Positions 1 to 41,636 are shown, numbered from the stretch's first letter. The stretch is DNA of 41,636 nucleotides from Candidatus Nomurabacteria bacterium (GCA_020846455.1 JADLDV010000017.1:1-41636), one strand, 5' to 3'. Notes: a model not told the origin generated them from the letters alone. Numbers and translations are program-made.

Positions 1-1
1 A

Positions 2-634
2 ATGATCCGTATCTGCAACATGCTTGGTAAGCCGGTTATTACTGCGACACAAATGCTTGAGTCGATGATTCAAGCTCCTGTACCAACGCGTGCAGAAGTG
101 TCTGATATCGCAAATGCTATTCTTGATGGAAGTGATGCGGTGATGCTTTCAGAAGAAACAACGCTCGGACTTTATCCTGTGGAAGCAGTCTCTGTGATGA
201 CTGCTGTTGCACAGCAAGTAGAACAAGAGTTTCCTCAACGAAAGCGTCGTGAAGGGATGTTTGATGGCAGTGAGCAAGTGGTGGATGCTGTTACCAACGC
301 CGTTGCACACGCAGTTGTGACTGTCGACGCAAAGGCGATTGTTGCACTTACTGAGTCAGGATTTACCGGACGAATGATTGCGCGACATCGCCCAAGTCAA
401 ATGGTATATGTTTTGACGCCGCATATTCGCACGTTCAATAAACTCGCACTTTCTTTCGGTTGCGTGCCAGTCCTCATCAAGCCATTCAAAGATTTTACAA
501 AAGGACTCACGGAAATTCAAAAATTTGTTACAACTGAAAAAATTGCAAAAAAGGGTGATAAGATTGTCGTGTCGCTTGGACTACCTTCTGGTATTGTCGG
601 AAGTACTAATACGATGATCATTCTCACTGTCTAA
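2..634 (+). CDS. pyk: Pyruvate kinase, C-terminal part (truncated by window start)
   Basis: Protein contains [55 protein letters not shown], the pyruvate kinase signature, followed by the C-terminal domain. Confidence 0.96.
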
Positions 635-637
635 TGT

Positions 638-859
638 ATGTATGTTCGGGTACATGTGATTGCTGGAAACAAACACGAAAAGGTAACTGAGGCAGGGTCT
701 GATAAGTGGTACATTGCTGTCAAAGAAAAAGCTGAAGCAAATAATGCCAATGAGCGAGTGTGTGAAATAATCGCAGATCTTTATCGAGTGCCACGTTCTG
801 CGGTGAGAATAGTGCACGGACATCATCAACCAGGAAAATTACTTACCGTTATTGCATAA
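638..859 (+). CDS. DUF167/YggU-family protein
   Basis: 73 aa; pattern VRVHVIAGNKHEKV...YIAVKEKAEANNANERVCEIIADLYRVPRSAVRIVHGHHQPGKLLTV typical of DUF167. Confidence 0.8.
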   Translation: MYVRVHVIAGNKHEKVTEAGSDKWYIAVKEKAEANNANERVCEIIADLYRVPRSAVRIVHGHHQPGKLLTVIA

Positions 860-927
860 AATAGGTGGATAACTCATTTGTGGGAGGTGGTATACTGAAG
901 GTGTTATCAGAATAACCAAACACGTAT

Positions 928-1299
928 ATGCACATTTCAATAAAAGCAACCAATTATGAGTTGACGCTTCCTATACGGGAGTACGTAGAAAAGCGTTGTC
1001 GTTCGTTTGAAAAGTTTTTTTCTGAAAAAGAAGATCCTCATGTTTCGGTAGAATTAGGTAAGACCACCAATCATCACACTTCTGGAGATATTTTCCGGGC
1101 AGAAATGCAATTGACCCGTCACGGTGTTTTGTTACGAGCAGAATCACATGGAAAAGATTTGTACGGTGCAATTGATGATGCGCATGACGAGCTCTTTCGT
1201 GAAATCAGTTCTCAAAAAGAAAAGCGATTGACTCGATGGATTCGAAAAGCACATGCGGTAAAAGAAATGATAAAAGGACTTCGTCCGTGGAAGAAATAG
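928..1299 (+). CDS. raiA: Ribosome hibernation promoting factor / ribosome-associated inhibitor A (short form)
   Basis: MHISIKATNYELTLPIREYVEKRCRSFEKFF...DLYGAIDDAHDELFREISSQKEKR matches the HPF/RaiA family. Confidence 0.88.
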   Translation: MHISIKATNYELTLPIREYVEKRCRSFEKFFSEKEDPHVSVELGKTTNHHTSGDIFRAEMQLTRHGVLLRAESHGKDLYGAIDDAHDELFREISSQKEKRLTRWIRKAHAVKEMIKGLRPWKK

Positions 1300-1302
1300 T
1301 CT

Positions 1303-1336
1303 ATAGAAAACACTCACATTTGTGAGTGTTTTCTAT
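1303..1336. terminator. Bidirectional hairpin terminator
   Basis: ATAGAAAACACTCACA-TT-TGTGAGTGTTTTCTAT perfect inverted repeat just after raiA stop. Confidence 0.8.
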
Positions 1337-1393
1337 TTGTTGACTTGGTGTGCTTTTTGCTATATTGTTTCATCAGAAATAAATTATTTTAAT

Positions 1394-1918
1394 ATGGAAA
1401 TTTTGAAAAATCGATTACCTTGGTTGTTTGCTCATAATAAACAACAGTCATGGAAAAGAATGCTAAAAGAGCAAAAGAAAATACTGGATGCGATTTTGTT
1501 GCATAATTATAAAAAGTTGAGTTTTCATGAAAAGAAAGAAGTTTGCACTTTATTTGATGCATGGCAACAAGTCTATAGTGCACTGCTTTCAGAAAGTACT
1601 CCTGATGTTGAGGAAAATCATAATCTCTTATTAAAGAAACCAAAAGAGATGTATTTGTATAAACCACATATCTTTTCAGACAATCCTCCATCTCAAGAAA
1701 ATGCAGAAATGTTTTTGAAAGATGTATTCACAAGTGCGTATCCTTCAACTCGTGACATGGATGATTGGGCTATGCACATGCGTTTTGCTGAATTGATGAC
1801 ACTGAAAGGAATTTCAAAAAATGATGCAAAAAAGTATTACGTGCATCTAAGAAAAAGATTTGTGAATCATACTATTGTAAAGGGGATTATCCAGATGGAT
1901 ATTTATTGTTTGAAATAA
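1394..1918 (+). CDS. Hypothetical protein
   Basis: ORF 1322..1918; the ATG at 1394 (MEILKNRLPWLF) is preferred because the upstream part overlaps the terminator hairpin. Confidence 0.6.
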   Translation: MEILKNRLPWLFAHNKQQSWKRMLKEQKKILDAILLHNYKKLSFHEKKEVCTLFDAWQQVYSALLSESTPDVEENHNLLLKKPKEMYLYKPHIFSDNPPSQENAEMFLKDVFTSAYPSTRDMDDWAMHMRFAELMTLKGISKNDAKKYYVHLRKRFVNHTIVKGIIQMDIYCLK

Positions 1919-2784
1919 TCTTTGTAAGACACTTCTTTTTTTCCTTCTGGAATTATTGTATCTACTACAAACTGTTCACCTTCATGGTGGGCAGTTTTTA
2001 TTTTTATACGTATCTGTGTTCTGTTAGTGTGTTCTTTGAAGAAATATAATCCTGGCCACGGAGTATATGCACGGAATTTTGCCCACAGTTCTACTCCTGG
2101 TTCTTTTTCAGTGTCTACGAGACCATGTTCTTTTGTAATCTTTTTGGTGAATGTCGCTTGAGTATGATCTTGTTCCGTTGTACTGACTGTCCCCGCGATA
2201 TACTCTGGGAGAATACCTGCAAGAAGTTCACCTCCTTTTTTAAATAGAGCAGTGCCGAGTTCGTGCGCGAATTCATTTCCTGTTAGAGGTATTTTTTCTT
2301 GAAAAAGAATTGGTCCGTGGTCTACTTCGTGGTCAAGTGCAATGATTGTGACACCTGTTTCAGTATCTCCTGCGAGGATTGGTGCTTCGAGTGGGCTTGG
2401 TCCTCGGTATTTTGGTAATAGGGAAGGATGTACATTGAGTGTGCCGTGTGATGGTATGTCGAGGAGTTTTTGTGGAAGAATCTTACCATATGCCGCAACA
2501 ATAAAAACAGCTACAGATATTTGTGCTATGTCTGCAATCACCTTGGGTGTTATTTTCTCAGGTTTCAAAGTAGGGATATTGTGTGCCTCTGCCCATAGCG
2601 CAACAGGTGAGGGTTGTACGGTAAGTCCACGTCCTTGTGGGCGATCTGGTGCGGTAACGATGAGTGTTGGTGTGTATCCGTGCTCACGAAGTGCTTCGAG
2701 TGTTTCCACTGCGTATGCGGGTGTGCCAAAAAAAACAAATGGAATATTACTTGTGTTCATGTGAAGATTCTTCTGGTGGCGCAT
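1903..2784 (-). CDS. fmt: Methionyl-tRNA formyltransferase
   Basis: VFFGTPAYAVETLEAL...GKILPQKLLDIPSHGTLNVHPSLLPKYRGPSPLEAPILAGDTETGVTI. Confidence 0.95.
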   Translation of the reverse strand: MRHQKNLHMNTSNIPFVFFGTPAYAVETLEALREHGYTPTLIVTAPDRPQGRGLTVQPSPVALWAEAHNIPTLKPEKITPKVIADIAQISVAVFIVAAYGKILPQKLLDIPSHGTLNVHPSLLPKYRGPSPLEAPILAGDTETGVTIIALDHEVDHGPILFQEKIPLTGNEFAHELGTALFKKGGELLAGILPEYIAGTVSTTEQDHTQATFTKKITKEHGLVDTEKEPGVELWAKFRAYTPWPGLYFFKEHTNRTQIRIKIKTAHHEGEQFVVDTIIPEGKKEVSYKDYFKQ

Positions 2785-3262
2785 CGTATATGTCTTTTGC
2801 TTTTTCTATAAATAACATACCATCGAGATGATCAATTTCATGTTGAAAGATGTGCGCAAGTAATCCACCTGCGCCACGTTCAAAGAGGTTACCGAATTCA
2901 TCATATGCAGAAACGGTAACGTTGGTGTGACGTCTGACTTTGCCATAGAGCCATCTCAGTGAAAGGCACCCTTCTCCTTCTTTCCATGCCATTTTTTTTG
3001 ATGCTTTAGTAATCGTCGGGTTGATATATACAAGAGGTTCGTTTTTTTCTTTACCCTCGAATATTTTTGGTGAGAGTACAAAGATACGAAATGAAATGCC
3101 AATTTGAGGTGCAGCAATAGCCACACCATCAGACTCTTGTTCTAGTGTTTTTTTCATATCAGCAATAATCTTTTGTATTTTTGCTGTCGAAATATTTGCT
3201 GTTGGTACAGGAAGTGCCACAGTGTGGAGTGCTTTGTGTTCTTTTGGAATGAGTAAACTCAT
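2747..3262 (-). CDS. def: Peptide deformylase
   Basis: GVAIAAPQIG, EGCLSL and HEIDHLDG-like (QHEIDHLDGMLF) metal-binding motifs. Confidence 0.95.
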   Translation of the reverse strand: MSLLIPKEHKALHTVALPVPTANISTAKIQKIIADMKKTLEQESDGVAIAAPQIGISFRIFVLSPKIFEGKEKNEPLVYINPTITKASKKMAWKEGEGCLSLRWLYGKVRRHTNVTVSAYDEFGNLFERGAGGLLAHIFQHEIDHLDGMLFIEKAKDIYDAPPEESSHEHK

Positions 3263-3268
3263 AGAAAA

Positions 3269-4585
3269 TTACTTTAATTTCTTAATGTATTCAAGAAGAT
3301 TATCGAGAGAAACAGTTTCTTGTGATCTCGTTGCCATGTCACGAACAATCACACTGTTTTCAAGAGCTTCTTTTTGTCCGAAGATAAGTGTGTAGGGAGT
3401 ACCGAGCTGTTCTGCGATTGCAAGTTGTGAACCAAGACTGTCTTTTGATAATGATTGCACAATAGGTACTTTTGCCTTACGGAGAATTTCAAGGATGTTG
3501 AGACTTTTGAGTTTTGCATCAAAACCAAGTTGAATAAAATACATCTTTGGTTTCTTCATGATTCGTGGAGAGAGTTTTGCATACCAAGAAGATTCAACAA
3601 CACGGTCTACACCAATTGCCATACCGATTGCAGGAATATCTTTTTTACTTCCGAGCATTTTTCCGAGATAGTCATATCTACCACCGCCAGCAATTGCCAT
3701 TGGTGTTCCGTCTTCTCCACCTGTTTGTTCAATAATCTCAAAAACTGTGCGACTGTAGTATGAAAGTCCTCGAACAAGGTTTTTGTTTATTCGATATGAC
3801 ACACCCATTTCATCTAGGTATTCCAGTACTTCTTTGAAATGGTGCTTACATCCGTTACAAAGTGCACTAACTGCGTCTGGCGCATTTTCATTGATTGCAA
3901 TAGTCTTTGGATCTTTAGAATCAAGAATACGAATTGGGTTTGTCTTGAGACGTTCACGGTCAACTGCCGGCAAATCATGTGCATGTTTGCGATAGTATGA
4001 AGTCAGTTCTTTGACGTATCCGCCACGGCAATCTTTGTCACCAATAGAATTAATATCCACGATAATATTTTCTGCGCCAGCTTCTTCGAGAATCATGACA
4101 GCTGTTTTGATGATCAGTGCATCAGCAATACTTTTTTCTGTGCCAAGTACTTCAAGTCCGAATTGGCGGAGTTCGCGATAGCGACCCTTTTGTGGATTGT
4201 CGTGACGATAAAATGGTCCATAGTAATAGAGCATCACTGGTTGAGGAAGTGATTGCATGCCATGTTCGAGATATGCACGCATAACACCTGCAGTACCTTC
4301 TGGGCGAAGTGCGAGCTTGTCGCCACCTTTTGTGCGAAGTGTATACATTTCTTTGTCGACAATATCAGTACCAGCACCGACACCTGAGGTGAACACATCT
4401 TCTTTTTCAAGAATAGGAAGTTCTATTGGTTTGAATCCATAGTAGAGTGCAACTTCTTGTGCTTTTTCAAAAAATCCTTGGTAGAAATAATATTGTTCAT
4501 CCATTATATCGCGCATACCTTTTGGAGATGTGAACGGTTCTTTTTTTGCAGCGGATGTGGGTACTTTTTTCTGTTCTTCTTTCAT
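3269..4585 (-). CDS. hisS: Histidyl-tRNA synthetase
   Basis: PKGMRDIM, LRPEGTAGVMRAYLEHG, YYYGPFYRHDNPQKGRYRELRQFGLEVLG, GGGRYDYL class II HisRS motifs. Confidence 0.96.
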   Translation of the reverse strand: MKEEQKKVPTSAAKKEPFTSPKGMRDIMDEQYYFYQGFFEKAQEVALYYGFKPIELPILEKEDVFTSGVGAGTDIVDKEMYTLRTKGGDKLALRPEGTAGVMRAYLEHGMQSLPQPVMLYYYGPFYRHDNPQKGRYRELRQFGLEVLGTEKSIADALIIKTAVMILEEAGAENIIVDINSIGDKDCRGGYVKELTSYYRKHAHDLPAVDRERLKTNPIRILDSKDPKTIAINENAPDAVSALCNGCKHHFKEVLEYLDEMGVSYRINKNLVRGLSYYSRTVFEIIEQTGGEDGTPMAIAGGGRYDYLGKMLGSKKDIPAIGMAIGVDRVVESSWYAKLSPRIMKKPKMYFIQLGFDAKLKSLNILEILRKAKVPIVQSLSKDSLGSQLAIAEQLGTPYTLIFGQKEALENSVIVRDMATRSQETVSLDNLLEYIKKLK

Positions 4586-4616
4586 CGTAGTGAGTGATTA
4601 GGTTTGATAAATAGTA

Positions 4617-5228
4617 TTACTGTTCGATTTGATGGTATTCACCAGGGAGATATGATATTTGTGTAAACGGAAACAGTCGAAGGAATGCTCTACCGGTGAT
4701 GTCTTTTCTTGGAAGTGTGCCCCAGTATCGTGAATCTGAACTTGCGGTTCGATTGTCGCCGAGTACATAGTATTCATCTGGTCCGAGTGTTTTTTCTATT
4801 TTGTCATCGCTCGGTGTTTCTATATATGGCTGTGTGAGAATGAATCCTTGTGGGTGTGCTTCATTTTTTATAATGATGTTTGCGCCGTTTATGATGACTG
4901 TTTCTCCGGGAAGTCCGATGATACGCTTGATGTAATATGTTTTGAGATTCATTGGTGGTTTGAACACAATCACATCTCCACGTGCTGGTTCTCGGAAGTG
5001 ATATGAGAGTTCATCAACGATCAAGTACTGTCCGTCTTTGAAGGTGGGGAACATTGATGAACCGCTGACGATGAATGGTTGCATCACAAACATGCGCACT
5101 GGAATGACGACACACACGGCAAGAAGAATGAATTTGATTATTTCAATGATACCTTGACGACTAAATGGAGATGGTTTTGTGTCGTTTTCTATAATACGAG
5201 CAGTATTTTGCTCTGATTGAGTATCCAT
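4617..5228 (-). CDS. lepB: Signal peptidase I
   Basis: SGSSMFPTFKDGQYLIVDE, RGDVIVFKPP, YYIKRIIGLPGE, YYVLGDNRTASSDSRYWG S26 motifs; N-terminal TM. Confidence 0.95.
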   Translation of the reverse strand: MDTQSEQNTARIIENDTKPSPFSRQGIIEIIKFILLAVCVVIPVRMFVMQPFIVSGSSMFPTFKDGQYLIVDELSYHFREPARGDVIVFKPPMNLKTYYIKRIIGLPGETVIINGANIIIKNEAHPQGFILTQPYIETPSDDKIEKTLGPDEYYVLGDNRTASSDSRYWGTLPRKDITGRAFLRLFPFTQISYLPGEYHQIEQ

Positions 5229-5326
5229 ATGTGCATATTTTACTACGAATACTCATTTGACACAACAGTTAAATGTAGTGTCTTATATTTTATACAAATG
5301 ATTTACATTTTGGTATACTGCACCAT

Positions 5327-5878
5327 ATGATCCATATTATCGGACTTGGAAATCCTGGCAAAGAATACGAACAGACTCGACATAATGTTGCATGGATGCT
5401 TCTTGATACGCTTGTTGATGTACGTGATTGGCGCCATGATAAATACCTTCCAGGACATGTCGCAACACTGCCTGATATGACATTGGTGAAACCGGATACA
5501 TTCATGAATCATTCCGGCAATGTATTACCATCTCTCATGAAATCATACGGACTTTCTGCTGAATCACTACTTGTTGTACAGGATGATATCGATCTTCCTA
5601 TTGGTACACTTCGATTGTCTTATGATAGAGGAGATGGGGGACACAATGGAATCAAATCTATTGTTGAAGTACTTGGATCAAAACAATTCCTTCGTTTGCG
5701 TGTTGGTGTGTCATTACTTGATGAAAGTGGTGTGTTGCGCAAACCAAATGTACTCGGTAGATTTTCTCCTCTTGAAATGGAAACGTTACAGACAGTGATA
5801 GAAAAATATAAAACAATACTCGCTATTTTAACAAAAGAAGGAAAAGAAAAAGCAATGAATGAGTGTAATGTTCAGTAA
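5327..5878 (+). CDS. pth: Peptidyl-tRNA hydrolase
   Basis: IIGLGNPGKEYEQTRHNVAWM, TFMNHSGN, VVQDDIDLPIGTLRL...GGHNGIKSI. Confidence 0.95.
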   Translation: MIHIIGLGNPGKEYEQTRHNVAWMLLDTLVDVRDWRHDKYLPGHVATLPDMTLVKPDTFMNHSGNVLPSLMKSYGLSAESLLVVQDDIDLPIGTLRLSYDRGDGGHNGIKSIVEVLGSKQFLRLRVGVSLLDESGVLRKPNVLGRFSPLEMETLQTVIEKYKTILAILTKEGKEKAMNECNVQ

Positions 5879-5949
5879 GTATTGTTGACAGGTTCTATAA
5901 CATGTTTATTATTGATTATAGAACAATATGATATTTAAAAACTAAAAAA

Positions 5950-6690
5950 ATGGAAACTAAAAAAACTAAAAAAATACTTTTATTCCATGGTTGGAATTGG
6001 AAAAATTACACAAAATTTTGTCCAAAAGGAACAAACCCTTGGCATGACAGAGAGGTATTCATCAAAACCCTTAAACAAAATGGTTTTGACTTAATTACTC
6101 CTGCATTCCCTGGTTTTTGTGGCGAGAAAGAACCTCTTGATAGTTGGTTTTTGTCTGATTTTGAAAAAATGATAGAAACATATTTCCAAAAAGAGAAACC
6201 AGACGCAATCATTGGTTATTCTTTTGGTGGCGCAGCTGTTCTTAGTTGGGCAGAAAAATATAATCATTCTATTCCAATTGTTTTAATTTCACCTGCAATA
6301 ACAAGAAAATATTCTGTAAAAAGCCCTAATTTGATGGTAAAATTTTCAAAATTTCTACCGACTAGGATTATTTCTTTTTTAAGAAACATATATTTAACCA
6401 TGTATGTAAAAAATCCTTTTCATATACATGGGACAAAGTTTCTTAGAGAGACATACAGAAATATCATCACTATTGATCTTGTTGAAAAACTTAAAAAAAT
6501 GGATCCTAAAAATATTTTGCTAATTTATGGATCTATTGATACTGCAACTCCACCTGATTTAATTAAACAAAATTTGTCTAATAGTAATTTTTTAGACTCA
6601 ATTTTTGTAATTGATGGTGCTTCTCACGACCTGGTGAATTCTCACCATGAACTTGTTCTAAAAAAAATTTCTTCATTCTTAAAAACGTAA
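5950..6690 (+). CDS. Alpha/beta hydrolase
   Basis: KILLFHGWNW, nucleophile elbow IIGYSFGGAAVLSWA, late GASHDLV histidine motif. Confidence 0.8.
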   Translation: METKKTKKILLFHGWNWKNYTKFCPKGTNPWHDREVFIKTLKQNGFDLITPAFPGFCGEKEPLDSWFLSDFEKMIETYFQKEKPDAIIGYSFGGAAVLSWAEKYNHSIPIVLISPAITRKYSVKSPNLMVKFSKFLPTRIISFLRNIYLTMYVKNPFHIHGTKFLRETYRNIITIDLVEKLKKMDPKNILLIYGSIDTATPPDLIKQNLSNSNFLDSIFVIDGASHDLVNSHHELVLKKISSFLKT

Positions 6691-6693
6691 AAA

Positions 6694-8043
6694 ATGAAAA
6701 TTACAACAGGAATACTCAAAAAAGTATTGTCAGGTGCTCATTTTATAAATGTACCTGACATTCAATTTGATTGGATTGATGTACTCTCTACTGCAGCAAT
6801 CAGGTGTGATTGGAAAAAGAGAAATATTTTATGTTTTCTTTTTTACTTGCCTCATCCTGAAAAAGACGGCTGGTATGATTCAGTTATAGATAAGCGAGGA
6901 TATTTTGAAAAAGAACATGATGTCAGCAAAATTGTCTTTGTTGTTGATTCATCTCTTTACCTAGATGAATCAATTATTAAAAACAAATCATTCATTTTAG
7001 TTGATGATTTGTTTAAAACAGCTAAGCGATTATTTGATTTTGTTTTAGAAAAAGTAAAACCAAAGGTAATTGGCGTTACTGGTTCTATTGGAAAAACAAC
7101 AGCAGTTTCGATGATTGAAGATGCGCTCGGTGTAGACAGTAATGTTCTACGTGTCTATTCAAAAAGGATCACTCCGTTAAGTCTTTTTACTGCAATTATA
7201 AATAATCTTGAATACGAACATTCTTTTGTTGTTATGGAATATTCTCTTTACAGAAAATGGCATGTCGAGTATCTAGCTTTCTTGTTGAGGCCATCTGTTG
7301 CGATTGTTTTAAATGTTACCAATATGCATGTTGGTAATGATGGAATCGAGACAGAACAAGATATTTTTGATGCAAAAGTAACATTGACAAAAGACGTTCC
7401 CATTAAGATTTTTTCAGATGATTTGTGTGTTTTTGTTCAAGACATGTCTTGTGTTTATTTTGGATTTAGTCAATTGAGTGGAGTGAGGTTTATTTTTGAA
7501 AATGGCACAATTAGTTTTGAAGGTGAGAATTTTAAAATATCTCCATATGTTTTAACAGAACTTGGATTAAAACATATATTGATGTGCGTAACGGTCCTTC
7601 ATGTCTTACACATACCTTTTTCTTCAGAACATATTTCTAGAATTCAAAATTTTAAACCAAAAGAGCATAGACTTCTTTGTTTTGTAAAAAATGGTAAAAC
7701 AATAATTTTTGATGGTGAGGTGACGTACTCTTCACGATTACTTGAGTTATCAAAAAATTATTACAAAGAACCAGTCTTGGTAATAATGAATCTTCATTTT
7801 GGGATTGAAAAGGATATTGTTCAGTTTGAAAATCTTACAAAAGTCATTAATGCTTTTGTAAAAGTATACATTAATGAAAACATTACAGGAGTAAATAGTA
7901 TTTTTGAAAAATTACTTAATGTTTCAAAAAATATTATAATCATTCCTAACCCTGTAGAATATTGCGTTGCAGTGTATCAAACTATTTTTATTCACGATGG
8001 GGGATATTGGCGTTTTCGCTCCGGTCAAGAACTTCCTTTTTAG
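6694..8043 (+). CDS. Mur ligase-like protein (MurF-type fold, divergent)
   Basis: P-loop VIGVTGSIGKTTAVSMIEDAL, VVMEYSLYRKWHVEYLAFLLRPSVAIVLNVTNMHVGNDGIETEQDIFDAKVTL, PKEHRL; starts 4 nt after the hydrolase stop. Confidence 0.75.
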   Translation: MKITTGILKKVLSGAHFINVPDIQFDWIDVLSTAAIRCDWKKRNILCFLFYLPHPEKDGWYDSVIDKRGYFEKEHDVSKIVFVVDSSLYLDESIIKNKSFILVDDLFKTAKRLFDFVLEKVKPKVIGVTGSIGKTTAVSMIEDALGVDSNVLRVYSKRITPLSLFTAIINNLEYEHSFVVMEYSLYRKWHVEYLAFLLRPSVAIVLNVTNMHVGNDGIETEQDIFDAKVTLTKDVPIKIFSDDLCVFVQDMSCVYFGFSQLSGVRFIFENGTISFEGENFKISPYVLTELGLKHILMCVTVLHVLHIPFSSEHISRIQNFKPKEHRLLCFVKNGKTIIFDGEVTYSSRLLELSKNYYKEPVLVIMNLHFGIEKDIVQFENLTKVINAFVKVYINENITGVNSIFEKLLNVSKNIIIIPNPVEYCVAVYQTIFIHDGGYWRFRSGQELPF

Positions 8044-8060
8044 TGACTATTGAACAACTA

Positions 8061-8090
8061 ATCACCTGAGGTAACTTAGGTGATTTTTTT
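8061..8090 (+). terminator. Intrinsic terminator
   Basis: ATCACCT-gaggtaactt-AGGTGAT followed by T7. Confidence 0.75.
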
Positions 8091-8107
8091 ACTTTGACTG
8101 ATAATTA

Positions 8108-8134
8108 TTGACATATTTTATGGGGGGGTAAAAT
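8108..8134 (+). promoter_or_regulatory. Promoter-like TTGACA-15-TAAAAT with G7 tract in spacer
   Basis: TTGACA(8108-8113) TATTTTATGGGGGGG TAAAAT(8129-8134). Confidence 0.5.
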
Positions 8135-8166
8135 GGTAGGATTAGTAATCATAATTAAAAATATCC

Positions 8167-8298
8167 ATGAATGAAGAAGAGTTAAAAGTGCTCGCAGAAA
8201 AGGTTGTTGCAGGCACAGCGTCTCAAGAAGAATCATTGCTTTTCATGAAAGAATTCAATGCACTCCTTGAAGAATTAAAAGAAGAGCTTAAGAAATAA
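8167..8298 (+). CDS. Small acidic protein (43 aa), hypothetical
   Basis: Not in ORF track; ATG..TAA gives MNEEELKVLAEKVVAGTASQEESLLFMKEFNALLEELKEELKK; helical, charged; immediately upstream of the 8303 ORF. Confidence 0.6.
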   Translation: MNEEELKVLAEKVVAGTASQEESLLFMKEFNALLEELKEELKK

Positions 8299-8302
8299 TA
8301 CT

Positions 8303-8719
8303 ATGGAAAAAATGCCACAAAATAATCAAGATAATAATCTTGATAAACAGATTGATATAGAAAAAAATATTTTAGGTAATAATGTTGAAGAAATTTCTAG
8401 TTTGGTGAGTGAAAAAAAAGAAGGAGGAAGTTTTACTGATAAAGCAAAATTGCGTGCATCAAAAGCAGGAAGAGTTGCAGGAGTAGGTATAGCTACCGCT
8501 GGAACACTCGGGATACTTGGTACAACAGGGCTAACATTAGCTGAAGTTGCTGAGCATACTGAAGGTATGGGTATACCGCGTATCCCTGAACATACTCGTG
8601 GATTTTTATTGAACTCAATGAATATTACAGCATTCGTCACTCTTATTGGTGCATTTGGTGCAGATAAATGCGAAAAAATAATTCAAAATATTAAATCAAA
8701 ACTAAAATCTGAGAAGTAA
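8303..8719 (+). CDS. Hypothetical membrane protein
   Basis: 138 aa; polar N-terminus then two hydrophobic segments (VAGVGIATAGTLGILGTTGLTL; MNITAFVTLIGAFGA). Confidence 0.6.
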   Translation: MEKMPQNNQDNNLDKQIDIEKNILGNNVEEISSLVSEKKEGGSFTDKAKLRASKAGRVAGVGIATAGTLGILGTTGLTLAEVAEHTEGMGIPRIPEHTRGFLLNSMNITAFVTLIGAFGADKCEKIIQNIKSKLKSEK

Positions 8720-8738
8720 AAAATCGCTTAATACGTTC

Positions 8739-8767
8739 ACTAAAAAATCCGCCATATGGCGGATTTT
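8739..8767. repeat. Palindromic terminator-like repeat, copy 1
   Basis: ACTAAAAAATCCGCCATATGGCGGATTTT; 28/29 identical to 9625-9653. Confidence 0.8.
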
Positions 8768-8803
8768 AATTGGATGTGATGAATATTTTAAAAACAGAAA
8801 AAA

Positions 8804-9574
8804 CTATTGTTTTATAACTGTAGTTTGAAAAGATTTAAATAAGATATTTTTATATTCAATTGCAAGGGTTCTTACTTTATTTTCATCCCATTTACCATTT
8901 CTTTCTTTTTGAATTTTGAGAACAATTTGATTTAGTTTTTCAAAAGTTTCATTACCTACAAGATATCCAGTAGTTGTAAATTTCCCTTTCAGTTCATCAT
9001 CTATTTGAGTGGAGGATAAAATTTCTAAGGGGATTTGAAGTGAGACTAGATGTCCATGATTTTCTTTGATTGACATTGTGTCTTCTTCTGATAATCGCGT
9101 AGGTGCACTATTTGCACTTGTAAATCCCCAGTCAGTATGAGAAGTAATATATGAATTCAATGCAGAGTCTAGTTTATTAATTTTATAGTCAGAAATAGTT
9201 GCTATAGTGTCACTTTCTTTTAAGTTATTTGCAAAAAAAATACTATTATCTTTATTTTTTACAAAAACATGTAACAAAGATTTTTCAAAAAAAGACCCTG
9301 AATTATTCCAATTAATTTTTTCAAAACCATCTTTATCTAATTGGTAACCATTTATAAGATTTTGATCAAAGGAGATAGTGTTTACTTTTCCTTCAATTTC
9401 TGTGTTTAGTGAATCCAGATTTTTTTCATTGGGTGATTGGAGCTCTTGTCCGCTTACAGAAAAACTACCAGAAATTAAAGTTGCTAATAAAATATTTTTC
9501 ATTTTTGAAATACTACTGTTTTTTTCTTGGGATTCAGATATATTTTTTTTCTGTTCAACATTCATTTTTTCCAT
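8804..9574 (-). CDS. Hypothetical secreted protein
   Basis: ORF 8804..9592, likely start MEKMNVEQKK at 9574; hydrophobic stretch NILLATLISGSFSVSGQ resembles a signal peptide. Confidence 0.6.
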   Translation of the reverse strand: MEKMNVEQKKNISESQEKNSSISKMKNILLATLISGSFSVSGQELQSPNEKNLDSLNTEIEGKVNTISFDQNLINGYQLDKDGFEKINWNNSGSFFEKSLLHVFVKNKDNSIFFANNLKESDTIATISDYKINKLDSALNSYITSHTDWGFTSANSAPTRLSEEDTMSIKENHGHLVSLQIPLEILSSTQIDDELKGKFTTTGYLVGNETFEKLNQIVLKIQKERNGKWDENKVRTLAIEYKNILFKSFQTTVIKQ

Positions 9575-9624
9575 ATAAAGACATTGTATCAAAATACTTT
9601 TTTAATTATAAATATTTCCAGAGT

Positions 9625-9658
9625 ACTAAAAAATCCGCCATACGGCGGATTTTTTAGT
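9625..9658. repeat. Palindromic terminator-like repeat, copy 2 (also serves rpsA 3' end)
   Basis: ACTAAAAAATCCGCC-atac-GGCGGATTTTTTAGT, perfect 15-bp stem. Confidence 0.85.
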
Positions 9659-9670
9659 GAAATGTAATTC

Positions 9671-10777
9671 TTATGCTTTCTTGTCTTCTAAAAACGCAAG
9701 TGTCATACGGTGTTCTTTTGGTTCAAATAGGGTGATTTGGAAATTGTATGTTTTACCAAGTTCCAAGTTTTGACGGAGTTTGTCTTCACCACCAAAGAGA
9801 GAATTGTGGACGAGTCCTGCAACGCCTTCTTTGATTGATACCAATGCGCCGTGTTTGTTGAACTTAATCACGACACCTTTGATGATGTCACCTTTCTTGA
9901 TTGTTGCTTCAAATTCTTTCCAAGGATTTTCTTTGAGGGCTTTGATAGAAAGAGAAATCTTTCCTTCTTTGATCTCAATAATCTTTGCTTTTACTTTGTC
10001 GCCAATCTTGAAGAGGGCACGTGGATCTTCTACAAGACCCCAATCGATTTCAGAAATGTGTACGAGACCTTCGAGTCCATCTTCTACTTTGAGGAAGACA
10101 CCGAAGTCGACGATACCAGCAACTGTTGTGTCGAGCTCATCACCGACTACGTACTTGCCAACCATTTCTTTGCGTTCTTCTGATGTACCATCCTTTTCAG
10201 AGAAAATGAGTTTGCCTTCTTTTGGTAGGGCAGAGATCATGGTTACGGTAAGTTTCGTACCAACGAGTTTCTTCAATTCTTTCAAAATCTTGTCTTTGTC
10301 TGAGTCTTCAACACGCGGGTAGTGTTCAGGTTTGAGTTGTGATGCAGGGAGGAAGCCAGCGATACCTTGCCATTCAAGGATAAGACCACCTTTGTTTGCT
10401 TCTTTGACAGTAATTTCAATAGGAGTTTTTCCTTTGATTGCTTTTTCTGCTTCACTCCAGATGAGTGCTTGTTTTGCTTCCTTGAGGGAAAGTTCGATAT
10501 ATCCTTCTTCGTTGTTTGTATCTACAACTTTTGCTTTTACTAAGTCACCAATGTTGATTTTCTTGATGATATCGCGTGCATTGTTGAATTCACGTCCGTA
10601 GATAATACCAGTACCGAATGGTTGCAAGTCGATAAATACTGATGATTTGTCGATACTCACCACTGGACCTTCCACGAGCATATCCTTTTCTGGAGGATTT
10701 GCACTTGTGTCTATGAGTGCGCGCAATGCAGGTTGTTCACTTGCATATATTTCATTAAAAACTGTATCTTTTGCCAT
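9671..10777 (-). CDS. rpsA: 30S ribosomal protein S1 (multiple S1 domains)
   Basis: Repeated S1 motifs (VGDELDTTVAGIVDFGVFLKVEDGLEGLVHISEIDWG; KGDIIKGVVIKFNKHGALVSIKEGVAGLVHNS); start MAKDTVFNEIYA at 10777. Confidence 0.93.
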   Translation of the reverse strand: MAKDTVFNEIYASEQPALRALIDTSANPPEKDMLVEGPVVSIDKSSVFIDLQPFGTGIIYGREFNNARDIIKKINIGDLVKAKVVDTNNEEGYIELSLKEAKQALIWSEAEKAIKGKTPIEITVKEANKGGLILEWQGIAGFLPASQLKPEHYPRVEDSDKDKILKELKKLVGTKLTVTMISALPKEGKLIFSEKDGTSEERKEMVGKYVVGDELDTTVAGIVDFGVFLKVEDGLEGLVHISEIDWGLVEDPRALFKIGDKVKAKIIEIKEGKISLSIKALKENPWKEFEATIKKGDIIKGVVIKFNKHGALVSIKEGVAGLVHNSLFGGEDKLRQNLELGKTYNFQITLFEPKEHRMTLAFLEDKKA

Positions 10778-10871
10778 ATAAAAATAAATATTTCTGTGCC
10801 ATCTTCGATCCTCTGAAAAGCATGTATTCACAAGCTTTTCCCTCGGATCTCGATGTCATAAAAATAAAAAG

Positions 10872-10887
10872 TCCGCACGTAGGCGGA
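10872..10887 (-). promoter_or_regulatory. Terminator-like hairpin in rpsA 5' leader (candidate attenuator)
   Basis: Minus strand TCCGC-ctacgt-GCGGA followed by CTTTTTATTTTT, upstream of rpsA start with no minus-strand gene upstream. Confidence 0.5.
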
Positions 10888-11044
10888 AAAGATTCTAGCG
10901 TTTCTTTCGATGTTTCTGTCTCGAAAGAGGGTTATGCTAAAATCCGACTACTAATAGAATACCAGAAGATAATACTATAATTTTACCTGAAAGTAAAGGA
11001 ATATATATTGTAATCCTTTCGCAATAGTATGCTATACTATATGC

Positions 11045-11683
11045 ATGATTGTGACATATTTCGGCAAAGCATGTTTCAAAATACAGCAAGGGGAAACGGT
11101 AATCGCCTATAATCCTATAAGTAAAGATTCTACGTCTGGTGTAAAACCAGCTCGTTTTGGTGCACAAATTACTCTCTCGAGTACGCATCATCCAGAATAT
11201 AATGGCGTGGAAAATACTTCATTTGGCGAGACTGTACCGTTTGTTATAGAAGGACCAGGTGACTATGAGGTCAAAGGTATTTTTATTAAAGGAATGATGA
11301 CTGATGTTGTGCTTGAGGGTAAAAAATACATCAACACTATATATACACTCACTGTAGACAATATCAACCTTTGTTTTCTTGGTACGCTTGGTTCTGGAAC
11401 ACTTGCTCCAGAGGTTCGAGAAAAAATTGGCACGCCTGATATTCTTTTTGTGCCGATTGGTGGAGGTGACCTCCTTGATGCTGCACAAGCACACAAACTT
11501 GCATTATCACTTGAAACAAAAATTATTATTCCAATGGAGTATGGTGATGATATGCAAAAAGATGCATTAAAACATTTCTTAAAAGAAGCAGGACAAGACG
11601 CTGTTTCTCCGATTGAAAAACTGACAATCAAGCGTAAGGATATCGAATCAAAGAATGGTGAAATAGTAATTCTTTCTTCATAA
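11045..11683 (+). CDS. MBL-fold metal-dependent hydrolase-like protein (UPF0173-like)
   Basis: MIVTYFGKACFKIQQGETVIAYNPI...STHHPEYNGV...IEGPGDYEVKGIFIKG...LCFLGTLGSGTLAPEVREKIGTPDILFVPIGG. Confidence 0.75.
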   Translation: MIVTYFGKACFKIQQGETVIAYNPISKDSTSGVKPARFGAQITLSSTHHPEYNGVENTSFGETVPFVIEGPGDYEVKGIFIKGMMTDVVLEGKKYINTIYTLTVDNINLCFLGTLGSGTLAPEVREKIGTPDILFVPIGGGDLLDAAQAHKLALSLETKIIIPMEYGDDMQKDALKHFLKEAGQDAVSPIEKLTIKRKDIESKNGEIVILSS

Positions 11684-11692
11684 ATTTTATAT

Positions 11693-12037
11693 ATGAGAAA
11701 ACATCTCGAAAAAATTCGTTCATACCATCCTCGCGTGCGTCACAACATCGCACTTGTACTTGCTATTGGAAGTGCATCACTCGCAATGATTTTTTGGCTG
11801 AATACATTTACGAAGCAGGTGACGAGCGATGAACAAGCGCGTGCATTTTCAGAACAAACCAAACCATTTACATTACTGGGTAAGAGAATTGGTTCACTGT
11901 GGGGAGAAATGTCAGCATCGGTTAGTGGAATCAAAAATATCAAGAAATCAGCCAGTGAGTTAGAACCGTCATCGGTTGAATCAGTAAAACAACTTCCTCC
12001 GGGACCAGAAACATATATACAAGAAGATTCATATTAA
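11693..12037 (+). CDS. Hypothetical single-TM protein
   Basis: 114 aa, hydrophobic segment IALVLAIGSASLAMIFWLNTF; between the MBL-fold gene and gyrA. Confidence 0.6.
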   Translation: MRKHLEKIRSYHPRVRHNIALVLAIGSASLAMIFWLNTFTKQVTSDEQARAFSEQTKPFTLLGKRIGSLWGEMSASVSGIKNIKKSASELEPSSVESVKQLPPGPETYIQEDSY

Positions 12038-12061
12038 TTATTCACATCATTACAATCCACT

Positions 12062-14524
12062 ATGGCAAAGAAAGTAGAAACACAACCAGATATTCCAGAA
12101 GTTGAACGACAAAGTGTTATTCCGATCAACATCACCAATGAAATGAAAACTTCATACCTGGCATATTCAATGTCAGTTATTGTGGATCGTGCTCTTCCAG
12201 ATGTTCGTGATGGGTTGAAGCCTGTACACCGTCGCATCCTCTTTTCTATGCATGGGCTCGGACTTCATTCATCTGCAAAATTCCGTAAGTCTGCATTGGT
12301 TGTCGGTGATGTGCTTGGTAAATACCACCCACACGGTGATGTGTCTGTGTATGACGCGATGGTAAAAATGGCACAAGAATTTTCATACCGGTATCCGCTT
12401 GTAATTGGACAAGGAAACTTCGGTTCGATTGATGGTGACAATGCTGCGGCGATGCGTTATACAGAAGCAAAAATGGCAAAACTTTCAGGTGAGATTCTTC
12501 GTGATATTGAAAAAGACACGATTAATTTCCGTCCTAACTATGACAACAGTCGTAATGAACCAACGGTGATGCCTACTGCTGTTCCAACATTGTTACTCAA
12601 TGGAACACTTGGTATTGCTGTCGGTATGGCAACGAATATCCCTCCTCATAACCTGAGAGAAGTACTCGACGCAACACTTCATTTGATCGAAACACCAGAG
12701 GCGACAACTGAAGATTTGATGCAATTTGTGAAAGGTCCTGATTTTCCGACAGGTGGTCTCGTGTATGGAAATCAAGATTTGATCCAAGCGTATTCATCTG
12801 GACGAGGAGGTGTTGTTACTCGAGGTGAAGTTGAAATTGTTGAACAAAAGAGTGGTGTCTCACAAATCGTGGTGACATCATTGCCATTTCGTGTGAACAA
12901 GGCAGATCTCATCATGTCGATTGCAGATCTTGTGCGTGATAAAAAACTCGAAGGAGTTAAAGGACTCAATGATTTTTCTACTGACGATATTCGTATTGTG
13001 ATTGATTTGAAAACTGGAGTACACCCACAAAAAGTTCTCAACTATCTCTACAAACACACACAACTTGAACTCAATTTCAACTACAACATGCTCGCACTTG
13101 TCGATGGTGTTCCGCAGACATTGTCACTCAAGACAATGCTTGAAGAATTTATTAAGCACCGACAAGAAATTGTACGTCGTCGAAGTGAATTTGATTTGAA
13201 ACGTGCACAAGAACGTGAACACATTCTCCTTGGTTTGAAAAAAGCACTTGATCATATTGATCGAGTCATTACGATTATTCGAGAGTCAAAAGACGCTGCT
13301 CTTGCGAAACTTAACTTGATGAAAGAGTTCAAGTTCTCAGAAATTCAAGCAACTGCAATTCTCGAAATGCGTCTCCAGAAACTCGCTGGACTTGAGCGTA
13401 AAGCAGTTGAAACAGAACTCAAAGAAAAACAAGCGTTCATTGAAGAGATGCAATCACTCATCGCAAGTAAGAAAAAAATGCTTGCCGTTATTGCAAAAGA
13501 ACTTGCTGAAATTAAAGATAAGTACGGTGATGAACGCCGTACTAAGGTTATCAAAGGTGGAGTCAAAGCTATTTCTGTAGAAGATCTTATTCCAGAAAAA
13601 GAATCAGTTCTTGTGTTTACACAAGGTGGATATGTGAAGCGTACTGATCCAGGTGAATATCGCAGTCAGAAGCGTGGCGGTGTCGGCGTGATTGATATTG
13701 AAACAAAAGAAGAAGATTTCGTCACTGATCTTGTCAGTGCAAACACGCACAGTGATTTGTTGTTCTTTACCAATCTTGGTAAGGCGTATCAAATAAAAAT
13801 GTACGATATTCCTGAAGGGCGTCGTGCAACAAAAGGGAAGTCAATTATGAATTTCCTTTCTTTGACATCTGATGAAAAGGTGACCTCAATATTACCAATG
13901 CCAAAAGAGGCAAAAGCGAAATCAGCGTCGCTTATGCTCAGTACGACAAGTGGTGTTGCAAAGAAAATGACACTTGAGAGTTTCAAAGATGTTCGACGAA
14001 GTGGAATTATTGCCATCCGTCTCGATAAAGGAGATGAGCTGGTATCAGCATTGATTGTTGAAAAGGGTGATGATGTCATGCTTGCAACACAAAAAGGTCA
14101 GTCTATTAGATTCAAAGAAAGTGATATTCGTGAAATGGGACGCACTGCCGCTGGTGTACGTGCAATGAAACTTGGTAAAGGAGACATCATTGTAGGTGTT
14201 GATGTTATTAAAAAAGATCAGGGTGATGGCGCACTGCTTATCATGAGCGCAAACGGACTCGGCAAAAAAACAGCACTCAAAGAATACAAAGTCCAAAAGC
14301 GTGGTGGCTCAGGTATCAAAACTGCAAAACTTACGACTAAAACAGGAGAACTTATCGTTGCCCGAGTGGTCGGCAATGAAGGTGAACTCATTGCGATGTC
14401 GAAGAAGGGTCAGGTGATTCGTGTCGATCTTCCTAGTATTCCAAATCTCGGACGACAAACACAAGGAGTAACTATTATGAAGCTTCGTGCGGGAGATAGT
14501 ATCGCTTCTATTACGTGTTTCTAA
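12062..14524 (+). CDS. gyrA: DNA gyrase subunit A
   Basis: [82 protein letters not shown]-terminal beta-pinwheel repeats. Confidence 0.97.
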
Positions 14525-14552
14525 ATACGGTAGATAAAAACTATTAGTTATA

Positions 14553-14595
14553 TCTCTAAAAGAAAAACTGGCAATGCCAGTTTTTCTTTTAGAGA
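14553..14595. terminator. Long perfect hairpin terminator
   Basis: TCTCTAAAAGAAAAACTGGC-aat-GCCAGTTTTTCTTTTAGAGA. Confidence 0.85.
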
Positions 14596-14663
14596 TTAAT
14601 TTGTCGAATATGTTTTTGTCTAAATCCTAGCGTCTAACACCTTTCTTGTACTATACTATATAC

Positions 14664-15191
14664 ATGTTTAGTAACCCAGAAGAAAATATTGCATACGCAG
14701 ATATTCGTGAAGGAATGTGTGTTGCAGATCTCGGTGCAGGTACTGGTGCGTATAGTATCCCTGCAGCAAAACGTGTGGGATATACAGGTAAAGTGTATGC
14801 TGTTGAAGTTCAAAAAGATTTACTTGCAAGAATAAAAGAAGATGCGCGTCGTGCACATCTTTCAAATATTGAAGCAGTGTGGGGAGATATTGAGCGTGTC
14901 GGCGGTACCAAACTCGCATCACACATTATTGACGTGGTTATTCTCGCCAATGTGCTTTTTATTGTCAAAGATAAAGACGCGATTATTCAAGAAGTATTTC
15001 GTATTTTGAAACCAGGAGGCACAGTACTTATTATCGATTGGAAAGATTCATATGGCGGTATGGGTCCTTCTCCACAGATGCTTATTTTAAAAATTCATGC
15101 TGAGCAACTTTTCAACAAATATGGTTTCACTTTAGTGCGTGATGTTAGTGCAGGTCCGCATCACTATGGTATACTTTTGAAGAAACCATAG
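14664..15191 (+). CDS. Class I SAM-dependent methyltransferase
   Basis: MCVADLGAGTGAYSIPAAKRVGYTGKVYAVEVQ...VVILANVLF...EVFRILKPGGTVLIIDW. Confidence 0.85.
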   Translation: MFSNPEENIAYADIREGMCVADLGAGTGAYSIPAAKRVGYTGKVYAVEVQKDLLARIKEDARRAHLSNIEAVWGDIERVGGTKLASHIIDVVILANVLFIVKDKDAIIQEVFRILKPGGTVLIIDWKDSYGGMGPSPQMLILKIHAEQLFNKYGFTLVRDVSAGPHHYGILLKKP

Positions 15192-15201
15192 ACATGTCAT
15201 T

Positions 15202-16539
15202 ATGAAAAACAGTCGCTTCCAAACTATTTTTATCGGAGTACTCACTGCTGCACTTGTCATCGCAGTTCTTATTTTTTCTGGTATATTGCCTTTCGGTAAA
15301 AAATCAGCAAATCCTGTCGGCGTGACAGGGAATTTGACCATGTGGGGAACTGTCCAAAGAGGCTATTTCAGTGGATTGTTTGAACAACTCGCAAAACAAA
15401 ATCCAGGATTAAAAGTTTCATACGTCGAAAAGTCTGCCGCAACTCTTGATTCAGAACTTATCAATGCACTCGCATCAGGTACTGGTCCTGACCTTATCCT
15501 TTTGTCTCAGGATCTACTTATGCGCTATAAAGATAAGTTATTCGTCATTCCGTATGATGCTTATCCACAAAGACAGTTCACCGATACCTTTATTCAAGAA
15601 GCAAATCTTTTTGCGACGGACGAAGGGCTACTCGGACTCCCACTTTTTGTTGATCCGATGGTGATGTACTACAACAGAGATAGTATCGAAAGTGCCGGAC
15701 AGGTAAATCCTCCTCGTACATGGAAAGAGGTTGCTGACCTCGTTCCAAAACTGACGATTCGTGATAACAAAGGTAAAGTACTTCGAAGTATTACTGCATT
15801 TGGTGATTTCGATAATATCCCTCATGCAAAAGAATTACTCTCGACTCTTTTATTGCAAACCGGTAACCCACTTGTTGTGAGAACAGGGAACGAATTTAGA
15901 TCTACACTCAACGTCGCGCCGAATGGCACACAGTCACTTCCGGCGTTCGATTTCTTTATGAGTTTTGCGATTCAGACAGACCCGCTCTATTCTTGGAATA
16001 AGACACTTCCGACACCAGAAACTATGTTCCTCTCTGGTGACATGGCACTCTATCTTGGATTTGCAAGTGAGCTTTTTACACTTCGTAATAAAAATCCTAA
16101 TCTCAATTATGACGTTGCCCGTATGCCACAGATTGCAGTTACTGGAACACAGATTACGTATGGTAAGTTGTACGGCATTGCATCACTCAAGTCTTCAAAA
16201 AATCTTCGTGCCGCATATGTAGTGAGTACTATTATTGCTGGACCAGAATTCACGAATACTCTGGCAAATGGACTCGCACTTCCTCCTGCTCGTCGTGACT
16301 TGCTTTTGCAAAAACCTTCAAATCCTTACGCAACTATTTTTTATGATTCAGCGCTCATGGCTCGTGGATGGCAAGACCCAAATCCTGAAGAAACAAAAGC
16401 AATTTTTGCAAAGATTATTGCAAACAGACTTTCTGGACGAACACAACTTTCTACAGGGATTGTCGAAGCGCAAGATAGACTCGACCAATTGTTGAAACCT
16501 TTTAAAATAATTCCAACTACAGGAAATGGATTGAAATAA
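15202..16539 (+). CDS. Extracellular solute-binding protein-like, membrane-anchored (ABC sugar-type SBP)
   Basis: N-terminal TM; GNLTMWGTVQRGYFSGLFEQLAKQNPGLKVSYVE...ALASGTGPDLILLSQD...LPLFVDPMVMYYNRD...PPRTWKEVADL. Confidence 0.85.
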   Translation: MKNSRFQTIFIGVLTAALVIAVLIFSGILPFGKKSANPVGVTGNLTMWGTVQRGYFSGLFEQLAKQNPGLKVSYVEKSAATLDSELINALASGTGPDLILLSQDLLMRYKDKLFVIPYDAYPQRQFTDTFIQEANLFATDEGLLGLPLFVDPMVMYYNRDSIESAGQVNPPRTWKEVADLVPKLTIRDNKGKVLRSITAFGDFDNIPHAKELLSTLLLQTGNPLVVRTGNEFRSTLNVAPNGTQSLPAFDFFMSFAIQTDPLYSWNKTLPTPETMFLSGDMALYLGFASELFTLRNKNPNLNYDVARMPQIAVTGTQITYGKLYGIASLKSSKNLRAAYVVSTIIAGPEFTNTLANGLALPPARRDLLLQKPSNPYATIFYDSALMARGWQDPNPEETKAIFAKIIANRLSGRTQLSTGIVEAQDRLDQLLKPFKIIPTTGNGLK

Positions 16540-16544
16540 TATAT

Positions 16545-16946
16545 ATGCAAAGATTTTTTTCTCAGATTAAAAGCCTCCCATTTTTACTGATAAGTATGGC
16601 AATGCCATTTTTTGCTCGTGCTGAAACAGCAACTGGTACAAAATTGATTCCTTGCGGTGGTCCTGGTGAAGATATGTGTACGTTTGAGCACGTACTACAA
16701 TTGATAGAGAATGTGATCAACTTTTCTCTCAACTACCTCTTCTTCCCGTTGTTTGTTATTGCGGTGGTGTACGCAGGGTATCTGTTGATGACGAGTGGTG
16801 ATAATACAGATAAAAGAAAACAAGCAAAAGATATTTTTGTAAATATTCTTATCGGATTGTTTTTTGTACTTGCTTCATGGTTGATTATCAAGTTGATCTT
16901 GGTTGGACTTGGGTATGACAGTTCTATCTTTTCTACATTTTATTAA
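16545..16946 (+). CDS. T4SS/VirB2-like pilin family protein (1 of 6)
   Basis: Signal peptide-like N-terminus, two TM helices with NTDKRKQAKDIFVNILIGLFFVLASWLIIKLIL. Confidence 0.75.
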   Translation: MQRFFSQIKSLPFLLISMAMPFFARAETATGTKLIPCGGPGEDMCTFEHVLQLIENVINFSLNYLFFPLFVIAVVYAGYLLMTSGDNTDKRKQAKDIFVNILIGLFFVLASWLIIKLILVGLGYDSSIFSTFY

Positions 16947-16982
16947 TTCACACACCGAAATACTATGATATACTTATCACAT

Positions 16983-17480
16983 ATGAAAAAGATATCCGCA
17001 ATTATGTTAGGAATAACACTATTTTTTGGCAGTGCCATGATCACTACTTCTCATGTTGTGTTTGCGTTAGAAACAGAAGGTGGTGTAGTGGGTACGGGAG
17101 GTGAAGGTGGGGTTGTTGGTACAGGAGGGACAAATACAGGCGGTAGTAACGGCGGAGCTAATAACGGAAATCAGTCACAAGGTTCTAGTGGTACATCTTT
17201 TGCAATCAAAATCAATAATCCACTCAAAAATGTCACTACACTCAATGGTCTTATTGTAAAATTACTCAACATCATTCTCACGATAGGTGTACCGTTCGTA
17301 GCATTGATGATTATTTATTCAGGATTTTTGTTTGTAAAAGCACAAGGTAACGATAAAGAACTCGGCACAGCAAAAGAAACACTGAAATGGACACTTATCG
17401 GTGGTACGATACTGCTCTCTGCATGGATTATTGCAAAAGCACTTGCGGGGACAGTCAATCAGATCGTTAATGGATCATAA
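16983..17480 (+). CDS. T4SS/VirB2-like pilin family protein (2 of 6) with Gly/Asn-rich linker
   Basis: Signal peptide, GGVVGTGGEGGVVGTGGTNTGGSNGG linker, two TMs with NDKELGTAKETLKWTLIGGTILLSAWIIAKAL. Confidence 0.75.
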   Translation: MKKISAIMLGITLFFGSAMITTSHVVFALETEGGVVGTGGEGGVVGTGGTNTGGSNGGANNGNQSQGSSGTSFAIKINNPLKNVTTLNGLIVKLLNIILTIGVPFVALMIIYSGFLFVKAQGNDKELGTAKETLKWTLIGGTILLSAWIIAKALAGTVNQIVNGS

Positions 17481-17485
17481 TATAT

Positions 17486-17884
17486 ATGAAAATATCACAT
17501 ACTAAAAAAATCTTCTTGAGCATATTCCTTCTTTGTGGGTTATTACAAACTACACTTGTTTATGCGCAGTCGCCAACAGTTGCAACAACTACTTGTTCAA
17601 ATAATTTTACCACCATTGTTGATATCATAGAATATACAAAATGTGTTATCTCTGGACTACTGATTCCGTTGCTGTTTGCTGTTGCCGTGGGAGTGTTCAT
17701 TTGGGGTGTGATTCAATACTTGAGGAATACCACTGATCCAAAAAAGCGTGAAGAAGGAAGAAGTTTTATGATTTACGGTATTATATCTCTTTTCGTCATG
17801 GTTTCTATCTGGGGGCTTGTCGGTTTTTTGGGTAATACCTTTGGTGTATCTACTACATTTGTACCAAGTTTACCTCAAGAATAA
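17486..17884 (+). CDS. T4SS/VirB2-like pilin family protein (3 of 6)
   Basis: Signal peptide; LLIPLLFAVAVGVFIWGVIQYLRNTTDPKKREEGRSFMIYGIISLFVMVSIWGLVGFLGNTFG. Confidence 0.75.
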   Translation: MKISHTKKIFLSIFLLCGLLQTTLVYAQSPTVATTTCSNNFTTIVDIIEYTKCVISGLLIPLLFAVAVGVFIWGVIQYLRNTTDPKKREEGRSFMIYGIISLFVMVSIWGLVGFLGNTFGVSTTFVPSLPQE

Positions 17885-17893
17885 ACGCACTAT

Positions 17894-18592
17894 ATGAATA
17901 TTCCCTTTACAAAGACAACAACATTTTTTCTCGGAATAGTGTTTTGCGTGTTTTTGTTGCCCGTATCTCTGGTGCATGCACAGCAGCTCGAAGGGTCATT
18001 CCAAGGAGGTTCATGGCTTGATGCATATGTACAAATACAGCAGACAGTCACGCCTGTTGGAGGTTCTGTATTTCAAGTAGGCGGACAGTTCGGCACAGGT
18101 GGTACTGGTGTTCCTGTAAATACAAATCCTATCATATCAGGCCAAACAAATTTGAATAGTACAGACCTTGTTAATCAAAATGATTTCTCCGCTGGTACTA
18201 CTAACGGCACTGCGAATCCAAACCAATTCAATGGTCAAACATCAAATACAATATCAAGTTCAGTCCCAGATAATTCAGGGACATGTCCTACCACTTTCGT
18301 TACCGTATTGGATATACTTTTATTTTTCAAATGTATTATAACTGTATCGATTATTCCGCTGCTCTTTGCGATCGCTATCAGTGTCTTTGTGTGGGGGATT
18401 GTGCAATATATCAAGAATGCTGCTGATTCTAAAAAACGTGAAGAAGGACGTAATTTTATGGTTTACGGAGTGGTTTCTATCTTTGTTATCGTCTCTATGT
18501 GGGGACTTGTTGGGTTCTTGCGTAACACCTTTTTTGGTGGAACAGGGGCGGTGTTTCTACCTCGAACCCCTCAACAGCAATCTCCACAATAA
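17894..18592 (+). CDS. T4SS/VirB2-like pilin family protein (4 of 6) with long Asn/Thr/Gly-rich N-terminal extension
   Basis: Core IIPLLFAIAISVFVWGIVQYIKNAADSKKREEGRNFMVYGVVSIFVIVSMWGLVGFLRNTFF closely parallels the 17486 product. Confidence 0.75.
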   Translation: MNIPFTKTTTFFLGIVFCVFLLPVSLVHAQQLEGSFQGGSWLDAYVQIQQTVTPVGGSVFQVGGQFGTGGTGVPVNTNPIISGQTNLNSTDLVNQNDFSAGTTNGTANPNQFNGQTSNTISSSVPDNSGTCPTTFVTVLDILLFFKCIITVSIIPLLFAIAISVFVWGIVQYIKNAADSKKREEGRNFMVYGVVSIFVIVSMWGLVGFLRNTFFGGTGAVFLPRTPQQQSPQ

Positions 18593-18597
18593 TCCAC

Positions 18598-18624
18598 TAG
18601 ACAGCTAGGTTTTTGTGGTATACT
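18598..18624 (+). promoter_or_regulatory. Internal promoter upstream of pilin 5
   Basis: TAGACA-15-TATACT in a 90-nt intergenic gap. Confidence 0.5.
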
Positions 18625-18682
18625 AAGTAGGTTAGTTAATATTATCAGTCACTATAATTTATAGTAATAATTTTTTAATAAT

Positions 18683-19066
18683 ATGAAAAAGTTTCTTTCA
18701 TTGTCAGCGCTTTCAATGCTTCCGTTTGTTGCACTTGCCCAAGTAAACCCAGGCGGTCTTGGTGTTACAAACCCAAACACTTCAAACGTTACAACACTTT
18801 TTAACTTCGTAAACGACATCGCAAACTGGTTTATTCCATTTGCGACAACACTTGCGGTTATCTACTTCATCTGGGAAGTCGGAAAATATGTCTTTGCCAA
18901 AGAAGATAAAACAAAACTTGAAGCTCGAAATGGTATGATTAGTGGTGCAATCGCACTATTCGTTGTTGTATCTATTTGGGGTATTATCCGATTCATCGGT
19001 ACAACTGTTGGTGTGCAACAAGGTGGTACAAACTGTATCATCAACCCTAACGCTCCTGGTTGTTAA
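18683..19066 (+). CDS. T4SS/VirB2-like pilin family protein (5 of 6), candidate major subunit
   Basis: Signal peptide MKKFLSLSALSMLPFVALAQ; WFIPFATTLAVIYFIWEVGKYVFAKEDKTKLEARNGMISGAIALFVVVSIWGIIRFIG; C-terminal NCIINPNAPGC. Confidence 0.78.
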   Translation: MKKFLSLSALSMLPFVALAQVNPGGLGVTNPNTSNVTTLFNFVNDIANWFIPFATTLAVIYFIWEVGKYVFAKEDKTKLEARNGMISGAIALFVVVSIWGIIRFIGTTVGVQQGGTNCIINPNAPGC

Positions 19067-19074
19067 TATCTTCT

Positions 19075-19440
19075 ATGTTTTTCTTTCCTCTTATTGCGTT
19101 CGCAGAAGACTTCACCGTGCTTGATCTCATGAAGCGTCTGAATAAGTTCTTGATCAATCCTATTTTGACATTGGTCTTTATTCTCGCGATGCTCTATTTC
19201 CTCTACGGTGTATTCAAATACATCAAAGGAGGAGGTAATCCAAAAGATCGTGAGACAGGAGGGACTCACATCATGTACGGATTGATTGGGATGACTATTA
19301 TGTTTGGAGTATATGTCATTATGAATATTCTCCTTCGGACTGTGGGTATCGATGAGACACAGATTAATCCAGAGACAGGTGTGGTCAATGTCCCAGATCT
19401 CTCTCAAGAGTTCAATGTGCAGATTGATTCAAACCAATAA
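19075..19440 (+). CDS. T4SS/VirB2-like pilin family protein (6 of 6)
   Basis: MFFFPLIAFAEDFTVLDLMKRLNKFLINPILTLVFILAMLYFLYGVFKYIKGGGNPKDRETGGTHIMYGLIGMTIMFGVYVIMNILLRTVGI. Confidence 0.72.
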   Translation: MFFFPLIAFAEDFTVLDLMKRLNKFLINPILTLVFILAMLYFLYGVFKYIKGGGNPKDRETGGTHIMYGLIGMTIMFGVYVIMNILLRTVGIDETQINPETGVVNVPDLSQEFNVQIDSNQ

Positions 19441-19455
19441 AAGAAAGAAATAAAA

Positions 19456-19486
19456 AAAGCGTTGCATCTATGATGCAACGCTTTTG
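19456..19486. terminator. Terminator between pilin cluster and convergent membrane-protein gene
   Basis: AAAAGCGTTGCAT..ATGCAACGCTTTT hairpin. Confidence 0.8.
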
Positions 19487-19502
19487 CGTTGAAAGAACAT
19501 TC

Positions 19503-20225
19503 TTACAAATCAATCCGCGACCATATTTCTACAGTCGCAATGTAAGGCTTATCAGCGGGTTCAGTTCTGATTGTGATTTTTTTAACTTGTTGAGGGTTAA
19601 TATAATCACTTGGAACTTTTCCGTTTTGAAACCAGACATTTTCGTCATTGATTTTTACTTGGTATGGTTTGTTTGATTTCCAATACCACTTAACACGTTC
19701 ATGAGCATATGCAGGAATTTCATACACAATCTCATCGCCTTGTTGTATTTTCCATACTTTTCCTTCAAAGAAGGTTGGTATAATAAAAAGTACAATGGTG
19801 ATACCATACATGACGTTTTTGACCCACGCATGATCATCACTTAATTGGGAACCTGTAACAATACAACCTAGAATTGCTATATGGAAAATCCAAAAGCGAC
19901 TACTTTCATCAAATGCCCAATAATATGGAGCAAGTAATGGAGTATTTTTTGTGGTTAATAACAACAAAGCGTACACACAGAGTGGAATAACAGCAAGTTG
20001 TATTTGAGGAAGAGCCTCTTCTATCGGCTTTAACTTGAGGTCGTACACATCTTCATCGAGATATTTTTTGTAGCCGTCCAATATTTGTTGAATTATACCA
20101 AACTTCAACATCAGCCAAAGCGTTCCATAGAGCACTAATGCTATTAATGGATATGTTGCTGGTAAGTAGATTGCGGCAATGATAATACCTAGTATCCTCA
20201 TTGCCAAGAAAAATAAACTTTTCAT
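19503..20225 (-). CDS. Hypothetical multi-pass membrane protein
   Basis: 240 aa with several hydrophobic segments; adjacent to the SPFH-like gene. Confidence 0.65.
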   Translation of the reverse strand: MKSLFFLAMRILGIIIAAIYLPATYPLIALVLYGTLWLMLKFGIIQQILDGYKKYLDEDVYDLKLKPIEEALPQIQLAVIPLCVYALLLLTTKNTPLLAPYYWAFDESSRFWIFHIAILGCIVTGSQLSDDHAWVKNVMYGITIVLFIIPTFFEGKVWKIQQGDEIVYEIPAYAHERVKWYWKSNKPYQVKINDENVWFQNGKVPSDYINPQQVKKITIRTEPADKPYIATVEIWSRIDL

Positions 20226-20228
20226 TTA

Positions 20229-21425
20229 TTATTTAGTTTTAGTTTTAGGTTTAGTTTGAACATTTTTAGGATTTTTGTTCGAGGTATTTTTTGCAGACTC
20301 TGCGGCAACGATTGCGTTACCTACACCTCCTGTATTGTTCCCGAGAACGACAACAGATGCATTTGTGTTTTCGATTGCTTTTGCCATTAGCTCGGCATTT
20401 TTGTTTTCGAAATATACAGCAGTCATCTTGTTTTTATTGAGATTTTGGTAAAAACCTTTATGTTTGTTTTCTTTACCAAACAATGCGGCATTTTCTGCTT
20501 GTATTTTTACAACAGCTGCCTCCGCTTCTTCTTTGGAAGTTCTTGATAATGTAAACGTATTTTCAAGTTTTTCTTTGTTTGGTCCAGTAAATTCAAAATC
20601 GATATATGTAATATCTAGAATTTCTACACCAAGGTTTTTTATTTCCTCATGCTCGTTGATTATACCCTCACATTGCACAGAAAGACCTTCAGGGTCAGAT
20701 TCATGCTTAGTTTCATTTAGCCAATCGATAGTTTTACTACCCATAATATCACGAATTGTTGATTCTATTTTTTCATCAACAACTTCTAGTGCATTATCTG
20801 CGTTAAAACGAAATAAGTAGCCGTTATTGATTTGAAGTGTATACAGTATTTTGACTGCAATAGGAAGCATTTCGTTGTCTTCTTTTTTGCCACCTGTGCG
20901 TACTTTTGGTACGGTGTAATATTGGTATTTATATCTATAATGGTTTGTTAGCTGATTTGTGCGAGGCTTAACCTCGTTGTTGATATATTCAGTCCAACTC
21001 ATTTTCCATTCTAAAATTGTATATATACCAGGCGCTCCGCCTAAATAGATTACCCCAAGCCTTTTGGCTCGCTCTCTGTGAATTCCTTCAAGAAAATCAA
21101 ATTTTGAGTCATTGTCTTCCTTATTTTTATAAGGAAGAATATCCCAAACTGTTTTATTTTTATCGTACAAGGTTTTATTTTCAGGATCATTAACAAAGTG
21201 TCCAGGAATTTCAGCAATAAGTTTTTCAAATTGACCACCCTTAAGAATGATATACATTCTATTTGGTGTTGGTTTAAAATACCATGCTGGTTTCTCGATC
21301 TTTGCTTCAGGATCTTTTTTTGTTGCCATTTTCATGATAACTGGATCTAGTAAATCACCAATCCAATTAACCTTAACTGAAAAGATTTTGTTAAGGAATT
21401 TTCCAATTTTCTGTATTGTGTTCAT
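20229..21425 (-). CDS. SPFH/Band-7 domain-like protein
   Basis: NLGVEILDITYIDFEFTGPNKEKLENTFTLSRTSKEEAEAAVVKIQAENAALFGKENKHKGF resembles the SPFH tail; IVLKGGQFEKLIAEIPGHFVND-like N-terminus. Confidence 0.55.
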   Translation of the reverse strand: MNTIQKIGKFLNKIFSVKVNWIGDLLDPVIMKMATKKDPEAKIEKPAWYFKPTPNRMYIILKGGQFEKLIAEIPGHFVNDPENKTLYDKNKTVWDILPYKNKEDNDSKFDFLEGIHRERAKRLGVIYLGGAPGIYTILEWKMSWTEYINNEVKPRTNQLTNHYRYKYQYYTVPKVRTGGKKEDNEMLPIAVKILYTLQINNGYLFRFNADNALEVVDEKIESTIRDIMGSKTIDWLNETKHESDPEGLSVQCEGIINEHEEIKNLGVEILDITYIDFEFTGPNKEKLENTFTLSRTSKEEAEAAVVKIQAENAALFGKENKHKGFYQNLNKNKMTAVYFENKNAELMAKAIENTNASVVVLGNNTGGVGNAIVAAESAKNTSNKNPKNVQTKPKTKTK

Positions 21426-21540
21426 GTTATTTGTTTTTTAAAGAGTGAGTGATTATGTGATTTTTTCAATACACCATAAGGGAATTTGAGAAGGGGAAGA
21501 GGTGATACTGGAAAAATCACATAACTCTATTTCTGTATAT

Positions 21541-21569
21541 ATTATATCACCTTTATTATAAAAAGTCAA
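21541..21569 (-). promoter_or_regulatory. Sigma70-like promoter for the SPFH operon
   Basis: Minus strand TTGACT-17-TATAAT. Confidence 0.6.
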
Positions 21570-21587
21570 GTAGTGTGATATTCCAGG

Positions 21588-21635
21588 CACATAGCAAAAA
21601 AGACTGATAAAATCAGTCTTTTTTGCTATGTGCCT
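21588..21635 (-). terminator. Long hairpin terminator of tRNA-Leu(UAG), overlapping the tRNA 3' end
   Basis: AGGCACATAGCAAAAAAGACTGAT / ATCAGTCTTTTTTGCTATGTGCCT inverted repeat. Confidence 0.75.
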
Positions 21636-21712
21636 AGGAGAGGACTTGAACCTCCAATCCTTACGGAACTTGTTCCTAAGACAAGCGCGTATACCAATTC
21701 CGCCACCTAGGC
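21631..21712 (-). tRNA. tRNA-Leu (UAG)
   Basis: Cloverleaf: GCCTAGG acceptor, loop CTTAGGA, long variable arm, GGTTCAAGTCC T-arm; CCA not encoded. Confidence 0.93.
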
Positions 21713-21737
21713 ATTTTTGAACTATCTTAGTTCAAGG

Positions 21738-21810
21738 TGCCCTCAGTAGGATTCGAACCTACGACCATCTCCTTAAGAGGGAGTTGCTCTACCAACTGAG
21801 CTATGAAGGC
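21738..21810 (-). tRNA. tRNA-Lys (CUU)
   Basis: GCCTTCATAGCTCAGTTGGTAGAGCA..., loop CTCTTAA, GTAGGTTCGAATCCTAC. Confidence 0.93.
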
Positions 21811-21825
21811 GTGTTATGTTTTTTA

Positions 21826-21872
21826 TCACCATCTCCTCGAACGGAGTCGCTACAATTTAGCAGTGAAATGGT
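21826..21872 (-). pseudogene. tRNA-Lys-like degenerate fragment
   Basis: ACCATCTCC, GGAGT-GCT and CTACAATTTAGCAGTGAA align with the adjacent tRNA-Lys D- and anticodon-arm region. Confidence 0.4.
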
Positions 21873-21918
21873 ATATGAGGATTCTATCATATATTGATAT
21901 TTTTTCAATATATTGTAC

Positions 21919-22004
21919 TGGTGCCCGAGGTGGGACTCGAACCCACACGGCCGTGAAGCCAAAAAATTTTAAGTCTTTCGTGTCTACCATTCCACCACTC
22001 GGGC
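21919..22004 (-). tRNA. tRNA-Leu (UAA), CCA encoded
   Basis: GCCCGAG acceptor, loop CTTAAAA, variable arm, CTCGGGCACCA 3' end. Confidence 0.93.
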
Positions 22005-22100
22005 AAGTGATATTTTTAAAAACATCTAGGACTCTATCGGTCACGAGTTACTAAGTATATTTCTCCGTATTGCTCGAAATATACAAAGTACTCTCGACCC

Positions 22101-22184
22101 CAGCTCGTCTCCTTCGTTCCACTCAGGATGACTGCGCTTTTCGATTCCGCACACAGGCAAAGCAGTTTGCCTGTTCCTAGACCT
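22101..22184. repeat. tRNA-Cys-adjacent repeat: inverted tRNA-Cys 3' fragment split by a GCAAAGCAGTTTGC hairpin
   Basis: TTCGATTCCGC + acACAGGCAAAGCAGTTTGCCTGTt + CCTAGACCT; upstream CTCCTTCGTTCCACTCAGGATGA. Confidence 0.55.
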
Positions 22185-22207
22185 AATACACCCTTGCGGG
22201 TATATTG

Positions 22208-22279
22208 AGGTCTAGGGCGGAATCGAACCGCCGTATAAGAGTTTTGCAGACTCTTGCCTTACCACTTGGCGACTAGACC
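22208..22279 (-). tRNA. tRNA-Cys (GCA)
   Basis: GGTCTAG acceptor, GAGTCTGCAAAACTC anticodon arm, discriminator U. Confidence 0.93.
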
Positions 22280-22319
22280 ATTGTTATTGGTATATGTGTA
22301 TGAACACATATACACTCTA

Positions 22320-22658
22320 TCACAGAGATGATTTCTTGTCTTCTCGTGAAATCGCGTCTATCTGTTGTCTGTTTTTTTCTCCGTAATCAAGTGTCACATC
22401 GAGATGGGGAATTACTCGTGTTTCAAGTTTACCTTTGAGGTATTGTCGCACGCCACCAAGTTGTCTTTCGACAAAGTGCAAGGCTGCCTGCTCTTTTGAT
22501 TCTGGAAGTACTGAAATATAGACAGTCGCTTTTTTGAGGTCAGGTGATACAGTAATACGCGTCACACTGATGAGTGACAACGGAGAAGACTCTCGTTCAA
22601 GGAAGAATGCAATATGGTGACGAAGTTGTTCAGTTACTTTTTCTTGGCGAATAGACAT
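22320..22658 (-). CDS. rbfA: Ribosome-binding factor A
   Basis: SIRQEKVTEQLRHHIAFFL...ISVTRITVSPDLKKATVYISVLPE; downstream of infB. Confidence 0.9.
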   Translation of the reverse strand: MSIRQEKVTEQLRHHIAFFLERESSPLSLISVTRITVSPDLKKATVYISVLPESKEQAALHFVERQLGGVRQYLKGKLETRVIPHLDVTLDYGEKNRQQIDAISREDKKSSL

Positions 22659-22666
22659 AATGTAGA

Positions 22667-24166
22667 TTATAAAACTTTTACGAGGATTGCTTCTAATACA
22701 TCACCTGGGGCAATGTCTATTTTTGTTTCGATCATAAGTCCACACTCGGTATCAGTATCAACTTCTCGTGCTTTTGATTTACTTTGTTGAAGTTCAACAA
22801 TTGAACCTTTGCCGATCTCTGCTTCACGTCTCATAATACGTACATTTGCATCGGCATAGAATTTTCCTTCGATTACTTTACCGCCGAGCACTTGTCGGTC
22901 TTTTGTTCGAGAAAATGTTTTGATCACTTTCAATTTTCCAACAATCTCTGTTGTTTCTACTCGTGGGCGACGTGCTTCAATGAGTTCTTTGAGCCAGTCA
23001 GTAAGTTTGTAAATAATCTCAAATGTTTCAATGGTTACTTTTTGTTTTTCATTGAAATCACGAACAGATGCATCCATGCCTACATTGAAACCGACAATGA
23101 CTGCGTCTTCACTTCCTCCTGCGAGTTTGATATCAGCCTCACCGATAGCGCCGACACCTTTTTGAAGAATACGAAATGAGATAGATTCTGTTGCCATTTT
23201 ACGTACTTCTTTTTCAATCGCTTCTGCTGTTCCGTACACGTCTGTCTTGATAATAAGAGGGATAGTTTTTTGAGTTGTTTGTGTTGTATCGCCAGCTGTT
23301 TGACTGGTAGAATTTTCACATGTTGCTTGTGCTTTTTCTGCTTCTTTTTTTGTTCTGTATGCTTGGAAAATACTCCCTACTGGTGGAAGTTTGTCGAATC
23401 CGATGAGTCGTACTGGTTGAGAAGGAAATGCTTCTGATATTGTTTTACCAAGGAAGTTTTCCATGATTCTTGTTGTGGTGAGTGCACCTTCTGCTACGAC
23501 AAACATACCTTTTTCAAGAATACCATCTTTGATGATAAGTGATGCGGATACACCACGTTTTTTATCCATGTTTGATTCAATGACAATACCAACAGCTGGA
23601 ATAGAGATATCTGCTGTGTACTCATTCATGTCTGTCACAAGAAGCACAAGAGAGAGGAGTTGGTCCACACCTTGTCCTGTTTTTGCTGAAATTTCTGCAA
23701 ACGGAATATCTCCACCAAATCCTTCGATGTAGATGCCGTGTTCAACAAGGTCATTTTTTGTTCGTTCTGGATTTGCGCCTGGTTTGTCTATTTTGTTGAT
23801 TGCAACAATGTAGGGAACCTTGCTTTTGATAATTGTTTCGTAGGCTTCAAGTGTTTGTGTTTTTACACCGTCTTCTGCTGAGACGACAAGGATTGCTATC
23901 TCGGCAGTTTGTGCACCTCGAACACGCATACCAGAAAATGCCTCGTGTCCCGGCGTGTCAAGGAAGGTGATACGACGATCTGCACCATGTTCGTCTTTGT
24001 GAATAACTTCGTACGCAGAAATATGTTGGGTGATACCACCTGCTTCTTTGTCGACGATATTACTCTTGCGAATATAATCAAGGAGTGTTGACTTGCCGTG
24101 GTCGATGTGACCCATGACGACCACTACTGGTGCGCGAGATATGCTGTTTTTTGGATGTGTAGACAT
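22667..24166 (-). CDS. infB: Translation initiation factor IF-2 (short form)
   Basis: [62 protein letters not shown]; 499 aa. Confidence 0.96.
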
Positions 24167-24172
24167 TCGTGT

Positions 24173-24616
24173 TTATTTTTGGATAACTGAATATTCTTCA
24201 GTTGTTAATTCATGTGATGAATTGTGTTGTTGGATAGGTTTTGCAAACACGCTCATACGTTCTCGTGCGTACAAGCTTGAAACAACCACACCGTCACCTT
24301 CTTCATTGAGAAGTCCGATTGCAAAACTTTGATTGCTACCTGCATCTTCAAAAGGATTGAATCGCACCATTTTGGTATGGGTGATACTTTTACGAAGTCG
24401 TGTGTCAAGATTGTTTGTTGCTTCGATGAGAATATCACGGTCTTTTTCAAGTACTTGTATACGTGTTGCAATATGTACTAAGGCTTCTTCGTATGTTTTT
24501 GCATCAGTGCCAATCATAAACCGCTTTATTTTACGGCGTAAGTATATATGACTTCCAAGGAGTCCAATACAGATAACTGTCAAAAGACCAAGGGTGATGT
24601 TGACGTAACTAAACAT
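24173..24616 (-). CDS. DUF4446-like membrane-anchored protein
   Basis: N-terminal TM, then HTKMVRFNPFEDAGSNQSFAIGLLNEEGDGVVVSSLYARERMSVFAKPI; start at 24616 (MFSYVNITLG). Confidence 0.75.
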   Translation of the reverse strand: MFSYVNITLGLLTVICIGLLGSHIYLRRKIKRFMIGTDAKTYEEALVHIATRIQVLEKDRDILIEATNNLDTRLRKSITHTKMVRFNPFEDAGSNQSFAIGLLNEEGDGVVVSSLYARERMSVFAKPIQQHNSSHELTTEEYSVIQK

Positions 24617-24708
24617 AGGGAAAGTATATACTAAATAAGACTTTTTTACCAGCATTCGTATTCGCCGACAGTTTTCTTTTTCTGTAAACCAGTATATAGT
24701 ACACATAT

Positions 24709-25926
24709 ATGCAATCTCGAAAGAAGATCACAAAAAAAAGCAAGATTATTACACGACGATATTTTGATTATGCGGCGGCAACTCCTGTCGACCCGTTGGT
24801 GCAGAAAAAAATGCAGACATATGATGCGTGGCTTTTCCATAACGCAGGCACTATCTATAAAGAAGGAGTTCTTGCAGAGCAGGCACTTGAAGATGCTCGT
24901 GCCCGTATGGCAACCATGTTGCACGCAATGCCTGAAGAGGTTATTTTTACGAGCGGTGGTACAGAAAGTGATAATTTGGCATTGTATGGAATTCTCCGTG
25001 CATATCAAGGTAAGAAAAAACCACACATGATATTTTCTGCGATAGAACACAGTGCGGTATATGAATGGGCAGTACGCATGGTTGAACGAAAAGAAATTGA
25101 AGTAACATATCTTCCTGTTGACACTGAAGGTCAGGTTGACTTGAAGATACTCAAAGAATCAATTCGACCAGAAACAGTATTGATTTCAATTCAGTATGTG
25201 AATAGTGAGACAGGTACCATACAGCCTGTAAAAGATATTTCGCGTATTATGCGAAAATACCGTAAAGAACATGAGTCGGTTTATCCATACTTCCATACTG
25301 ATGCGGCACAAGCACCGCTGTATATACCGATACATCTTGATACTCTTGGAGTGGATCTACTTTCATTGAATGGTTCAAAGATATATGGACCACACCTTGG
25401 TTCGTTAGTTGTTCGTCGTGGAGTGTTATTCGAACCATTGTTTTATGGTGGCACACAAGAACATGGAAGACGAGCAGGGACTGTACATGTGAGTGCAGTG
25501 CTAGGGTTTGTTGAAGCGTTGTCACTTGCCGACAGTCGCCGAGAAAAAGATGCACTTCGACTTGGAAAACAACGGGCAAGTCTTGTAGACAAATTGGCAC
25601 AATTTCGACATGTGCATCTTCTCGGAAATTCTGATACGACAACTCCTGCGCATGTATTTATCAGTGTTGATCAATATCCGAGCGAGCTACTTGTGCTTGA
25701 ACTGGATGCGCGTGGAATAGCTGTTTCTTCACAAAGTGCATGTACTGTCGGTGGAGGAGAAATTTCACGGGTACACACAGCTGTCATGCAAGGTGCAGAC
25801 CATACTGCAGGTACAATTCGAATAACAATCGGAAGAATGACCACATCTAGTGATATACAAGCGCTTATACAGGCACTAAAAGATATTTTTAAAAAATATA
25901 CAGAGTGGTACGGAAATACCAAATAA
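24709..25926 (+). CDS. Cysteine desulfurase (NifS/IscS family)
   Basis: YFDYAAATPVDP, FTSGGTESDNLALYG, HTDAAQAPLYIPIHLDTLGVDLLSLNGSKIYGPHLGSLVVR, SSQSACTVGGGEISRV. Confidence 0.92.
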   Translation: MQSRKKITKKSKIITRRYFDYAAATPVDPLVQKKMQTYDAWLFHNAGTIYKEGVLAEQALEDARARMATMLHAMPEEVIFTSGGTESDNLALYGILRAYQGKKKPHMIFSAIEHSAVYEWAVRMVERKEIEVTYLPVDTEGQVDLKILKESIRPETVLISIQYVNSETGTIQPVKDISRIMRKYRKEHESVYPYFHTDAAQAPLYIPIHLDTLGVDLLSLNGSKIYGPHLGSLVVRRGVLFEPLFYGGTQEHGRRAGTVHVSAVLGFVEALSLADSRREKDALRLGKQRASLVDKLAQFRHVHLLGNSDTTTPAHVFISVDQYPSELLVLELDARGIAVSSQSACTVGGGEISRVHTAVMQGADHTAGTIRITIGRMTTSSDIQALIQALKDIFKKYTEWYGNTK

Positions 25927-25969
25927 TATATTTTTGTAATTTGATACTTTTCTCGTATACTGTTTGTAT

Positions 25970-26734
25970 ATGGACATCAAAGATCTTAACAAAACACAAA
26001 TCGTACTACTTTGTTTTCTTGTTGCATTCGTTAGTTCTATTGCTACTGGTATTACTGTTGTCAGATTGATGACTGAGCAAATTGCACTTTCAAGTCCACA
26101 ACCGGTGAATCGTATCATTAGACAGACGATTGAAAAAGTGGTTTCTCCAAAAGAAGATACGACGATCCCTGTTGTTGTGTCCGAAGAAGCACTCCTTGTT
26201 TCTGCTATAGAAACAGTCTCTCCTTATGTTGTGTCGATTAAGCGAACAACTCTTGAAGGTGAATCAAAAACAATTCTTGGTACTGTTATTGAAAACAACA
26301 CGGTCATTATCGATGCAACACACACAGTAGAAAATGCATCATATGGTATGGAAATAGGTGAGACTCCTGTACCAGTGACACTCAGTCACGTTTCAGATGG
26401 TATTGCGTATCTTACATTTACCCCTAGTGTCTCTACTGAAACTGCATTTTCAAAAAAACCTGTTTCTCTTGCAAAAACAATGCCAAAAAGTGGCCAAACA
26501 GTTTTTGGTTTTGATGGATTGCCACTTACGGTGATGCGAGGGATTGTCTCACGTATCACTCCTGCAACAGAAAACAATACTGCGACAATGATTACAACAC
26601 TTGTTGGACGATCACTTTTTTCAGGAACACCAATTGTAGATACTGCTGGAGTCATTGTTGGTATCGGTCTTGTTTCTGAAGGGGAAACAAAGGTCATTTC
26701 AAGTGCTGATGTGCTTGCTGGGATGAAAAAATAG
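25970..26734 (+). CDS. Membrane-anchored trypsin-like (DegP/HtrA-type) protease domain, divergent
   Basis: N-terminal TM; GTVIENNTVIIDATHTVENA, SDGIAYL, LFSGTPIVDTAGVIVGIG resemble the H/D/S positions. Confidence 0.6.
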   Translation: MDIKDLNKTQIVLLCFLVAFVSSIATGITVVRLMTEQIALSSPQPVNRIIRQTIEKVVSPKEDTTIPVVVSEEALLVSAIETVSPYVVSIKRTTLEGESKTILGTVIENNTVIIDATHTVENASYGMEIGETPVPVTLSHVSDGIAYLTFTPSVSTETAFSKKPVSLAKTMPKSGQTVFGFDGLPLTVMRGIVSRITPATENNTATMITTLVGRSLFSGTPIVDTAGVIVGIGLVSEGETKVISSADVLAGMKK

Positions 26735-26747
26735 CAAGAGTCAGACT

Positions 26748-26775
26748 TTGACAAATAAGATTTTATTAGTATAAT
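26748..26775 (+). promoter_or_regulatory. Consensus promoter of clpC-like gene
   Basis: TTGACA-16-TATAAT, -10 ends 8 nt before ATG 26784. Confidence 0.75.
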
Positions 26776-26783
26776 ATATATCT

Positions 26784-29459
26784 ATGCCACCATTTGGAAA
26801 TTTTACCTCAAAAGCAAAAGATGCTATTCGCCGAGCTCATGAGCTCGCTATTGAACGTGGACAAAATCATGTACATCCGATGCACATGCTTGCCGCATTA
26901 CTTCTGCAAGATGAAAGTATAGTTATTTCAATGCTTGATAAACAAGAAGTAGACACTGCATTTCTTACTGAAACAGTACTTGAAACAATTGAATCTCCTG
27001 AGTCTCGTACTACTATGTCCGCGTCATATCAAATGTATCTGACACCAGATCTTGCACAAGCTTTTGAACATGCACCAAAAATCGCTGAGTATTTGAAAGA
27101 TGATTTTATTTCTACTGAACACCTTTTTATTTCATTGATTGATTCATGTCCTGAAGTGCGTGAGCTACTTTCTCGCTTCCGTATTTTCAAAGATCAGACA
27201 CTTCGTACACTTGAAGAAATGCGCACTGATACCAATCTCGATATGACCTCTTCAAAAAAGTTTCGATTACTTACAAAGTTTACACGAAGTTTGACCGCAC
27301 TTGCTCGAGAAGACAAACTTGATCCAGTAATTGGTCGTGATGCAGAGATTATGCGTTTGATGCAAATCCTCTCTCGTCGTACTAAGAATAATCCGATACT
27401 TATTGGTGAAGCAGGCACAGGAAAGACTGCTGTTGTTGAAGGGCTTGCAAATCGTATTGCAAAAGGTGATATCCCAGAATCTTTGAAAGATAAAGAGCTT
27501 GTGTCACTTGATCTCGGTTCACTTCTTGCTGGTACAAAATATCGAGGAGAATTCGAAGAACGTCTAAGAGGTATTATGAAAGAGATTGAGCGTGCAGACG
27601 GAAAGATTATTCTGTTTATTGATGAAATACATACGATTGTTGGCGCAGGTGCATCAGAGGGTGCAATGGATGCGTCAAACATGCTCAAGCCTGCGCTTGC
27701 GCGTGGAGAGATGCATGCTATTGGCGCAACGACACTCAAGGAATATCAAAAACATATAGAAAAAGACCCTGCTCTCGCTCGTCGTTTTCAACCTGTATAC
27801 ATCGAAGAACCGTCTCCAGAAGATGCGATATCTATTTTGCGTGGTCTCAAAGAAAAGTACGAATTATTTCATGGTGTACGTATTACTGATGATGCGATTG
27901 TCTCTGCGGTGACACTCAGTTCACGATATATTTCAAATCGATTTCTTCCTGATAAGGCGGTAGATTTAATCGATGAAGCGTCATCTGCGCTTCGGATTGC
28001 GCTTGAAAACAAGCCTCCGTTGCTTGAAGAAGCACATCGCAAAATTATGCGTTTTGAAATAGAAAAAGAAGCTCTCAAAAAAGAACTTGAGAGTGATGAT
28101 TCTGATCATAAACACATCAAAGCTCGCATCAAAGATATTGACGCAGAGATTGGTAACTTGCGTGAAAAGACTCGAGAAATCGAACTTAAGTGGACGAATG
28201 AAAAAGAAACAGTTCTTGGTATTCGTGAAATAAAAAAAGAACTCGAAACACTTCGTATTGAAGCAGAAAATGCTGAACTCAAATCTGATCTTACTCGTGC
28301 AGCAGAAATTCGTTATGGACAAATTCCAGATTTGAAAAAAGATCTTGAAACAAAAATTACTCGTTTGAAGAAATTGCAAAAATCTCGACGCATTCTCAAG
28401 GAAGAAATTACTGAAGAAGATATTGCCTCAGTGGTTTCTCGTTGGACAGGTATTCCTCTCGTTCGCATGCTCGAAGAGGAGCGCACGAAGCTTGCTCGTA
28501 TGGAAGATGAGCTCAAGAAGCGTGTTGTGGGACAAGACGATGCTATCAAGAAGATCGCTGATGTGGTCCGTCGATCTCGTGCTGGCATCTCTGATCCTAA
28601 TAAACCAATCGGTTCATTTATCTTCCTTGGACCGACAGGTGTGGGTAAGACTGAACTCACAAAAGCGCTTGCAGAATTTATGTTCAATGATGACAAAGCA
28701 CTCCTTCGTATTGATATGAGTGAATACATGGAACGCCACAGTGTGTCGAAACTCCTTGGTTCACCACCAGGTTACGTTGGACATGATGAATCTGGACAAT
28801 TGACCGAAATGGTGCGACACCGCCCGTACTCAGTGATCCTCTTTGACGAAGTTGAAAAAGCGCATCCTGAAGTGTTCAACACACTCCTCTCTGTACTTGA
28901 TGAAGGACGTCTAACAGATAGTAAGGGGCGTGTGGTGAATTTCAAGAATACGGTCATTATCATGACATCTAATCTTGGTTCTGAACATATTCAAAAGATG
29001 GAATCAATTGGATTTTCGACACATACTTCAGAACGTGAATATGCGATTACGAAGGATAAGGTGATGAAAAGTTTGCAATCATTCTTCCGCCCAGAATTTC
29101 TTAATCGTGTGGATGAAGTTGTTATTTTCGATATACTTTCACCAGAAGTTATACGAGATATCGTGAAGATTCGTGTAATGCAGGTATCGAAGCGTATTCT
29201 TGATCAAGGTATTACTCTTGAGTTGTCTGATGAAGCACTTGCATATCTCGGCAAGGAAGGGTACAACCCGCAAATGGGCGCTCGTCCATTGCATAGATTG
29301 ATTCAAACAAAGATTCTCAATCCACTTGCTATGCTGATGATCTCAAACAAAGCTGTGTCAGGAGACATGATTATGGTTACAGTCAAAAACGGTGATATTC
29401 TAGTTGAGTTAGGGAAAAAGAGTTCACTAAAAATGAAAACTAAAAGTAGTGTAAAGTAA
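26784..29459 (+). CDS. clpC: ATP-dependent Clp protease ATP-binding subunit (ClpC-like, two AAA+ domains)
   Basis: Clp N domain, GEAGTGKTAVVEGLA, GSFIFLGPTGVGKTELTKALAEF, SVSKLLGSPPGYVGHDESGQLTE. Confidence 0.93.
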   Translation: MPPFGNFTSKAKDAIRRAHELAIERGQNHVHPMHMLAALLLQDESIVISMLDKQEVDTAFLTETVLETIESPESRTTMSASYQMYLTPDLAQAFEHAPKIAEYLKDDFISTEHLFISLIDSCPEVRELLSRFRIFKDQTLRTLEEMRTDTNLDMTSSKKFRLLTKFTRSLTALAREDKLDPVIGRDAEIMRLMQILSRRTKNNPILIGEAGTGKTAVVEGLANRIAKGDIPESLKDKELVSLDLGSLLAGTKYRGEFEERLRGIMKEIERADGKIILFIDEIHTIVGAGASEGAMDASNMLKPALARGEMHAIGATTLKEYQKHIEKDPALARRFQPVYIEEPSPEDAISILRGLKEKYELFHGVRITDDAIVSAVTLSSRYISNRFLPDKAVDLIDEASSALRIALENKPPLLEEAHRKIMRFEIEKEALKKELESDDSDHKHIKARIKDIDAEIGNLREKTREIELKWTNEKETVLGIREIKKELETLRIEAENAELKSDLTRAAEIRYGQIPDLKKDLETKITRLKKLQKSRRILKEEITEEDIASVVSRWTGIPLVRMLEEERTKLARMEDELKKRVVGQDDAIKKIADVVRRSRAGISDPNKPIGSFIFLGPTGVGKTELTKALAEFMFNDDKALLRIDMSEYMERHSVSKLLGSPPGYVGHDESGQLTEMVRHRPYSVILFDEVEKAHPEVFNTLLSVLDEGRLTDSKGRVVNFKNTVIIMTSNLGSEHIQKMESIGFSTHTSEREYAITKDKVMKSLQSFFRPEFLNRVDEVVIFDILSPEVIRDIVKIRVMQVSKRILDQGITLELSDEALAYLGKEGYNPQMGARPLHRLIQTKILNPLAMLMISNKAVSGDMIMVTVKNGDILVELGKKSSLKMKTKSSVK

Positions 29460-29460
29460 T

Positions 29461-29491
29461 AAAAAACTCACTTATTATAAGTGAGTTTTTT
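29461..29491. terminator. Hairpin terminator
   Basis: AAAAAACTCACTTATTATAAGTGAGTTTTTT. Confidence 0.8.
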
Positions 29492-29535
29492 ATTATGCAC
29501 TAGAGAATTTAATTACAAAATGATACTATCGCTGT

Positions 29536-30549
29536 ATGGTTCCAATACTATTCAAAATCACGTTTATTCCAGGTCTTCAAGATATTGTGTCGCAAGAAAT
29601 CTCACAGTTTGGTGATCTACAGATTTTTGAAACTGGAAAACAAGAAATATACCTAGACATTCAAAATAATATACAATCGATTCTTTCATTGAAGAGTGTT
29701 TTGAACGTGTATGTTGTAAAACGTGACAATAACCTCAACCCTTCCTATATCTCAAATCATAAATCAATACTCGGAGAACTTATAGAAAAAAGTTTAAAAG
29801 GTGGAGATATATTCAAAACATACAGTCTCAGTTGTGCAGGTGCGCATTCAAAAGAAGTTCAAGAAATAGAAGACTTTATATACAATACATTTCATTTAGA
29901 GAAATCTGATGAAGCTGATCTTGAAATCTATATTGGTAAAAATGCTGATACCTGGGAAGTGGGTGTTCGTCTGACAAAGAGACCTCTTTCTTTGCGGTCA
30001 TATAAAACTTCTAACATCAAAGGTGGAATGAATTCTACGATAGCATATGCAATGAATACGTTCTGTAATCTATCAGAAGTACATTCGTACCTCAATATTT
30101 TTTCAGGAAGTGCGACATTGCTTATTGAGGCCGGTCTAGTCAATTCAGATATACAACTTATTGGTTTTGATAATAACAAAGAACATATCACTGCTGCTAT
30201 TAGAAATATTTCTTCTGCAGGACTGATAAAACATATTGAGATTAAATATAAAGATATTTTAGCTGCTCCAGATCTTGGAATGTTTGATGTGATCACATCA
30301 GATCTTCCTTTTGGTATGCATATTTCAAAAGGTGAAGATTTGGAAAAATTATATCAATGTTTTGTTTCCTATTCTGAAAAGTATTTGAATCAAGGGGGAA
30401 TATTAGTTGCCTATACCGCCGAACATGAAATCTTAAAAACCAGTCTTTTAAAATCAAGATTTAGTATTTTAAAAGAATTGCAACTTGAAATATCTACATC
30501 TGTAAATGTGTATTTGCATCCTAAAATATTCGTTTGTGTTTTGAAATAA
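29536..30549 (+). CDS. THUMP-domain RNA methyltransferase-like (UPF0020 family)
   Basis: Start FKITFIPGLQDIVSQEI, FSGSATLLIEAGLV, IGFDNNKEHITAAIRNISSAG, ITSDLPFGMHIS (DLPFG motif). Confidence 0.8.
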   Translation: MVPILFKITFIPGLQDIVSQEISQFGDLQIFETGKQEIYLDIQNNIQSILSLKSVLNVYVVKRDNNLNPSYISNHKSILGELIEKSLKGGDIFKTYSLSCAGAHSKEVQEIEDFIYNTFHLEKSDEADLEIYIGKNADTWEVGVRLTKRPLSLRSYKTSNIKGGMNSTIAYAMNTFCNLSEVHSYLNIFSGSATLLIEAGLVNSDIQLIGFDNNKEHITAAIRNISSAGLIKHIEIKYKDILAAPDLGMFDVITSDLPFGMHISKGEDLEKLYQCFVSYSEKYLNQGGILVAYTAEHEILKTSLLKSRFSILKELQLEISTSVNVYLHPKIFVCVLK

Positions 30550-30579
30550 AAATATCCCATTAAGAAATGGGATATTTTT
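30548..30579. terminator. Bidirectional terminator
   Basis: AAAAATATCCCATT..AATGGGATATTTTT. Confidence 0.8.
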
Positions 30580-30583
30580 CTAG

Positions 30584-30666
30584 TGCGCCGGGAAGGATTT
30601 GAACCTTCGTAGGCCGAAGCCGACAGATTTACAGTCTGTTGTAATTGACCACTCTACCACCGACGC
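30584..30666 (-). tRNA. tRNA-Tyr (GUA)
   Basis: GCGTCGG acceptor, ACAGACTGTAAATCTGT anticodon arm, long variable arm. Confidence 0.93.
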
Positions 30667-30776
30667 ATATATCAGATACCCATATAATATAGCATAAAAT
30701 TTTAAAAATGCACGTTTTTATACAATATTGGTTAAGGGTTGCGTTTTTTGTAGCAATATAGTATTATATCCTCATT

Positions 30777-30938
30777 ATGGCATCACAAGACAGACTTATA
30801 CGACTCGCCTGCACAAAATGTAAGCGTATCAACTACTGGTCATCGAAGAATAAAAAACTCGTGACTCGCAAGGTTGAGCTTAGCAAATACTGCAAATGGT
30901 GTAAGGTAAATACCGCACACAAAGAGTCTAAAAAATAG
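30777..30938 (+). CDS. rpmG: 50S ribosomal protein L33
   Basis: Not in ORF track; MASQDRLIRLACTKCKRINYWSSKNKKLVTRKVELSKYCKWCKVNTAHKESKK. Confidence 0.92.
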   Translation: MASQDRLIRLACTKCKRINYWSSKNKKLVTRKVELSKYCKWCKVNTAHKESKK

Positions 30939-30976
30939 TTTTCATATTAAATCTCTTTTGATATACTACGAGAGGT

Positions 30977-31011
30977 AAAAAGATAATCACGGTTTCGTCG
31001 ATTATCTTTTT
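30977..31011 (+). terminator. Hairpin terminator after rpmG
   Basis: AAAAAGATAATC..GATTATCTTTTT. Confidence 0.75.
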
Positions 31012-31131
31012 ATCATGAATGTTCTTTCTTGGATCTATTTCTTTCGATATAGATCAAGTGCCTGCGTTACTTATTATTTGTTCCGCATTGGTGCGTTTCC
31101 GCTGTACCTTCAGTGTATGTAAGACGGGAAT

Positions 31132-31202
31132 GGGAGATTAGTTAAGTGGCATAACTGCGGTCTCCAAAACCGCTGTCGAGGGTTCGATTCCTTCATCTCC
31201 CG
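31132..31202 (+). tRNA. tRNA-Trp (CCA)
   Basis: GGGAGATTAGTTAAGTGGCATAACTGCGGTCTCCAAAACCGC..GGGTTCGATTCC..ATCTCCCG. Confidence 0.93.
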
Positions 31203-31211
31203 CAAAAGATT

Positions 31212-31589
31212 ATGAAAAACTACAAAGTAAAAGATGTAGATACGTACATTTCTAGTGCAACAATAGAAGCTCGTCCAATACTGAAAGAACTTCGAAATAT
31301 TATTATGTCGACCGTTTCGCATGTAGAAGAAAAAATAAGTTGGGGTGTTCCATTTTACAGATACCATGGTGAACTCGGTGGATTTGCTGTATATAAAAAC
31401 CACGTTACTTTTGGTTGCGGTGGTGCAGATTTACAGATTGAAGACCGTAAAATTCTTGAAGAAAAAGGATATAAAACAGGAGTAAAAAGTATACAAATCA
31501 AGTTCGATCAAAAGGTACCGATTGTAGAGATACAACAAATTATGCAAACAAAAGCAAAAACAAATAAAGCAAAAAGACCAATAAGATAA
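31212..31589 (+). CDS. DUF1801 (YdhG-like) domain protein
   Basis: VDTYISSATIEARPILKELRNIIMSTVSHVEEKISWGVPFYRYHGELGGFAVYKNHVTFG. Confidence 0.8.
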   Translation: MKNYKVKDVDTYISSATIEARPILKELRNIIMSTVSHVEEKISWGVPFYRYHGELGGFAVYKNHVTFGCGGADLQIEDRKILEEKGYKTGVKSIQIKFDQKVPIVEIQQIMQTKAKTNKAKRPIR

Positions 31590-31607
31590 CAGTGTTATTC
31601 TTAATAA

Positions 31608-31637
31608 AAAAAGAGACAGATTACTTCTGTCTCTTTT
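31608..31637. terminator. Hairpin terminator
   Basis: AAAAAGAGACAGA..TCTGTCTCTTTTT. Confidence 0.8.
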
Positions 31638-31655
31638 TGTGTCTATTTTAATATT

Positions 31656-32042
31656 TTACGGGGTTATTTCTCTATACACTTCTTCTTCGTAAATGTATTC
31701 AGCACTATCTCTATATACATATTTTTTGACAATCCCTGAACTTGTCGGTCTTCTTTTTTTGTAATATTTTTTTGGTGATATTACTATTGTAACGGATGTT
31801 TGTGGTATATACATCACAGGTTGACATGGTGGTTTCTCTATAACAACATATGTTGTAGAAGTTGCATGTTCGCAATATTGATTGCATGTATGTGCATTTG
31901 TGTAGACAACGGGTTTGTTGTAATTTGTTTGATAGATCATACCACCAGGTGATTGATAATGGTTCCATTGAAGCTGTTGAGCATTGACCGTGCATGTGTG
32001 TACACAGATAAGTAACAGGATAGTGATTATTGTTTTTTTCAT
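31656..32042 (-). CDS. Hypothetical secreted protein
   Basis: Signal peptide MKKTIITILLLICVHTCTVNAQ; Tyr/Thr-rich remainder. Confidence 0.6.
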   Translation of the reverse strand: MKKTIITILLLICVHTCTVNAQQLQWNHYQSPGGMIYQTNYNKPVVYTNAHTCNQYCEHATSTTYVVIEKPPCQPVMYIPQTSVTIVISPKKYYKKRRPTSSGIVKKYVYRDSAEYIYEEEVYREITP

Positions 32043-32178
32043 GAGCATGTAGTTTTAAAACGTTCTATCTTTATTATACCGTATATATGATTTGGTGATT
32101 ATTGCAAAAATAGGCAAAACGTGTCAAAAGTAAGATTATGTGATAACATAAGCACAACTAGCCACCTTATTGCTATCT

Positions 32179-32877
32179 ATGTCAAACGAAAAAACTTTTT
32201 GGAATAAAGAATATAAAAAACCAGGGCACCTGGCTATTTCGACTGGTCCGAGTATGGACATGGTCACATTTGTGAATTGGTATGAAAAAGAGTTTGGCCA
32301 AGGCATTGTGTCACAAAGCACTATACTTGATATTGGTTGTGGAAACGGCAGAAATTCTCTGTATCTTGAAAAAGAATTTGGTTCGAAGGGGTATGCTTTT
32401 GATATTTCTGGCGAAGCGATTGGTGCGATCAAAAAAGCACATCCGAAATCTGCTGTAGATTTTATGATTCATGATATCCATGAACCATTACCATTCCCTG
32501 ATCAGTCTATTGATCTTATTCTTGATCTGATGGTGTCGCATTGTCTGACTGAAGAAGAGCGACCAAGATATCTTGCGGAACTCGTGCGCGTACTTGCTCC
32601 ACGAGGGGTGGTGTTGTGGAAGTCTTTTTTCAAAGAAGGAGATTATCATACGACACAATTACTCAAAAAACACGGAGTGAAAGGTGAGAAGAATAGTTAT
32701 ATTCATCCAAAATTTCATATTCATGAACATGTGTGGACAGAAAAAGAATTCAAAGATTTTGTCGAACCGTATTTTGATGTGGAAGTGTTTAAGCGTTCAC
32801 ATGGACACAAGCGAGGGGAGAATAATCGAGAAGGTAAAAGACGATACTTTATTGCATATCTTGTAAAAAAGCAGTAA
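32179..32877 (+). CDS. Class I SAM-dependent methyltransferase
   Basis: TILDIGCGNGRNSLYLEKEFGSKGYAFDISGEAI...LILDLMVSHCLTEEERPRYLAELVRVLAPRGVVLWKSF. Confidence 0.85.
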   Translation: MSNEKTFWNKEYKKPGHLAISTGPSMDMVTFVNWYEKEFGQGIVSQSTILDIGCGNGRNSLYLEKEFGSKGYAFDISGEAIGAIKKAHPKSAVDFMIHDIHEPLPFPDQSIDLILDLMVSHCLTEEERPRYLAELVRVLAPRGVVLWKSFFKEGDYHTTQLLKKHGVKGEKNSYIHPKFHIHEHVWTEKEFKDFVEPYFDVEVFKRSHGHKRGENNREGKRRYFIAYLVKKQ

Positions 32878-33775
32878 TTTCTCTCACTGTATTTTCTAGT
32901 GCGTATTGATCATCTGGATTGATCCATCTGATATCTTTATTTCTTTTAAACCACGTTTTTTGACGTTTTGCGTATTGCCAAATCTCTTTATTAAGACGAG
33001 TAATAAGATCTTCTTTTGTTATTTTTTTGGTGAGGTAGTCTGCAAGTGCTCGATATTCGAGGCCAAGTTCACTCATCCGTTTCCATGATAATCCTTGTTC
33101 GTGAAGTTTTGTAGCTTCTTTTATCATGCCACGCTTTATTCTTGATACGAGTCTCGTTGAAATTTTTTCTTTTAACACCATGTCCGGTAGTGTAATTCCG
33201 TATGTACGTGAATCATAGCGAGGAGTTGGTTGTACAGATTTTGGTACGGCACCAAGTGCTGTCGCGATTTCAATAGCGCGAATAATTCGTACACCATTTG
33301 CCTTGTCTATTGTTTCATATCTTTCTGTGTCTAACTTTTTTAATTCTGCAAGTAATTCCGTAATAGATTTTTTTTCAAGATATTTTCGTAGTAGTGGATT
33401 TGGTTGTACTTCTGGAAATGTTTGTTCATAGAGAATACTATCAATATAAAATCCCGTTCCACCGACGAGAATCGGCAGGATGTGTTGCTTGTGTAATTTT
33501 TTGATTACTATATCCGTATTTTTTTTAAATCTCGCCACTGTGTATGTGCGAGTAGGTGACACAACATCAATCATGTGATGTGGGATACCTCCCATTTCTT
33601 TTTTAGTTATTTTACCAGTACCAATATCAAGTCCTGTGTATACTTGGCGTGAATCGGCAGAAATAATTTCTGCACTGATTCCATGTTTTTTGAGTTGTTT
33701 TGCAAGTGTTACTGCAAAAGCACTTTTACCTGTTGCTGTTTGACCAACTATTGCGATGAGATATGATGATTGCAT
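32849..33775 (-). CDS. miaA: tRNA dimethylallyltransferase
   Basis: AIVGQTATGKSAFAVTLA, SADSRQVYTGLDIGTGKI, PILVGGTGFYIDSIL, GLEYRALADYL. Confidence 0.95.
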   Translation of the reverse strand: MQSSYLIAIVGQTATGKSAFAVTLAKQLKKHGISAEIISADSRQVYTGLDIGTGKITKKEMGGIPHHMIDVVSPTRTYTVARFKKNTDIVIKKLHKQHILPILVGGTGFYIDSILYEQTFPEVQPNPLLRKYLEKKSITELLAELKKLDTERYETIDKANGVRIIRAIEIATALGAVPKSVQPTPRYDSRTYGITLPDMVLKEKISTRLVSRIKRGMIKEATKLHEQGLSWKRMSELGLEYRALADYLTKKITKEDLITRLNKEIWQYAKRQKTWFKRNKDIRWINPDDQYALENTVREITAFLQDMQ

Positions 33776-33836
33776 GTACCTTGACTTATATCATAAATAA
33801 TGATAAAAAGAAAGCAGAAATTCAAAAATATTAAGA

Positions 33837-34340
33837 ATGCAAAAAAATATAAGTAAGCTAAGCTATTTTCTGTTCCAGAAAGAACATAAAATTCTCGAAA
33901 ATAAAAGACTTTTTCGTTTTCAAAGTGAATTTGCTGAATTCGCAACAACAGTTTCTTCCGGTGCATTTTTTGGGAAAACATCAGAAGGTATTCGACCTTT
34001 TTTGAACCAACAATTAAAAGTGGAAGGATGCCCTGGTTCCAAACCAATCAAAAATCACTTTAGTACTTACTCAGTAATTGTTGAAACACGATTTAAGCAA
34101 TTAAAACCAAGTCTTGCAGATGATGAGTTAAAAAGTTTACTTCAAGAATTCAAGGAATTTTTTAATAAAGAATCTTTTTATAAACATGAGGATAAATTAA
34201 TTTTGTTGTTTGATGTAATGACGGTTAAATTATTGAAACAACTGCAAATTGTTGCTGTTGCAAATGGAGGAGCTTTAACGCAAGAAGAATTTATTAAAGC
34301 TCTTATTAATCTTAAAAACCAACCCCTTGATCATATATGA
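33837..34340 (+). CDS. Hypothetical protein
   Basis: 167 aa ORF; stop codon lies inside the terminator hairpin 34321-34350. Confidence 0.55.
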   Translation: MQKNISKLSYFLFQKEHKILENKRLFRFQSEFAEFATTVSSGAFFGKTSEGIRPFLNQQLKVEGCPGSKPIKNHFSTYSVIVETRFKQLKPSLADDELKSLLQEFKEFFNKESFYKHEDKLILLFDVMTVKLLKQLQIVAVANGGALTQEEFIKALINLKNQPLDHI

Positions 34341-34350
34341 TTAAGGGGTT
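34321..34350. terminator. Hairpin terminator
   Basis: AACCCCTTGATCATATATGATTAAGGGGTT. Confidence 0.75.
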
Positions 34351-34357
34351 TTATTTG

Positions 34358-34440
34358 TGCCGGAGAGAGGACTCGAACCTCCACATCCTTGCGAATACTC
34401 GATTTTGAGTCGAGTGCGTCTACCATTCCGCCACTCCGGC
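34358..34440 (-). tRNA. tRNA-Leu (CAA)
   Basis: GCCGGAG acceptor, CTCGACTCAAAATCGAG anticodon arm, variable arm, GGAGGTTCGAGTCCTC. Confidence 0.93.
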
Positions 34441-34497
34441 ATTTTGAAAATATACTGCGTATTTTCATTTTATTTCATATATTCAATAAAACCAATA

Positions 34498-34570
34498 CCA
34501 GAGTGGCGGACCTCCTCCGTTTCGCTTCGGATGAAAAGCAAAGCAGTTTGCTTTTCATCCACTCCGGCAT
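34498..34570. repeat. tRNA-Leu(CAA)-adjacent repeat with GCAAAGCAGTTTGC hairpin and tRNA 5'-end fragments
   Basis: CCAGAGTGGCGGA..GATGAAAAGCAAAGCAGTTTGCTTTTCATC..CACTCCGGC; CTCCTCCGTTTCGCTTCGGATGA parallels 22109-22131. Confidence 0.55.
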
Positions 34571-34653
34571 ATTTTACGAGAACAACATTATTCTACACTA
34601 TTTCAGATTTTTTTCCAGTTTTATCAGTTGATGAAATACGATATACTACATCC

Positions 34654-35820
34654 ATGTCTAACTTGTACCAAAATTCTATTTTTTGGATTGATGTTGAAAA
34701 AATTAATCCGAACCCGTATCAGCCACGTCGTGAATTTGATGAAGGTGCATTGCGGGAACTTGCAGATTCAATTCGTCAGTATGGTATCTTGCAACCGCTC
34801 ACAGTCTCTCGTGTTGAAAAAGAAACACCAGATGGCGGATTGGTTACTGAATACGAATTGATCGCTGGTGAGCGTCGTTTACGTGCATCTAAGCTTGCTG
34901 GTCTCAGTCAGGTGCCTGTCGTGATCCGTATTGGTGATGATAATCAAGCAAAACTCGAACTTGCAATCATTGAGAATCTTCAACGTGAAGATCTCAATGC
35001 TGTAGATCGTGCAAAAGCATTTGCACGACTAGTGAATGAGTTTGGTTTTACTCATACACAGATTGGTAAGAAGGTTGGTAAAAGTCGTGAATATGTTTCA
35101 AACACTATGCGCCTTCTTCAGTTACCAGAAGAAATCTTACAAGCGCTTGCACAGGGGAAAATTAGTGAAGGACACACTCGTCCTATCATGATGCTTAACG
35201 ACAAACCAGAAGAACAAATGGTATTGTTCAAAGAGATTTTCTATAAGAAAATTACTGTACGAGAAGCAGAGCGTATTGCGAGAAACATTGCGACAGACAG
35301 AGCTCGTAAAAAGGAAACACTCATTGATCCTGAAATTTCAGAACTTGAAAAGAAACTACAAAACACGCTTGGTACTCGAGTACATATCGAAAGACGCGAT
35401 GTCGGTGGTCAAATTCGTATAGATTTCTTTTCACCAGAAGATTTACACGTACTGCTTGATATTATAGATTTGGAGAAAATGCCACTTCCTAAAGAAACAA
35501 TGCTTGATAGATTTATTTCAAAACAGCAAGGTGAAAATGTTGCTGCCCTTGAAGTTCAACCAACAGAGATTCCTGCGTTTACACCAGATCCATCGCTTGA
35601 ACCTGTTGTACAATCACCAGAAATAGTCGCATATGATTCAGGTGCTGTCCCGATGCCGGTGGTGCAATCTTTAGAAATAGAATCATCTGAAGAAAAAATC
35701 CCTGATGTTTTTGAAGATGTTGAAAAAGAACTTTCACTTCTTGATGATCGGACAAAAGATGAAATGGAAAAATCAGAACAAGATACTGATTTGTATAATA
35801 TCAAAAACTTTTCTCTCTAA
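34654..35820 (+). CDS. parB: Chromosome-partitioning protein ParB
   Basis: INPNPYQPRREFDEGALRELADSIRQYGILQPLTV, LIAGERRLRASKLAGLSQVPVVI, ENLQREDLNAVDRAKAFARL; start at ATG 34654. Confidence 0.93.
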   Translation: MSNLYQNSIFWIDVEKINPNPYQPRREFDEGALRELADSIRQYGILQPLTVSRVEKETPDGGLVTEYELIAGERRLRASKLAGLSQVPVVIRIGDDNQAKLELAIIENLQREDLNAVDRAKAFARLVNEFGFTHTQIGKKVGKSREYVSNTMRLLQLPEEILQALAQGKISEGHTRPIMMLNDKPEEQMVLFKEIFYKKITVREAERIARNIATDRARKKETLIDPEISELEKKLQNTLGTRVHIERRDVGGQIRIDFFSPEDLHVLLDIIDLEKMPLPKETMLDRFISKQQGENVAALEVQPTEIPAFTPDPSLEPVVQSPEIVAYDSGAVPMPVVQSLEIESSEEKIPDVFEDVEKELSLLDDRTKDEMEKSEQDTDLYNIKNFSL

Positions 35821-35827
35821 AAGTAAG

Positions 35828-35857
35828 AAAGCCGTTCACATTAATGTGAACGGCTTT
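35828..35857. terminator. Bidirectional terminator
   Basis: AAAGCCGTTCACATTAATGTGAACGGCTTT. Confidence 0.8.
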
Positions 35858-35872
35858 TGTTTTGGCATCATG

Positions 35873-36007
35873 TTAAACAACTATGATGTCTGTCATTTTT
35901 TTGTTCGCCTCTATCGGCACCGGGTTTTTCAAAAGGATAATATCTGTGTTTTGTTTTCCGTTGATTACTCCGCCTGGTGGAGATTTCAAAAAAGGATTTG
36001 TTTTCAT
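35873..36007 (-). CDS. Small protein (44 aa), hypothetical
   Basis: Not in ORF track; MKTNPFLKSPPGGVINGKQNTDIILLKNPVPIEANKKMTDIIVV with consensus promoter upstream and shared terminator downstream. Confidence 0.55.
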   Translation of the reverse strand: MKTNPFLKSPPGGVINGKQNTDIILLKNPVPIEANKKMTDIIVV

Positions 36008-36043
36008 GTTTTTAGATTATTTAATTAGATGAACAATAGATTC

Positions 36044-36071
36044 ATTATAGCAAAACTATATTTTTTGTCAA
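36044..36071 (-). promoter_or_regulatory. Consensus sigma70 promoter
   Basis: Minus strand TTGACA-16-TATAAT, pointing at the 44-aa ORF. Confidence 0.75.
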
Positions 36072-36090
36072 GTTTTTTAAAAAATTACTT

Positions 36091-36129
36091 AAAAATAAAA
36101 ACCTTTCTTTTATAAAGGTTTTTATTTTT
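36091..36129 (-). terminator. Terminator of RelA/SpoT gene
   Basis: AAAAATAAAAACCTTT..AAAGGTTTTTATTTTT. Confidence 0.75.
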
Positions 36130-37600
36130 TGATACCAAAAGAAAGAAATTTTGATAACAAACTATGTTCTTTTACATAACTCTGGATATGTTTCCGTGCA
36201 AGGGAAGTTTTTGTGTAATCAAGCCATTTACTTGTAGGGTGAGCAGTTTTATTTGTAACGATTTCAACAATATCACCATTTTTGAGTTTTGTGCCAATAG
36301 TACTCATTTTTCCGTGTATTTTTACCGCAGAAATAGCATTACCAATATCTGAGTGAATTGCATATGCAAAATCTATTGGGCTAGAATCTTCTGGTAAATC
36401 TACAACGTCACCTTTTGGTGTGAATACGAAGATACGGTTTCGAAAGAAATCCATTCTCAGGTGTTCAAGGAATACACTTGGTTCAGAAACAATTTTTTGC
36501 ATTTCTTTGAGTTCATCAATCCATGCAAATTTCTTTGCAAGTCCGTTATTGTTTTGATTTTGAAGATGTTCTTTGTATGAAAAGTGTGATGCGATACCAA
36601 GTTCTGCTTCATCATGCATTTCTTGTGTTCGAATTTGAATTTCAGCAATGCCTGTTTCTGTTGCAATTGTGGTATGAATACTTTTGTATCCATTTGGTTT
36701 TGGAAGGGCAATATAGTCTTTGATACGTCCAGGAAGTGGCTTCCAGAGTGCGTGTACAAGTCCGAGTACTTGATAACAATCACTGACGGTCGGTACAATC
36801 ACGCGAAGTGCCACTATGTCATAGATCTTACCCATATCCCAATTATACTTTTCTAATTTGCGATACAGACTATAGCTATGTTTGATGCGATAATCAATCT
36901 GTGCATTTTGTACACCCCATTGATCGAGTGCGTCACGAAGTTTGTGATAGACTTGTTCAAGATTTTTTTGACTGATGTCGGTGCGTTCAGCGAGGAGTGC
37001 TTGGACTTTCTCGTATTCTTTTGGAAATGCAAAAGGGAAGGCGTAGTCTTCAAGTTCACCCTTGAGTTTTCCCATACCAAGACGATTTGCAAGGGAAGCA
37101 TGTACTTCTATTGTCTCAAGGGCAATACGAGCGCTTTTGTCTGGTCGTACGTGCTCAAGTGTTGAGACGTTGTGGAGTCTATCTGCGAGTTTGATCATGA
37201 GTACTCTAATATCTTCTGCCATAGCAACAAAAAACTTCCGTAAACTTTCTACATGTCGTTCACGACCTCTATATTTGAGTGTGCCAAGTTTTGTTACACC
37301 ATTTACTAGAAACACAATTTCTTCTCCAAACATTTTTTCCATCTCTTCTTCTGTAACAGCAGTGTCTTCAAGTACGTCATGCATAAGTCCCGCAGAAATT
37401 GTGCGTGCATCCATACCAAATGATGCGAGATTTTTCCCCACAGCGAATACGTGTATGAAATATGGTTCTCCCGATTTGCGGAGTTGTCCCTCATGAGCTT
37501 TTTCTGCGAAGTCATATGCACGAGTAATCAGCTCGATGTCTTCGCCAGACGCTTCTCGCATAAGAGAAAATATTTCTTGTATATCGCAGTCGTTTTTCAT
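36122..37600 (-). CDS. RelA/SpoT-family (p)ppGpp synthetase/hydrolase (HD-synthetase-TGS)
   Basis: AHEGQLRKSGEPYFIH, LMHDVLEDT, RLHNVSTL, DIVALRVIVPTVSDCYQVLGLVHALWKPLPGRIKDYIALPKPNGYKSIHTT, TGS-like VFTPKGDVVDLPEDSSPIDFAYAIHSDIG. Confidence 0.94.
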   Translation of the reverse strand: MKNDCDIQEIFSLMREASGEDIELITRAYDFAEKAHEGQLRKSGEPYFIHVFAVGKNLASFGMDARTISAGLMHDVLEDTAVTEEEMEKMFGEEIVFLVNGVTKLGTLKYRGRERHVESLRKFFVAMAEDIRVLMIKLADRLHNVSTLEHVRPDKSARIALETIEVHASLANRLGMGKLKGELEDYAFPFAFPKEYEKVQALLAERTDISQKNLEQVYHKLRDALDQWGVQNAQIDYRIKHSYSLYRKLEKYNWDMGKIYDIVALRVIVPTVSDCYQVLGLVHALWKPLPGRIKDYIALPKPNGYKSIHTTIATETGIAEIQIRTQEMHDEAELGIASHFSYKEHLQNQNNNGLAKKFAWIDELKEMQKIVSEPSVFLEHLRMDFFRNRIFVFTPKGDVVDLPEDSSPIDFAYAIHSDIGNAISAVKIHGKMSTIGTKLKNGDIVEIVTNKTAHPTSKWLDYTKTSLARKHIQSYVKEHSLLSKFLSFGIKK

Positions 37601-37636
37601 CTATTGATTATACAAAATAAGGTGATTTTATAGTAC

Positions 37637-37665
37637 TTGACTTTTTTATATAAATATGATATTAT
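37637..37665 (+). promoter_or_regulatory. Promoter-like TTGACT-17-TATTAT
   Basis: Upstream of the 43-aa TM ORF. Confidence 0.5.
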
Positions 37666-37692
37666 AATTATGAACAATTAAATATAAAAACT

Positions 37693-37824
37693 ATGGAAAA
37701 GTTTATAGAAGTGAATGGTCCTTTAATTTTTATTATTTGCGAAGTCGTTATTGGGTTTGTCATTATTTATTCAATGATTTATAGTGACGTAACTGAAGAA
37801 AAAGGTAAAAACGAAAGTAAATAA
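37693..37824 (+). CDS. Small single-TM protein (43 aa), hypothetical
   Basis: Not in ORF track; MEKFIEVNGPLIFIICEVVIGFVIIYSMIYSDVTEEKGKNESK. Confidence 0.65.
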   Translation: MEKFIEVNGPLIFIICEVVIGFVIIYSMIYSDVTEEKGKNESK

Positions 37825-37836
37825 GAATTAAGAATC

Positions 37837-37870
37837 AAAACTGCTCAATGGAAAACACGAGCAGTTTTTT
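37837..37870. terminator. Hairpin terminator
   Basis: AAAACTGCTC..GAGCAGTTTTTT. Confidence 0.7.
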
Positions 37871-37897
37871 ATATTGTAAATTACACTCCTTATTTTT

Positions 37898-40159
37898 TTA
37901 TTTTTCTTTTTTCTGAAAACCTCTCTTCTTTTTTTCTTGTGCAAGGAGTGCAAGTGCTTGATCAAGTGTGATCGTATACACATCAAGTGGTGGTTTTATT
38001 GAACGGAAATTGCCATCGTGTGCCACATATGGACCGAAGCGTCCAGCGTTTGCCATAATTTCTTTACCACTAATCGGATCAGTTCCAAGTGTGCGAGGAA
38101 GTGAGAGATAGGTAAGTGCCATGTCTACAGTGACAGTACTCGGATCAATTGTCCGTGGGATACTTGCCATCTTTGGCTTTGGTTGCGGCACTACTTTTTC
38201 TTTTGGAACTCTTTTTTCTCCTTTGACCTTTTTTACCGCAGGAACCTTTTTCTTTTTTTCTGGTTTTGTACCAAGTTGTACATATGGACCAAATCGTCCA
38301 ATAAGAACAAAGATTGGAAGTCCTGTTGTTGGATCAATGCCAATTGGTTCATCTTTTTTGATCTCGATACCATCTATCGTGAGTGCACCATCACAGTCTG
38401 GGTATGTTTCGCATGAGAGAAATTTGCCACCACGACCAAGTTTGACCACCATGCCTTTGCCACATTTTGGACAGATGAATTTCGGATCTGCTTTTTCAAG
38501 TGTAGTAAGTTTGTCGATAGAATCTTTTTCTTTTACATCTTTTGAAAATGGACCGTAAAAATCCTTGAGTGTTTTTGTATATTCTCGAGAACCATCTGCT
38601 ATTTCATCGAGTTCATTTTCCATTTCTGCGGTAAATGTATCAGAAATGTATTTCATAAAGTTATCTTCAAGAAATGTTGAAACTACTTCACCTGTATCTG
38701 TTGGTTTCAATGATCGTCCAATTTTTTCAACATATCCACGTACTTCAAGTGTTGAAATAATAGCAGCGTAGGTAGATGGACGTCCAATACCACGAGATTC
38801 GAGTTCTTTCACCAGTCCTGCTTCTGAATAACGATTTGGTGGTTCTGTTTGTTTCTCTGTGCTCGCAAATTCTTTGAGTGTAAGTACATCTCCTTCTTTC
38901 ATTTCTGGGAGTTCGACATCTTCTCCTCGCGCATCAGTATCACAAGCGAGCCAACCAGGGAAGAGTACGCATGATCCATTTGCGGTAAAATCAGGAATAG
39001 TGCCATCGGTAATGTTCGCAACAACTTTTGTTTTGAGTAATTTTGCATCAGTCATTTGAGAAGACACAGTGCGCTCCCAAATGAGACGGTAGAGTTTCTT
39101 TTGTTCTTCAGTATTGCCTACAGATAATTTTTCTGGATGAGTAGGTCGAATCGCCTCATGGGCTTCTTGTGCGTTTTTACTCTTCGTCTTATATGTATGC
39201 GCTTCAGCATATTCTTTGCCGTATGTTTTTTCAACAACTTTCAAAATACTCGCTTGTGCTTGTGCGGAAAGATTGGTCGAGTCAGTACGCATGTAGGTAA
39301 TATGTCCTGATTCATACAGTTTTTGTGCAATTTGCATTGTTCGAGAAGGTGAAAAACCCAGACGAGATGATGCAGTCTGTTGTATTGTTGATGTGCTAAA
39401 AGGTGCACGAGCAACACGTTTTTGTTCACTTGTTTTGAGTTCAGTTACTTGCCATTGTTTTGTATTGGCTAGTGCTACAATACGTTCCATTTCTTTTTGG
39501 TCACGTGGTTCTTCGACACAAGAGAGCGCGATTGATGCTTTCTTTGGTGTCAGAAATGTTCCTGAAAGATTCCAGTATGTTTCAGGAATAAATGCCTTGA
39601 TTTCACGTTCACGCTCGACAAGGATACGGAGTGCAGGGGATTGTACACGTCCAGCAGAAAGTCCGTACCTGACTTTTTTCCAGATAAGTCCAGAGAGGTC
39701 GTAACCGACCAGTCTATCCAAGACGCGTCGTGCTTCTTGTGCTTTGACTAGATTTGAATCAATATCACGAGGATGTTTCAACGCCTCAGTGACTGCTTCT
39801 TTGGTGATTTCATTGAATGCCACACGTTTGATAGGAACTTTAATTTTCTTGTTTTCTTTGAGGAGTTGTTCCAAGTGCCATGAGATCGCTTCACCTTCGC
39901 GGTCCGGGTCGGTTGCAAGAAGAATTTCTTTTGCATCTTCACCAAGTGCTTGTAACTCTGTGATTACTTTTTCTTTACCTTTACTGATTTCGTATGAAGG
40001 AATAAATCCTCCAGGAATATCAATTGCTTTTTTGTTGGACTTCGGAAGGTCACGCACATGGCCGACAGATGCACGCACGAGAAAGCCGTCTTTGTTGTCA
40101 GACAAATATTTTTCAATTGTTTTTGCTTTTGAAGGGGATTCAACAATAAGGAGCTTCAT
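37898..40159 (-). CDS. topA: DNA topoisomerase I
   Basis: MKLLIVESPSKAKTIEKYL, LLATDPDREGEAISWHLEQLL, SAGRVQSPALRILVEREREI, ITYMRTDSTNLS, CPKCGKGMVVKLGRGGKFLSCETYPDC. Confidence 0.96.
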   Translation of the reverse strand: MKLLIVESPSKAKTIEKYLSDNKDGFLVRASVGHVRDLPKSNKKAIDIPGGFIPSYEISKGKEKVITELQALGEDAKEILLATDPDREGEAISWHLEQLLKENKKIKVPIKRVAFNEITKEAVTEALKHPRDIDSNLVKAQEARRVLDRLVGYDLSGLIWKKVRYGLSAGRVQSPALRILVEREREIKAFIPETYWNLSGTFLTPKKASIALSCVEEPRDQKEMERIVALANTKQWQVTELKTSEQKRVARAPFSTSTIQQTASSRLGFSPSRTMQIAQKLYESGHITYMRTDSTNLSAQAQASILKVVEKTYGKEYAEAHTYKTKSKNAQEAHEAIRPTHPEKLSVGNTEEQKKLYRLIWERTVSSQMTDAKLLKTKVVANITDGTIPDFTANGSCVLFPGWLACDTDARGEDVELPEMKEGDVLTLKEFASTEKQTEPPNRYSEAGLVKELESRGIGRPSTYAAIISTLEVRGYVEKIGRSLKPTDTGEVVSTFLEDNFMKYISDTFTAEMENELDEIADGSREYTKTLKDFYGPFSKDVKEKDSIDKLTTLEKADPKFICPKCGKGMVVKLGRGGKFLSCETYPDCDGALTIDGIEIKKDEPIGIDPTTGLPIFVLIGRFGPYVQLGTKPEKKKKVPAVKKVKGEKRVPKEKVVPQPKPKMASIPRTIDPSTVTVDMALTYLSLPRTLGTDPISGKEIMANAGRFGPYVAHDGNFRSIKPPLDVYTITLDQALALLAQEKKKRGFQKKEK

Positions 40160-40205
40160 ATATAAGAGTACATATATAGTATAGTACGCGGCTAAGTATT
40201 ACACA

Positions 40206-40234
40206 AAAAAATACATTTTGGCAAATGTATTTTT
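40206..40234 (-). terminator. Terminator of dprA
   Basis: AAAAATACATTT..AAATGTATTTTT. Confidence 0.7.
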
Positions 40235-40243
40235 ATTTCTATC

Positions 40244-41116
40244 TTAATAACTTTTGCGAATCTCTCCGTATTCTTCTTTTATCATGCCTTTGATTTCCAT
40301 GAGTGAGAGCAGTGCATTTGCTTGAGTGATTGGTATATCGAGTAGTGTAAAAAGTTCATCTTTTTCTTTTGGTTCACGTAAAAGATCAAGAACATTCTTT
40401 TCTTCCGAACTTGCACTTTCATACAGTGCATTTGCTTCTTTCCGGATTTCTTCTGTTGTGACGGTGAATCCAAGTGCCTCGATAATATCTTTGCTACTGG
40501 TAATCGGTGTCGCCCCAAGTCGTAAGAGCATGTGTGTGCCTTTTGAACTTTCTGAAAAAATACTTCCTGGTACTGCAAAAACATCACGGTTGTATTCTGT
40601 TGCAAGTCGAGCTGTAATGAGTGTGCCGGATTTCTCTTCTGCTTCTATGATGAGTACTGCGCGTACCATACCTGCCATGAGTCTGTTGCGTTGCGGAAAA
40701 CTCCAGATAGTTGCTTTGAAGTCTGGCGCAAATTCTGAAATGAGTCCACCTCCTGATGCAACAATCTTTTCTGCAAGGTGAAGATTAGTACGAGGATACA
40801 GTACAGATGGATTGAGTCCTGATCCAGGAAATGCAAATGTAGGAAGTCCAACAGTGAGTGCTGTCTCATGTGCGATCGTGTCGATACCAAGTGCGAGTCC
40901 AGATACGATACCGATAGGATATCCTGCGAGTCCTTGGATGAGTGATTTGCACACATCTCGTCCGTATGAGGTGTGCCTACGAGACCCGACCACTGCAATG
41001 AGTGTTAATGATGGACTAGGAAGGTTGCCCCAAACATAAAGTTCTTTTGGTTGTTGAGGAATTTCAAGGAGCTGTGGAGGGAATTGTTCTTTTGGTAGTT
41101 TGATAAGATTCATCAT
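40244..41116 (-). CDS. dprA: DNA-processing protein DprA (Smf)
   Basis: AVVGSRRHTSYGRDVCKSLIQGLAGYPIGIVSGLALGIDTIAHETAL, GLISEFAPDFKATIWSFPQRNRLMAGMVRAVLIIEAEEKSGTLITARLATEYNRDVFAVPGSI. Confidence 0.94.
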   Translation of the reverse strand: MMNLIKLPKEQFPPQLLEIPQQPKELYVWGNLPSPSLTLIAVVGSRRHTSYGRDVCKSLIQGLAGYPIGIVSGLALGIDTIAHETALTVGLPTFAFPGSGLNPSVLYPRTNLHLAEKIVASGGGLISEFAPDFKATIWSFPQRNRLMAGMVRAVLIIEAEEKSGTLITARLATEYNRDVFAVPGSIFSESSKGTHMLLRLGATPITSSKDIIEALGFTVTTEEIRKEANALYESASSEEKNVLDLLREPKEKDELFTLLDIPITQANALLSLMEIKGMIKEEYGEIRKSY

Positions 41117-41204
41117 TATTATTTTATCATATAGGACAACCTTTTTATTTAAGTATTTTTTTGGTAGTATGTGTATATTACTCTATAGATAGTCAAGAAT
41201 ATAT

Positions 41205-41636
41205 ATGCTCGATATCAAATTCATAAAAGAAAATAAAGACCTTATACAAGAAGCTGCTCGTAAGAAACACGTTGATTTTTCAGCTGAAGAATTAATTACA
41301 CTCGATGAGCAACGCATTCAAACATTGTCACTTGTCGAATCATTGCGTGCCGAACAAAACATTATTTCAGATAAGATTCCTCAGATGACTGATCCCGTAG
41401 AAAGACAAACTGAAATTGAAAAAATGCGTCTTTTGAAAGAAGATTTGAAAAAACATGAAGATACACTTCGTGATGTCATGACTGCATGGCAAGGTTTGAT
41501 GCTCCGTGTACCAAATATTCCAGATATGTCTGTACCTGATGGTGATAGTGATGAAGATAATGTCGAGGTCAAAGTTTGGGGAGATAAGCCAGCGTTTGAT
41601 TTTGAACCAAAGGATCATATTACACTTATGGAAACT
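41205..41636 (+). CDS. serS: Seryl-tRNA synthetase, N-terminal part (truncated by window end)
   Basis: Reading from ATG 41205: MLDIKFIKENKDLIQEAARKKHVDFSAEELITLDEQR...LMLRVPNIPDMSVPDGDSDEDNVEVKVWGDKPAFDFEPKDHITLMET. Confidence 0.93.
   Translation, partial: MLDIKFIKENKDLIQEAARKKHVDFSAEELITLDEQRIQTLSLVESLRAEQNIISDKIPQMTDPVERQTEIEKMRLLKEDLKKHEDTLRDVMTAWQGLMLRVPNIPDMSVPDGDSDEDNVEVKVWGDKPAFDFEPKDHITLMET

Follow-up and report, generated by a model that had tools for sequence, protein, structure and literature searches.

A T4SS pilin array led by a solute-binding protein gene in Paceibacteria: a candidate extracellular module with its own receptor

Gene content of the locus

The stretch of DNA analysed here (41,636 nucleotides; GCA_020846455.1, JADLDV010000017.1:1-41636; hereafter the window) comes from a Candidatus Nomurabacteria bacterium whose assembly comprises 605 kb in 36 contigs and is 97.7% complete. 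Between gyrA and a convergent gene it carries, on the plus strand, a unit made up of a methyltransferase gene, a solute-binding protein (SBP) gene and six small genes (16545-19440), with intergenic gaps of 5-90 bp or a 7-bp overlap:

14552..14596: hairpin terminator, long, 20 pairs, parting gyrA from the methyltransferase-SBP-pilin unit
14646-15191, + strand: small class I methyltransferase, first gene of the unit (181 aa, TTG start; Methyltransf_31, 1.6e-20), 10 bp before the SBP gene
15202-16539, + strand: SBP (445 aa), N-terminal transmembrane anchor without lipobox, MalE-like two-lobe fold
16545-16946, + strand: pilin P1 (133 aa; T4SS_pilin, 1.7e-9), starting 5 bp past the SBP stop
16965-17480, + strand: pilin P2 (171 aa; T4SS_pilin, 6.2e-10), with a Gly/Asn-rich linker
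17486-17884, + strand: pilin P3 (132 aa; T4SS_pilin, 6.6e-12)
17894-18592, + strand: extra pilin, a P3-type copy (232 aa; T4SS_pilin, 5.2e-8), with a long Asn/Thr/Gly-rich linker
18683-19066, + strand: pilin P4 (127 aa; T4SS_pilin, 5.7e-8)
19060-19440, + strand: pilin P5 (126 aa, TTG start; T4SS_pilin, 25.5 bits), overlapping P4 by 7 bp
19455..19485: hairpin terminator, a nearly symmetric hairpin scored on the - strand, closing the unit against the convergent gene (19503-20225)

Given the strong hairpin terminators at both ends, the unit is probably transcribed alone, so that the methyltransferase, the SBP and the six pilins are predicted to form one transcription unit. The genes reported in a preliminary description of this DNA were all recovered at the same positions and all on the plus strand. 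Its account of a membrane-anchored SBP lying directly before six small ORFs, in the same orientation, was borne out by the gene order and by the single N-terminal transmembrane segment of the SBP (residues 11-29).

Numbered p1 to p6 by gene order, the six small genes are P1 (p1), P2 (p2), P3 (p3), the P3-type extra copy (p4), P4 (p5) and P5 (p6). The HMM search proposed in the preliminary description placed all six ORFs in, or at the edge of, a pilin family, T4SS_pilin (PF18895), rather than leaving most of them outside: p1-p5 score 33.2-45.8 bits against a curated cut-off of 26.6 bits, and p6 (P5) scores about 1 bit under it. In the alignment of P5 orthologues 23 of 24 members match PF18895 at E<=0.001, a threshold at which only 1 of the 14 control genomes was positive. 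The common architecture described earlier was likewise found in six of six, namely an N-terminus resembling a signal peptide, in which an AxA-type site is present, and two transmembrane helices (hydropathy), joined by a short charged loop with a net charge of 0 to +2, as were the long Gly/Asn/Thr-rich linkers of two ORFs (p2 and p4) and the Cys pairs of several (p1, p3, p4 and p5; none in p2 and p6). Outside this family, all six match the Mbov_0395 family (NF045849) below its cut-off (22-31 bits against 40), and TrbC/VirB2 (PF04956) is matched only by p1, at 21.4 bits, short of the cut-off of 27.9. A sequence search of the PDB with the pilins gave no match, to a solved pilus or otherwise. AlphaFold2 models P5 as a two-helix hairpin (helices 20-56 and 61-94); a structure-based demonstration of the pilin fold was attempted, and comparison of the pilin model with the PDB gave no informative match, which counts against the reading favoured below.

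The SBP matches SBP_bac_1 (6.1e-19; 69.6 bits against a cut-off of 26) and SBP_bac_8 (5e-18). Its AlphaFold2 model has two lobes (pLDDT 90.3), and the PDB neighbours of this model (Foldseek) are mostly oligosaccharide SBPs, the best being 5f7v (1.7e-22). By eye on the alignment, D104 and D151 align with the MBP ligand residues D65 and E111; the tryptophans of MBP are lost and its aromatic sugar-stacking residues are not obviously conserved, which counts against the reading that we favour below. The protein has no Cys and therefore no lipobox. A lipobox motif occurs in 1 of 53 SBPs of the order, and many SBP relatives from other lineages have one; judged from sequence, the type of anchor thus varies between lineages while membrane attachment appears constant. 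This conserved N-terminal anchor, replaced elsewhere by a lipobox, argues for a seat of the SBP at the cell surface rather than at the tip of a fibre.

Conservation of the array and of its SBP neighbour

Among named genomes, the closest relatives of the SBP are found in Ca. Nomurabacteria, Taylorbacteria, Zambryskibacteria, Campbellbacteria, Wolfebacteria and Yonathbacteria, that is, in Paceibacteria. Of 60 relatives, 54 carry the SBP gene, each as a single copy (44 of the 45 high-quality genomes), and in 51 of the 54 order-level loci a pilin gene follows directly on its 3' side and on the same strand. The three exceptions look like contig breaks, one locus running to a contig end (L077) and two lying on contigs of about 5 kb (L070, L080). 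Arrays in the order usually hold five pilins in a row, with 4-7 in most intact loci. Relatives' pilins were found with an HMM seeded on those of the window, and independent PF18895 matches fall at the same places. The adjacency extends to all 78 named Paceibacteria loci whose 3' sequence is long enough, and to 52 of 65 loci phylum-wide, an arrangement far beyond chance; the synteny comparison suggested in the preliminary description therefore showed a recurrent pairing across the phylum, not a peculiarity of this genome. Two observations count against the reading favoured below: in the other 13 phylum loci a relative of the SBP, mostly among the most divergent, stands without adjacent pilins, and several lineages have pilin arrays without an SBP. 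Across the phylum the SBP occurs in 215 of 287 genomes, about three quarters, and PF18895 in 280. Because several lineages carry arrays without it, the SBP counts as a partner in some lineages rather than as a general component of the T4SS.

The surroundings are also conserved within the order: of the 54 loci, 46 have gyrA upstream and 51 have a relative of the methyltransferase directly before the SBP; the latter is also present in a relative from the same class (L248). This block was considered as the sole explanation of the linkage and rejected, as the SBP-pilin pair survives without both genes: in 34 phylum loci the pair is present although the 1.5-3 kb before it yielded no gyrA and no methyltransferase. 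Loci with other surroundings have galU, often together with hsp20, directly before the SBP.

The pilins themselves keep their identities. In five-gene arrays from 48 genomes, 3882 of 4138 reciprocal best hits (93.8%) fall on equal positions, and same-position orthologues score a median of 69 bits against 37 for within-genome paralogues. The pilins of the window score highest with the profiles of their own positions: P1 at 125.8 bits (next best 46.4), P2 at 114.5 (49.3), P3 at 135.7 (99.7), P4 at 106.2 (76.4) and P5 at 101.2 (73.1). The extra pilin scores best with the P3 profile (118.3 bits) and has few reciprocal best hits elsewhere. Equal-position best hits, together with orthologues that outscore paralogues, indicate that the array within the order is an ancient set of five different, fixed orthologous subunits, to which one duplicate has been added in the window. 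Beyond the order, profile assignment is suggestive for the first pilin, whose highest score is with P1 in 17 of 22 arrays. Some first-position genes of relatives are much longer, encoding 453-744 aa; FN3-like domains, which one would expect in parts exposed at the surface, occur in several of them.

The T4SS core and the importer question

The preliminary description had noted that no VirB4/VirD4-type motor was visible, which holds for VirB4 within the window and fails for the genome. A single VirB4 (PF19044) is encoded on another contig, C7 (3196-4107; 2.6e-25), in a locus beside dnaA that also includes PrgI (3e-12). The gene order there is PrgI/VirB3, VirB4 N-terminal part (named by its position and by relatives), VirB4, a coiled-coil protein, a PKD-like protein (a weak match), a protein combining T4SS_pilin and NlpC/P60 domains, a 464-aa protein, dnaA and dnaN; a VirD4-like match lies on contig C24. 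VirB4 is present in 54 of the 60 relatives and 270 of the 287 phylum genomes. A motor-less system, which the preliminary description implied, was accordingly rejected: the genome has a T4SS core at dnaA, and in L248 the two modules are joined on one strand as methyltransferase-SBP-pilin-pilin-PrgI-VirB4N-VirB4C, with no gene intervening. In two other genomes (L289, L290) about 10-13 kb separate an hsp20-galU-SBP-pilin block from PrgI-VirB4N-VirB4C. The SBP and VirB4 genes are within 35 kb of each other in 4 of 7 single-contig or near-complete genomes, which is no more than suggestive, given that both may adjoin oriC and that some genome lengths are rounded. In the genome studied here the pilin array and virB4 are on different contigs, which counts against our favoured reading.

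The suggestion that the SBP serves something other than a classical importer gained support. The absence of an ABC permease, first noted for the window, extends to the whole genome for PF00528-type (BPD_transp_1) permeases, none of which was found in a profile search that was positive in 14 of 14 control genomes; the classical ABC importer was rejected on this basis. Such permeases occur in 7 of the 60 relatives and 39 of the 287 phylum genomes, and a comparison of the two genome lists indicates that about 178 of the 215 SBP-bearing phylum genomes are without one.

Interpretation and relation to known systems

We regard the locus as encoding the extracellular module of a Patescibacterial T4SS, which would form a mixed pilus or conduit and bring its own receptor (probability about 0.62), and the SBP as probably the T4SS part that recognises something outside the cell. 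Signal peptides would insert P1-P5 and the P3 duplicate, all VirB2-like, into the cytoplasmic membrane, from which the VirB4/VirB3 (PrgI) machine encoded apart at dnaA would probably extract them and assemble a mixed pilus or trans-envelope conduit. Extraction and assembly of pilins by a VirB4 machine are known for VirB2 systems; that the different pilins polymerise jointly is what we infer for this one. The membrane-anchored, MalE-like SBP would work with this machine and not with an ABC importer, probably touching the pilins. Tethered at the surface, it would most likely bind a host-derived or envelope glycan, as its fold suggests, or a similar small ligand. Binding may serve host recognition or gate the machine, making the SBP a receptor, an adhesin or a gate; its ligand and its position are putative, and the system may move material out of the cell or into it. 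The surface fibre or channel with an SBP envisaged in the preliminary description thus stands as regards the pilin family, the recurrent adjacency and the lack of a permease, and falls as regards a stand-alone system without a motor.

Possible, if unlikely, is a version in which the pilin-like proteins are small membrane-channel subunits of the T4SS, forming no extracellular pilus, with the SBP as the channel's partner on the surface side. Pili are usually absent from monoderm T4SSs (PMC12102498), structure prediction gives only a two-helix hairpin, and there is no sequence match to a solved pilus. PF18895 is nevertheless a pilin family, and the signal peptides, together with the forms that bear FN3, point to exposure at the surface.

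We consider it rather improbable that the SBP serves nutrient import as a receptor or gate, handing a host oligosaccharide or other solute inward to a pilin-lined T4SS conduit. To our knowledge small-solute import is established for no T4SS, which counts against such a role, and some lineages run pilin arrays without an SBP. The idea draws on the scarcity of transporters in Patescibacteria (PMC7137472), on an SBP that adjoins conduit-type pilins without a permease, on galU as the gene that immediately precedes the SBP in many other lineages, and on a review that speculates on host-derived uptake via this T4SS (PMC12857230). In a fuller form, to which we give the same low odds, a VirB4-powered five-pilin conduit would bring in SBP-captured host oligosaccharide, or material released with it; if true, such receptor-fed uptake would be an importer built of conjugation parts and an ABC-type receptor, in a cell with almost no transporters.

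Very improbable, and largely refuted, is the view that the SBP still belongs, as a relic or a working substrate-binding subunit, to a sugar ABC importer with its permease encoded elsewhere, its adjacency to the pilins reflecting only shared chromosomal history. In sequence and fold the protein is a typical oligosaccharide SBP, the wider gyrA-methyltransferase block is also conserved in the order, and in a genome survey the K02027 substrate-binding protein, which by family would be the SBP studied here, appears among the transporters retained by Patescibacteria (PMC7137472). Against this, PF00528 is absent from the genome itself, from 53 of 60 relatives and from 248 of 287 phylum genomes, and the SBP-pilin pair outlives the gyrA-methyltransferase block. 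Least probable of all is a variable adhesin or antigen set tuned to different hosts, like the Bartonella VirB2 repeats, an idea raised for Patescibacterial VirB2 arrays (PMC12102498) and in keeping with first-position genes that vary widely in length, some with FN3-like domains, whereas a shuffling antigenic array is rejected at the level of the order, where paralogues keep their order and one-to-one orthology across 48 genomes and recent duplication is the exception.

Should the module with its own receptor be borne out, the SBP would be a candidate extracellular recognition subunit for the Patescibacterial T4SS, with a bearing on how cells with few transporters recognise hosts and feed. Such an SBP has long been read as the leftover of a sugar importer in tiny host-dependent bacteria, and here there is no importer for it to serve. 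The defined subunit set within the order opens the architecture of the array to testing by structure prediction and microscopy. The Saccharibacterium Southlakia epibionticum, the only species in which the need for the T4SS has been tested, cannot do without a T4SS pilin array for its epibiotic growth (PMC10633639, PMC12857230). In host-attached Paceibacteria, T4SS pilins rank with the most strongly expressed secreted genes (PMC10936435).

With the MalE-like SBPs of carbohydrate ABC importers (PF01547/PF13416) the protein shares the two-lobe fold, a conserved DPLVMYYNRD-type segment and, as best structural matches, the oligosaccharide binders 5f7v, 7c68 and 4r9g; it differs in the lack of a PF00528 permease, in the transmembrane anchor that replaces the lipobox within the order and in the adjoining pilin array. 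The pilin-like conjugal transfer proteins of the Mbov_0395 family (NF045849) are likewise pilin-like with two transmembrane segments, whereas the proteins described here fall below that family's cut-off and stand in an array with an SBP. VirB5 and other pilus-tip proteins of Gram-negative T4SSs offer a possible analogy only, as extracellular recognition partners of a VirB2 pilus; the SBP itself is MalE-like in fold and anchored in the membrane, and we claim no homology. The closest likeness lies with the Patescibacterial T4SS (Quinonero-Coronel 2025, PMC12102498; Wang 2023, PMC10633639), which has the same PF18895 arrays of divergent paralogues and the same PrgI/VirB3, VirB4 N-terminal part (here comparable to TrsD of PMC12102498), VirB4 and dnaA neighbourhood. 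This system and its pilin arrays are already known. The literature searched, which covered few subscription papers and preprints, yielded no paper linking an SBP to Patescibacterial T4SS pilins, and within it the SBP partnership is new. The texts of the two studies that were searched mention no SBP, whereas here an SBP leads the array, virB4 is not linked to it, and the paralogues form a fixed set of orthologous subunits rather than a free repertoire.

Genes around the solute-binding protein and pilin arrays

In many patescibacterial lineages outside the order, galU, often accompanied by hsp20, lies immediately 5' of the unit formed by the solute-binding protein (SBP) gene and its tandem T4SS_pilin (PF18895) genes (loci L242-L281; for example L250:1559-2874, L252 and L263), and hsp20 also adjoins pilin arrays that have no SBP. 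Pilins are not adjacent to the divergent SBP relatives of L256, L260, L270, L276 and L278, beside which no obvious permease was seen; all of these loci except L256 carry groEL-like genes at a distance of a few genes. The SBP was absent from the pilin arrays of families f53 and f101 (L302-L321) despite their abundant pilins, and several f53 arrays adjoin PrgI/VirB4 and a secreted protein of ~900-1040 aa.

One further gene of the window has homologues in 9 order-level loci and adjoins a gene for an unassigned 240-aa membrane protein:

20229-21425, - strand, protein weakly matching Band_7/SPFH (HflK-like)

Pilin domains in large and composite proteins

PF18895 domains also occur in giant proteins, within open frames of 3354 aa (domain at G311:C10:51745-51957), 3090 aa (domain at G212:C12:276525-276737) and 1649 aa (G042:C7).

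Two composite proteins were found elsewhere:

L125:6056-7465 (contig C7 of the window's source genome), 469-aa pilin-NlpC/P60 fusion, beside VirB4
L245:4982-8701, 1239-aa pilin-domain protein, also matching TrbC/VirB2 and CARDB

In the former, an NlpC/P60 hydrolase domain is fused to a T4SS_pilin-like segment with two TM helices; the protein is likely a VirB1-like, wall-cutting subunit. The TrbC/VirB2 match of the latter (35.5 bits) exceeds the cut-off, and this protein may be a bridge linking PF18895 with classic VirB2.
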